Assembly: GCA_017538895.1 (NCBI GenBank)
Contig: JAFYHY010000145.1
Location: forward strand, 1-38,936
Length of the DNA: 38,936 nt
Direction: 5' to 3'
From: Aeriscardovia sp.
GTDB lineage: Bacteria > Actinomycetota > Actinomycetes > Actinomycetales > Bifidobacteriaceae
The notes below the pieces were generated by a model. It saw nothing but the letters and a program-made list of their open reading frames with translations. It made no database searches and had not been told where the DNA came from. Made by a program: the position numbers and the translations under genes. The first letter of the stretch is position 1. Every line of letters starts with the position of its first letter. Shown here piece by piece: positions 1-38,936 of this stretch.

Positions 1-357
1 CGATGTTCTTGGATCAGGAAACGTTTCGACATTGAAATGCAGTTTCTTCATTTGCTGAATGCCTGCGGTTATGATGTTGCGACATTCTTTTTCAGACTTG
101 TCGGAATAAACGACAAGTTCAAAAGTACAATTAATGCCATTGACTGTATCATTGGTTAAATCCCTTCCAACCTCATACGGTGGCAACATGTGTACGTACA
201 TAGTTGGAAAATCATTAACAAGATCAAGTGATTCTTCCTGATTAGACGTAGTACAGGTAAGCTTTGGATAAGGTGCTAAAAGTTTCTGTACAAGCTCATA
301 CTTAAGAATGGTCAATATATAAGATTCAATCTTGTCATACCATGTTTCATCTACCAT
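1..357 (-). CDS. Tail-terminator/tail-completion-like protein (3' part missing)
   Basis: The reading frame is open from ATG at 357 to the left edge, 119 codons, so its C-terminus lies outside the window. It follows the gp10-like gene and overlaps its end by 11 nt. In phages with this head-tail layout the gene after the gp10-like protein is usually the tail terminator or tail completion protein, which caps the tail tube. No diagnostic motif was recognised; the assignment rests on gene order and size. Confidence 0.6.
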   Translation of the reverse strand, partial: MVDETWYDKIESYILTILKYELVQKLLAPYPKLTCTTSNQEESLDLVNDFPTMYVHMLPPYEVGRDLTNDTVNGINCTFELVVYSDKSEKECRNIITAGIQQMKKLHFNVETFPDPRTS

Positions 358-916
358 CTGTTCTAAACACCTTTCTTGCTACATTGTATATCTGCTCATA
401 CATCTTCATTTCTGCATGGTACATCGGTTGAGTAGGCGTTACACCATACCACTTTGTCCATACATATTCACCTGTTTCTTCATCCAATTTCTTAACCCAC
501 CATGATCCGTCATAAGCATGAGTCTGTCCGGGAAATGTGCCTTGACCAACACCACTTATATCAAAAGGAACCCTTGCAAAGCCTGCACTACCAAACTCAG
601 CAAAGAGAATAGGACTGATTGCAGCGGTTCTGATTGCATCATCTTTTTCTTCATATTGCCACTGCGTTACTATCTTTTGAGTATCTTCACCTACAAGATA
701 ACCAATGGTAGTAATTCCGCCCTTTCCTTTTTTATAAAAAGTGATATATCGGCCATATCCGTTGTGGCCGGCTCTTTCTTCAGCTACTTTAATACCAATA
801 TTGAGAAGTTCATAAACAAACTGCTCATTCTTGGCAGCTAAGCTGTCACGATAATCTTTAAGCTGGCCTATGGCATGATTTACACTTTTTTCATTAAGAG
901 ATACTTCAATGTTCAT
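347..916 (-). CDS. HK97 gp10-like head-tail/neck protein
   Basis: This 189-aa protein has the pattern of the HK97 gp10-like family of neck or tail-completion proteins: an N-terminal helical part followed by a basic, glycine-rich segment (GYGRYITFYKKGKGG, about residues 53-67) and a later FAEFGSAG stretch. It would act in joining the filled head to the tail. Its start overlaps the end of the upstream connector gene by 11 nt, as expected in a packed late operon. The family call is from pattern recognition only. Confidence 0.6.
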   Translation of the reverse strand: MNIEVSLNEKSVNHAIGQLKDYRDSLAAKNEQFVYELLNIGIKVAEERAGHNGYGRYITFYKKGKGGITTIGYLVGEDTQKIVTQWQYEEKDDAIRTAAISPILFAEFGSAGFARVPFDISGVGQGTFPGQTHAYDGSWWVKKLDEETGEYVWTKWYGVTPTQPMYHAEMKMYEQIYNVARKVFRTDGR

Positions 917-1343
917 TGTTAGATACCGCTTGCATCATTGCCTTCCAAAAGAGCTGCCCTTCATTCATGACACCCATCACTCGGAAATCAGCCGAAGATG
1001 GATCTATCTCTCCATTTTCTTTACGTTTTACTTCTGACTGTTTCCAAATAAGCGTACCGGTTTTGAATGGATATTGACCTCTTTTGTAAGTCATCTTTGC
1101 ATCTGCTAAATTCTGCGTTCCAAATGCCTGCAATTCGTTTTCTGTAAGCTGTCCTGAGATTGAATTAAAAAACATAATGGGGTCAGTATATATGTCATCA
1201 AAATATCCTGTCTCAACAGGTATCCTTTCCCCATCATGAATCCTGTATATGATATTTCCATTATCATCCCGTTCATAGATAGGCTCTTTACCTATAAGAA
1301 GTGCATAATACATACGCTGCTTTATTCGTCTTGCAACTCTCAT
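906..1343 (-). CDS. Head-closure/connector protein (hypothetical)
   Basis: A 145-aa protein with a well-placed AAGGAGGGCG ribosome site before ATG 1343. It lies between the gp6-like adaptor and the gp10-like gene, the usual position of the head-completion or stopper protein. The start is basic (MRVARRIKQR) and the middle has a FNSISGQLTENE segment. No family motif was recognised, so the function is inferred from position only. Confidence 0.5.
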   Translation of the reverse strand: MRVARRIKQRMYYALLIGKEPIYERDDNGNIIYRIHDGERIPVETGYFDDIYTDPIMFFNSISGQLTENELQAFGTQNLADAKMTYKRGQYPFKTGTLIWKQSEVKRKENGEIDPSSADFRVMGVMNEGQLFWKAMMQAVSNNEH

Positions 1344-1353
1344 AACGCCCTCC

Positions 1354-1695
1354 TTATCTTGAGATAGGATAAACTCCGTTGAACAGACTATCTCGATTTA
1401 TGTACTCGATTTTTGTACCATCAGCACTATAAATAGACTGTCCTTCAGCTCCTACCTTGTTGTAGTCATATCTTGCTATCGCCTCTATATTGGTGTAATA
1501 ATTTATCATATCATTCTCAATCCATGCTTCGGCATAATGACTTGGATAATTTCTTGCCCTTTTGACATCGCGATATGCTCCATCGACTTTCAATCTTAAA
1601 AGAGATTCATTAACCTTATCAGATTGAGAATCATCTGCATTTATCTCCACTTTTAAGTTTTCAAAAATCTCATCAAGCATCTCATTCTTTGTCAT
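1354..1695 (-). CDS. gp6-like head-tail connector (adaptor)
   Basis: A 113-aa mostly helical protein with the pattern typical of gp6/QLRG-type adaptors: an acidic N-terminal helix, then AYRDVKRARNYP and a MINYYTNIEAIARYDYN segment. Such adaptors bind the portal ring and start the neck. ATG 1695 follows GGGGTTGTGATT. A GTG at 1701 is an alternative start that would overlap the upstream stop codon. It is the second small gene after the capsid gene, the normal place for an adaptor. Confidence 0.6.
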   Translation of the reverse strand: MTKNEMLDEIFENLKVEINADDSQSDKVNESLLRLKVDGAYRDVKRARNYPSHYAEAWIENDMINYYTNIEAIARYDYNKVGAEGQSIYSADGTKIEYINRDSLFNGVYPISR

Positions 1696-1697
1696 AA

Positions 1698-2042
1698 TCA
1701 CAACCCCAGTTTTTCAATAAGATCATTTCTTATATCAACAGCTTCCCTGTCCTTAACATCAACATCATTCTGCCTTGCAAGAGATTTAAGCTTCATGTAA
1801 GGCATTTTCATGATGTCCTCTGCTGTGTATTCCTTAGCTTCCTCAACCTTCTTCTCTTTCTTAACGCTTGTGTTTGTCACGCGCTTAATAAGAGGCACTC
1901 TCTGAAAGTTATTTCCACTAAGCAAATCACTAATACGCGCATTTGATACGGTATGCCCCTCGCGAGGGAAGATATCTCCCTCGCGGTAAGCATGCTCGTT
2001 ATCCTGCGCATCAGTAAAGTATCTAATTACTTCATACTGCAT
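1698..2042 (-). CDS. Small protein after the capsid gene; possible Rho-N/SAP-like C-terminus
   Basis: A 114-aa protein starting at ATG 2042 behind a GGGGAAGGCGT ribosome site; a GTG at 2069 inside the capsid gene is less likely. The N-terminal half is beta-rich, a lysine-rich linker lies in the middle (KKEKKVEEAKE), and the C-terminus (MKLKSLARQNDVDVKDREA) looks like the short helical Rho-N or SAP fold often seen in small phage head proteins. It may be a capsid accessory or DNA-contacting protein; this is inference. Confidence 0.55.
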   Translation of the reverse strand: MQYEVIRYFTDAQDNEHAYREGDIFPREGHTVSNARISDLLSGNNFQRVPLIKRVTNTSVKKEKKVEEAKEYTAEDIMKMPYMKLKSLARQNDVDVKDREAVDIRNDLIEKLGL

Positions 2043-2061
2043 ACGCCTTCCCCTTCTTTCA

Positions 2062-3207
2062 TCAAGCACTAGCTGAAACAGTAACAGTTACAGTCTTTGT
2101 TACGCCGCCTGCTGTGCATGTAAGTGTAACGGGTGAATCTGTTCCACCGGAAATTGTTGTTGCAACACCTGTGATAACAACATCTGCATTGCTAAGTCCA
2201 GGAGTAACCTTAACATATGTTTCTGTTGTGTCATCAGATGTCCATGTGAAGGATGTTCCAGCAGGTGCAACCTTAGCATGGATTGTATCCATTCCGCCAA
2301 CAGGAATTGTGATTGTATCAACATCAGTTGTGATTGTAGGTGTGATAGAACCACCGATTGTACCAACAACAACACCGTCGATTCTCTCAGCAAAGAGAAC
2401 GATACCTGAAACAACAGTATCCTTTGCTGTCATGTTGTCGTAATCAGATGTCTCATGGATACCGATATATCCAAGCTCATCAGATGTGAACTGGAATACC
2501 TCTCCAAGATCAGCACCGTTTACAGGGATGTAGTACAGAACAAGGTTCTCTTTTGCTGTACCATAGATTGTTCCCTTGGGAATATTGGAATTAAGGATAA
2601 CTGTTCCAAGTCCAAGGAAGTTCTCGATATAAGACATACCGAAAGCTGTCTGCAATGTAATCTGAGCTGTTCCAAGGTAATCAGCAACATCAAGAGGGTT
2701 CATGAAGTATACAGCTGCAATTTCTGTATCCTCATAAAGAACCTGAAGCTGTCCCCAGATAGCTGCAAGTGTTGACTGGAAAGTTGTTCCTGCTGCAAGA
2801 CCTGTGCCCTGTGACAAAAAATTGAAGAAATACTTCTTAATGCCCTTCTGAGCATCCTTGAGCATTTCATCAGTTGTCATTGTTACAGCCTGGTCATAGC
2901 CCTTCTCGATGATAGCCTCAGCAGATGTAGCCTTTCTCCACTTTTTGAAAGGAATCTCACCGAAGTTAACAGGTACAGTCTTGTAGTGGCTAAGAGGAAT
3001 AAGATCACCCTCAGCAACAAGTCCGTCCTGAAGAGTTCCGGTTGCTTTATAAGCCTTAAGGTATGTTCCTGCTGCCTTTGGAATAGTTCTTGTTACTCCA
3101 AGAGCCTCAACGAGTTTCTTGATGCTATCAGTAAAACGATAGACGAAATCGACCTCTCTTGCTCTGGCAAGATCGGCTTTCTTAATAAGATTGTTTTCAG
3201 CTGCCAT
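2062..3207 (-). CDS. Major capsid protein, HK97 fold, with C-terminal Ig-like domain
   Basis: A 381-aa protein directly after the scaffold gene with an AAAAGGAGAATAAAAA ribosome site. Residues about 1-285 fit an HK97-type capsid protein (N-terminal helix, extended loop with PLSHYKTVPVNFGEIPFKKW, a P-domain helix with TTDEMLKDAQKG, and the segment MNPLDVADYLG). From about residue 290 comes a linker and a Big_2-type bacterial Ig-like domain (ITIPVGGMDTIHAKVAPAG to the C-terminus). Such domains usually decorate the outer capsid surface and can bind glycans. No protease gene is seen nearby in the window. Confidence 0.85.
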   Translation of the reverse strand: MAAENNLIKKADLARAREVDFVYRFTDSIKKLVEALGVTRTIPKAAGTYLKAYKATGTLQDGLVAEGDLIPLSHYKTVPVNFGEIPFKKWRKATSAEAIIEKGYDQAVTMTTDEMLKDAQKGIKKYFFNFLSQGTGLAAGTTFQSTLAAIWGQLQVLYEDTEIAAVYFMNPLDVADYLGTAQITLQTAFGMSYIENFLGLGTVILNSNIPKGTIYGTAKENLVLYYIPVNGADLGEVFQFTSDELGYIGIHETSDYDNMTAKDTVVSGIVLFAERIDGVVVGTIGGSITPTITTDVDTITIPVGGMDTIHAKVAPAGTSFTWTSDDTTETYVKVTPGLSNADVVITGVATTISGGTDSPVTLTCTAGGVTKTVTVTVSASA

Positions 3208-3221
3208 TTTTTATTCTCCTT

Positions 3222-3872
3222 TTATGCTTTTTGTGTAAACAAAGCAAGGTTTTTAGCAATTGCCTTGGTACGTTCATCCCTATCCTGAATTGCTAAAATC
3301 TCTTCCTTTGTCATTGAAGAATCTTCATCATCGCCAACGTTTACACGCGGACGAGATGCTTTCCATTCAGCTTCTTTTGCTTTGATAAGAGACTGTGTAT
3401 GCTGTTTCTGAACATCAGCAAGTGCATCCATATCACCCTCTATCTCAGCTTTTGCAGCCTTAGTAGCCAGCTCATCAGACATCCCCTGAAGCCTATAGCG
3501 TTTAAGTGCTTCATTCTCTGCCTTGTACTGTTCAAGCTCCTTGATATGAGCTTCTTTTTCCTCTTTAGCCTGTGCATCCTGTTCTGCCTTCAGTTCATCC
3601 TCAGACATCTTTGCTCTTAGCTGTTTGGAAATTTCACCCGTCTTTTTAAGTGCTGCGTCTCTCTCTGCCTTTAACTTTTTAGCTTCTGCTTTAGCTGCTG
3701 CTATCTCACTTAACGCATCCTCATAACTCTTGGATGGTTCGCCCTCATCAGGTTCAGATTTCGCATCTCCGTCCGTCGATACAGAGCCTTCATCTGCCCC
3801 TTCAGCCGCATCCTCGGCAAAAAACTGTAAGTTAATAGGCAACAATTCGTTGGTTCTGACTTCTTTCTTCAT
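3222..3872 (-). CDS. Capsid scaffold protein (DUF4355/gp20-like)
   Basis: A 216-aa, very acidic and helical protein placed just before the major capsid gene. Near the N-terminus it carries the LPINLQFFAE motif common in Firmicutes phage scaffolds, then an acidic Ala/Gly/Asp/Glu-rich stretch and a long coiled coil (about residues 50-150) rich in Ala, Glu and Lys. It should guide capsid assembly and then leave or be degraded. The ribosome site is AAGGAGAACACAAAAGAT before ATG. Confidence 0.8.
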   Translation of the reverse strand: MKKEVRTNELLPINLQFFAEDAAEGADEGSVSTDGDAKSEPDEGEPSKSYEDALSEIAAAKAEAKKLKAERDAALKKTGEISKQLRAKMSEDELKAEQDAQAKEEKEAHIKELEQYKAENEALKRYRLQGMSDELATKAAKAEIEGDMDALADVQKQHTQSLIKAKEAEWKASRPRVNVGDDEDSSMTKEEILAIQDRDERTKAIAKNLALFTQKA

Positions 3873-3964
3873 ATCTTTTGTGTTCTCCTTTTCGTGTTTT
3901 TTGTTGAAGTTTTCTCTAACTTCATGGCGTGTTTACTGTTCTCTCAGGTTCTTTTTTATGACAC

Positions 3965-3993
3965 TAAAAAACGCCCAGATTAAATCTGAGCGT
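3965..3993 (-). terminator. Intrinsic terminator 1 of 3
   Basis: On the minus strand, an 8-9 bp stem (CGCTCAGATT with AATCTGGGCG) is followed by six T. It is the last of three tandem hairpins between the TA locus and the scaffold gene. Confidence 0.75.
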
Positions 3994-4062
3994 GAATAGG
4001 TGCGCACCCTTTGGCAGATACGCACCCGGAGGTTAAATAATGAGGTTTCCGCTTTGGCAATT

Positions 4063-4096
4063 AAAAAGAGCGCATGATGTTTGACCATCATACGCC
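4063..4096 (-). terminator. Intrinsic terminator 2 of 3
   Basis: On the minus strand, a stem of about 10 bp (GCGTATGATG with CATCATGCGC), loop GTCAAA, followed by a T run. It is the middle of three tandem hairpins. Confidence 0.75.
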
Positions 4097-4118
4097 CTAG
4101 TGAGAGTTGCCTAGCAGA

Positions 4119-4156
4119 CAAAAAAGACACCTATGCGATAAAACATAGATGTCTTG
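4119..4156 (-). terminator. Intrinsic terminator 3 of 3
   Basis: On the minus strand, a long stem (AAGACATCTATG with CATAGGTGTCTT) is followed by six T. It is the first of the three hairpins that RNA polymerase coming from the TA locus would meet. Between and around the three hairpins (3873-4240) I see no gene. Confidence 0.75.
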
Positions 4157-4245
4157 TAGGAGAAAGCAAACCAATCATGGGGGAATGAATGATTTGGCTT
4201 ACAAACAATATGGAATATTTTGCTTTTTTGTGCTATTATGTTATA

Positions 4246-4340
4246 GAAAGATGCTACCGATAGACGGTTAGCTCTGATTAATAGTTGCAATCAAAAGAGA
4301 TCGCTTTCTACTCGGTCAAAGTGTTCAGCGGTCTTTTTTG
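4246..4340 (+). ncRNA. Antitoxin RNA candidate of par-like locus 1
   Basis: A plus-strand RNA can run from about 4246, after a TATTAT box at 4234-4239, to the terminator at 4334-4339. Its 5' end (GATGCTACCGATAGACGGTT at 4250-4269) closely resembles the 5' end of the opposing toxin RNA (minus strand, 4548 down to about 4515), giving the paired direct repeats known from Fst/par antitoxin RNAs. The RNA is convergent with the toxin transcript and shares its terminator. No good -35 box was found, so its promoter is less certain than at the other two loci. Confidence 0.5.
4298..4340. terminator. Bidirectional terminator of par-like locus 1
   Basis: AGATCGCT (4298-4305) pairs with AGCGGTCT (4327-4334). 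A T run follows on the plus strand, and a shorter CTTTTG tract follows on the minus strand. It can stop both convergent RNAs. Confidence 0.6.
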
Positions 4341-4350
4341 ATGGAAAAAT

Positions 4351-4449
4351 TTATTTCTTGAACTTTGATATGATTGCAACAATGAGGATTATAGTTCCCA
4401 TTATCACTAAATCCATGCTCAAAGTAATAAGCAATAATCTTAGCATCAT
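4351..4449 (-). CDS. Fst-like hydrophobic peptide, type I toxin candidate (locus 1)
   Basis: A 32-aa peptide beginning MMLRLLLITL, with one hydrophobic segment and a charged SKFKK end, the size and shape of Fst-type membrane toxins. It has an odd start: the excellent AAAGGAGG site at 4478-4485 is spaced for ATG 4471, which lies in another frame and would give a 48-aa non-hydrophobic peptide. The hydrophobic frame instead has only GGAG two bases before ATG 4449. Either the toxin is translated by coupling or reinitiation, or an indel has broken the locus. Confidence 0.5.
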   Translation of the reverse strand: MMLRLLLITLSMDLVIMGTIILIVAIISKFKK

Positions 4450-4554
4450 GACTCCATAGCAGATTTCCCATAAAACACCTCCTTTAATAAGGGAGTTCTC
4501 AGGTATTACCTGGCAAAGAGCCAACCGCCTACCGCTTTTGGTAGCATCCATGCT

Positions 4555-4583
4555 ATTTTATCACATTTAAAGTTGAAGTCCAA
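4555..4583 (-). promoter_or_regulatory. Promoter of par-like locus 1 toxin RNA
   Basis: On the minus strand TTGGAC, 17 nt, TAAAAT. Transcription would start near 4548, just at the repeat shared with the antitoxin RNA. Confidence 0.65.
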
Positions 4584-4588
4584 TATTT

Positions 4589-4789
4589 TTATGGAGCATC
4601 ATTTAGCACAATCTCTATACTTGTCGCGGTTTTGATTGTCCATCTGTTTATTGTTCTTTCACTGACCGATTCATCAAGCGCTGTGTAAGAAGAAGCGAAA
4701 ATCTTACATATCTCAACATCCTGCAAGTCGGTAACTGCAACCTGAACATTAGGATTTTTTAAAGCAGCCAAGAAATCACTAAGTTTCAT
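4589..4789 (-). CDS. Hypothetical small protein
   Basis: A 66-aa protein beginning MKLSDFLAAL, chosen because AAAGGAGATACC precedes ATG 4789. An upstream in-frame ATG has no ribosome site. The N-terminus is an amphipathic helix, followed by beta-rich sequence. It is the last gene before the TA locus and follows the holin-like gene. Function unknown. Confidence 0.5.
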   Translation of the reverse strand: MKLSDFLAALKNPNVQVAVTDLQDVEICKIFASSYTALDESVSERTINRWTIKTATSIEIVLNDAP

Positions 4790-4800
4790 GGTATCTCCTT

Positions 4801-5139
4801 TCATTTCTTTGACAGATATTCATAGAGGTCTTTTCTTGCTGACTTCAGTTCACCTTTACTTCCATCATCCGACAAAGCAGCATCCATTAATGCAAGAAGT
4901 GCTTGCTGTGTCACCTTGTTTCCTTCATCAATCTTGTCAAAGTGTTCTTCATCCTTGTCAAGTCTCTGATTCACTTCTGATTTCCATGTTTCAAGAGCCA
5001 CTAGTCTGCTTTCCACCTTATCTTGTGGTTCTTTCGCCCTTGCTTTTAAAAGGATTATTTTCTCTATGATGTTTAATATCGTAAGGATAAGTCCTATAAG
5101 TACGACAAAAAAAGCCCAAATCTGTCCTGTTGTAAACAT
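4801..5139 (-). CDS. Holin-like membrane protein with coiled coil
   Basis: A 112-aa protein from ATG 5139 behind GGTGAGGGATTT. Residues about 7-30 form one strong membrane segment (IWAFFVVLIGLILTILNII), followed by a Lys/Arg cluster and a long acidic coiled coil (about residues 35-80). One N-terminal membrane helix plus coiled coil is the layout of XhlA/BhlA-type lysis accessory proteins. No endolysin lies next to it, so an anchoring role for the fibre genes is also possible. Confidence 0.5.
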   Translation of the reverse strand: MFTTGQIWAFFVVLIGLILTILNIIEKIILLKARAKEPQDKVESRLVALETWKSEVNQRLDKDEEHFDKIDEGNKVTQQALLALMDAALSDDGSKGELKSARKDLYEYLSKK

Positions 5140-5156
5140 AAATCCCTCACCCTGAA

Positions 5157-5447
5157 TCAATCATTCTCGTTTGTAGGTTCTGTTTCCTCATTAGTAGGTT
5201 CAGTCTCCGGTTCCGGAGCAGGCTGATTATCAATGATCTTCTCAAGATAAGCAGACCTAACACCATACTCATTTACTACCATGTAATGAGCAAGGATAAT
5301 GTCCGCATTCTGAAGCCCATACTCTACTTCATGGTGATATCTGATTTCTGCTTCTCTTTCAGTATCGAAGACAAATATTGACGGAGTTACACCACTTTCT
5401 GTTCTTACATTTGAAATAAAAAGAAATTTTCCATTATCTTCTGGCAT
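5157..5447 (-). CDS. Hypothetical protein with Pro/Glu/Thr-rich tail
   Basis: A 96-aa protein from ATG 5447 with an AGGAGGATTTAAA ribosome site. The first 70 residues are mixed alpha/beta; the C-terminus is a low-complexity repeat (PEPETEPTNEETEPTNEND). It lies downstream of the invertible fibre region, so its transcription may depend on which orientation that region has. Function unknown. Confidence 0.5.
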   Translation of the reverse strand: MPEDNGKFLFISNVRTESGVTPSIFVFDTEREAEIRYHHEVEYGLQNADIILAHYMVVNEYGVRSAYLEKIIDNQPAPEPETEPTNEETEPTNEND

Positions 5448-5491
5448 TTTAAATCCTCCTATTTGAATCAATCTAATTTAAAGTAAAAATT

Positions 5492-5514
5492 AAAAAACAC
5501 CCTCTCGGATGCTC
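5492..5514 (-). terminator. Terminator at outer edge of invertible region
   Basis: On the minus strand AGCATCC-GAGA-GGGTGTT is followed by a T run. The same GAGA-loop design recurs at 6174-6201, after the recombinase gene. Confidence 0.65.
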
Positions 5515-5533
5515 TTTAATAGGTACTTTAATT

Positions 5534-5557
5534 ACGTAAATTAGCAATAATGCGAAC
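5534..5557 (+). repeat. Crossover site 1 of the fibre switch
   Basis: ACGTAAATTAGCAATAATGC plus GAAC. It shares the core TAGCAAT and flanking CG.AA with sites 2-4. Against site 2 read on the other strand, 19 of 24 positions match. It begins cassette B and lies in inverted orientation to the active site 4. Confidence 0.65.
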
Positions 5558-5881
5558 TGGGTTTTGGTTGACCCTATAGCTTCCATTAGTGGTTCTTCGG
5601 GTGGAACAAAACCTACATTTTACAAGCGCGGCAAAGAACTAATAATGACAACATTCCCGCATCCGAACACAGGGGCTACAATTACAATGACTTTTAAATC
5701 TGAATATACGTTCAAAGGCAATATGGATTTTTCATTACTTAATTATTCTTCATGGAACAAAGATTATGAAGTATTGTTGCCTTACAGCTTAAATGCGGCG
5801 AATCGAATACTGACCTCAGATGCAACGACGCAGTTCGCATATTTTAGATTACTTGCACCCATTGTATTTCCATTGGCTTAA
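5540..5881 (+). CDS. Silent tail-fibre C-terminal cassette B
   Basis: An open frame of 113 codons without its own start or ribosome site. A TAA codon lies just upstream (5537-5539), where the active gene has CAA. If the DNA from site 1 to site 4 were inverted, the fibre frame would read through TAGCAAT into ISNNANWVLVDP and onward in frame to the stop at 5881. The encoded segment is beta-rich and aromatic, like a receptor-binding tip. It meets cassette C tail to tail with one base between the stop codons. Confidence 0.65.
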   Translation: MSNNANWVLVDPIASISGSSGGTKPTFYKRGKELIMTTFPHPNTGATITMTFKSEYTFKGNMDFSLLNYSSWNKDYEVLLPYSLNAANRILTSDATTQFAYFRLLAPIVFPLA

Positions 5882-5882
5882 T

Positions 5883-6131
5883 TTACATCCAAACCAAAAA
5901 TCTGACTGCAATGTTAGCACTCTCATTGTTGAATGCTTGGCAAATTGAGCTTGCTCCTGAAGTATTTGCGTTGTAGTTGATAAAATACCTTGCTGTTTGC
6001 TGACAAATACAAGTCATTCTGGATTTTGTAGTGAAAAATTTTCCTGATGGGAGAAAATATTGTCCCCATGATTGAGGCGGCACTACAATCCAGTCTGAAT
6101 CATAATCTGGGTTCGCAAGATTGCTAAATTG
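5883..6131 (-). CDS. Silent tail-fibre C-terminal cassette C
   Basis: An open frame of about 82 codons beginning at the crossover site as QFSNLANPDYDSDW and ending in FLVWM. It has the same reading phase relative to the TAGCAAT core as the active fibre gene, but no start codon with a ribosome site. It has the same orientation as the fibre gene, so an inversion that first moves it relative to site 4 is needed to attach it. It carries three Cys and many aromatic residues. Confidence 0.6.
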   Translation of the reverse strand, partial: QFSNLANPDYDSDWIVVPPQSWGQYFLPSGKFFTTKSRMTCICQQTARYFINYNANTSGASSICQAFNNESANIAVRFLVWM

Positions 6132-6134
6132 CGC
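6111..6134 (-). repeat. Crossover site 2 of the fibre switch
   Basis: Read on the minus strand GCGCAATTTAGCAATCTTGC plus GAAC. It forms an inverted pair with site 1 around cassettes B and C. Confidence 0.65.
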
Positions 6135-6173
6135 ATGCTTTCTATCGCTTTATGCTTTCTTAAAAAATTGCAC

Positions 6174-6201
6174 GAAAAATAAGCCATCCTCTCGGACAGC
6201 C
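6174..6201 (-). terminator. Terminator after the recombinase gene
   Basis: On the minus strand GCTGTCC-GAGA-GGATGGC is followed by TTATTTTT. It ends the recombinase transcript before cassette C. Confidence 0.7.
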
Positions 6202-6218
6202 TCAAAAAGCTCATTATA

Positions 6219-7205
6219 TTAGCTTATACATCTATCAAATGCTGCTTTGACTGACTCTTCATTGGTTGAAACATAAAGCATTGTCGTTTCAATCTTCACA
6301 TGCCCGGCATATTCCTTTATGTCCTGAATATTTGCTCCACGTTTACTCATATCAGTTAATAGAGTCCTTCTGAACTTATGTGGATGTGCAACAACTCCGC
6401 ACCGTTCTCCAAGATTCTTAATCATTAACTGAACTGCTCTTTCATCAATCCTATGAAATGGCTTTCTTAAAGATACAAATAATGCAGGATCATTATCTGT
6501 TCGACTTTCAAGGTAACTCTTCAGATAATAAACACTTTGCTCTGTAAGAAAGACTTTTCTCTCTGCCTTGCCTTTCTGTCCATATATTATGATTTCCGCT
6601 TTGTTACCAATAAATTTTACATCTTCTCTATTCAAAGCAAGGATTTCTCCAAGTCTGCCCGCAGTGCTATACAAAACTTCCATGATTGCCATATCTCGCA
6701 TACATTTAGCTGTTCTTGTAAGTCTAAGCCTCTCCTCTGCTGTGTAAGGTTTCTTTATTAGCCTTGGAACTTTTATCCTTTGAAGCTTTCTTGCAGGGTT
6801 CGTCCGGATAATCTCTTCATCCTGGCACCATCTAAAGAATCCATTCAGAATGTGCCTAATGTTTTCCGAGTATTGCATCGAGATTTTTCTTTCTTCTATG
6901 TACTTAGCCATAAAAAATCTTAAGTCATTAGAAGTTATGTCTCTTATTGGCTTTCCAATCTCAGAATACATTATCCTCAGAATCCTTCGGTAGTTCATGA
7001 TAGTGCCATCTGCACAGTTTTCAAGCTTCTTACATCCTAGATAATTTTTTAGAATCTGCTCCCAACTTTCAAAACCTGTACTCACTTCATTCTTCGGACT
7101 TATTTGATTGTTTAAATTGATAATCAACACATTCCTAAGTTTTCTGATCTGCTCTGGTGACAAATCATCCATTGCGTTTACGATTTTATTAATTACTTCT
7201 TCCAT
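6219..7205 (-). CDS. Tyrosine recombinase, probable fibre-cassette invertase
   Basis: A 328-aa XerC/D-type recombinase. The N-terminal core-binding domain is at about residues 45-145. The catalytic set is visible: Arg184 in TAGRLGEIL, a Lys near 212, His276 and Arg279 in HPHKFRR, His302 in AGHVKIETT and Tyr311. It sits between two pairs of inverted alternative fibre ends, so its likely job is site-specific inversion at the TAGCAAT sites, much as Rci does in shufflons, rather than phage integration. A separate integrase exists at 33.4 kb. Its ribosome site is buried in a hairpin. Confidence 0.85.
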   Translation of the reverse strand: MEEVINKIVNAMDDLSPEQIRKLRNVLIINLNNQISPKNEVSTGFESWEQILKNYLGCKKLENCADGTIMNYRRILRIMYSEIGKPIRDITSNDLRFFMAKYIEERKISMQYSENIRHILNGFFRWCQDEEIIRTNPARKLQRIKVPRLIKKPYTAEERLRLTRTAKCMRDMAIMEVLYSTAGRLGEILALNREDVKFIGNKAEIIIYGQKGKAERKVFLTEQSVYYLKSYLESRTDNDPALFVSLRKPFHRIDERAVQLMIKNLGERCGVVAHPHKFRRTLLTDMSKRGANIQDIKEYAGHVKIETTMLYVSTNEESVKAAFDRCIS

Positions 7206-7241
7206 AAAACACCTCCTGTCATATTATATCGACAAGAGGTG
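7203..7241 (-). promoter_or_regulatory. Hairpin masking the recombinase ribosome site, -10 box in the loop
   Basis: On the minus strand CACCTCTTGTC (7241-7231) can pair with GACAGGAGGTG (7220-7210), which contains the Shine-Dalgarno sequence before ATG 7205. The loop holds TATAAT (7228-7223). An RNA started upstream would fold and hide the ribosome site. An RNA started from the loop promoter would lack the 5' arm and be translated. A matching -35 box is weak. On the plus strand the same hairpin followed by TTATTTTTT could be a terminator. Confidence 0.55.
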
Positions 7242-7467
7242 CCTTATTTTTTGCATTACAAAAGTAAGTTTTTCAATTTCGCAATATTTTTGTTCCATTG
7301 CAGTAATTCGTTTTAAATTAAATCAAAACGAATATTTCTAACAAAGAAAGCGAATATCGCAAGTGGTTGAAAGCGGTGTGATTAAATTTTATTTGCAAAA
7401 ACTGTGCAAGTTGCATCGGCTGTTTTTACAACAGTTCCCTTTCGTGTTTTGTTGTATTTCTTTTATT
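7242..7467. other. Intergenic AT-rich stretch between recombinase and site 3
   Basis: No gene is seen. It holds an extra partial copy of the crossover sequence (TTTCGCAATAT near 7276-7286) and short GCGAATATCGC-like palindromic sequence near 7350, which may be binding sites for the recombinase. Confidence 0.3.
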
Positions 7468-7490
7468 TCGCAATATAGCAATATTAAGGG
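7468..7490 (+). repeat. Crossover site 3 of the fibre switch
   Basis: TCGCAATATAGCAATATTAA on the plus strand. Together with site 4 it flanks cassettes D and A as an inverted pair. Confidence 0.55.
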
Positions 7491-7754
7491 GAATATTCAG
7501 AATTTAAAAGCATTTTCATTTTTAGGAAGCCTGCTGACGGATTCGTTACCATGCGTTTTGCTATAGCAGCGCAAGGCGCGTATGCTTTATATGTCACTGC
7601 CAATGGTGTTTCATACCATCCATTTAGCGGTTGGGGAGGCGGAACAGGTTGGTCATGTTCGCACACATTTGTAGCAAGAAAAGGTGATGTTTTAGCTATT
7701 AGCGATGCAGTGAATTTAGGTAATGTTTATACTGATGTTATTTTGATTCAATAA
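7471..7754 (+). pseudogene. Tail-fibre C-terminal cassette D, frameshifted
   Basis: From the crossover site the frame in phase with the fibre gene reads QYSNIKGNIQNLKAFSFLG and soon stops. A different frame from about 7517 to the stop at 7754 encodes a typical fibre tip domain (KPADGFVTMRFAIAAQG, later GGGTGWSCSHTFVARKGDV). One missing base near TTAGGAAGCC (about 7522-7530) would explain the break. It ends tail to tail with the active fibre gene, 35 bp away. It is either decayed or an off state; an assembly error is possible. Confidence 0.55.
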
Positions 7755-7789
7755 TTTATATTGGCATTCAGTATTAATGAGGTTTCAGA

Positions 7790-9763
7790 TTACTCACGTG
7801 CAAGATACATTAAAGCGCCATCAACTCTGCCCGAAATTGTTGAACTTGGATAATATATTTTCAACTTCCCGTCTATATCAAGAATACAAGGAACAGCTAA
7901 ATTTGTAATTGTAATAAATGAGCAGTAAACAGCACCACGCGGTCTTGGAAGTCCACTAACAAGCACTGTTCCATCAATAGCATTTGTCAAAGTTATTTCA
8001 AAAGTAAAAGAAACAATTCTCCCCATTCTAAAAGCAAATTGGACTCCTGTGGCCGTTATTGTTTCTATTTTCGATAAATTGCTAATTTGCGTAGTAATGT
8101 CACTAGTTTTGGTAGCAGCTCCAGGAATACTAATTGTAGTGCCATTAGCTATTGAAGAAGCAGTAACTACATATAGTTCGTTATTATATACAAACTGGTC
8201 TCCAGCATAATATGTCTTTCTTGCTGTTGTATTAGCTTGCCTTATAGCAATTAACTCCTGATTGGCTTTATTTCCGTTTAAGGCATTATATCCATCTACT
8301 ACCGCCTTACTACTTGCTCCAACTGATGCGGATGCTGCGCCGCCTGATTGAGTGTAACTATCATTCAGCTTTACATGTCCATAATTACTAGCGTTACCTA
8401 CGCCATATGTTGTTGCTGTGCTTGCATGGTTTGTAGGCGCTTTTCCGGAAAGTCCTGTGTAAACTCCGCCACTTGTTACAGGTTTTGTACTTGCACTAGT
8501 TGGTGAAGTATCCCATGCAGTTGCATCAGAAGCATATGTTTTTAACCTACTTGATTCCAGGTTATCAATATCTGTCTCAGCTGTAGTAAGTCTTGTATTT
8601 ATACCTGAAACAGTGGCGCTTGAAGCAAACTCTATCCAATTACTCCAAGAAGTTCCGTCATAACCTCTTTTATAGGTCGTTCCATCATTCTTGATGATTG
8701 TTTGTATGTATTTATCTGTAGAATCAGAACCGTTCTCGACATTAAGCCTGAATATAGCACTTGTCTCTGAATCGATTCCTGTCGGAGCATTTGTTACATA
8801 TATAGATGTACTTGACTTATAGTAGTTTCCTATAGTAGTAACATCATTTAGATCCGTCTGCGCTGTTATTGCTGTCATGCCTTTGAGCATAGCTGCATTA
8901 GCAAAAAGCTCATCCGTTTCAACAGTAAGAAGCCTATTTGTCTTTGCATATGGAATAAATGTATCATCAAGAAATGATGCAAATCTAATCATAGGCTTTA
9001 TAGTGCCAACATTACCGGTGTTTCCATTTGCATCAATACGCAATTGTACCCTAAGTGTTGCGTCAGCATTTGGCATGAATGTATCAATATTGGTATCAAC
9101 AATAGGTGAAGATACAGCTTTATTCACAGTATTATTAGTCCATGTGCTGTAATCCATATTCCTAAGTTCAAGTCTTTCATTTGCAGAAAGTCCACCAGTA
9201 AGCTTGTATGTTTCACCCGCCTTTACATCGATAAATCCAATACTAAGTCCTGTGTTTGTTTCAGGTCTTTGTAAAATTTCAAGAGCTATCGTACCATCAT
9301 CATTTACCGTATAGACAACCTTATTGTATCTCTGGCTATGTATTGTGGTTTCAAACTGATTGACTGCTCCCATCTTTGATGTGTTTTTAGTCAAACCAAA
9401 GGTATCATCTAGCAATTCATCATATTCAAGATCCGTATAAAGCTTAAAAGCTGTAAAATTAATGATTCCATCTCCAACATCAACCGTAGGAGAAATAAGT
9501 CTATATGCATGACCTGAAAAACCACTTGCTGTCTTTTCTTCTATAACAGGGTGCAATGCACTTGCGCTACAAGTCCAGTCAACTTCATATTTATCATCAG
9601 GCATAGGTGTATCAAAAGCTATTGAGAAAGCGCTACTTGAACCTTCACTTATAGCTTCACTATTTGTCCAAGTGTTTTCTCTTGTTGTACTTGCACCGTA
9701 TTCCGCTTTGCCACGCCCTGCTATGGGAATCAATACACCATTATTATTTTTATATAATCCCAT
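7790..9763 (-). CDS. Tail fibre / receptor-binding protein with switchable C-terminus
   Basis: A 657-aa fibre protein with an AAGGAAGGAAAAGACA ribosome site. The N-terminal part (GLYKNNNGVLIPIAGRGKAE) probably attaches to the virion. About residues 300-385 resemble a pyocin-knob domain (LNDVTTIGNYYKSS, YKRGYDGTSWSNWIEF). A shaft follows with GVGNASNYGHVKLND and SSKAVVDGYNAL, common in fibres. The crossover site falls near residue 560 (TTQISNLSKIE), so residues after it are the exchangeable tip (cassette A). The tip should decide host range. Confidence 0.8.
   Translation of the reverse strand: MGLYKNNNGVLIPIAGRGKAEYGASTTRENTWTNSEAISEGSSSAFSIAFDTPMPDDKYEVDWTCSASALHPVIEEKTASGFSGHAYRLISPTVDVGDGIINFTAFKLYTDLEYDELLDDTFGLTKNTSKMGAVNQFETTIHSQRYNKVVYTVNDDGTIALEILQRPETNTGLSIGFIDVKAGETYKLTGGLSANERLELRNMDYSTWTNNTVNKAVSSPIVDTNIDTFMPNADATLRVQLRIDANGNTGNVGTIKPMIRFASFLDDTFIPYAKTNRLLTVETDELFANAAMLKGMTAITAQTDLNDVTTIGNYYKSSTSIYVTNAPTGIDSETSAIFRLNVENGSDSTDKYIQTIIKNDGTTYKRGYDGTSWSNWIEFASSATVSGINTRLTTAETDIDNLESSRLKTYASDATAWDTSPTSASTKPVTSGGVYTGLSGKAPTNHASTATTYGVGNASNYGHVKLNDSYTQSGGAASASVGASSKAVVDGYNALNGNKANQELIAIRQANTTARKTYYAGDQFVYNNELYVVTASSIANGTTISIPGAATKTSDITTQISNLSKIETITATGVQFAFRMGRIVSFTFEITLTNAIDGTVLVSGLPRPRGAVYCSFITITNLAVPCILDIDGKLKIYYPSSTISGRVDGALMYLARE
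8071..8092 (-). repeat. Crossover site 4, inside the active fibre gene
   Basis: Read on the minus strand ACGCAAATTAGCAATTTATC plus GA. It encodes TQISNLS at the border between constant and variable fibre. It is inverted relative to sites 1 and 3. Confidence 0.65.
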
Positions 9764-9777
9764 TGTCTTTTCCTTCC

Positions 9778-10230
9778 TTAATCTCCTAATAGCGGAAATA
9801 CTTTAAGACTAAAAACATCATACGCAGTTACTATCTGTCCTTCTTTAACATAGCCATTGAACTGATGAACGTAAGTACCTCCTGCACTGCTATAAGTACT
9901 TACAACATTTCCATCAATCTGAAGTCTGTTATCTGCACTATACGAGCCGTTGCATAACGTATAAGAGATATAACAATCTTCTGTGGCTACCCAAGGACTT
10001 CCACTAACTGTAATTGGATTGGAGTAATCCGGAAATCTTGGCATTCCTGAAAGAGAACTCTCATCATCAGTGATATCTACAAGGACATATTCTGCCTTTT
10101 CTGATGCTGAAAGATTATTCCATTCTGCCTGTGTGCCAACAAAAGTTGTAGGACTAAGTTTTATTCTATTGGCATAGCCCGTGAAGATGGTTTCCGCATC
10201 TCCATAGACCATATAGTTTTTTTCACTCAT
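9778..10230 (-). CDS. Fibre-associated protein, beta-sandwich C-terminus
   Basis: A 150-aa protein just before the fibre gene with an AAGAGGGAAAAAC ribosome site. The N-terminal 50 residues contain a short FVGTQAEWNNLSASEKAEYV helix motif often seen in phage fibre and baseplate proteins. The C-terminal part (SPWVATEDCYISYTLCNG, then VKEGQIVTAYDVFSLKVFPL) resembles the same tip fold as cassette D. Probably a short fibre or fibre accessory protein. Confidence 0.55.
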   Translation of the reverse strand: MSEKNYMVYGDAETIFTGYANRIKLSPTTFVGTQAEWNNLSASEKAEYVLVDITDDESSLSGMPRFPDYSNPITVSGSPWVATEDCYISYTLCNGSYSADNRLQIDGNVVSTYSSAGGTYVHQFNGYVKEGQIVTAYDVFSLKVFPLLGD

Positions 10231-10241
10231 GTTTTTCCCTC

Positions 10242-10898
10242 TTAATCAAGAAGTGCCAATAATGCATTTATCTGCGCAGTTGTAAGACTATCCGGTTCTG
10301 CTGCCGTAACAAGCGCTGTTACTGTTGTGCTGTCTACTTCTGTTGAATCCCAAGCACCCGCTGCATGGTCTGTGTTGAACTTGTAAAGAGCGCCTTCATA
10401 AATAACAACATCACCAGCTGTATAAGGCTGTGTAGAATCAAATGTGCCTGCAATCATGTCATAGACATTCTCTAAGTCTTCAAAAGAACCAGCAACGTCA
10501 AACTTTACATCCACTACAGCACTGTAATATGTCTTTTCACTGTCAACTACTGTATCAGCTGAAAGAACATACTTGCCATTAACAAGCTCATACCATCCCT
10601 CAGTTGTAGGATTCTCTGAACCAACAGGTGTTACAGCTGAATATGTTGTGAGGTCTGCAACTGCTACATTGGTTCCTGCCTTATACTTCTTACCTGCGCC
10701 CTCAATGAAACGAGCATCTGTCGTAAAATCATTGGTTACGTTGTAGAGGTAGCCTGCCATAGCCGGGGTGATTGTTGAAGGAAGGTTAGCAAAAGTAACC
10801 GAGCCTCTGAACTTCCAAGCACCGCCAAGACTATTGAACTTTGTTGCAATACCATTCATTAACGCTGTCATATTGTCGTTAGAAACAAAATTTGCCAT
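10242..10898 (-). CDS. Fibre/adhesin protein with carbohydrate-binding-like module
   Basis: A 218-aa protein with an AAAGGAGAATAAAATA ribosome site. It opens with a helical MANFVSNDNMTALMNGIATK segment typical of virion-attached fibre proteins. About residues 150-190 (STQPYTAGDVVIYEGALYKF) match the small aromatic chitin/sugar-binding module found in many phage adhesins. It ends in LTTAQINALLALLD, very like the end of the next gene (LTPEQVGNLLSII), so the two may share a trimerisation or docking tail. Confidence 0.6.
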   Translation of the reverse strand: MANFVSNDNMTALMNGIATKFNSLGGAWKFRGSVTFANLPSTITPAMAGYLYNVTNDFTTDARFIEGAGKKYKAGTNVAVADLTTYSAVTPVGSENPTTEGWYELVNGKYVLSADTVVDSEKTYYSAVVDVKFDVAGSFEDLENVYDMIAGTFDSTQPYTAGDVVIYEGALYKFNTDHAAGAWDSTEVDSTTVTALVTAAEPDSLTTAQINALLALLD

Positions 10899-10912
10899 TA
10901 TTTTATTCTCCT

Positions 10913-11335
10913 TTATTGTATTATTGAAAGCAGATTTCCTACCTGCTCCGGTGTAAGTTCACTTACTGAACCGCCAGTATCCTGATTAGTCCACTTTCCA
11001 CTAACTTCATCCCAAGAAAGTACTTGTCCATCTGTAAGCGTATCTATCTCAACATCGTCAATGTCGCTGACAGACTCGATTTTTGTAAGTACATCAGGAA
11101 TCTTCCCTGCATCAATCGTATTTCCGTTAGATAAAGTGCAGATAAGATGTCCATTTGAAGCAATCTCAACATCTGTTATAGAAGCACCATCAGCAGGCGT
11201 AGGAAAATTCATTTCAAGGTGTGTACCGTCATTGCATTCAATATTTAAAGTCTGCCCATCTACAGACATACTTTCTACGCCTGATACTGCACCTTCAGCT
11301 ATTCGTTTGGAGAGGACATACGAGATTACATCCAT
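10913..11335 (-). CDS. Fibre-like structural protein
   Basis: A 140-aa protein, ribosome site TAAGGAGGGAAAACT. It contains short beta-repeat segments (DGQTLNIECNDGTHLEM, SNGHLICTLSNGNTIDAG) and DTLTDGQVLSWDEVSGKWTN, a pattern frequent in phage fibre shafts. Its C-terminal helix resembles that of the neighbouring fibre protein. Likely a short fibre or capsid-attached fibre; the position between the MuF gene and the scaffold gene favours a head or neck fibre. Confidence 0.55.
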   Translation of the reverse strand: MDVISYVLSKRIAEGAVSGVESMSVDGQTLNIECNDGTHLEMNFPTPADGASITDVEIASNGHLICTLSNGNTIDAGKIPDVLTKIESVSDIDDVEIDTLTDGQVLSWDEVSGKWTNQDTGGSVSELTPEQVGNLLSIIQ

Positions 11336-11347
11336 AGTTTTCCCTCC

Positions 11348-11536
11348 TTAAATCTGTTTAAATGAATAATCAGACTTCATCATGTAAACCGCAGAAGTAT
11401 CGATAACAATGCAGTCTGTTCCCTGTTTTAAGTTATTTGATTTTGCATAGCTCGGAAGGTTCGGAAGATCAGAAGCATCATCACATGCTAAATGTCCGAC
11501 ACCATTTGCGCTATTAGCTTGAATACTTGTAATCAT
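11348..11536 (-). CDS. Small structural protein (hypothetical)
   Basis: A 62-aa protein starting MITSIQANSA, chosen because AAGGAGAAAAAGTC precedes ATG 11536. It contains PNLPSYAKSNNLKQGTD and a C-terminal AVYMMKSDYSF, a pattern that recurs in small proteins before fibre genes of Firmicutes phages. It is the first gene after a terminator, so the fibre block may have its own promoter nearby, though I could not pick one out. Confidence 0.5.
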   Translation of the reverse strand: MITSIQANSANGVGHLACDDASDLPNLPSYAKSNNLKQGTDCIVIDTSAVYMMKSDYSFKQI

Positions 11537-11559
11537 GACTTTTTCTCCTTTTTGGGCAA

Positions 11560-11590
11560 TAAAAAAAGCCATGATATGCATCATAGCTTT
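11560..11590 (-). terminator. Terminator after the head genes
   Basis: On the minus strand AAAGCTATGAT-GCAT-ATCATGGCTTT continues into seven T. It separates the portal/MuF block from the fibre block. Confidence 0.75.
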
Positions 11591-11653
11591 CAAAGGTTTA
11601 CATTTTACAAGCGGTATTATGGCCGCCGCTCTCGGCATTCATACGATTGAGCC

Positions 11654-11713
11654 TTATTTATAGTCGCGCTCTACGACTTCTCGAACAGGTTTAACGTCTC
11701 TGTTCCGAACCAT
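11654..11713 (-). CDS. 19-residue peptide after the MuF gene
   Basis: ATG 11713 lies one base after the stop of the MuF gene and opens a 19-codon frame rich in Arg, Val and Glu (MVRNRDVKPVREVVERDYK). The tight spacing suggests coupled translation, but so short a frame could arise by chance. Confidence 0.25.
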   Translation of the reverse strand: MVRNRDVKPVREVVERDYK

Positions 11714-11714
11714 A

Positions 11715-12368
11715 TTAATCCAAAAATGAAAGTGAACATCTGCAATTAACTATCTCTCTTGCATCCGCTCCCATTGTTATGTCATGCGGCATCATCATCC
11801 TGGAATTGCCAACAAAAAACGGCTCGTTTATAGGAATCGTAACACCTTCCATCTCCTGATGAGTTTCACGAACCTTCTCATCAAGCTCTGTGTGCCACTG
11901 CTTGTATGTAAATCCTTGTTCAATGGCCTTTTGCAATTCTGCGTAGTTAATGACACTATTTGCTTCATTACATGCAATCTTTGCAGCTCTCTCAACAGAT
12001 GTGAAGTATTCATCACCTTCATTTTCTGTCGTTACTTCCACTAGATTGTTTATAAAGAAAAGAACGTACATATCAACAAAATCATCAGGCTCGACTTTCT
12101 GAAATATGACTTCTTTATAAAGATTCTCCATATCGCGCTTTGTATCTTCCCTCTGCACGTTTTCAGGATCTTCTTCACACCATATCAAAAACAGTAAGAT
12201 TGCATCAAGTATCTCTTTTGCTTCTTCTATACGCTCTCTCTTTTGCTTTTCAGAGATTTGCATGGTATCAAAGTAATGTTCCATGTAATCCTTGTAATCA
12301 AAAGATTCTTCAAGCATATTCTCGCTGTTTAAGATATTTAGTTCATCAATCTTCATCCTCTTCGCCAT
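11715..12368 (-). CDS. MuF/SPP1 gp7-type minor head protein
   Basis: A 217-aa protein that overlaps the portal gene end by 23 nt. Its C-terminal part has the MuF signature: YKQWHTELDEKVRETHQEM, then VTIPINEPFFVG, and a final ADAREIVNCRCSL. MuF proteins bind the portal, enter the capsid and may be injected with DNA. The N-terminal 120 residues are acidic and helical. A second ATG at 12356 is an alternative start. Confidence 0.8.
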   Translation of the reverse strand: MAKRMKIDELNILNSENMLEESFDYKDYMEHYFDTMQISEKQKRERIEEAKEILDAILLFLIWCEEDPENVQREDTKRDMENLYKEVIFQKVEPDDFVDMYVLFFINNLVEVTTENEGDEYFTSVERAAKIACNEANSVINYAELQKAIEQGFTYKQWHTELDEKVRETHQEMEGVTIPINEPFFVGNSRMMMPHDITMGADAREIVNCRCSLSFLD

Positions 12369-13893
12369 TATCTACGTTCATTCCATCTATATTTGGGCTG
12401 TTCTCTATCTGATATATAGGATCATCCGAGCCGGGGACTGCTTCTTCCTCACTCTTATCGGACTGCTTTAGTTTTGTTTCCTGGTATGCTTCAACACCCT
12501 CTTTACTACGCTCAATAACTTGCGCAGGGTCAGGGAACAATGGAACAGCATCAAGTACATCTTCTAAACTAAATCCAATATTTATCAGATTAGATATTGC
12601 CGTTGTCTTTACTGAAAGTTCATAATTCTTCTGTCTCTTTATGCTTGGCTCAAGATCAGATGGCTTTATTTTTCTAAGCGGACTATCTAATGGACACGCA
12701 CTCTCTCTTATTGCAGCACAGATAACTTTTATCTCCTGTCTGATACTCTTTGAGATAATCATTTCTTCTTTGTTTGCCGCAATATCAGCAGCACTCCATC
12801 CTGTCGCATCGCTCATCGCAACGCCTGTGCTTCCTCCGGAATTATCATTCCTTTGAGGAACGTTACACTTTTGAAGTATTAAGGCCCTCTGAGTTATATA
12901 GTTATTCAGCATTCCTGCGTAATCATAATTAACAGTAAGTGGCTGAACTTTCGGTATCTTGCCATCTCTTGTCGTAAATGTCTGAAGCCATTCATTAGAT
13001 TTTGGATGTTTTATCTCCTCTGTGACAGTTCCATCATCATTTACGACCTGTACAGTCTCAAATTCGCAGTCATTTGACCACCATATAACCTGTGTATTCT
13101 GATCTACATCATTTGAAAAGTCCGAAACAAGAAGATTTAGGTTATTCATTGCGGGAATCTGTCTTTCAAAACATCCCATCCTATCATAGCTTCTAAAATA
13201 CTCAACAATTGGAATCACATGAAGCGGATTTTCTTCACCGCTCCTATTTTCATGTTCCCACACCGCTATTTCTTCTTTTCCGGGATTCTGAATTACCCAA
13301 TTCTTTATCTCAAACCTTTGGTCTTTTGTAAAGGCTGTGTAATGTATCTCTTTATCTTCATCCCTGCGGAAAGTAACGCCTACCATTGGTCTACGGTCAT
13401 AGTAATATGACGAATAGATCACAAATGAAGTCTTTGGATTAAGAATTGTCCTTGTGTAATACGAATCACCTTCTTCATAATCAGTATTTATATCAATAAA
13501 GACGTTTCCGATACCGCATATCTCAAAGTTCCTTGCAAGCTCCTGATTGCTTGAATCTGAATCCGTAAGAAAATACTGGTCATTCCACATCTGGATTGCT
13601 TCAATCATCCCATCTACGGAACCTCTTTTCTTAAAAGAAATAGGATTTCCATAGTTTAAAGCAACCTTGAACTCAACAATCTCATTTGCAATGTTATCAG
13701 TCACATCTATATCAATATCGCTTCGATACGTCTTTACTCTCTGAAGTGGCTGAAATCCTTCTTCAAAATCAAATAATTCCTGTATCTTAGCGGCATTTTC
13801 TCTATGATCTCCGATTGCCTTCTGAATAATCGATATTATATTGTCAGCAGTAACGACCGGTACATCGGTCATTATTTTTTTCCTACCGCCCAT
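12346..13893 (-). CDS. Portal protein (SPP1 gp6-like)
   Basis: A portal of about 515 aa. Family features seen are DITDNIANEIVEFKV-like N-terminal sequence with the GNPISFK motif, a TRDGKIPKVQPL stretch, the crown region with ALILQKCNVPQRNDN followed by a GVAMSDATGWSAADIA segment, and an acidic C-terminus. It forms the dodecameric ring through which DNA is packed by the terminase. The start is uncertain: the frame is open to 13923, but that first part lies inside a terminator hairpin, so ATG 13893 (after GGTGAAAAT) or ATG 13872 is more likely. Confidence 0.85.
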   Translation of the reverse strand: MGGRKKIMTDVPVVTADNIISIIQKAIGDHRENAAKIQELFDFEEGFQPLQRVKTYRSDIDIDVTDNIANEIVEFKVALNYGNPISFKKRGSVDGMIEAIQMWNDQYFLTDSDSSNQELARNFEICGIGNVFIDINTDYEEGDSYYTRTILNPKTSFVIYSSYYYDRRPMVGVTFRRDEDKEIHYTAFTKDQRFEIKNWVIQNPGKEEIAVWEHENRSGEENPLHVIPIVEYFRSYDRMGCFERQIPAMNNLNLLVSDFSNDVDQNTQVIWWSNDCEFETVQVVNDDGTVTEEIKHPKSNEWLQTFTTRDGKIPKVQPLTVNYDYAGMLNNYITQRALILQKCNVPQRNDNSGGSTGVAMSDATGWSAADIAANKEEMIISKSIRQEIKVICAAIRESACPLDSPLRKIKPSDLEPSIKRQKNYELSVKTTAISNLINIGFSLEDVLDAVPLFPDPAQVIERSKEGVEAYQETKLKQSDKSEEEAVPGSDDPIYQIENSPNIDGMNVDNGEEDED

Positions 13894-13904
13894 ATTTTCA
13901 CCAT

Positions 13905-13937
13905 TAAAAAATGGCTCAGTCATTTAGACTAAGCCAC
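13905..13937 (-). terminator. Terminator upstream of the portal gene
   Basis: On the minus strand TGGCTTAGT-CTAAATG-ACTGAGCCA is followed by TTTTTT. One C/A mismatch on the plus strand becomes a G-U pair in the minus-strand RNA, which supports minus-strand function. Confidence 0.75.
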
Positions 13938-13941
13938 TTTA

Positions 13942-13970
13942 TTGACCATAATTATTCTGTTTGCTACAAT
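13942..13970 (+). promoter_or_regulatory. Promoter of par-like locus 2 toxin RNA
   Basis: TTGACC, 17 nt, TACAAT. Transcription would begin near 13976, at the GGTGGTAGCGGTT repeat shared with the antitoxin RNA. Confidence 0.75.
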
Positions 13971-14025
13971 AGCTGAGGTGGTAGCGGTTTTCCCTTGAAA
14001 TAATAGGGAAAGGAACGTGGTGCCT

Positions 14026-14133
14026 ATGACTATTTCTGAGTTCATTGCATTCTGCAATCTTCTTTTGAATATCATAAGGCTCTTGTTCGATATTCTTAAG
14101 AATAAAAAGAACAATAAAAAAGACCGCTCCTAA
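14026..14133 (+). CDS. Fst-like hydrophobic peptide, type I toxin candidate (locus 2)
   Basis: A 35-aa peptide, MTISEFIAFCNLLLNIIRLL then a polar Lys/Asn-rich tail, so one membrane span plus a charged C-terminus as in Fst and related membrane toxins. In-frame GTG codons at 14017 and 14020 sit closer to the AAAGGAA site and could be the true start. The 3' end of the frame runs into the terminator shared with the opposing RNA. It is the only plus-strand gene in this part of the head operon. Confidence 0.6.
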   Translation: MTISEFIAFCNLLLNIIRLLFDILKNKKNNKKDRS

Positions 14134-14195
14134 CCTCACAAGTTAAGCGGACTTTTTTATTAAGCTTAATCAAGGGGTATCGCTACCACTTGTAC
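14118..14195 (-). ncRNA. Antitoxin RNA candidate of par-like locus 2
   Basis: A minus-strand RNA of about 75 nt from a good promoter (14200-14228) to the shared terminator. Near its 5' end, GTGGTAGCGATACCCCTTGA parallels GGTGGTAGCGGTTTTCCCTT near the 5' end of the toxin RNA. This arrangement of convergent RNAs with direct repeats at their 5' ends and a common terminator is how par of pAD1 controls Fst. Confidence 0.6.
14119..14160. terminator. Bidirectional terminator of par-like locus 2
   Basis: GACCGCT (14122-14128) pairs with AAGCGGAC-type sequence (14144-14151). T runs follow on both strands. Confidence 0.7.
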
Positions 14196-14199
14196 AATC

Positions 14200-14228
14200 A
14201 TATTATCTTACTTTCTCTTTTTTTTCAA
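14200..14228 (-). promoter_or_regulatory. Promoter of par-like locus 2 antitoxin RNA
   Basis: On the minus strand TTGAAA, 17 nt, TAATAT. Confidence 0.7.
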
Positions 14229-14335
14229 TATTTTTCCTACCGCTACATTTCTCATGCTCTATAGGCTCTGTTCGCACTTAAACTATTTTACACTATCATT
14301 TTATAACCAAAGTTACATAAAAAAGTCTACATTTT

Positions 14336-14662
14336 TTATTTCATAAGTATTTCAGTAAGTTCCGGATTATCCAGAGCTTTCTCAATAATCTTAGCAAGTA
14401 TGCTTGTATAACCTTTCCCTAGCATTTTCGCTTTGCTTATTGTCCGTGGTGAAAGTCTTAATGTGATATTCTGCTTATTAGTTCCTTTTCGCTCCTCTTT
14501 GATTATATCTGAAACCCTTCTAAACTGTGACAACTCTTCTTTAGTTAAGATCTGATTATCCTCGTCATAAACATAAGGTGTATTTTCAGCTTCTTTAAGC
14601 ATTTCAAGCTGTTCCTGAGTTAACTCTGTCTTTCTATCTATTGTTTTTTTAATAATAGCCAT
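14336..14662 (-). CDS. Orphan CopG/RHH antitoxin-like regulator
   Basis: A 108-aa protein. The N-terminal half (LTQEQLEMLKEAENTPYVYD) matches the layout of CopG-like antitoxins paired with small toxins. The C-terminal part (NKQNITLRLSPRTISKAKML) is a ribbon-helix-helix DNA-binding motif. No toxin gene lies on either side. It has its own promoter overlapped by an inverted repeat, so it probably represses itself. Its role may be regulatory or counter-toxic to a host toxin. Confidence 0.65.
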   Translation of the reverse strand: MAIIKKTIDRKTELTQEQLEMLKEAENTPYVYDEDNQILTKEELSQFRRVSDIIKEERKGTNKQNITLRLSPRTISKAKMLGKGYTSILAKIIEKALDNPELTEILMK

Positions 14663-14691
14663 AATACTCTCTCCTTTCTTCTTTTTCCGCT

Positions 14692-14721
14692 ATTATATCT
14701 AATGTATTGCGTTTGTGCAAT
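14692..14721 (-). promoter_or_regulatory. Promoter and operator of the orphan CopG gene
   Basis: On the minus strand TTGCAC, 17 nt, TATAAT. The -35 box lies inside the inverted repeat ATTGC-GTTTGT-GCAAT (14706-14721), a likely RHH operator. Confidence 0.65.
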
Positions 14722-14749
14722 GCAAAATTGTATTTTAATATTTGCTTTT

Positions 14750-14782
14750 CAAAAAAATAAAGGCACTGCATTTGCAGATGCC
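14750..14782 (-). terminator. Terminator of the terminase/activator operon
   Basis: On the minus strand GGCATCTGCA-AA-TGCAGTGCC is followed by TTTATTTTTTT. Confidence 0.75.
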
Positions 14783-14783
14783 C

Positions 14784-15194
14784 TTAATCTTTTTCCTGGT
14801 CTAAGAGATAGAAAAAATACCTCTTATAAGAGAAAAATGTCGCTCTTTCGATAGGAATTTCATCGTATGTTTTCATATATCTGTACGAGACCTCAAAACA
14901 GACATTCTTTATGATATATCTCCATATCTCCCCACCTGTCTTTGCTGTGGCTTCTTTCGCACATTTCTCTATAAGCTCACAATTTCTCTTGAGCTTGAGC
15001 ATTCTAATGGCGTGTTTAGCCGTAGTATCAGAAGTCTGATGGTTAGTTGGTTTTGCCCCATCATATTGTATGGCTGAAAAATAGACATTGTTACTAAGTT
15101 CATCCTTCCAGTCCTGATACTGCAAGCAAAAAGCACATAATTCCCTATATCTGAATTTATTAATGTTATATTTGTCTAATTTTCTCTTATTCAT
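14784..15194 (-). CDS. ArpU/RinA-like late transcription regulator
   Basis: A 136-aa protein beginning MNKRKLDKYNINKFRYRELC. It has the layout of the ArpU/RinA-like proteins found next to terminase genes in Firmicutes phages: an N-terminal FRYRELCAFCLQYQDWKDEL, a DTTAKHAIRMLKLKRN segment, and a C-terminal YIIKNVCFEVSYRYMK followed by an aromatic end (FSYKRYFFYLLDQEKD). These proteins switch on late genes. An upstream ATG at 15230 is possible but has no ribosome site. It closes the terminase operon before a strong terminator. Confidence 0.6.
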   Translation of the reverse strand: MNKRKLDKYNINKFRYRELCAFCLQYQDWKDELSNNVYFSAIQYDGAKPTNHQTSDTTAKHAIRMLKLKRNCELIEKCAKEATAKTGGEIWRYIIKNVCFEVSYRYMKTYDEIPIERATFFSYKRYFFYLLDQEKD

Positions 15195-15198
15195 ACTT

Positions 15199-15354
15199 TT
15201 ACACCCACATTGCCAAGATACAGAGTCCATAGATAAGAATTAAAAAGTTTGAAACCAGTTTTCCGCTTTCATCACTTTTTATCCCTACTGCTACAAGAAG
15301 CCCCATCATAGCAAGCGAGATGACGCTTACAGCTGTTTTAAATATGAGTGCCAT
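15199..15354 (-). CDS. Small two-helix membrane protein
   Basis: A 51-aa protein whose ATG shares its first base with the TGA stop of the preceding gene (TGATG), so translation is probably coupled. Two hydrophobic segments (about residues 5-23 and 33-50) flank a short polar turn with KSDESGK. This is a hairpin membrane topology, as in small holins or antiholins. It lies inside the packaging operon rather than in a lysis cassette, so a lysis role is only a guess. Confidence 0.55.
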   Translation of the reverse strand: MALIFKTAVSVISLAMMGLLVAVGIKSDESGKLVSNFLILIYGLCILAMWV

Positions 15355-15725
15355 CAATCCTCCAATCTGGGAAGTTTATCGGCTTTTACAGCCTTATTCC
15401 TTCTCAACTCTTCCTTTAATCGTTCTCTTCTTTCCATCCTTCGTCTTTGCTTTATCTCTTGATTCTCAAGATATCTTTTTATTGCTACACTATCTTTTAT
15501 CCACCCAGTGTTCTCTTTCCATACCTTTTTCTTTCCGGAAAAGAAATCTTCAGGCAGCTCCCCATATCTCTCAGGGTCATAATACTGATTGACTCTCTTG
15601 TTGAACGTAGGTCTTGATAATCCCGTAAGATATGCTGCTACATCTGGGTGCATCCTACCGCTCAGCATTAGATCACAACATTCTTTAAACGTTTTCTCGT
15701 CTACCGTCTTCTCATTTAAGCTCAT
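15354..15725 (-). CDS. HTH protein following the large terminase
   Basis: A 123-aa protein overlapping the TerL end by 4 nt (ATGA). Residues about 15-45 (CCDLMLSGRMHPDVAAYLTG, then LSRPTFNKRVNQYY) form a helix-turn-helix like those of resolvases and small terminases. The C-terminus is very basic (EIKQRRRMERRERLKEELRR). It could be a small terminase subunit or a DNA-binding regulator. The usual TerS position is before TerL, not after, and another TerS candidate lies at 21.1-21.8 kb. Confidence 0.55.
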   Translation of the reverse strand: MSLNEKTVDEKTFKECCDLMLSGRMHPDVAAYLTGLSRPTFNKRVNQYYDPERYGELPEDFFSGKKKVWKENTGWIKDSVAIKRYLENQEIKQRRRMERRERLKEELRRNKAVKADKLPRLED

Positions 15726-17485
15726 AACGGCGAACTGATAATCCTTGCCTTTGACGACCGCCTGTTATCCATCTTCATCGCAAGTGACGATATGGAATCC
15801 GGCGAGTCATCAAATTGCTTTCCCTTTCCCTCAATACTGAATGTTGTCATCTCATCTAGTGCCTTGCGGTAGTCGGCATCTGCTTTGTAAAAATCTATAT
15901 CTTCTTCGTATATATCACGGCTTTTAGCCGATAAGAACAAGAAATTACGCTTAACATAGTCTGAATATCCGCTTATCTTGTCATTCTTTGAAATCTTGTT
16001 GGGCGCAGAATAAAGTTCAATCTTACAATGGTTTATGCCCCTGTTCTTCATCTCCTCAGATACCTTTTCTGCATATAGCTGTCCACCTGAGTTCTTTTCT
16101 ATGAACAGTTTTGTTATGTAGTATCTGTCTATCGCATCTACAACTCTTGGCACAGTAAATCCGGGTGAACGACTGTCATGTATCCAACCTACGATGTACT
16201 TCTTCTCTTCGCCAAAATCCTTGCATATCGGCATCGAAAGCCTGTCTCCGCCACCAAATGCAACGTCTATGTGTGCGATAGTCGAACAATTTCCAACAGG
16301 TAAGAAACCATCAAAAAATCTAAGTTCCTCGATAGGATACGTAAGACCTTCTCTGACAAAAGGCTGCTGCTGGAATTTTGCCATCCATTCAGCCTTATCA
16401 AGCCTGTCTCTCATGTCCCTGTAATACTGAGTCGAGAATCCCTTGACCGTATACTGGAAATTACTCTCATCATTCTCATCAAGAGCAGGGATTTTCCTAA
16501 ATAATGCCCTTGGATTGTTCTCGTTAAGCTTTCTTTCGCGCTCAAGCGGATCATTAACCGTCCACAAAGTACCGACAAGCATCTTTTTTGCACCGTCATT
16601 CATACGGTCAAGCATCTTGTTCTGATACTCCTGATACGTGTTCTCTACTCGCGATGGGCTAAGTGAATGCTCTCTGTCACGGATAAGGTCATCCACATAT
16701 AAATAGCCATCAGATGATACATCAATAGCTCCTGTCCACGTACCATCTATTCCTCGACAGGTAAATGTTGAAAATTCATCAGGTGAACCAAGATTAAGTG
16801 TAAATTCAGCTGGGTCAGATGATTTTGCTTGTAAAACAGCCTTGTATTCAGGATTCCACAAGTGAAATACCTCTTCATATCGGTAATCCGGTGTCTCGAT
16901 TATGTTATCAAGTCCTCTAAAGAATCTCTTTGCAAGCTGTCCTGAGTGTCCGCCCATTGCACTATGGCTGTTTGGCTTCCTTACTCCTACCCATGAGAGA
17001 AAGAAGATACATATACTGGACTTTCCCGTTCTCGATGGCAAACTAAGACCATATTCATCAAGCTCATCATCTTCCAAGCGCTGCATATCATTCGCGACAA
17101 TCCTTAAAGTACATCTTCTTGGCAGATAAAACCTCTTTTCCTGTCTCCTGTCGCGTTCAATGTAATGCATGTAAGATTCAAATTTTGAAAAAGACTCTAG
17201 CCTGTAGACATCGTATCCGGAATTGATAATCGTATATTCAATGTCATGTGCTATCGCATATCTCTCAAGATCAAAGAATCCTGCGCCTGTTTTTGTCTGG
17301 ACTATCTCGTTAATATAGCCTTTTGTAGCGCTTGTAATGCCAAGACCGTATTTTTCATCCTTTTCGATAAAAAACGCAGTCTTAGCAGCTTCTATGCAAG
17401 CATTTACAAGCGTTTCATCTGCTCCATGCCTGTCATAATAATTTTTATAACTGTCAAAAGCCCTAATAAGTTCATTAGAAGCCAT
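15722..17485 (-). CDS. Terminase large subunit
   Basis: A 587-aa packaging ATPase-nuclease, starting at ATG 17485 behind AAAGGATATT; the frame extends upstream without a ribosome site. The ATPase has a Walker A-like LSLPSRTGKSS near residues 147-157 and a Walker B YLYVDDLI near 261-268. The nuclease domain begins at TIAHIDVAFGGGD, whose Asp (about residue 407) would bind metal. It docks on the portal and drives DNA into the head. Confidence 0.9.
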   Translation of the reverse strand: MASNELIRAFDSYKNYYDRHGADETLVNACIEAAKTAFFIEKDEKYGLGITSATKGYINEIVQTKTGAGFFDLERYAIAHDIEYTIINSGYDVYRLESFSKFESYMHYIERDRRQEKRFYLPRRCTLRIVANDMQRLEDDELDEYGLSLPSRTGKSSICIFFLSWVGVRKPNSHSAMGGHSGQLAKRFFRGLDNIIETPDYRYEEVFHLWNPEYKAVLQAKSSDPAEFTLNLGSPDEFSTFTCRGIDGTWTGAIDVSSDGYLYVDDLIRDREHSLSPSRVENTYQEYQNKMLDRMNDGAKKMLVGTLWTVNDPLERERKLNENNPRALFRKIPALDENDESNFQYTVKGFSTQYYRDMRDRLDKAEWMAKFQQQPFVREGLTYPIEELRFFDGFLPVGNCSTIAHIDVAFGGGDRLSMPICKDFGEEKKYIVGWIHDSRSPGFTVPRVVDAIDRYYITKLFIEKNSGGQLYAEKVSEEMKNRGINHCKIELYSAPNKISKNDKISGYSDYVKRNFLFLSAKSRDIYEEDIDFYKADADYRKALDEMTTFSIEGKGKQFDDSPDSISSLAMKMDNRRSSKARIISSPL

Positions 17486-17614
17486 AATATCCTTTCTAAC
17501 CCGCCCATTTTTATAAGAGAATGGTGTTTCTTGCACCGTCAAACTCCTTTAAGAACTTAGTCCTTAAATAAGATAAGCAGTATTAGTACTACTAAACATG
17601 CTATCAAAAATAAT

Positions 17615-17776
17615 TTATTTATTATTAAGCCACTCTGTCAGCTTCTTGTAGCATTCCTCGCATAAATCCAAGGATTCTGTAGGATATGGATGCATATCTT
17701 TCAAAATACAGATATCCCTTTTCCCCAAATGCTCATAAAGCTTGCCACATCTATCACACTTCTTTGCTGTTGCCAT
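17615..17776 (-). CDS. Small zinc-ribbon-like protein
   Basis: A 53-aa protein with CDRCGKLYEH at the N-terminus and CEECYKK at the C-terminus, so two CxxC knuckles that could hold one zinc ion. Its start overlaps the end of the DUF3310 gene by 23 nt. It is below the size often used for gene finding. Similar small two-knuckle proteins accompany replication or packaging genes in many phages; its role is unknown. Confidence 0.6.
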   Translation of the reverse strand: MATAKKCDRCGKLYEHLGKRDICILKDMHPYPTESLDLCEECYKKLTEWLNNK

Positions 17777-18068
17777 CAGCTTCCTCTCCTAAATTTTCTG
17801 CAATATAACGCTTCATTCTGCTCACTAATGTCAACTGGTCATATGAAGAACTATATCCTTGTTTATTTAGTTCCAAGACCTCATCTAAATACCACTGCGC
17901 CTTATGAAGGTCTTCTTCCCCGTTTTTGTTTGTCCACCGCCATATGTATTTCCATGCGTTAACAAGGCAAAAACCAACATAAGCATCGTCTCCAAACATA
18001 ATCCTCATGGCATCCTTACATTCAAGGCTTGTCTCATTCTTGTAGTGGTCAGGATTGATATTATCCAT
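17754..18068 (-). CDS. DUF3310-family protein
   Basis: A 104-aa protein with the family hallmarks: NPDHYKN at the start, CKDAMRIMFG, then FCLVNAWKYIWRWTNKNGEEDLHKAQWYLDEV (key residues KYIWR and KA.WYL). DUF3310 proteins are frequent in phages of Gram-positive hosts, annotated as SaV-like or nucleotide-kinase-associated; the biochemical role is not settled. Four bases separate it from the SPFH gene stop. Confidence 0.8.
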   Translation of the reverse strand: MDNINPDHYKNETSLECKDAMRIMFGDDAYVGFCLVNAWKYIWRWTNKNGEEDLHKAQWYLDEVLELNKQGYSSSYDQLTLVSRMKRYIAENLGEEADGNSKEV

Positions 18069-18072
18069 ATTC

Positions 18073-19023
18073 TCACCTCATATCCATGATTACATCTGAG
18101 TTTCCAAGTATTGTCTGAGGCATCTTACCATCCCAGCCCTCAATATATTTGTACTTTACAAGGTCAGGATACTTCGCAAGCTGCTCACCAACTCTCTGTA
18201 AAATGGATGCTTCCTTCTCACCTTGGTAAAGTGCGCTGTCAGAACTGATCTTTGCAACCTCTGCATCTGCTTTTGCTGCAAGAATTGACGCATCTGCATC
18301 CGCCTGGGCTTTAATAACCTGTCTTTCAGCCTGTGCCTGTGCTTCAAGTGTTGCCTGTGCCTGTTCTGTCTGTGCTTTTAACTTATTCTGCTCAGCTACC
18401 TGCTTTGCTTCAACTGCATTTGTAAAAGCATCGGTAAAATCAATGTTTTCAATCGATGTAGCTGTAATCTGTATGTTCTGCTTGTTAAGGTCATCTACAA
18501 GAATTGCCTCAATCTCCTTTGACAAGCTTGATCTTGATTCAACAAGTGCCTCAGCCGTGTATTTGGCAAATACTGACTTCACAGCTTCAAGTGCTTTTGG
18601 CATTACAATGGTATCGAAGTAATCTTTTCCTATCGTTCTGTAGATTTCCTGTGCATTTGCCTTGTTTATCTGGTAGTTTACGGTGTAAATAACGTTTACT
18701 TCCTGAATATCTGAGCTAAAACACGGCATCTCTATGGACTGTTTCTGTGTTCTGTTGTCCATGTTAACTACTTTCTTCCAAGGTGCCATGAAATGAATGC
18801 CTGCATCCAAAGATACGTTCTCAATACGCCCAAATGTTGTCACGATACCGGTTGAACCTGTCGGAACCGTCTTTATGAAGCCCAAAAGACATATAATCAG
18901 TCCTAAAAGCGAAAATACCTGTCTTTTCTTAAGTCCCCAAACAAGATCATATTCACCAAAATCAATTCCCAGTACGATAAATGCCACAATAGTAGCAATA
19001 ATGCCAATAACAAATGCTATCAT
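18073..19023 (-). CDS. SPFH/prohibitin-family membrane protein
   Basis: A 316-aa protein from ATG 19023, with GGAGGTAAAGGA ahead and a 4-bp ATGA overlap with the peptidase gene. Two N-terminal membrane segments (about residues 2-20 and 37-55) precede the SPFH domain (VPTGSTGIVTTFGRIENVSL, APWKKVVNMDNRTQKQSI), then a long Ala/Gln/Glu coiled coil (about residues 205-275). Such proteins make ring-like membrane scaffolds, as HflK/C and prohibitins do. Phage copies may shape the membrane around a phage complex or modulate a host protease. Confidence 0.85.
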   Translation of the reverse strand: MIAFVIGIIATIVAFIVLGIDFGEYDLVWGLKKRQVFSLLGLIICLLGFIKTVPTGSTGIVTTFGRIENVSLDAGIHFMAPWKKVVNMDNRTQKQSIEMPCFSSDIQEVNVIYTVNYQINKANAQEIYRTIGKDYFDTIVMPKALEAVKSVFAKYTAEALVESRSSLSKEIEAILVDDLNKQNIQITATSIENIDFTDAFTNAVEAKQVAEQNKLKAQTEQAQATLEAQAQAERQVIKAQADADASILAAKADAEVAKISSDSALYQGEKEASILQRVGEQLAKYPDLVKYKYIEGWDGKMPQTILGNSDVIMDMR

Positions 19024-19427
19024 TCCTTTACCTCCGCCCACTCTGTGCCAAACCTGTCAATAATCAGCTTAAAATCCTCAAGATCATGTGGATTTGTTCC
19101 GAAAACTTCCGTTCCGTCATCCTTGTAGCTTATCTTTACATGCAATAACTCATGGAAAATAAGCATCTTCATCTGTTCCTCGGTCATTCCCTCACAATTT
19201 GGCTCGAAAACCGTTATCGTGAAGTCACATGGAATCCCCCATTTGTACTTGTCAGAGATTTTTTCGCACTGTGCCTTCACAATCTTCCCGTTTCCCGTCT
19301 TTTTGTGTTCGCTAGACAGATAAACAATGGTCGCTGTGCTGTTTCTTATGCTCTCAAGGGCTTCTTCTGTCTTGATTAACTCAGCACCTATCTCGGCATA
19401 ATGTTCGTTGATGGTTCTTGAATCCAT
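19020..19427 (-). CDS. Putative phage metallopeptidase
   Basis: A 135-aa protein from ATG 19427 with a GAGAGGAGGAAGCTT ribosome site; the frame extends upstream. It contains a zincin HExxH motif, MLIFHELLHVKISY, followed by a DLEDFKLIIDRFG helix that could give the third ligand. This is the layout of the putative phage metallopeptidase family. It overlaps the SPFH gene, so the two may work together, for example a protease held in a membrane ring as HflKC holds FtsH. That link is inference. Confidence 0.7.
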   Translation of the reverse strand: MDSRTINEHYAEIGAELIKTEEALESIRNSTATIVYLSSEHKKTGNGKIVKAQCEKISDKYKWGIPCDFTITVFEPNCEGMTEEQMKMLIFHELLHVKISYKDDGTEVFGTNPHDLEDFKLIIDRFGTEWAEVKE

Positions 19428-19547
19428 AAGCTTCCTCCTCTCAGGATGCGCCATCCGTCTAAAGTTCACTACAACATATCTCCTCTCCATAAGGTTGCTC
19501 CCTCGTAAGGGCTTCATATCCTGTAGCTATGAAAATTCTTGGCGCTG

Positions 19548-19748
19548 TTATTTTTCATTTTTAAAACTATTCCCTATCAAGGTTGACAGGAATATTATTG
19601 CCTCATATCTTGAAAGCCCCATTTCTTCCTGCGCAAGTCGAAGCTGCCTTGCAAATTCTCTGTAACCTTTTCGCATCTCATCTTCATCCTGATCTAAAAA
19701 CTCATTCTTCAATGCCTGATTTAGTGCTTCTCTCTCTTTCTTTGTCAT
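19548..19748 (-). CDS. Hypothetical helical protein
   Basis: A 66-aa charged helical protein (MTKKEREALNQALKNEFLDQ start, GAGAGGAGAAGGC ribosome site). A C-terminal helix SRYEAIIFLSTLIGNSF is more hydrophobic. It overlaps the end of the upstream gene by 47 nt. Function unknown. Confidence 0.45.
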   Translation of the reverse strand: MTKKEREALNQALKNEFLDQDEDEMRKGYREFARQLRLAQEEMGLSRYEAIIFLSTLIGNSFKNEK

Positions 19749-20064
19749 GCCTTCTCCTCTCTTTGTCTATTTTTTCAATAAGTTCTATCACCGGACTTTC
19801 AATAGGTGTAAACCATCCATTTTCAGGGCTTAAATACCCATCTTCCCTAAGTTTCATCGAATTATATGCGCTCTGACCAAGCATGTTACGAACTAAACCA
19901 TCCATATTTAGCTCTGGCGCTTGCGCAGTTAATTCAATCGTATCTGGCGCAAAAAATCTCTCGGCTATCTCTTCTTCCTCGGCACTAAGCTCTATATCCG
20001 ATACATGCCCAAGTTCCTCAAAATGCTCACCGTCCACCGAGCACAACAATTTTCCCATTCTCAT
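19702..20064 (-). CDS. Hypothetical acidic protein
   Basis: A 120-aa protein, beta-rich at the start (MGKLLCSVDGEHFEELGHV), acidic in the middle (ELSAEEEEIAERFF), with a basic C-terminus (KIDKERRRHDKERERSTK). A second ATG at 20058 is an equal alternative start. It overlaps its neighbours on both sides. Function unknown. Confidence 0.45.
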   Translation of the reverse strand: MRMGKLLCSVDGEHFEELGHVSDIELSAEEEEIAERFFAPDTIELTAQAPELNMDGLVRNMLGQSAYNSMKLREDGYLSPENGWFTPIESPVIELIEKIDKERRRHDKERERSTKSGIEE

Positions 20065-20197
20065 ACACCTCTATGTCTTTCTTCATCGCCAGGTCATGCA
20101 CGTTCTCAACTACTTTGTTCAGTGGCTTGTCTTTAAAGAAATCAGCTGTCTCATTCTTTATTCGTATCGTCCTTGTCTGTGTCTTACTACTACTCAT
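20027..20197 (-). CDS. Small RHH-like protein
   Basis: A 56-aa protein whose ATG overlaps the stop of the preceding RHH gene (ATGA, 20194-20197). TQTRTIRIKNETADFF followed by LNKVVENVHDLAMKK fits a minimal ribbon-helix-helix fold. It overlaps the next gene by 38 nt in another frame. It is the third RHH-type protein in a row; a heteromeric or autoregulatory set is possible. Confidence 0.5.
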   Translation of the reverse strand: MSSSKTQTRTIRIKNETADFFKDKPLNKVVENVHDLAMKKDIEVYENGKIVVLGGR

Positions 20198-20445
20198 CCC
20201 CTCTTTAACTCCCTTACAAGCCCATCTATTAGTGTCTGTGGTTCAATGTTCCTTCTTTCACACAGGTCTACCAGCTCTTTCGTGTCTACAAACTCTCTAC
20301 GCTGTTTCGGTATGTCCGCTTCTTCGACCAGCTTTCTTATCGCCCCTGAGAAGGTCACATCTTCTCTCTCCATGTATGCTTCCATCTTTCTCCAGGTTTC
20401 CTGCGTGATCCTTGCGGTCTTTATCATGGAATCTTTCGTTGGCAT
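20194..20445 (-). CDS. RHH (CopG-like) regulator
   Basis: An 83-aa protein from ATG 20445 after GGGGGTGCTGAAG. SMIKTARITQETWRKMEAYM and DVTFSGAIRKLVEEADIP give the ribbon and the two helices of a CopG/Arc-like fold at about residues 10-45. A C-terminal helical part may make protein contacts. It is translationally linked to its downstream neighbour. Confidence 0.6.
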   Translation of the reverse strand: MPTKDSMIKTARITQETWRKMEAYMEREDVTFSGAIRKLVEEADIPKQRREFVDTKELVDLCERRNIEPQTLIDGLVRELKRG

Positions 20446-20447
20446 CT

Positions 20448-20819
20448 TCAGCACCCCCAATCGTCACTCTTCATTCTCTTTGGGTTAAATTTCTTCGGTA
20501 ACATCTCTATTTGTGCCTCAAGACCAGTTAACATCTGCTCTTTCAGGGATTCTATAAACATCTCCGGATACTCCCTCTCACGTAGTTTGTTTAATTTTCG
20601 CTCTACCTTCTCCCCAAATGGTGTGTCTAAATCATTGCAAACGTAGTTAACTCCTAGCTTTAGCTCACCTTTCTCTAGCTCTATCTCATTATTGATGATT
20701 GCATTCACACATAACTTCAAAATTGCTGAAATGCTCATGTTTTCTCGGCTTGCAATGATTTCTAATCTCCTATAATCCTCTGCTCCAACTTTTATTCCTA
20801 CTACCCTTTTTTCTGCCAT
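20448..20819 (-). CDS. RHH (Arc/MetJ-like) regulator
   Basis: A 123-aa protein with a TAAAGGAGAGGGGATT ribosome site. KRVVGIKVGAEDYRRLEIIA followed by NMSISAILKLCVNAII is an RHH domain at residues 4-45. The rest is helical and basic. It heads the run of three RHH genes and may control the packaging operon or bind the unusual GC-rich intergenic sequence just upstream. Confidence 0.6.
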   Translation of the reverse strand: MAEKRVVGIKVGAEDYRRLEIIASRENMSISAILKLCVNAIINNEIELEKGELKLGVNYVCNDLDTPFGEKVERKLNKLREREYPEMFIESLKEQMLTGLEAQIEMLPKKFNPKRMKSDDWGC

Positions 20820-21093
20820 AATCCCCTCTCCTTTAGAAGTTAACTAGGTTTGCAGCGTTTTTGGTCTATTTTTTATTTCGTGGTGAAAATCGGTTAACCC
20901 ACTTGGTTGAGCGGTTTGTATTACCCAAAGTTTGATTTTGAGTGACTGGGGGACTAAGCCTGCCGCCGGGTGCGCATATTTGGCAACCCCTACCCGTCAT
21001 TTATGAACACCCGTTCACATTTTCGTAAAATCATAATTATGCGAAAAACATTATATTAAATATATACATCAGAAACACGTCAACCATGCGCTT
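20820..21093. other. Intergenic region next to the small-terminase candidate
   Basis: 274 bp without a gene. Most is AT-rich, but about 20945-21000 is locally GC-rich (GGGGGACTAAGCCTGCCGCC, then GGGTGCGC and CCCCTACCCG). A GC-rich patch beside TerS is the kind of place where a cos or pac site lies, and an RHH operator is also possible. Nothing in the sequence decides between these. Confidence 0.3.
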
Positions 21094-21798
21094 TTACATG
21101 TTTTCGTAATTCTGGTAGCTGGAAATTTTCTTTTTTTCGTCTAATTCTAAAGTCGGTAGCGTGTCCGCCGTTTTAATTTTGTCAGTTGTATGTATAATTT
21201 GTGTGGTTCTTGTATAGTCATAATCGTGATTTAAGAGAATCGCCATTGCTGTTACGTTGGATCGCCCTGATGCCAAGGCTGTGCGCATACTTGATTCTTG
21301 CATCGTGTGCGCCTTTTTCAAAATGTCGGCGTATTTCGTGCTTAATTCGTAGATTGTATCGTGATTCAGCCCCAAAAAAAGCGCACAATCATAAATAAAA
21401 AATTGCTTCCGGTACAGTCTACAAAAGTGATTGTATATATCTATTCCGATTAGAAGTAATTCATCCCGGTAGGCATACGCCCCGCCCGCTTTGCGCTTAT
21501 CCTTAAGATAATTATTCTTACGGAAGTAATAACGCCCTATGTCATCTATGCACCCTTGCCATGTCTCGAGATAACAATAAGTCATGCCTTTGCTTGCGTT
21601 CTTATCATTACACCGCGTCAAATAGTCATCAATCCGCGCCTGGATATCTTCCTTAAATCTTATATATATACAGTCCTTTATTTCATCTGTCAGGACATCA
21701 CTGTGCAATAATGTTATTAATTCATCTTCTGTCCCGCCTCCGGCGTTTTCTTTTTCTATTCCTTCTATAGTGTTATTTATTACTTTTTCTATATTCAT
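21094..21798 (-). CDS. Small terminase subunit candidate
   Basis: A 234-aa protein. The C-terminal half has the layout of a TerS family common in Clostridia phages: CALFLGLNHDTIYELSTKY (HTH-like), then SSMRTALASGRSNVTAMAIL and LLNHDYDYTRTTQII, which parallels the known AL..G..NP.GAIF..KN.YGY pattern. TerS selects phage DNA and regulates TerL. It lies 3.6 kb upstream of TerL on the same strand with short genes between, which is unusual but fits a late operon. A divergent promoter region follows on its other side. Confidence 0.5.
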   Translation of the reverse strand: MNIEKVINNTIEGIEKENAGGGTEDELITLLHSDVLTDEIKDCIYIRFKEDIQARIDDYLTRCNDKNASKGMTYCYLETWQGCIDDIGRYYFRKNNYLKDKRKAGGAYAYRDELLLIGIDIYNHFCRLYRKQFFIYDCALFLGLNHDTIYELSTKYADILKKAHTMQESSMRTALASGRSNVTAMAILLNHDYDYTRTTQIIHTTDKIKTADTLPTLELDEKKKISSYQNYENM

Positions 21799-21821
21799 TC
21801 AAAAAGATCCTCTTTTGGCAT

Positions 21822-21859
21822 TAAAAAAGGGCGTACACCGTTAAATGGTGCAAGCCCTG
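21822..21859 (-). terminator. Terminator-like hairpin upstream of TerS
   Basis: On the minus strand GGGCTTGCACC-ATTTAAC-GGTGTACGCCC is followed by TTTTTT, with one mismatch in the stem. It may act as an attenuator for RNA entering from the region above 21.86 kb. Confidence 0.6.
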
Positions 21860-22013
21860 ACGCTCTAAACATCCGTTAATTAAAGTGTACACACCTTTGT
21901 TAAAAAAGTCTACTTTCTTTTGTCAGATCTAGACTAAAAAAATCCAAAAGCACCCGCGAACGCTAGAATACAAGCCACATAGAAATAAATTTAAAATATT
22001 TCAAAAAAACTAC

Positions 22014-22068
22014 TTGACTAGTTTTTTAATGTATAGTATATTATACACACAAGCTAATCAACTAGCTT
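22014..22068 (+). promoter_or_regulatory. Promoter and operator of the ardA operon
   Basis: TTGACT (22014-22019), 17 nt, TATATT (22037-22042). Just downstream is the palindrome AAGCTA-ATCAAC-TAGCTT (22051-22068), placed to block transcription when bound. The -35 box itself sits in a related ACTAG sequence, so one regulator might bind both. Confidence 0.7.
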
Positions 22069-22069
22069 A

Positions 22070-22309
22070 CACATTCAACTATATACAGTTTCTTCCGGTG
22101 TTCGATATGCTAACCACCGCCAAACGGGACATACGCCAATGTTAAACACTAAATAGATACGATGGAATAGTTAATTTTTCGCCCTTGCGGGCTGTACCTT
22201 GACAACTACATATATTTTCTATCTGACTTGTTAGGATGTCACAGTCTTAACAGGTATTTAAAAATTGAAACACTATAACGCATTTTTATAAAAGAGAGAG
22301 GTTAGAAAC
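22070..22309 (+). other. Long 5' leader of the ardA operon
   Basis: About 240 nt separate the promoter from ardA. It contains a small hairpin (CGCCC-TTG-CGGGC, about 22180-22192) and sequence ending in GTACCTTGACAAC, a kind of leader I associate with ICE/plasmid accessory operons. No open frame of interest. Post-transcriptional control is possible; no known riboswitch was recognised. Confidence 0.35.
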
Positions 22310-22834
22310 ATGATTAGAATTTTTATAACAAATTTGGGACTTTATAACGCCGGTGTTCTTTGTGGCGAATGGGTTGACTTGCCCTGTGACGACTTTGGCC
22401 CGGTGTATGACCGTATCAAGGTATGCCACGATGATAAAAAGTATTATGACGGCTGTGGCAATCCTTATGAGGAGGTATTCATCACAGATTATGAGACATC
22501 ATTTGGCCTTGAAATAAGCGAATACCAGAATATTGAGAAACTTAATAAACTCGCTGAGACGCTTGAAGATATTGACGATGAGATAATTGAAGCGCTGCTA
22601 TATTTCGGTGTTGACTGGGAAAACATCCCCACGGAGGCTGAAAACGTCTATGTGTACGCTGATTGCAAGGATATGACCGATGTAGCCTATGAAATAGTAG
22701 AACAGACGGGAATGCTTAAACAAATGTCTGAAAACTTGCGTTCTTACTTTGATTATGAGGCATACGGCCGCGATCTTAACATTGAGGGCAATTTCTATTA
22801 TAGCAATGGCAACTATTACGAATATGTAGGCTAA
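22310..22834 (+). CDS. ardA: ArdA-type anti-restriction protein
   Basis: A 174-aa acidic protein, close to the usual ArdA length. The family start is clear (FITNLGLYNAGVLCGEWVDL), as is the end (YFDYEAYGRDLNIEGNFYYS). ArdA dimers mimic bent DNA and inhibit type I restriction enzymes, which protects incoming DNA. It is first in its operon and is preceded by an AGAGAGAGGTTAGAAAC leader, so it would be made early on entry. ArdA is typical of conjugative elements and also occurs in phages. Confidence 0.9.
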   Translation: MIRIFITNLGLYNAGVLCGEWVDLPCDDFGPVYDRIKVCHDDKKYYDGCGNPYEEVFITDYETSFGLEISEYQNIEKLNKLAETLEDIDDEIIEALLYFGVDWENIPTEAENVYVYADCKDMTDVAYEIVEQTGMLKQMSENLRSYFDYEAYGRDLNIEGNFYYSNGNYYEYVG

Positions 22835-22845
22835 GGAGGGACTAA

Positions 22846-23241
22846 ATGAACGCTAAAGAATACGCCTTACAGCATTTTGATATATACGGCTTGTCAGATT
22901 ATCAAGGCAAGCCAATAACCCAGGCGGATATGCTTGCACTTCTTAACATCTTAGAGTCACAGGATGAAACACTTGAAGACATGCATAATGTAGTCATAAA
23001 CGGTGAAGATACTTTTTTAGGCATATGGCACACCGGCCCGCTGTACTCTTCCCCCTTTGAGAATGACACGGAATTGTACCATCTTATTATCGAGAATTTT
23101 TCTTTTCTGACTGATACACAATTCATTGATTATATTCTTGATTTATGGACAGACTACGAACATGACACAGATTTTATTATCTTCAACGATATGCACGTTT
23201 ATAAGACATCTGACGGGTATGTAATTGATAATCGCTGCTAA
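22846..23241 (+). CDS. Acidic hypothetical protein, paralogue 1
   Basis: A 131-aa acidic protein, 11 nt after ardA. It is paralogous to the next gene: both share KEY.LQ..D.YGL, QGKPITQADMLALLNILESQ, and a C-terminal KTSDGYVI. The acidity and position suggest a DNA-mimic or other anti-defence role like ArdA, but this is inference only. Confidence 0.55.
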   Translation: MNAKEYALQHFDIYGLSDYQGKPITQADMLALLNILESQDETLEDMHNVVINGEDTFLGIWHTGPLYSSPFENDTELYHLIIENFSFLTDTQFIDYILDLWTDYEHDTDFIIFNDMHVYKTSDGYVIDNRC

Positions 23242-23250
23242 GGGGGAATT

Positions 23251-23646
23251 ATGGACAATAAAGAGTATATCTTACAAAACTATGATAAGTATGGCTTATT
23301 AAATCGCCAAAACAAGCCTATAACCCGGCGGGACATGTTGGACTTGTTAAATATCCTTGAGTCACAAAATGAGACTTTAGACTCTTTCCATGACGCGGCA
23401 TTTAATAGCTATACGGAATTTATGGACATTTACAGGGAAGACTCTTTTGCTGATGACTTAGACACATATCACGCCATACTAAGGAAGTATTCATTTTTCA
23501 CGGTCAATGAGTTTATTGATTATATTTTAGAGACTATGCAAGAGGAAAACGGCCCGGAATTTATCTATGAGCTTACATATGACTTATATGGTGACCTTGA
23601 ATTATTCAGAACATCCGACGGATATGTTTTAAAATGCAATATTTGA
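23251..23646 (+). CDS. Acidic hypothetical protein, paralogue 2
   Basis: A 131-aa protein of exactly the same length as its upstream neighbour, sharing KPIT..DML.LLNILESQ.ET and the terminal RTSDGYVL. The middle has diverged. Tandem duplication followed by divergence is typical of genes under pressure from varied host targets. Its ribosome site is AAGGGGGAATT. Function unknown. Confidence 0.55.
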   Translation: MDNKEYILQNYDKYGLLNRQNKPITRRDMLDLLNILESQNETLDSFHDAAFNSYTEFMDIYREDSFADDLDTYHAILRKYSFFTVNEFIDYILETMQEENGPEFIYELTYDLYGDLELFRTSDGYVLKCNI

Positions 23647-23667
23647 TCTATTTTACGGAGGTATCAA

Positions 23668-23898
23668 ATGAAGAAATATAAATATACAGGTAGACTGGAA
23701 AAATTGCTCTACCAGAATAGAGGAGAAATTATTGATTGTATAGAGGGCTGCCTGCTTGACAACCTATTGATTGAGACTAAGCGCGGCTATATGGCCTTGA
23801 TTGAGACGTATGAAACATGTTGGACATCAAATTATACTTTGTATTTTTCACGCGATTTTGAGCCGATACAGGCTATTTTTGAGGAGGTCAAGCAATGA
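23668..23898 (+). CDS. Hypothetical small protein
   Basis: A 76-aa protein (MKKYKYTGRLEKLLYQNRGE) with an ACGGAGGTATCAA ribosome site and an ATGA overlap with the next gene. Beta-rich and aromatic at the end. Function unknown; it is part of the ardA operon. Confidence 0.5.
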   Translation: MKKYKYTGRLEKLLYQNRGEIIDCIEGCLLDNLLIETKRGYMALIETYETCWTSNYTLYFSRDFEPIQAIFEEVKQ

Positions 23899-24083
23899 GA
23901 ACATTTATATTTGTGAAGAATGAAAAGGACTCTTTTGGAAGGACACACAGAATTATAAAGGGCATGAAGTCAGGCGACTTCTTCCCCTCTTCCGCTATCG
24001 CTACAGGCGGCCAATTTGAACACTGTACTTGTATAGAAGTAACAGACTGCTGCCATATTGATTTAGGGATTTTTGAGGGCTAA
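23895..24083 (+). CDS. Hypothetical small protein with Cys cluster
   Basis: A 62-aa protein overlapping the preceding stop by 4 nt. It has a short HCTCIEVTDCC motif near the C-terminus that might bind metal. Function unknown. Confidence 0.45.
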   Translation: MRTFIFVKNEKDSFGRTHRIIKGMKSGDFFPSSAIATGGQFEHCTCIEVTDCCHIDLGIFEG

Positions 24084-24086
24084 GGC

Positions 24087-24326
24087 ATGGATAAATATAG
24101 CACTCTTCTATCTTCCGTCACTAAACTATTTGACGTGAATGATGACCTTAAGAATGAGCTTAATTCTATTGCGATTGAGCAGCACAACAAGTCCCTGAAT
24201 GAACTTATTGAGATATGGGCAAAGGACAATTCAAGCCTGAATGATGAGGCATACATTGAGCTTAATCAGGAGCCATACAGCATAACAGATATGCAAGAGT
24301 TATATGATTTTGTTTACGGAGGTTGA
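24087..24326 (+). CDS. Acidic hypothetical protein
   Basis: A 79-aa acidic helical protein (MDKYSTLLSSVTKLFDVNDD), three bases after the preceding stop. No motif recognised. Confidence 0.45.
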   Translation: MDKYSTLLSSVTKLFDVNDDLKNELNSIAIEQHNKSLNELIEIWAKDNSSLNDEAYIELNQEPYSITDMQELYDFVYGG

Positions 24327-24328
24327 AA

Positions 24329-24394
24329 ATGTACGACGTATCAAAAGGGAATATAGTAACAGTGATTAAAATTGAGGTTATTGATTTGAAGTAA
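24329..24394 (+). CDS. 21-residue peptide
   Basis: ATG 24329 lies directly after a GGAGGTTGAAA ribosome site and opens a 21-codon frame (MYDVSKGNIVTVIKIEVIDL plus K). It could be a real peptide, a leader, or the start of a truncated gene. Confidence 0.3.
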   Translation: MYDVSKGNIVTVIKIEVIDLK

Positions 24395-24414
24395 AGAGAG
24401 AGATGGTTAAAGAT

Positions 24415-24942
24415 ATGGGAACGATCAATTATTTTACAAGTGATTATATTACAATGGGCATTAATCCACTTAGCAACTATGAGCTTAAGAAAGATGATGC
24501 ATTTATGGAAGAGATGAAAGAAGATGTAAAGGAGTATGGTGGAACTATTGAACAGGCAATCGATGATTATATCATGCGTACATATGAAGATGATAAGGCC
24601 AATATTGAGTATATTCTTAAGGAATACGACTTCTACTATTATCATATCGTTATCAAGCCCGGCTATTATGAAGGTTTTACGATTGACATTGAGAACAATT
24701 TCAAGCTGTATCATAATTCCTATATTGACAAAAAGGAAGCCCAGAAAGAAATAACACAGATCAAGAAAATGCTTATTGAGTGCGCCGGTTGCGGACTTGT
24801 AGAAGTATCGCCTGGATGGTGTACAAGATATTCAGACTATGAAGGTACATTAAAAGCCATTAATGAGGCTATTAAAGAGATGCGAGACGAATGCTCTACC
24901 ATTCCCACATGGAATACTTACTATAGAGCAGAAAAAGAATAA
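24415..24942 (+). CDS. Hypothetical protein of the ardA operon
   Basis: A 175-aa protein beginning MGTINYFTSDYITMGINPLS. ATG 24415 is preferred over 24403 because the leader AGAGAGATGGTTAAAGAT then matches the translation starts of ardA, the 25976 gene and the FtsK-like gene. About residues 50-100 are acidic and aromatic; a CAGCGLVEVSPGWCTRY segment near 125-140 has three Cys. The pattern recalls hypothetical proteins of ICEs and plasmids. Function unknown. Confidence 0.5.
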   Translation: MGTINYFTSDYITMGINPLSNYELKKDDAFMEEMKEDVKEYGGTIEQAIDDYIMRTYEDDKANIEYILKEYDFYYYHIVIKPGYYEGFTIDIENNFKLYHNSYIDKKEAQKEITQIKKMLIECAGCGLVEVSPGWCTRYSDYEGTLKAINEAIKEMRDECSTIPTWNTYYRAEKE

Positions 24943-24953
24943 GGAGAAAAATA

Positions 24954-25073
24954 ATGAATAAATTTACTATTGAAGTGGAAGCAGACATAGAGATGTCGGA
25001 GCTTGAAAGAATTATTGAAAAACTCTTTAATGAGGCGGGACTTGAATGTTATTACTCTATAGAAAAGAATTAA
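24954..25073 (+). CDS. 39-residue hypothetical protein
   Basis: A short frame with an AAGGAGAAAAATA ribosome site, reading MNKFTIEVEADIEMSELERI and ending in a Tyr-rich segment. Too short for many gene finders but well initiated. Function unknown. Confidence 0.45.
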   Translation: MNKFTIEVEADIEMSELERIIEKLFNEAGLECYYSIEKN

Positions 25074-25128
25074 TCTGTTGCCTAAATAATGATATAATTA
25101 GTTGAATAGTTAATTAAGGGGGATTGAT

Positions 25129-25386
25129 ATGTCAAGAAAAGAGAATTTTCGTGCACTACTTAAAAAGCATGGCTATACAAGTCTAGCAAGTTTTTGCGCT
25201 GCTAGTGGATTGCACCAAGGTAATTATAATAAGCGTGTCAAGGAAGAGTCTATAAGGGTTGATTTAGACAATCTCTTCCTTCTCGCTGATCTATTACATG
25301 AACCTATTGAGGTTATGCTTGAAATTTTTTATCCGGAAGATATGCGATTAAACCGCGAGTCGGTTGAAGAAGGTAAAGAAGAATGA
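25129..25386 (+). CDS. HTH (XRE-like) DNA-binding protein
   Basis: An 85-aa protein with an AAGGGGGATTGAT ribosome site. Residues about 4-60 form an XRE-type helix-turn-helix (FRALLKKHGYTSLASFCAAS, NYNKRVKEE, LFLLADLLHEPIEVML). It overlaps the following gene by 4 nt. It may be the repressor of the ardA operon acting at the palindrome near 22060, by analogy with similar operons. Confidence 0.65.
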   Translation: MSRKENFRALLKKHGYTSLASFCAASGLHQGNYNKRVKEESIRVDLDNLFLLADLLHEPIEVMLEIFYPEDMRLNRESVEEGKEE

Positions 25387-25946
25387 TTTTATATAAGAAT
25401 GTTGACCTGATTGATTTAATTTCAATCATGGAAAAAGGCATATTGCCGCTTGATGAATGTGAAAATAATAATTGGGAAGATGGAAAAAGGGCTGACAACA
25501 GGACAGATGTAGTATATCTCTTTTCACCTGCTGCCCCGGAAGTAAAGAATAGCTTTATCAATTACGGACTCGCACTTCTTGAGATTGATATTGAGTCTGC
25601 TCAAGAGAATGAACTTACATCATGCGATGTTAATGTTGGGAAGTACATTGAGTATATCACAGATAAGGTATCACCTGAGCAGATTAAGGCTATCTATCTT
25701 CCTGAATTTTTGAAGGAAAGAATTATTGAGCGTGATAAAGAGAAAAAGCTGCTGCCTGACTTCCCTGTTACTTGGTGTAAAATGAATTTTTCTGAGTGGG
25801 ACAAGCCATTCACACCTGAGCGGCTTAAGATTTTTTCGGATACGTCTCCGCTGTCAACTTTCCAGTTTAATTATTTCCGCGGCATTGATGAAAGAAGACA
25901 CATGATTGATATTGATAAAGACCACATTGTTTATGAGATTAAATGA
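25383..25946 (+). CDS. Hypothetical protein, possible ADP-ribosyltransferase-like fold
   Basis: A 187-aa protein coupled to the HTH gene by an ATGA overlap. The order of motifs (LYKNVDLIDLISIMEKGILP, VVYLFSP, YGLALLEIDI, VSPEQIKAIYLPEFL) recalls DarT- or KptA-like ADP-ribosyltransferase folds, where the first segment is the NAD-binding strand-loop. No clear catalytic Glu could be assigned. An HTH gene followed by such a protein could be a toxin-like or anti-defence pair. This is a weak structural guess. Confidence 0.35.
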   Translation: MILYKNVDLIDLISIMEKGILPLDECENNNWEDGKRADNRTDVVYLFSPAAPEVKNSFINYGLALLEIDIESAQENELTSCDVNVGKYIEYITDKVSPEQIKAIYLPEFLKERIIERDKEKKLLPDFPVTWCKMNFSEWDKPFTPERLKIFSDTSPLSTFQFNYFRGIDERRHMIDIDKDHIVYEIK

Positions 25947-25975
25947 AAATGAGAATAAAAAGAGAGGTTGAAAAC

Positions 25976-26314
25976 ATGAATAATTATGTAAATTTTGAAG
26001 CTGAAAACTGTAATGACAAATCCTGGAATGTTATTATCAAGACATTGAGAGATCATCTTCCTGGCTTCTGTGTTCAGTATGGTGCCGACGATCATATGTC
26101 TTTTCAGTTTGGCGATGTTGACGTTAGGACTGTACTCGAAAACTATCTCGAATTTAATTATCTTCAGGCATATCCATTCTGTGAACTTAAGAACAGAGTC
26201 TATATCTACAAGGATGAGACAAGGTTTGAATTAAATCAAGATCACTATGATTGTATCGTTGATGATTTTAACGAGAATGAAGAAAATCATAACGTTGTAA
26301 TATACATAAAATAA
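25976..26314 (+). CDS. Hypothetical protein of the ardA operon
   Basis: A 112-aa protein from ATG 25976 behind AGAGAGGTTGAAAAC. Acidic with many aromatic residues (VRTVLENYLEFNYLQAYPFC). An upstream in-frame ATG at 25943 lacks a ribosome site. Function unknown. Confidence 0.5.
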   Translation: MNNYVNFEAENCNDKSWNVIIKTLRDHLPGFCVQYGADDHMSFQFGDVDVRTVLENYLEFNYLQAYPFCELKNRVYIYKDETRFELNQDHYDCIVDDFNENEENHNVVIYIK

Positions 26315-26332
26315 TTGAGAGAAGGTTAAAAC

Positions 26333-27448
26333 ATGGCATTTAGAGGACTAAATCTAAACACTAGCTATTCTTTTAATAGCTATCATTATAAATCACAGGA
26401 CATTGAAAACATCAACAGAATATTTGAGCAGTACGGCCTTAAGGTCAATGATGTCAAGGAAAGTGCACAGGTCGTAAGATATGTTATCAACCTGCCTCTT
26501 GACGTAACTCTAAACGGGAAAATCCTACGCGCTAAGAAGGCAATTGAGTCAACCTTAGCTGCTGCCCTGCGCTCCGATAATGTGTCGTACTTCCAGACCG
26601 GTGATACGATTGTTATTGAGCGCCAAGGTGCGTTTAACGTCATTCCCTTTGGCAAGCTCTATACATCCGACTTCCACAACATCACAAGCATGACTTCTGT
26701 AGTCCTTGGGCAAGACCTAAATGGTAAGCTAATCTATACAGACATAGCCAAGGCTCCGCATATCCTTATCGCTGGAACGACTGGAAGTGGTAAATCTGAG
26801 ACAATCCATTCTATCATCGCTTCGCTACTGATGCACAACACCTACTCTACGCCCTCATGTTCTGATATCACAAGCACCATCATAAGCATTATTGACATGA
26901 AAGGTACTGAGTATACCAAATACAAAGATACATCTATCAATCTTGTAAGCAATGAAAATGACGCTTATTCTCTTCTAGCTGAGCTGTGCGACTCTATGGA
27001 GTCTAGGTATGCTTTTCTTGCTGAACATGGCTGTGATGACATTGACGAATATCAATCCAAAGGATATAGACTATCACGAAAGATATGTATCATTGACGAA
27101 TTTGCTGACCTGATCTTAAAGAACAGGCAGGTTGAGGATTATATCGTAAGACTTGCTCAAAAGGCAAGGGGATGCGGCATACATCTAATCTTAGGCACTC
27201 AGTCACCAAGACACGACGTTGTAACAGGTCTTATCAAGGCTAACTTTCCCTTTAGGATTGCCCTTAATACTTCGAGCGCTATGGAGTCTCGCATTATCTT
27301 AGACGAGACCGGAGCAGAAAAGCTATTTGGTAAAGGCGACATGCTTATCAAAAAAGGCGGTAACAAGCCTATTCGTGCACAGGGATGCTTTGTATCTGAT
27401 GAAGACAAGTTGAGCATAGCAAGTATCATTGCTTCAAATAAAGTTTAA
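26333..27448 (+). CDS. FtsK/SpoIIIE-like DNA translocase, soluble
   Basis: A 371-aa ATPase. Residues about 30-110 resemble the alpha domain of FtsK/TcpA proteins. Walker A is AGTTGSGKS (147-155), Walker B ICIIDEFADL (251-260), and an AQKARGCGIHLILGTQSP sensor-like segment follows. There is no membrane anchor and no C-terminal winged-helix gamma domain. Orf21 of Tn916 and TcpA couple DNA to transfer machinery; a free motor could act in DNA partition, dimer handling or mobilisation. It ends the operon before a terminator. Confidence 0.85.
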   Translation: MAFRGLNLNTSYSFNSYHYKSQDIENINRIFEQYGLKVNDVKESAQVVRYVINLPLDVTLNGKILRAKKAIESTLAAALRSDNVSYFQTGDTIVIERQGAFNVIPFGKLYTSDFHNITSMTSVVLGQDLNGKLIYTDIAKAPHILIAGTTGSGKSETIHSIIASLLMHNTYSTPSCSDITSTIISIIDMKGTEYTKYKDTSINLVSNENDAYSLLAELCDSMESRYAFLAEHGCDDIDEYQSKGYRLSRKICIIDEFADLILKNRQVEDYIVRLAQKARGCGIHLILGTQSPRHDVVTGLIKANFPFRIALNTSSAMESRIILDETGAEKLFGKGDMLIKKGGNKPIRAQGCFVSDEDKLSIASIIASNKV

Positions 27449-27471
27449 AAAAAATATATTGGTTGAAATAG

Positions 27472-27502
27472 AAGAACGTGCCTTTTCACACGTTCTTTTT
27501 TA
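27472..27502 (+). terminator. Terminator of the ardA-ftsK operon
   Basis: GAACGTG-CCTTTTCA-CACGTTC is followed by TTTTTT. The same AACGTG/CACGTT stem sequence is reused in the hairpin at 27824-27857. Confidence 0.8.
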
Positions 27503-27516
27503 TGCAATGATTTTCT

Positions 27517-27786
27517 TTATATATTAACATCTACAATGGAAATATCTGAATTACCATCTTTTGAAAATACACCCTTTGAAATATCTATTTCTTCTATTGA
27601 GCTTTGCTTAGGCAAATCTTTGTAAGCTTTATCAAAGCAATAGCATTTAATATAATCTTTAGCCATTTTCATTGCATCAGCAAGTCCATAACCTTCTGTT
27701 ATGCCTTTAAGATCAGGTATTTCAATTAAGTATGTATCTTTTTCATCATTAATCTTTGTAAAAACAACAGGATATTGGATAATCAT
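27517..27786 (-). CDS. Orphan HicB-like antitoxin domain protein
   Basis: An 89-aa protein from ATG 27786 (AAAAAAGGACATAAG ribosome site). The N-terminal two thirds match HicB: MIIQYPVVFTKI, LIEIPDLKGITEGYG, ADAMKMAKDYI. The C-terminal DNA-binding domain of full HicB is missing or replaced by an acidic tail, and no HicA toxin gene is adjacent. It may neutralise a host HicA or be a remnant. Confidence 0.7.
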   Translation of the reverse strand: MIIQYPVVFTKINDEKDTYLIEIPDLKGITEGYGLADAMKMAKDYIKCYCFDKAYKDLPKQSSIEEIDISKGVFSKDGNSDISIVDVNI

Positions 27787-27823
27787 CTTATGTCCTTTTT
27801 TCATATGAATATATCTAAAAAGA

Positions 27824-27857
27824 AAAAGAACGTGTTAAGCTGCATCCACGTTCTTTT
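27824..27857. terminator. Bidirectional terminator
   Basis: AAAAGAACGTG (27824-27834) is complementary to CACGTTCTTTT (27847-27857). T-rich ends follow on both strands. Confidence 0.7.
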
Positions 27858-27873
27858 AGCGTATAAATTAACG

Positions 27874-28086
27874 TTATTCCGTACCCCCCCCGATTAATTT
27901 TTGGCATTCATTAAATCCTGCCTCAAATCCTTTTCGGTAGTACTCCATCGCTATCTTCGACTCTAAATCTGTAATCATGTCTGATAATGCTACCAGTTCT
28001 CTCTTATCGTCTATTTGTGTTCCGCACTCAATTTCTTTCATCACCATGTCATTAATCATTTCCTCCGTCAGTACTACCTGCTTCAT
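27874..28086 (-). CDS. Hypothetical small helical protein
   Basis: A 70-aa protein from ATG 28086 with a GGAGGGGATTAC ribosome site. Two helices, the second ending in YRKGFEAGFNECQKLI, a pattern common in small phage proteins. A run of eight C at 27884-27891 near the 3' end could be prone to slippage. Function unknown. Confidence 0.45.
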   Translation of the reverse strand: MKQVVLTEEMINDMVMKEIECGTQIDDKRELVALSDMITDLESKIAMEYYRKGFEAGFNECQKLIGGGTE

Positions 28087-28273
28087 GTAATCCCCTCCTT
28101 CATGCATGTATTTGTGTAACTGGACTAGATATATGATTTTCTCTCTTCGTTATAGCACATCTTGTATGCGCTTTATCGTTCTACCCTCATTGAGCGGTGT
28201 AATATTAATTATACAATAATTGAGACATTTTGTACAATAGTTTGTGCGTTTTGTTAGAAATTGATCTACGTTA

Positions 28274-28326
28274 TGAGCAATAAAAAAATCCGCTCCTAAC
28301 CTGCGAAGTCAAGAGCGGACTTTCTT
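28274..28326. other. Remnant of a fourth par-like locus (terminator end only)
   Basis: ATGAGCAATAAAAAAATCCG and the following CTCCTAACCTGCGAAGTC-hairpin closely match the last codons and terminator of locus 2 (AATAAAAAAGACCGCTCCTAA). The hydrophobic coding part and the 5' repeats are missing. It can still serve as a bidirectional terminator (TCCGCTC with GAGCGGA). Confidence 0.5.
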
Positions 28327-28339
28327 ATCCGTTAATATG

Positions 28340-28367
28340 ATTATACCTTATCACCGGTATTTTGCAA
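28340..28367 (-). promoter_or_regulatory. Minus-strand promoter at the 28.3 kb remnant
   Basis: On the minus strand TTGCAA, 16 nt, TATAAT, overlapping the end of the RHH gene. RNA from here would run into the remnant hairpin after about 20-50 nt, so the product would be a very short RNA. Confidence 0.45.
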
Positions 28368-28547
28368 ACCTCTCATAAAGTCATCTACCGCCTTCCTGAA
28401 TATGGCATTAGGGGTTGTTCCTGCGTCCTTACAAGCCTTTTTAAACTCTTCTGCGTCTGTTATCTTCATTTTACAACCAAGCACTGTATAATGAGCCAGA
28501 TTGTATTTATTATCAGCTCGTCTTTTTGCTTCACTTTTAGGCATCAC
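28341..28547 (-). CDS. RHH-type small regulator
   Basis: A 68-aa protein (PKSEAKRRADNKYNLAHYTV start, then FKKACKDAGTTPNAIFRKAV). This N-terminal PKSEAKR..D.KYN pattern is common in short ribbon-helix-helix proteins of Clostridia mobile elements. A second ATG two codons in (MPKSE) is an equal start. It lies between two par-like sites. Role unknown, probably transcriptional. Confidence 0.55.
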   Translation of the reverse strand: MMPKSEAKRRADNKYNLAHYTVLGCKMKITDAEEFKKACKDAGTTPNAIFRKAVDDFMRGLQNTGDKV

Positions 28548-28557
28548 TTACCTCCTA

Positions 28558-28586
28558 TTGAAAAAAATATTATCAGAGGGTATAAT
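28558..28586 (+). promoter_or_regulatory. Promoter of par-like locus 3 antitoxin RNA
   Basis: TTGAAA, 17 nt, TATAAT. Confidence 0.75.
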
Positions 28587-28592
28587 AAATTA

Positions 28593-28670
28593 AACAAGTG
28601 GTAGCAGTACCCTTGAAGTTAAGATTGAAAAAAATCGCTCCGAACTTGTCAGGGTAGGGAGCGGTTTTTA
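28593..28670 (+). ncRNA. Antitoxin RNA candidate of par-like locus 3
   Basis: A plus-strand RNA of about 75 nt. AGTGGTAGCAGTACCCTTGA at 28597-28616 parallels AGGTGGTAGCGGTTACCTTG near the 5' end of the toxin RNA (minus strand, 28823 downward). The promoter is near consensus and the RNA ends at the shared terminator, whose start is next to the toxin stop codon. Confidence 0.65.
28629..28670. terminator. Bidirectional terminator of par-like locus 3
   Basis: CGCTCC (28636-28641) pairs with GGAGCG (28658-28663). T runs follow on the plus strand and, past 28634, on the minus strand. Confidence 0.7.
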
Positions 28671-28772
28671 TTATTTTTTCTTATTCTCTAAAATTCTGAG
28701 AACAAGCCCGATTATGTTAATCAAGCAGTTAATGACTGCTACAATAGCTGTTATCAACTTGATATAATCCAT
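28671..28772 (-). CDS. Fst-like hydrophobic peptide, type I toxin candidate (locus 3)
   Basis: A 33-aa peptide, MDYIKLITAIVAVINCLINI then a short hydrophobic stretch and ENKKK, the same length as Fst of pAD1 and with the same one-span plus charged-tail layout. The ribosome site AGGGAGGAACGG is 12 nt from ATG, rather far. The gene has its own promoter (28830-28858) and converges with the antitoxin RNA. This is the most intact of the three loci. Confidence 0.65.
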   Translation of the reverse strand: MDYIKLITAIVAVINCLINIIGLVLRILENKKK

Positions 28773-28829
28773 ATCGGTGCCGTTCCTCCCTATCAATTAC
28801 CATCAAGGTAACCGCTACCACCTGTAACC

Positions 28830-28858
28830 ATAGTAACATTCCTTACACCGTTTAACAA
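28830..28858 (-). promoter_or_regulatory. Promoter of par-like locus 3 toxin RNA
   Basis: On the minus strand TTGTTA, 17 nt, TACTAT. Confidence 0.65.
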
Positions 28859-28901
28859 TGCATATCTTGAACAGATTCCTACAATTTACATATTGTGTCT
28901 A

Positions 28902-28930
28902 TTGATTTTTTATTTATTGTCTATTATAAT
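28902..28930 (+). promoter_or_regulatory. Promoter of the small XRE gene
   Basis: TTGATT, 17 nt, TATAAT, 22 nt before the start codon. Confidence 0.75.
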
Positions 28931-28952
28931 GTATCTTACTAAGGAGGAAAGT

Positions 28953-29180
28953 ATGGCTAATTATGGAAAAAATGGATACATTGATTTTTCAAAATTATGG
29001 ATCATTTTAAAAAGGAAAGAATATAATAAGACTTGGCTTAAAATCAATGGTTTGCACTCTAATACTATTGCTAAACTAGCAAAGAATGAAAACGTCACCT
29101 GCGATGTTATAGCAACATTATGCAAGTTGTTAAATTGCCAGCCTGCGGATATTATGGAATATAAAAATACACAAAAATAG
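28953..29180 (+). CDS. Small XRE/Cro-like regulator
   Basis: A 75-aa protein from ATG 28953 with an AAGGAGGAAAGT ribosome site. It is essentially one HTH domain of the short YozG/Cro-like kind (IDFSKLWIILKRKEYNKTWL, NTIAKLAKNENVTCDVIATL, CKLLNCQPADIMEY). It is a candidate lysogeny or module regulator. A second strong promoter begins four bases after its stop codon. Confidence 0.7.
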   Translation: MANYGKNGYIDFSKLWIILKRKEYNKTWLKINGLHSNTIAKLAKNENVTCDVIATLCKLLNCQPADIMEYKNTQK

Positions 29181-29183
29181 ATA

Positions 29184-29212
29184 TTGACAATATACACGAT
29201 AATAGATATAAT
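29184..29212 (+). promoter_or_regulatory. Perfect consensus promoter
   Basis: TTGACA, 17 nt, TATAAT, all twelve positions consensus. It drives a 57-aa gene only, so that product should be abundant. Confidence 0.85.
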
Positions 29213-29242
29213 GTATTTATAAGATACAAGGAAGGAGGCAAT

Positions 29243-29416
29243 ATGGACAACATGAATGATAATGAGTTAAAGACAGTTACAATTACTGCTTACATGAATT
29301 TGCAAAGATTAAAGGCTTCATCTGATATTCAAAAAGAACTTGCAAATCAAGAGTGTGAGTTAAAAGCAAAACTCGAAGCACTTGGAATTGTAGTTGATAA
29401 TTTGAAAATTCAATAA
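29243..29416 (+). CDS. 57-residue coiled-coil protein from a very strong promoter
   Basis: A 57-aa protein with an AAGGAAGGAGGCAAT ribosome site. After a short N-terminus (MDNMNDNELKTVTITAYMNL) comes one long helix (about residues 20-50) that could dimerise. It forms a single-gene unit between a perfect promoter and a terminator. No family recognised. Strong expression suggests a decoy, antirepressor or anti-defence peptide; this is inference. Confidence 0.55.
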   Translation: MDNMNDNELKTVTITAYMNLQRLKASSDIQKELANQECELKAKLEALGIVVDNLKIQ

Positions 29417-29420
29417 AAGT

Positions 29421-29455
29421 AAAAAGAGGTAATTATAGCTACCTCTTTCTTTTTT
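29421..29455. terminator. Bidirectional terminator
   Basis: AAAGAGGTA (29423-29431) pairs with TACCTCTTT (29440-29448), followed by CTTTTTT on the plus strand and TTTTTAC on the minus strand. Confidence 0.75.
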
Positions 29456-29654
29456 ACGCTGTTATATATTCAAGAACCTCTTCGATTGATTTACCACTCT
29501 TTTCAAGTGCTTTCAAAATCTCATTTGCCTGGATTGTTTTTCTTTTGTCCATAAGCTCTTTTAACTCCTTGGCTAATGCATCATATTCAGCCTGAGCTTT
29601 GTCTACTCTCTCTTTTAATTTCTCAATCTTCTGATCTAGCATTTTTGTTGTCAT
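29454..29654 (-). CDS. Small coiled-coil protein
   Basis: A 66-aa protein from ATG 29654, eight bases after GGAGG. One long heptad-like helix (LDQKIEKLKERVDKAQAEYD onward) is followed by a short C-terminal helix (SGKSIEEVLEYITA). This is a recurrent small accessory protein of Clostridia mobile elements. Function unknown. Confidence 0.5.
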   Translation of the reverse strand: MTTKMLDQKIEKLKERVDKAQAEYDALAKELKELMDKRKTIQANEILKALEKSGKSIEEVLEYITA

Positions 29655-29829
29655 TACCATTTCCTCCATCTGTAAATAAATCTATGATTTTATTTTTCTG
29701 CCTATCAAATACCAACTCGTAAAGCATCTTAACTATTCTCCCTTGCATCCTTATAATCTTAATAAATAAAAATGAAATAAGTAAAATATTTAAAGAAATC
29801 AAGATTATGGTTATTTCATATTTTTCCAT
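29623..29829 (-). CDS. Small single-span membrane protein
   Basis: A 68-aa protein with a TAGGAGATACG ribosome site. Residues 6-26 are a membrane span (ITIILISLNILLISFLFIKI), followed by a basic cytoplasmic tail. It overlaps the next gene by 32 nt. Just upstream lies the end of the degenerate repeat tract. Function unknown. Confidence 0.5.
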   Translation of the reverse strand: MEKYEITIILISLNILLISFLFIKIIRMQGRIVKMLYELVFDRQKNKIIDLFTDGGNGNDNKNARSED

Positions 29830-29853
29830 CGTATCTCCTAATTCGTGATTACC

Positions 29854-30329
29854 GCTTTACATAAAAAACATTGCTTTGCATAATAACTGCTTTGAATCTT
29901 TGGCTTTGCTTTTGACCTTTTATTCCTATCTAATAACGCTTTGCATATTTGCTGTGCTTTGTGCTTTTGGCCTTTTTCATTTACATCTACCGCTTTGCAT
30001 TTTGATAAGCTTTTAGGAACCATTGTTAGAGGTATACAATAACAGGTTTGGTGTTTTGTAGTTACATAGGCTCCTAAAAGCAATATCTGCTAATAATTCG
30101 TTCCCACGCTTGCATCTTTTGGCTCTACACTGAATTTGGCGCTTTGCATCCATAATAGTCACGCATTACATAGCAAGCGAGAGGGCTTTACATCTATGGC
30201 AAAAGAGCCAATTCTTCAATCGCATCGCTTTGACTTTCCGCAAAATTGACCTTTCTAAAAGTCTTATCAAGCAAGAACATAGGAATATCACGCTTTGCAT
30301 TTATGAAAATCTCATATTTACCATTAAAT
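29854..30329 (-). repeat. Degenerate repeat tract, decayed distal part of the array
   Basis: At least eleven copies of GCTTTGCAT-like sequence (29854, 29873, 29889, 29903, 29938, 29956, 29992, 30141, 30185, 30227, 30292; also GCTTGCAT at 30108). These are the part of the repeat that would touch the guide. Two nearly full but mutated repeats are visible: 30045-30080 (ending TTACATAGGCTCCTAAAAG) and 30227-30261 (ending CTTTCTAAAAG), the latter followed by an exact 30-nt spacer (30262-30291). Elsewhere the units are 14-44 nt apart, so spacers have been lost. No protein gene is credible here. Confidence 0.6.
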
Positions 30330-30757
30330 GCTTTACATTCATGTAAAATTACATGCTTCTAAAAGTAGTTAGATTAAAACAAGAATCAATCGTCAGCTTT
30401 GCATACATACAAATTCACATACTTCTTAAAGGCAAGATTTATCGTATACCATCATTGGCTTTGCATACATGCAAATTTACATACTTCTAAAAGTCGGCGG
30501 AATTTCTTCGCTTATGAATCCCGGCTTTGCATACATGCAAATTTACATACTTCTAAAAGTATTGAATCCAGAAGAATTGATTATCGTCAGCTTTGCATAC
30601 ATGCAAATTTACATACTTCTAAAAGATGTATCCAACTTTAAATACATAAACCAGCGCTTTGCATACATGCAAATTTACATACTTCTAAAAGTATTTTCAT
30701 CTAAGCATGAGGGCGGATGACGCTTTGCATACATGCAAATTTACATACTTCTAAAAG
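30330..30757 (-). CRISPR. CRISPR-like array: seven 36-nt repeats, six spacers
   Basis: Repeats lie at 30330, 30396, 30458, 30524, 30590, 30656 and 30722, each 36 nt. The last five are identical (GCTTTGCATACATGCAAATT then TACATACTTCTAAAAG on the plus strand). Spacers are 30 nt except 26 nt at 30432-30457, and differ from each other. Orientation is probably minus: tnpB has the same direction, the decayed repeats are at the far end, and repeat changes keep the hairpin only as minus-strand RNA. The crRNA-like product would be repeat 5', ending in TTTGCA-TGTA-TGCAAA-GC, then spacer 3', as in type V. Confidence 0.85.
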
Positions 30758-30932
30758 GTCAAATTCATAAGATGCAAGGGATTAAATCCCGGCTGAATAC
30801 TTATAAAAAGATATACTTTTATGATCCATTCCTATTTCATCGAGTATGCTTTCGACGATGGTGCTGTCTACTAACAAGTTCAAGTACTCTCCATAGGCGT
30901 AAATTCCCGAACCAGCTTTCGGTACAATATTA
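30758..30932 (-). other. tnpB-array junction: leader / former tnpB 3' end
   Basis: 175 nt between the tnpB stop and the first perfect repeat. Another frame stays open on the minus strand to TAA at 30783-30785 and encodes GSGIYAYGEYLNLLVDSTIV followed by an ILDEIGMDHKS segment, which looks like the usual C-terminal tail of TnpB proteins. So tnpB once seems to have reached further and been shortened by a frameshift near 30935-30990. In TnpB elements this is where the omega RNA scaffold lies, so a scaffold or tracr-like RNA is expected here. Confidence 0.5.
30774..30810 (-). ncRNA. Divergent repeat-like element, candidate omega-RNA 3' scaffold
   Basis: On the minus strand it starts CTTTTTATAAGTAT, against CTTTTAGAAGTAT at the start of each repeat. 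It then has a different hairpin (GGGAT-TTA-ATCCC) at the same position and ends in TTGC. Length is 37 nt against 36. Only 16 nt separate it from the first perfect repeat, the length of a TnpB guide. Function is inferred. Confidence 0.45.
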
Positions 30933-32099
30933 TTATTTTGCAATATTCTCTTCTCCATATGTCCTAAGATTGAGCGCCGCCTGCTTATGTACATCAATAA
31001 CATTCCCACACTCACACTTATATGTCTTTTGATAAGGTTTTAAATCTTTCTTTATCCTGCCGCATTGACTGCATTTCTTGGATGATGGAAATTTCCTGTC
31101 TGCTCTTATGAATTGGATTCCTTTGAAATTACTCTTATATTCAAGCTGCCTTGAAAATTCATAAAGTGACTGTTCCTGAATTGCTTTTGCAAGGTATTTA
31201 TTCTTCATCATGCTCTGAATATTCAGGTCATCAATGCAGATGAATTTAGGATTCTTTTCAACAATCTCTTTTGACGTATTATGGAGATAATTCTTCCGGA
31301 TATTACTTAGCCTATGATGCATCTTAAGTAATTTTTTCTCATCTTTTATTATGTTCTTTGTCTTAACAAACTCCTCCCCTTCTTTATTCATTTCGTATTT
31401 CCTTGATATGCTACGTTGCAATCTTCGTTTTCGTTTCTCTAGGTCTTTGATTGCCTTAGTCTTATTGATATTAGGATAGATACTATCATCAGAGCATACA
31501 GCAAGGTTCCTAACTCCTAGATCAACACCTAATCCTTCTTTAGATAAGTTCACATTCTTATCAGGATATTCTATCCCTACGCTTATCCACCAATTAAGAC
31601 CATCGTAAGTTATCCTCGGATTGCTATGCTTTACATTTATTGGTATCTTGCCATGTTCTGCAAGTCTTACCCAGTTTAATTGTTTTCTGTTTGCCTTCCT
31701 GCTAAGAGACAAACAACTTAGCTTTACATGTGTATCGGTAAATTCTATAACCTGGTCTGTCTGAAAGAAACTTGGTTTTGTCTTATTCTTTGATTTATAT
31801 TTGGGAAATTTCGCTCTCTTCTTAAAAAAGTTTAAATAGGCATCACAGGCATCTTTTATAGCCTTTTGGCATGTTGTGATTGATATTTCATTAAGCCATG
31901 CATATTCATCTGTTCTCTTAAGCTCTGTGAGTTCTTTTGCAAGCTCATAATATGATATGAATTTCCCGCCTGCTTTATAATTTTCTTCTTCCCTTGAAAG
32001 TGCCCAATTGTATAGAAATCTTGCCGCTCCCGCGTGTTGGAATAGCCTTGTCTTTTGAACGTTGTTAGGAAGAAGCATTACCTTTATTGACTTAATCAT
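30933..32099 (-). CDS. TnpB-like RNA-guided protein, RuvC active site degraded
   Basis: A 388-aa protein, normal TnpB length. The N-terminal OrfB/TnpB domain is clear (LYNWALSREEENYKAGGKFI; ITTCQKAIKDACDAYLNFFK). RuvC I keeps Asp193 (GLGVDLGVRNLAV). RuvC II reads CIDDLNI where IEDLN is usual, so the catalytic Glu is Asp290. The zinc ribbon is CSQC...CEC (343-364). RuvC III reads IDVHKQAALNL instead of DRDxNAAxNL, so the catalytic Asp is His371 and Asn is Gln. It probably binds DNA without cutting. It overlaps the XRE gene by 8 nt and lies upstream of the array. Confidence 0.85.
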   Translation of the reverse strand: MIKSIKVMLLPNNVQKTRLFQHAGAARFLYNWALSREEENYKAGGKFISYYELAKELTELKRTDEYAWLNEISITTCQKAIKDACDAYLNFFKKRAKFPKYKSKNKTKPSFFQTDQVIEFTDTHVKLSCLSLSRKANRKQLNWVRLAEHGKIPINVKHSNPRITYDGLNWWISVGIEYPDKNVNLSKEGLGVDLGVRNLAVCSDDSIYPNINKTKAIKDLEKRKRRLQRSISRKYEMNKEGEEFVKTKNIIKDEKKLLKMHHRLSNIRKNYLHNTSKEIVEKNPKFICIDDLNIQSMMKNKYLAKAIQEQSLYEFSRQLEYKSNFKGIQFIRADRKFPSSKKCSQCGRIKKDLKPYQKTYKCECGNVIDVHKQAALNLRTYGEENIAK

Positions 32100-33027
32100 T
32101 ATTAACTCCCATTATCGCAAGGATTAAATCTGCTTTCTGTTTCTTAGTCCAGTTTTCTGCATTTCTTGCTGTCAACCTCTGCACCTCATAAAAATCTTTC
32201 TCCGGATCATTATTGTCAATATCAACACCAAGCAAAGTATTTGCATCAACATGAAGCGCAGTAGCAATCTTGGCTAAGGTTTTGCTATTTGGAATACGCT
32301 CTCCATTTATATATCTTGTCATCGTAACATACGTTACACCAACTTTTTCAGCAAGTATTCTTATCGTAAATCCATTCAACCATATAAGATTGTGTATGCG
32401 TTCTCCCAATTCATTCTTCTTTTCCTTATTTTTAGAACTAAATACTTCTGAAAAACTGATATTGGAATAATCAGTAGGAAATGTAAAAGATTTACCCATT
32501 ATAGATGATTCAGCAATTAACCCATCTCTTGTTAAAATTTCTAATGCTCCAAGTATAACCAAAACTGAAATATCAAACTCGTAATTGCGTTCATTCTCAC
32601 GATGGTATCTAAATGGGATTCTTTCATCACCAAAATGTAATGCTGTATCTCCTTTGTATATGATTGGAATCTTTAATTGGAGATTGTAATATTCTTCTAG
32701 CTTCTCCCAATCACTCTGTTCAATGAATCGCATAGGATATTCAGTAATCTTATTGCATTTTTCTCTTTCGCCCTGTTTTAATTCTTCATGCACTTCAGGT
32801 CTTTCGTAATTGTTATCAAAAACATATTTTAGAGCACCTACGATTTTTAGAGCTTTGGGCTTGTGATTTTGTTTTACGATTTTATAGAAGTACACTTCGG
32901 CAGTCATTCCTTCGCCATCAAACAAAATAAAATCTGCTTTGTCCAATTTTCCCATTCGTCTGTGCTTGTTTTCGTTTAATGGAAACCCAGTGGTAACGTA
33001 TTTATATAAGGCATCTTGTTTAGTCAT
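32092..33027 (-). CDS. XRE-family regulator with large N-terminal domain
   Basis: A 311-aa protein from ATG 33027 (GGAGCGCAAA site; ATGA overlap with the gene before). The C-terminal third has an HTH (RIHNLIWLNGFTIRILAEKV, TYVTMTRYINGERIPNSKTL, AKIATALHVDANTLLGVD). The N-terminal 190 residues are not recognised but contain long alpha/beta sequence (FILFDGEGMTAEVYFYKIVK). It is translationally linked to the TnpB-like gene and may control the integrase-tnpB operon or work with the TnpB-like protein. Confidence 0.7.
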   Translation of the reverse strand: MTKQDALYKYVTTGFPLNENKHRRMGKLDKADFILFDGEGMTAEVYFYKIVKQNHKPKALKIVGALKYVFDNNYERPEVHEELKQGEREKCNKITEYPMRFIEQSDWEKLEEYYNLQLKIPIIYKGDTALHFGDERIPFRYHRENERNYEFDISVLVILGALEILTRDGLIAESSIMGKSFTFPTDYSNISFSEVFSSKNKEKKNELGERIHNLIWLNGFTIRILAEKVGVTYVTMTRYINGERIPNSKTLAKIATALHVDANTLLGVDIDNNDPEKDFYEVQRLTARNAENWTKKQKADLILAIMGVNND

Positions 33028-33353
33028 TTTGCGCTCCATTTGTATTTATGATCTATAGCATAATCAACACATTCTAAAATATCGCTTGTATACATTACTT
33101 TCTTCTGTATGTGATAACCCGGAATGCCTTTGTATAATTTATGCTTCATGTGATAATTATCTTTATGTAAAAGAATCATACAAATATTTCTATTATTCTT
33201 TGAAATCTCAGTCAGGATTATTATCCAAGTATCAAGCCCTATTGAGAATTTGATTCCATTTTTAAAGCCATCCTCAAACTCATACCCATTATCTTTTATA
33301 TATTCTTGTATTCTTCTGGTTATATTTTCTTGTGTATATTCAAAACCGTCCAT
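33024..33353 (-). CDS. Hypothetical protein between integrase and XRE genes
   Basis: A 109-aa protein with a KNGIKFSIGLDTWIIILTEI beta-strand pair and a basic C-terminus (YAIDHKYKWSAK). It overlaps the XRE gene by 4 nt and follows the integrase by 26 nt, so all belong to one operon. No motif recognised. It could be an excisionase-like or antitoxin-like partner, but nothing in the sequence shows it. Confidence 0.5.
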   Translation of the reverse strand: MDGFEYTQENITRRIQEYIKDNGYEFEDGFKNGIKFSIGLDTWIIILTEISKNNRNICMILLHKDNYHMKHKLYKGIPGYHIQKKVMYTSDILECVDYAIDHKYKWSAK

Positions 33354-33379
33354 AATCTTTATAAATCATAACTTTATTC

Positions 33380-34663
33380 CTAAAATCCAATATTGATTCT
33401 GTTCATTGCACTCTGTAATGTAGGATTAGTAACATGCACATACAAATTCATAGTAATTGCATAATCTGCATGTCCTAATAATTCCTGTAATGTCCTTGGT
33501 TCAACACCAGACTCAATTGCTCTTGTCGCAAAAGTATCACGAAAAGCATGTGTTCCAAAATGCTCAATACCCGTTTCTTCACATATCTTACTTATCTCTC
33601 TATCAATAGGCGTAGCCATTAATAACCCACCTCTAGGTGCCTTAAACACTCTATCATCATCAACATTATTAAATGCCTTATTTTTTTCTCGCTGTGAATA
33701 TAAAACTTCCTTAATTGCATCGTTTAAAGGAATCACTCTTCTTCCATGAAATGTTTTTGTTTCCGTCCCAACAAAATATGAACCATTTGTGGCTCTTGTT
33801 AAAGTGCGTTCAATGTGAATTTCATTATTATATATATCGCAAAATTTTAATGCTCCAATTTCTCCAATTCTCATCCCTGTTAGTATTGCGAATTTATATA
33901 CATTAAAGTATGTGCTATTTTGTGCCTTATCAAAAAACCGCCTAGTTTCTTCAGTTGTTAATGCTCTGTGTATCGTCTCTCGCGCAGCAATCTCCGTATT
34001 TTTTAATGGTCTTACCGCACAACATGGATTGTATGTTATATATTGTTCTCGTATTGCATCATGAAAAATATGCGATAAAAAAAATATTTTGTCATTTATA
34101 GTTCTGGTACTATTTTTCCTTTTCAAAAGTGCTTTCTGAATTTCTCTGATATCATCTGCTCTTATTTCAGAAAGCCTATAGTCCTTAAATTTTTTTCCAT
34201 CTATTTTAACATCTGAAATAGTATTGAAATGACAACGCTGTGATCTTAAAGTTGCTTCTTTGACATATCCGCTTCTGTTATCTTGCCATTTTTCAAAAAA
34301 ATCTCCGATTTTAGGATTCTCAATGTTTTTCTTCTTAAAAATAATTTCTTCTTTCTTTTCTTTGAACTTTTTGTTTAATTCGCTTAATGATGTTGCGCGA
34401 ACATAATATCTTCTTTTGTTGTATGTAAACGTTCTTTGATAACGACCATCTTTACCTCTTTTACATCTGGTATATATTTCTGACAAATCATCATCTATTA
34501 CTTCATATCCAACTTCTTGTTCTAATTGGTCTATTTTTTCTATATACTTTTTTTCAAGTGCTTTTCTTGTTTTGGCATATACCGTATATCGTTTCCCTTC
34601 AAAAGAAAATGTTTTTGCATAATACCCATCTTTTCGCTTTTTTAAGTTCTTTAGTTCTTTCAT
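33380..34663 (-). CDS. int: Tyrosine integrase (Tn916/phage type)
   Basis: A 427-aa integrase with an AAGGAAATAAAG ribosome site. Two N-terminal AP2-like arm-binding repeats (KRKDGYYAKTFSFEGKRYTV and GKDGRYQRTFTYNKRRYYVR, residues 9-28 and 71-90) are followed by a SAM-like core-binding domain (about 120-220) and the catalytic domain: Arg in LTGMRIGEIGAL, HAFRDTFATRA, LGHADYAITMNLYVHVT with the Tyr nucleophile. It should integrate and excise the element. Downstream genes are regulatory, so the attachment site is not directly at its 3' end; I could not locate attP. Confidence 0.9.
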   Translation of the reverse strand: MKELKNLKKRKDGYYAKTFSFEGKRYTVYAKTRKALEKKYIEKIDQLEQEVGYEVIDDDLSEIYTRCKRGKDGRYQRTFTYNKRRYYVRATSLSELNKKFKEKKEEIIFKKKNIENPKIGDFFEKWQDNRSGYVKEATLRSQRCHFNTISDVKIDGKKFKDYRLSEIRADDIREIQKALLKRKNSTRTINDKIFFLSHIFHDAIREQYITYNPCCAVRPLKNTEIAARETIHRALTTEETRRFFDKAQNSTYFNVYKFAILTGMRIGEIGALKFCDIYNNEIHIERTLTRATNGSYFVGTETKTFHGRRVIPLNDAIKEVLYSQREKNKAFNNVDDDRVFKAPRGGLLMATPIDREISKICEETGIEHFGTHAFRDTFATRAIESGVEPRTLQELLGHADYAITMNLYVHVTNPTLQSAMNRINIGF

Positions 34664-34682
34664 CTTTATTTCCTTGTAACAC

Positions 34683-35012
34683 TTATTCTATATATTTTTT
34701 TATTATATTAATAACTTTATCCTTCATATATTTCCAAGAAACGCCCTCTACATCCATGATACTGTCACTATAAATGGTATCAGGAAGTCCTTCTATTTCT
34801 TTTATCATCTGCTCTACTTCTGTAATCAGTACTACATCAGGTTTTGGTTTAGGTTCGTTTGCTTTTTCTTCCAATAGCTTTTTGACTATATCCCCAACTT
34901 CATTATTAAGAAAACCATTACGCTGAATATAATCCTGAAGATATGCTGCCGCCCTTTCTTTCGAGTTTCTTTTTATTATTTCAATCAAGATTCTTTCATT
35001 TGGGCTTATCAT
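34683..35012 (-). CDS. Hypothetical helical protein
   Basis: A 109-aa protein (MISPNERILIEIIKRNSKER start), helical, with a Lys/Pro linker (KANEPKPKPDVV). It is in the operon upstream of the integrase. It is not clearly part of the paralogue family that follows. Function unknown. Confidence 0.45.
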   Translation of the reverse strand: MISPNERILIEIIKRNSKERAAAYLQDYIQRNGFLNNEVGDIVKKLLEEKANEPKPKPDVVLITEVEQMIKEIEGLPDTIYSDSIMDVEGVSWKYMKDKVINIIKKYIE

Positions 35013-35023
35013 AGATGGTCTCC

Positions 35024-35242
35024 TTATATATCTTGTGAATATACTTCTTTTAAGAGCTTACAATATGTATTTACATCATATTTAGATTCTTTGAGTGCAT
35101 TAGAAGTAAGCTTAAGCAAAAGAGCAATTACCATTCTTGATTTGCCTCTCACGCCGCTTCTTATTGTTTCTTCATCGTCTTTAAGCTCGCCAAAAACAAT
35201 CGTATGGTCTGCATCATTAAAGTATTGTTCTATATCAGTCAT
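35024..35242 (-). CDS. Paralogue family member 1 (short)
   Basis: A 72-aa protein carrying the core shared by the next three genes upstream: SGVRGKSRMVIALLLKLTSN then VNTYCKLLKEVY. The common pattern is G.RG.D or RGKS, a long hydrophobic helix, and YCK.L. It is shorter at both ends than its relatives. Confidence 0.45.
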   Translation of the reverse strand: MTDIEQYFNDADHTIVFGELKDDEETIRSGVRGKSRMVIALLLKLTSNALKESKYDVNTYCKLLKEVYSQDI

Positions 35243-35253
35243 GCTGTCTCCTT

Positions 35254-35568
35254 TTAAAAGCCCAAATCCTTAAACATCTCATTGAACTTTTCGATATACT
35301 CATCTGAATTATTGCAATCTTTGAGTTCATCACCTTTTTCTATGATTGAAACTGTTTTCTTTAAGTGTTTGCAATATTCATCAATCGTATAATTTGTGTC
35401 TTGTTTCAAGATATCCCTTACAATCAGGGTAGAAAGGGATAATAAATCGCTTGCCCGCCCACTTATATGAGCAGATACATTTCCTTCTTTGTCTAAATCA
35501 TAATGTATGCTTGCAGGCGCAGGCTTTATAATATCGCGTAACATTTCTCTTATCTCTTCGATATCCAT
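35254..35568 (-). CDS. Paralogue family member 2
   Basis: A 104-aa protein from ATG 35568 (GGAGAGACGGATA). Features: ASIHYDLDKEGNVSAHISGR, ASDLLSLSTLIVRDIL, TIDEYCKHLKKTV and a C-terminal FNEMFKDLGF. It aligns through its length with the next gene, which has AHIHIDLDKNG, GRGVDIKFLAAML and FCEMFKDLG. Function unknown. Confidence 0.5.
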   Translation of the reverse strand: MDIEEIREMLRDIIKPAPASIHYDLDKEGNVSAHISGRASDLLSLSTLIVRDILKQDTNYTIDEYCKHLKKTVSIIEKGDELKDCNNSDEYIEKFNEMFKDLGF

Positions 35569-35585
35569 TATCCGTCTCTCCTTTC

Positions 35586-35903
35586 TCAGATTCCTAAATC
35601 TTTGAACATTTCGCAAAACTTCTCAAAAGATTTGTCTTGGGCATTATCATCCTTATTCCTTTCAAACTCGCAAAACTTTTTCATGATATCAAAGTACTCA
35701 TCAACAGACTCTCCACATTTATCAATTATATGAAGATTTAGCATGGCAGCTAAAAACTTAATATCTACTCCTCTTCCGCCTATAGACGTTTCAGTACATC
35801 CATTTTTATCCAGATCAATATGGATATGTGCAGGTTGTATATTCATTAAATCCTTAAGCATGTTTTCAATAATCATTTTCTTTAAAGCATCAACTTCACT
35901 CAT
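35586..35903 (-). CDS. Paralogue family member 3
   Basis: A 105-aa protein with IQPAHIHIDLDKNGCTETSI, GGRGVDIKFLAAMLNLHIID, ESVDEYFDIMKKF and FCEMFKDLGI. Its start overlaps the stop of the next gene (ATGA). The HIDLD strand followed by GRG.D and a hydrophobic helix suggests a small alpha/beta fold shared by the family. Confidence 0.5.
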   Translation of the reverse strand: MSEVDALKKMIIENMLKDLMNIQPAHIHIDLDKNGCTETSIGGRGVDIKFLAAMLNLHIIDKCGESVDEYFDIMKKFCEFERNKDDNAQDKSFEKFCEMFKDLGI

Positions 35904-36205
35904 TTAATAACTCCTTCCATAAAAATATCACTAAATATGTCCATCATTTCTTTTACTCCACTTCCTTCACCATCTTCTAGTAAAGCGCGTTCTAAGGTTT
36001 TGCAATATTTTTCCGATGGATATCCTGTTTCTTTTAATATTTTCTTAGCCAGAACAAGAGATAGAATAAGCATATCGGTGCCTCTCCCAGTCGCACTTAC
36101 ATAAAAACCACCATTGTTAAACCGAGCAGTAGTCTCTGCGTCTTCAAAGTTGAGAATGTCCAATTTAATCATGTTGTTTAAAATTTCTTTACCTAACTTG
36201 TCCAT
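35900..36205 (-). CDS. Paralogue family member 4
   Basis: A 101-aa protein with NNGGFYVSATGRGTDMLILS, VLAKKILKETGYPSEKYCKTL and a final MMDIFSDIFMEGV. It keeps the GRG.D and YCK.L landmarks of its neighbours. It may be the founder copy, being furthest upstream in the operon. Function unknown. Confidence 0.5.
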   Translation of the reverse strand: MDKLGKEILNNMIKLDILNFEDAETTARFNNGGFYVSATGRGTDMLILSLVLAKKILKETGYPSEKYCKTLERALLEDGEGSGVKEMMDIFSDIFMEGVIK

Positions 36206-36356
36206 TTTTGCCCTCCTGTTCAGTTATTTTTGAAAGTAATGCTTCATCAGCAAGTAAAAGTGCTTTTGTTAATTTAGGATCTATTGTTTTAGCAAAGAAG
36301 ATTCTCATATTCTGAAGATACTCCCTTGCTTCCTTATATCCCATCTCTTCGTTCAT
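36189..36356 (-). CDS. Hypothetical 55-residue protein
   Basis: A short frame (MNEEMGYKEAREYLQNMRIF, then a helical TKALLLADEALLSKI) overlapping both neighbours (23 nt upstream, 17 nt downstream). Overlap and helical composition support a real small gene. Function unknown. Confidence 0.45.
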   Translation of the reverse strand: MNEEMGYKEAREYLQNMRIFFAKTIDPKLTKALLLADEALLSKITEQEGKNGQVR

Positions 36357-36522
36357 TCTCCACTCTCCCTAAGATGATTTTGCCTACAACTCTTTCAACG
36401 TTTCCAAAAGTTACCCAGGTATGGCAATCATGGTTTTCACCGCTCATATATAAATCCCATATAAGCTTATGTTCTTCTTCAGTTATATATTTGCAAGCAT
36501 CCAAATATTCTTGTGCGCTCAT
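36334..36522 (-). CDS. Hypothetical 62-residue protein
   Basis: MSAQEYLDACKYITEEEHKL followed by a beta-rich half (GKIILGRVENERR). ATGA overlap with the YkgJ-like gene before it. Function unknown. Confidence 0.45.
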   Translation of the reverse strand: MSAQEYLDACKYITEEEHKLIWDLYMSGENHDCHTWVTFGNVERVVGKIILGRVENERRDGI

Positions 36523-36929
36523 ACTGTCCTATTTTCTCCCCTCCCACCAAAAAACACTTCACTCATGTTGATATCTCGTCTTCCGGCGTTGCTTAAATGG
36601 ACATTTCTTTTCGCGGCATTAGAGCACAAAAAGATTTTGCATATAGAAGGACGCACTGGGTAAATCGTGCATTTTAATTCTTTATTTATGTCGCAAAAAG
36701 GACATACCATATCAATAGTGTCTGCACTAAGAAAAAATGACCTGTGCTCTTGCCTTTTTATGTCATGCTCTTTTATGTACTTCTTTATCTCTATGATCTC
36801 TTTTTTCATCAGTGGCAAAATATTACTGCAACAATCCCCGCAACCACTACACTTACCATTTATAGTGCAGTCGTATACTCCGTGCTTTGCTTCAAGCACC
36901 AAATCTTCAAAACTACCATTTCTTATCAT
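36519..36929 (-). CDS. YkgJ-family metal-cluster protein
   Basis: A 136-aa protein with the family cysteine set: CSGCGDCC (about residues 28-35), CPFCDIN, CTIYPVRPSICKIFLC. YkgJ-type proteins bind iron-sulphur clusters or zinc; some act in protein modification. The CxxCxxCC and C.IY..RP..C motifs are complete. Why a phage carries it is not clear. Confidence 0.75.
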   Translation of the reverse strand: MIRNGSFEDLVLEAKHGVYDCTINGKCSGCGDCCSNILPLMKKEIIEIKKYIKEHDIKRQEHRSFFLSADTIDMVCPFCDINKELKCTIYPVRPSICKIFLCSNAAKRNVHLSNAGRRDINMSEVFFGGRGENRTV

Positions 36930-36941
36930 TTCTATTGCCCT

Positions 36942-37232
36942 TTATTTATTTTCGTCTTTTGTTCTCAAGATAAATTCTTTCATTTTTTGTCCATTATTAA
37001 CCACAACAACCTGCTCAACCTTTTCAAAGGTTTCGGCATTGGTGACGGTTAATAAAAGCGTATCGCCACAAAATAGCGGAATTTTAACTCCAAGTTCTTT
37101 TTCCATTACGTCAATTTTCTTTTTCATTCGCCAAACGCCAATATAATAGCTTACGTTTCCTATCAAATCTGCAAGGCAAAACACTCCACAAAACAAAGAA
37201 ATAAACCACATTATCCATTTATCTACACTCAT
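36942..37232 (-). CDS. Hypothetical membrane-anchored protein
   Basis: A 96-aa protein with an N-terminal hydrophobic segment (WIMWFISLFCGVFCLADLIG, residues 6-25), followed by a charged helix and a beta-rich soluble part. Possibly an anchored small domain facing the cytoplasm. Function unknown. Confidence 0.45.
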   Translation of the reverse strand: MSVDKWIMWFISLFCGVFCLADLIGNVSYYIGVWRMKKKIDVMEKELGVKIPLFCGDTLLLTVTNAETFEKVEQVVVVNNGQKMKEFILRTKDENK

Positions 37233-37234
37233 TT

Positions 37235-37438
37235 TTAGTCCTTATTTTTTCTCTTCTTTATTTTGAAAATTTTCTTTCCTTTTTTCTGATTAAAGAGATC
37301 CTTTTTCTTGCGTTTAATGCAAGTCCCATATACAGGAACCCAGTCAACTATCACAAGTTCATTAAGCTCCGAACATATGAAGTCGCCCTCACAGATATAA
37401 ACGCAATTATCACAAGTATCATCACAGACTCTTGCCAT
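37235..37438 (-). CDS. Cys-rich small protein
   Basis: A 67-aa protein with six Cys in the first 40 residues (CDDTCDNCVYICEGDFICSE and later GTCIKRKK), so a likely zinc knuckle, and a Lys-rich C-terminus (more than 15 Lys) that could bind nucleic acid. Two bases separate it from the membrane protein gene. Confidence 0.5.
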   Translation of the reverse strand: MARVCDDTCDNCVYICEGDFICSELNELVIVDWVPVYGTCIKRKKKDLFNQKKGKKIFKIKKRKNKD

Positions 37439-37441
37439 TAT

Positions 37442-37981
37442 TCATCCCTCTTTATAGTTTTCCATAAGTCCAAGTATTTTTTGGCTATCCTTATTACTTA
37501 GCTCACAACCATTTAATACCTTAGCAAGAAGTGTAAGTTCTTCCGGATTTAATTTAAGGATGCCTCTATTTATCGCTTTTTTATATTCGCTTGGATGAAT
37601 GCCAAATGGCATCTCAAACTTCTTATCAAACACCCATAAATGATATACATCCGCAGAATCAACTAAGTTCTTTTGTTTTGGATACACTTCGATTGCAGCC
37701 CTGTCTTCTCCGAAAAGTTCATTCTTTATCATCATCTTTTCGCTCCAACCGATAGGTCTCATCCCTCCTGTTGCAAGAATTGGCTCTCCTTCCTTATGAG
37801 TCTTTGTGATAGTCACATGCTCAACGTTGCCATATTGTTTTGTAAATATCATCCTTGAATGAACTTGATATCCTCTTTCGGGATCTATCCAAGCTCTGTC
37901 CATTTCTTTATTCCATTTTCCATGATACAAACCAAACATCTCATGCATTTGTCTTGGTGTGATTGCCTTTATAAAAGCCAT
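37442..37981 (-). CDS. DUF7694-like protein
   Basis: A 179-aa protein. The central part (MIFTKQYGNVEHVTITKTHK, GMRPIGWSEKMMIKNELFGE, AIEVYPKQKNLVDSADVYHL, WVFDKK) matches a domain very common in phages of many hosts, usually found among early or replication-associated genes. Its biochemical function is unknown. The C-terminal 45 residues are helical. Confidence 0.6.
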   Translation of the reverse strand: MAFIKAITPRQMHEMFGLYHGKWNKEMDRAWIDPERGYQVHSRMIFTKQYGNVEHVTITKTHKEGEPILATGGMRPIGWSEKMMIKNELFGEDRAAIEVYPKQKNLVDSADVYHLWVFDKKFEMPFGIHPSEYKKAINRGILKLNPEELTLLAKVLNGCELSNKDSQKILGLMENYKEG

Positions 37982-37993
37982 TTGCTTATCCCC

Positions 37994-38521
37994 CTAGCTT
38001 ATTGTGTCTATGATATCTTCCATCCAATATGGTCTGTTAGGATCATTCCAATCCTTTTCCCATTTTTCTTCAGGATACTGAAATGCAAAACGAATACCAT
38101 ATTTATCTACCATCTTTGCTCTGGCTTCTTCATAAGTGCCTTTTATCTTGACACACTTTCCTTCATGTTCATGACCATATCCAAAAGTTATTATCCACCA
38201 TTCACCTTTTTCTTCTTTCTTGTATGGCTCAGGTTCATTTACTGTATATGGGATTCCACGTCCATTTTCATGATTGATATGCTTATGAATGCTTTCGATA
38301 TTGTCATGCAGCATTATATAAATAGTTCTCTTGGTATCTCTATCACAGCAATCATTCCAAAGAATATAGAGTTTTTCTCCTGTTATCCCATTCTGTGACA
38401 TTCTTCCAAATCCGTCGACTGCTTTATCTAAATCTGTTCCTAATGCTTCACAAAAGAAAGATATGGCACCGATATTATTACCGCAATATTCTTTTGCCAT
38501 CATAAAAAGAAGTTCATCCAT
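37994..38521 (-). CDS. Hypothetical phage protein
   Basis: A 175-aa protein beginning MDELLFMMAKEYCGNNIGAI, with an N-terminal helical half resembling small phage helix-bundle proteins and a C-terminal beta part rich in Trp and acidic residues (GKCVKIKGTYEEARAKMVDK). Function unknown. Confidence 0.5.
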   Translation of the reverse strand: MDELLFMMAKEYCGNNIGAISFFCEALGTDLDKAVDGFGRMSQNGITGEKLYILWNDCCDRDTKRTIYIMLHDNIESIHKHINHENGRGIPYTVNEPEPYKKEEKGEWWIITFGYGHEHEGKCVKIKGTYEEARAKMVDKYGIRFAFQYPEEKWEKDWNDPNRPYWMEDIIDTIS

Positions 38522-38524
38522 GCC

Positions 38525-38936
38525 TTACTCCCCTTTTGTTATCTGTATCTTTGCTTTACCGATATTATCAAGCTCAACAATAAAGGTGTCATTATTGATC
38601 TGAAGTTCATATCCATCATCGTGTAACATTGTGAAAATTGAATCTTTAAGATGTTGAATCCTGCTCTCTATAAATTCGTCTTCAACATATAGACCAAAGC
38701 CATAATATTCATCTATAGCTTTTATAAGTTTATCACCATACCATCCGTACTCTGTCTTTTCAAGACCATTCTCAAGAACTATGCACCAGGACTTAAGAAC
38801 ATCATACATAAGGCTTGAAGAGATGCCTCTTAGGTTTGTTGCTTTTTCGATAGCAAAATCAAGGTCCGCTTTGAGCTGGGCAATTATATTTTCTTCTGTC
38901 CACTCTTTAGGAATATATTCTTCTTCCCCTTTATAA
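38525..38936 (-). CDS. Hypothetical protein, 5' end beyond the window
   Basis: The frame stays open to the right edge, so the internal ATG at 38809 is probably not the start. The visible 137 codons include WTEENIIAQLKADLDFAIEK, TNLRGISSSLMYDVLKSWCI and ENGLEKTEYGWYGDKLIKAI, a helical pattern, then a beta-rich C-terminus. It belongs to the early operon. Function unknown. Confidence 0.5.
   Translation of the reverse strand, partial: YKGEEEYIPKEWTEENIIAQLKADLDFAIEKATNLRGISSSLMYDVLKSWCIVLENGLEKTEYGWYGDKLIKAIDEYYGFGLYVEDEFIESRIQHLKDSIFTMLHDDGYELQINNDTFIVELDNIGKAKIQITKGE

What the first reader, a model, noticed from the sequence alone, without database searches (positions are those of the whole stretch)
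30330..32099. Phage-borne TnpB-like protein with a CRISPR-like multi-guide array
A TnpB-sized protein is followed, in the same orientation, by a regular array (36-nt repeats, five identical in a row; 30-nt unrelated spacers; 66-bp period). TnpB normally uses one omega RNA with one guide. Here one locus could supply at least six guides. No cas1, cas2 or tnpA is seen. This fits a new transition form between TnpB and type V CRISPR, carried in an integrase operon of a phage. Relatives to compare are Cas12f, Cas12m and the type V-U groups, and the TldR regulators.
Basis: partly seen in the sequence, partly recalled or inferred. Interest (0 to 1): 0.95.

Follow-up and report, generated by a model that had tools for sequence, protein, structure and literature searches.

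The report
Phage TnpB with self-matching CRISPR array
A family of bacterial viruses carries an RNA-guided DNA-binding protein whose cutting site is altered, next to its guide-RNA scaffold and a row of guides that differs from virus to virus and partly matches the viruses' own genes, which suggests a home-made, updatable genetic off-switch rather than a pair of scissors.

Summary
On the minus strand run: C1-like repressor gene, tnpB (388 aa, overlapping it by 8 bp), an IS607-type guide-RNA scaffold (RAGATH-18), a 30-nt leader, then an array of 36-nt repeats with 30-nt spacers. Four other phage contigs carry the same module, with different leader-end spacers and shared decayed trailing units. 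So this is a growing CRISPR-type array, not a satellite. Eighty-eight array-less relatives (46-62% identical) mostly keep a DED RuvC triad. All five array-bearing proteins carry E290D and a rewritten RuvC-III motif, form one clade (100/100), and are under strong purifying selection (dN/dS 0.05-0.10). The repeat resembles type II-A CRISPR repeats in register (25/36), and the leader ends ATTTGAC/CTTT (type II-A group 1: ATTTGAG/GTTT). No cas1 was found. Three of 27 spacers match their own phage genome. The window's first spacer matches 30/30 a replication gene on the contig that directly adjoins the window. Best reading: a domesticated, probably cleavage-impaired TnpB, guided by spacers gained in trans, that silences own and related phage genes (works like Cas12m or TldR). 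That TnpB uses the array guides is inferred, not shown. It is a new variant of a known kind (TnpB-CRISPR associations).

The parts
30933..32099 (-). tnpB (388 aa), IS607-type, RuvC residues D193 / D290 (normally E) / D369
30788..30935 (-). guide-RNA (reRNA) scaffold; lacks the 5' stem of array-less relatives; keeps a covarying pseudoknot
30829..30897 (-). RAGATH-18 core (RF03064)
   Evidence: also in L002-L005
30758..30787 (-). 30-nt leader (or constant guide of the scaffold), conserved in all five phages; ends AATTTGAC/CTTTTAG
   Evidence: type II-A motif ATTTGAG/GTTT from PMC5382924
30366..30757 (-). array: six repeats (five identical) and six spacers (five of 30 nt, one of 26 nt)
30692..30721 (-). 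spacer 1 (W1), 30/30 match to a DnaD-like helicase-loader gene of the same phage (G000:C133:10473-10502)
30330..30365 (-). seventh repeat, 5 mismatches
29855..30329 (-). decayed tail: short units ending [AG]TG[CT]AAAGC
30009..30081 (-). hairpin in the tail with a repeat-like 5' arm and an anti-repeat-like 3' arm; counterparts in all five phages
32092..33039 (-). HTH protein, C1/Cro-type repressor; its end overlaps the tnpB start by 8 bp
33380..34663 (-). tyrosine integrase
20063..20092 (-). site homologous (25/30) to the self-target of L004 spacer 1
38796..38936 (.). 141 bp identical to the start of contig C133: the two contigs join

Best explanation
A temperate-phage family has domesticated an IS607 TnpB together with its guide-RNA scaffold and a CRISPR array. 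Proposed mechanism: the repressor-tnpB transcript runs on through the scaffold and the array. The host's type II-A-like Cas1-Cas2, acting in trans, inserts 30-nt pieces of phage DNA at the leader (ATTTGAC/CTTT). TnpB, whose RuvC site is altered (E290D, DRD to D[VI]H), binds DNA at sites matching array-derived guides without efficient cutting. It thereby blocks transcription or replication of own and related phage genes, reinforcing lysogeny and excluding superinfecting relatives. Shown: architecture, conservation, single clade, active-site change, purifying selection, leader-end spacer turnover, self-matching spacers. Inferred: that TnpB uses the array guides, loss of cutting, spacer gain in trans, silencing function.
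For: Gene, scaffold and array are collinear in five phages. The array is tied to one clade (100/100, long stem 0.76), and that clade alone shows D290 plus the rewritten RuvC-III, against E290 in every array-less relative whose match covers the site. ISFba1 cutting depends on D194, E290 and D371 (PMC11061315). dN/dS is 0.05-0.10, in the RuvC half too. The scaffold pseudoknot is kept by compensatory changes. Leader-end spacers differ while trailing units are shared. Self-matches: W1 30/30 (contig joining), C1 30/30 in its own contig, B10 28/30 in its own tape-measure gene. The repeat resembles type II-A repeats: 25, 23 and 22 of 36 in register, 0 of 1000 shuffles; the leader-end motif fits type II-A group 1. 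No cas1. In the decayed tail the 3' end of the repeat (next to the spacer) survives while the 5' half is mostly lost, which suits a handle-then-guide RNA as in Cas12/TnpB. tnpB overlaps a phage repressor gene. Precedents: Cas12m and type IV-A silence without cutting, and type IV-A borrows host adaptation machinery (PMC11656645).
Against: No RNA or protein data. Repeat-scaffold pairing is better than shuffles only in L002 (5 of 300) and not in the other four, so how a crRNA would join TnpB is unknown. The 5' flanks of the self-targets share no TAM. E to D is conservative and may leave some nuclease activity. Only 3 of 27 spacers have a self target, and the targeted gene is not the same from phage to phage. 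The scaffold's guide position is filled by the constant leader.
Confidence: 0.42

Rival explanations
1. Virus-borne CRISPR mini-array for the host's type II-A system: the array feeds host Cas9 (or titrates it), and the TnpB next to it is a separate gene with its own constant guide (the 30-nt leader).
For: Repeat, repeat length, spacer length and leader end look like type II-A. The 3' flanks of the three self-targets (TAAAGC, GAGAAT, AAAAAT) look a little alike, and type II PAMs lie on that side. Virus-borne mini-arrays against related viruses are known (PMC6858448).
Against: Perfect self-matches would make Cas9 cut the phage itself. The array sits behind tnpB and scaffold in all five phages, and the TnpB changes only in this clade. 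In the decayed units the Cas9-relevant 5' half of the repeat is the part that is lost. Known mini-arrays have repeats identical to the host's and only 1-2 spacers; no host array with this repeat was found.
Confidence: 0.22
2. A still-cutting TnpB-CRISPR effector (a TranC or type V-U-like nuclease) used in phage-phage warfare; self-matching spacers are harmless because the self sites lack the TAM.
For: Catalytic aspartates D193 and D369 and the zinc-ribbon cysteines are kept; strong purifying selection on the RuvC half; the self sites share no 5' TAM.
Against: E290 is required in ISFba1 and present in every array-less relative whose match covers it, but D in all five here; RuvC-III is rewritten as well; three of the few spacers with any known target match the phage itself.
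Confidence: 0.14
3. TldR-like repressor with one fixed guide: the scaffold plus the constant 30-nt segment forms the only guide RNA and targets a conserved host site (for example a host CRISPR leader of the same sequence); the array is a bystander grown from that leader.
For: The 30 nt after the scaffold are conserved in five phages and sit exactly at the guide position; the pseudoknot next to it covaries.
Against: Conservation is also expected of a leader. No second site was found in the MAG; in the phage contigs the only other hit had 2 mismatches. Host genomes with such a leader could not be searched.
Confidence: 0.1
4. A decaying, non-functional remnant or plain repeat.
For: The tail is degenerate; the protein is a diverged IS607 TnpB without a recognised TnpA nearby.
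Against: Five phages with the intact module; dN/dS 0.05-0.10; perfect leader-end repeats; spacers different in each phage.
Confidence: 0.05

Closest known systems
ISFba1 TnpB / IS607 TnpB with RAGATH-18 reRNA (PMC11061315, PDB 8iaz)
   Same: Same protein family and fold (36% identity, TM 0.88) and same scaffold RNA directly downstream.
   Different: Here: no TnpA recognised, E290D, RuvC-III rewritten, 5' stem of the scaffold lost, leader and CRISPR array follow the scaffold.
TranC (LaTranC, PDB 9jfo/9jfq; transposon-CRISPR intermediates, recalled from Jin et al., Cell 2025, paper not held)
   Same: TnpB-like effector, scaffold-like RNA, CRISPR array, no adaptation genes.
   Different: Sequence far away (E 5e-11 against 1e-70 for ISFba1); here the repeat resembles type II-A repeats and not the scaffold end; active site altered; phage-borne; self-matching spacers.
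TldR (TnpB-like nuclease-dead repressors, phage-borne; PMC13418256)
   Same: Phage-borne TnpB descendant with damaged RuvC and kept guide RNA; likely DNA binding without cutting.
   Different: TldR uses a single guide to a host gene and no array (the word array does not occur in that paper's main text).
Type V-M (Cas12m) and type IV-A CRISPR (PMC11656645)
   Same: Cleavage-defective effectors on mobile elements that silence other elements; type IV-A uses host adaptation proteins.
   Different: Effector family differs (Cas12m is only a distant fold match); those spacers mainly hit other elements.
Virus-borne mini-CRISPR arrays (PMC6858448)
   Same: Virus-carried arrays without cas genes, spacers against related viruses.
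   Different: Here 3-10 spacers, an own effector gene and scaffold, and matches to the own genome.
Type II-A CRISPR arrays (PMC4607530, PMC5382924)
   Same: 36-nt repeat, 30-nt spacer, repeat similarity up to 25/36, leader end ATTTGA.
   Different: First repeat base and last leader base C instead of G; no cas1 found, and no cas9, cas2 or csn2 recognised nearby.

Membership tests
IS607-type TnpB (OMEGA) | TnpB sequence and fold closest to IS607 TnpB | tested here: met
   8iaz E 1.1e-70 by sequence, E 6.9e-33, TM 0.88 by fold
IS607-type TnpB (OMEGA) | RAGATH-18 scaffold downstream | tested here: met
IS607-type TnpB (OMEGA) | D-E-D RuvC triad | tested here: not met
   D-D-D in 5 of 5 array-bearing proteins
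IS607-type TnpB (OMEGA) | TnpA partner and transposon ends | tested here: inconclusive
   no serine recombinase recognised among the flanking genes tested with Pfam and PHROGs; ends not searched
TranC (TnpB-CRISPR intermediate) | TnpB-like effector next to a CRISPR array without adaptation genes | tested here: met
TranC (TnpB-CRISPR intermediate) | guide RNA split into tracrRNA and crRNA that pair | tested here: inconclusive
   repeat-scaffold pairing no better than shuffles in four of five loci; derivation of the repeat from the scaffold end not supported
TranC (TnpB-CRISPR intermediate) | active RNA-guided DNA cleavage | not testable with these tools
   active-site change argues against it
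TldR | RuvC active-site residues mutated | tested here: met
   E290D and RuvC-III rewrite, fixed in the clade; aspartates D193 and D369 remain
TldR | single guide matching a host promoter | tested here: inconclusive
   constant 30-nt segment present; no host target found
CRISPR array | identical repeats, unique spacers of constant length, leader-end polymorphism, decayed trailer | tested here: met
CRISPR array of type II-A kind | repeat similarity and leader-end motif | tested here: met
   25/36, 0 of 1000 shuffles; ATTTGAC/CTTT against ATTTGAG/GTTT, with the two junction bases changed
Type II-A CRISPR-Cas system | cas9, cas1, cas2, csn2 | tested here: inconclusive
   Cas1 absent from the MAG and four phage contigs; no cas9 recognised in the genes annotated; the true host is unknown
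Virus-borne mini-array | repeats identical to host CRISPR repeats | not tested
   host genome not identified

The most novel reading that the evidence does not exclude
An updatable phage repressor: a cleavage-dead TnpB encoded with the phage's repressor and integrase reads guides from an array that the host's type II-A adaptation proteins keep filling with phage DNA. Each lysogen would carry a heritable, sequence-specific silencing programme against its own lytic genes and those of relatives.
Probability: 0.25. Interest if true: 0.92.

Novelty: new variant of a known kind. Interest (0 to 1): 0.76.

Why it matters
TnpB-to-CRISPR transitions are known mainly as nucleases. This one joins three things not found together in the papers searched: an IS607 TnpB with an altered catalytic site, an array whose repeat and leader look borrowed from type II-A CRISPR, and spacers that match the carrier phage itself. 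It makes two open questions testable: how a TnpB descendant acquires an array (capture of an existing type II-A array, rather than duplication of its own guide RNA), and whether phages use guide arrays for self-regulation and superinfection immunity.

Tried and rejected
(1) Origin of the repeat from the 3' arm of the scaffold (CTTTTTATAAGTATT): not better than shuffles (75 of 500). (2) Satellite repeat: spacers differ between relatives. (3) Listeria phage hit to the repeat (E 0.06): lies in what reads as a protein-coding stretch without an array, taken as chance. (4) W4 hit in a 202-kb phage: 22/30, chance. (5) B6 hits in many genomes: its complement reads LSGGQKQRTA, the ABC-transporter signature; no exact target found. 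(6) W5 hit in another genome of the MAG's family (23/26): E 2.7e-4 per genome over 189 genomes, not convincing. (7) Common 5' TAM: none visible with four sites. (8) Second target of the constant 30-nt segment: none in the MAG; one 2-mismatch hit in a phage contig. (9) Known phages and plasmids carrying array or repeat: none. (10) Array-bearing relatives among 85,000 species genomes: none of the best 80.

Full report
Observation. The window is phage DNA (37.2% GC; major head protein, portal, terminase, integrase and C1-type repressor). On the minus strand tnpB (30933-32099) overlaps the end of a repressor-type HTH gene (32092-33039) by 8 bp. It is followed by a RAGATH-18 RNA (30829-30897) and an array of 36-nt repeats with 30-nt spacers (30330-30757). 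RAGATH-18 RNAs are the guide-RNA scaffolds of IS607 TnpBs (PMC11061315). The finding is therefore effector, scaffold, array, all in one direction. The regularity, and five identical 36-mers, exclude chance.

Relatives. The viral-contig search gave four close relatives (97, 89, 86 and 86% identical; L002-L005), all with RAGATH-18 and an array at the same place with a slightly different repeat and different spacers. A repeat-pattern scan of all viral contigs found only these same four contigs. The next relatives (46-62%) are ordinary IS607 TnpBs: of 80 in GTDB species genomes and 8 in viral contigs, none has an array where the downstream DNA was held. A tree of 41 proteins puts the array-bearers in one clade (100/100) nested among Lachnospiraceae TnpBs, on a long stem.

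Spacer turnover. Leader-end spacers are unique to each phage, except one shared by L003 (position 8) and L005 (position 2). At the far end, the window and L002 share a block (CCTCTCGCTTGCTATGTAATGCGTGACTATTATGGATGCAAAG), and L003-L005 share their tail units. This polarity is that of a CRISPR array growing at the leader. No Cas1 was found in the MAG or the four contigs.

Active site. ISFba1 TnpB needs D194, E290 and D371. The window protein has D193, D290 and D369. Every array-less relative whose match covers position 290 has E, and nearly all have a DRD-type RuvC-III motif (a few NRD or GRD). All five array-bearers have D290 and D[VI]HKQ. dN/dS between them is 0.05-0.10, also in the RuvC half, so this is a maintained protein, not decay. 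E to D is conservative; loss of cutting is inferred.

Structure. The AlphaFold model (mean pLDDT 88.8) matches ISFba1 TnpB best (TM 0.88, E 6.9e-33), ahead of ISDra2 TnpB, Cas12f and LaTranC, with Cas12m further down.

Scaffold RNA. Against array-less relatives the array-bearers have lost the first stem of the scaffold, but keep the RAGATH-18 core and the pseudoknot next to the guide position, through compensatory changes (columns 63-66 with 196-199). The 30 nt after the scaffold are nearly constant in all five phages: either a leader or a fixed guide.

Type II-A features. The repeat matches type II-A(1) repeats in register (25/36 Listeria innocua, 23/36 S. thermophilus cr3, 22/36 Treponema; 0 of 1000 dinucleotide shuffles), much less II-C, and not II-B (repeats from PMC4607530). 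The leader-repeat junction is ATTTGAC/CTTT in all five, against ATTTGAG/GTTT in type II-A group 1 (PMC5382924); in 2.6 Mb of session DNA the motif occurs only at these five loci. The simplest account is that the array is a type II-A array captured beside the TnpB scaffold and still filled by a host adaptation complex in trans, as plasmid type IV-A systems use host I-E proteins (PMC11656645). This is inference; the host is not known.

Targets. Window spacer W1 matches 30/30 contig C133 of the same assembly, inside a DnaD-like helicase-loader gene, in antisense orientation. C133 and the window share an exact 141-bp end overlap, and their order agrees with the L004 phage, so this is the same phage genome. 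L004 spacer 1 matches 30/30 in its own contig (and in the L003 contig), in a small gene. L003 spacer 10 matches 28/30 in its own tape-measure-like gene (named from its sequence, not scanned against a family library). BLAST E-values per genome are 3e-9, 2e-10 and 4e-8. The other 24 spacers have no convincing match, but few relevant genomes were searchable. Self-matches speak against an efficient cutter. The 5' flanks show no common motif; the 3' flanks (TAAAGC, GAGAAT, AAAAAT) look alike, but three sites are too few.

Tail. Downstream of the intact repeats each phage has short units ending [AG]TG[CT]AAAGC, 8-10 copies in four phages and 4 in L002, against 0.2-0.4 expected. The repeat's 5' half is mostly lost there. 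Preservation of the end next to the guide fits a handle-then-guide RNA, as in TnpB and Cas12, better than a Cas9 crRNA. A hairpin in the tail, with an anti-repeat-like arm, has counterparts in all five phages. Both are unexplained.

Mechanism. I favour a cleavage-impaired TnpB that uses array guides to silence own and related phage genes, in the lysogeny region. The weakest step is guide loading: no repeat-scaffold pairing stands out. The main rival is that the array serves host Cas9 and the TnpB uses only its fixed guide.

Novelty. About 50 independent TnpB-CRISPR associations are inferred in the literature (PMC12669027), so this is a new variant of a known kind. The combination of altered RuvC, type II-A-like array, phage lysogeny context and self-matching spacers was not found in the papers searched. 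The two most relevant papers (Altae-Tran 2023; the TranC paper) are not held in full text, so prior description of this lineage cannot be excluded.

Noticed in passing
window 29855-30329 (-); same in L002-L005: Tail of short units ending [AG]TG[CT]AAAGC with 15-45 nt between them, 4-10 copies per phage where 0.2-0.4 are expected; an unexplained second kind of array.
   Followed up: partly
window 30009-30081 (-): Long hairpin GCTTTTAGGAGCC...GGTTCCTAAAAGC with a covarying counterpart in L003-L005; its 3' arm is anti-repeat-like (possible tracrRNA-like element).
   Followed up: partly
window 38796-38936 and L117 1-141: Contigs C5 (window) and C133 of the MAG join by a 141-bp assembly overlap; C133 carries helicase loaders, what looks like a C5-methyltransferase, an exonuclease and tRNA genes of the same phage.
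   Followed up: yes
L117 12145-13464 (-): Phage gene with a phosphoadenosine phosphosulfate reductase (CysH-like) match.
   Followed up: no
window 6219-7205 (-): A second tyrosine-integrase-like gene within the structural gene region.
   Followed up: no
window 22310-22834 (+) and 26333-27448 (+): Anti-restriction protein and FtsK/SpoIIIE-like protein on the opposite strand to the structural genes.
   Followed up: no
G000 (the MAG): The phage contigs have 37% GC against about 40% in larger MAG contigs; the closest TnpB relatives are from Lachnospiraceae, so the phage may be mis-binned and its host is uncertain.
   Followed up: partly
L003 6708-6736: Spacer B6 is the complement of a stretch coding LSGGQKQRTA, the ABC-transporter signature: perhaps a host or plasmid gene as target, not a phage structural gene.
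   Followed up: partly
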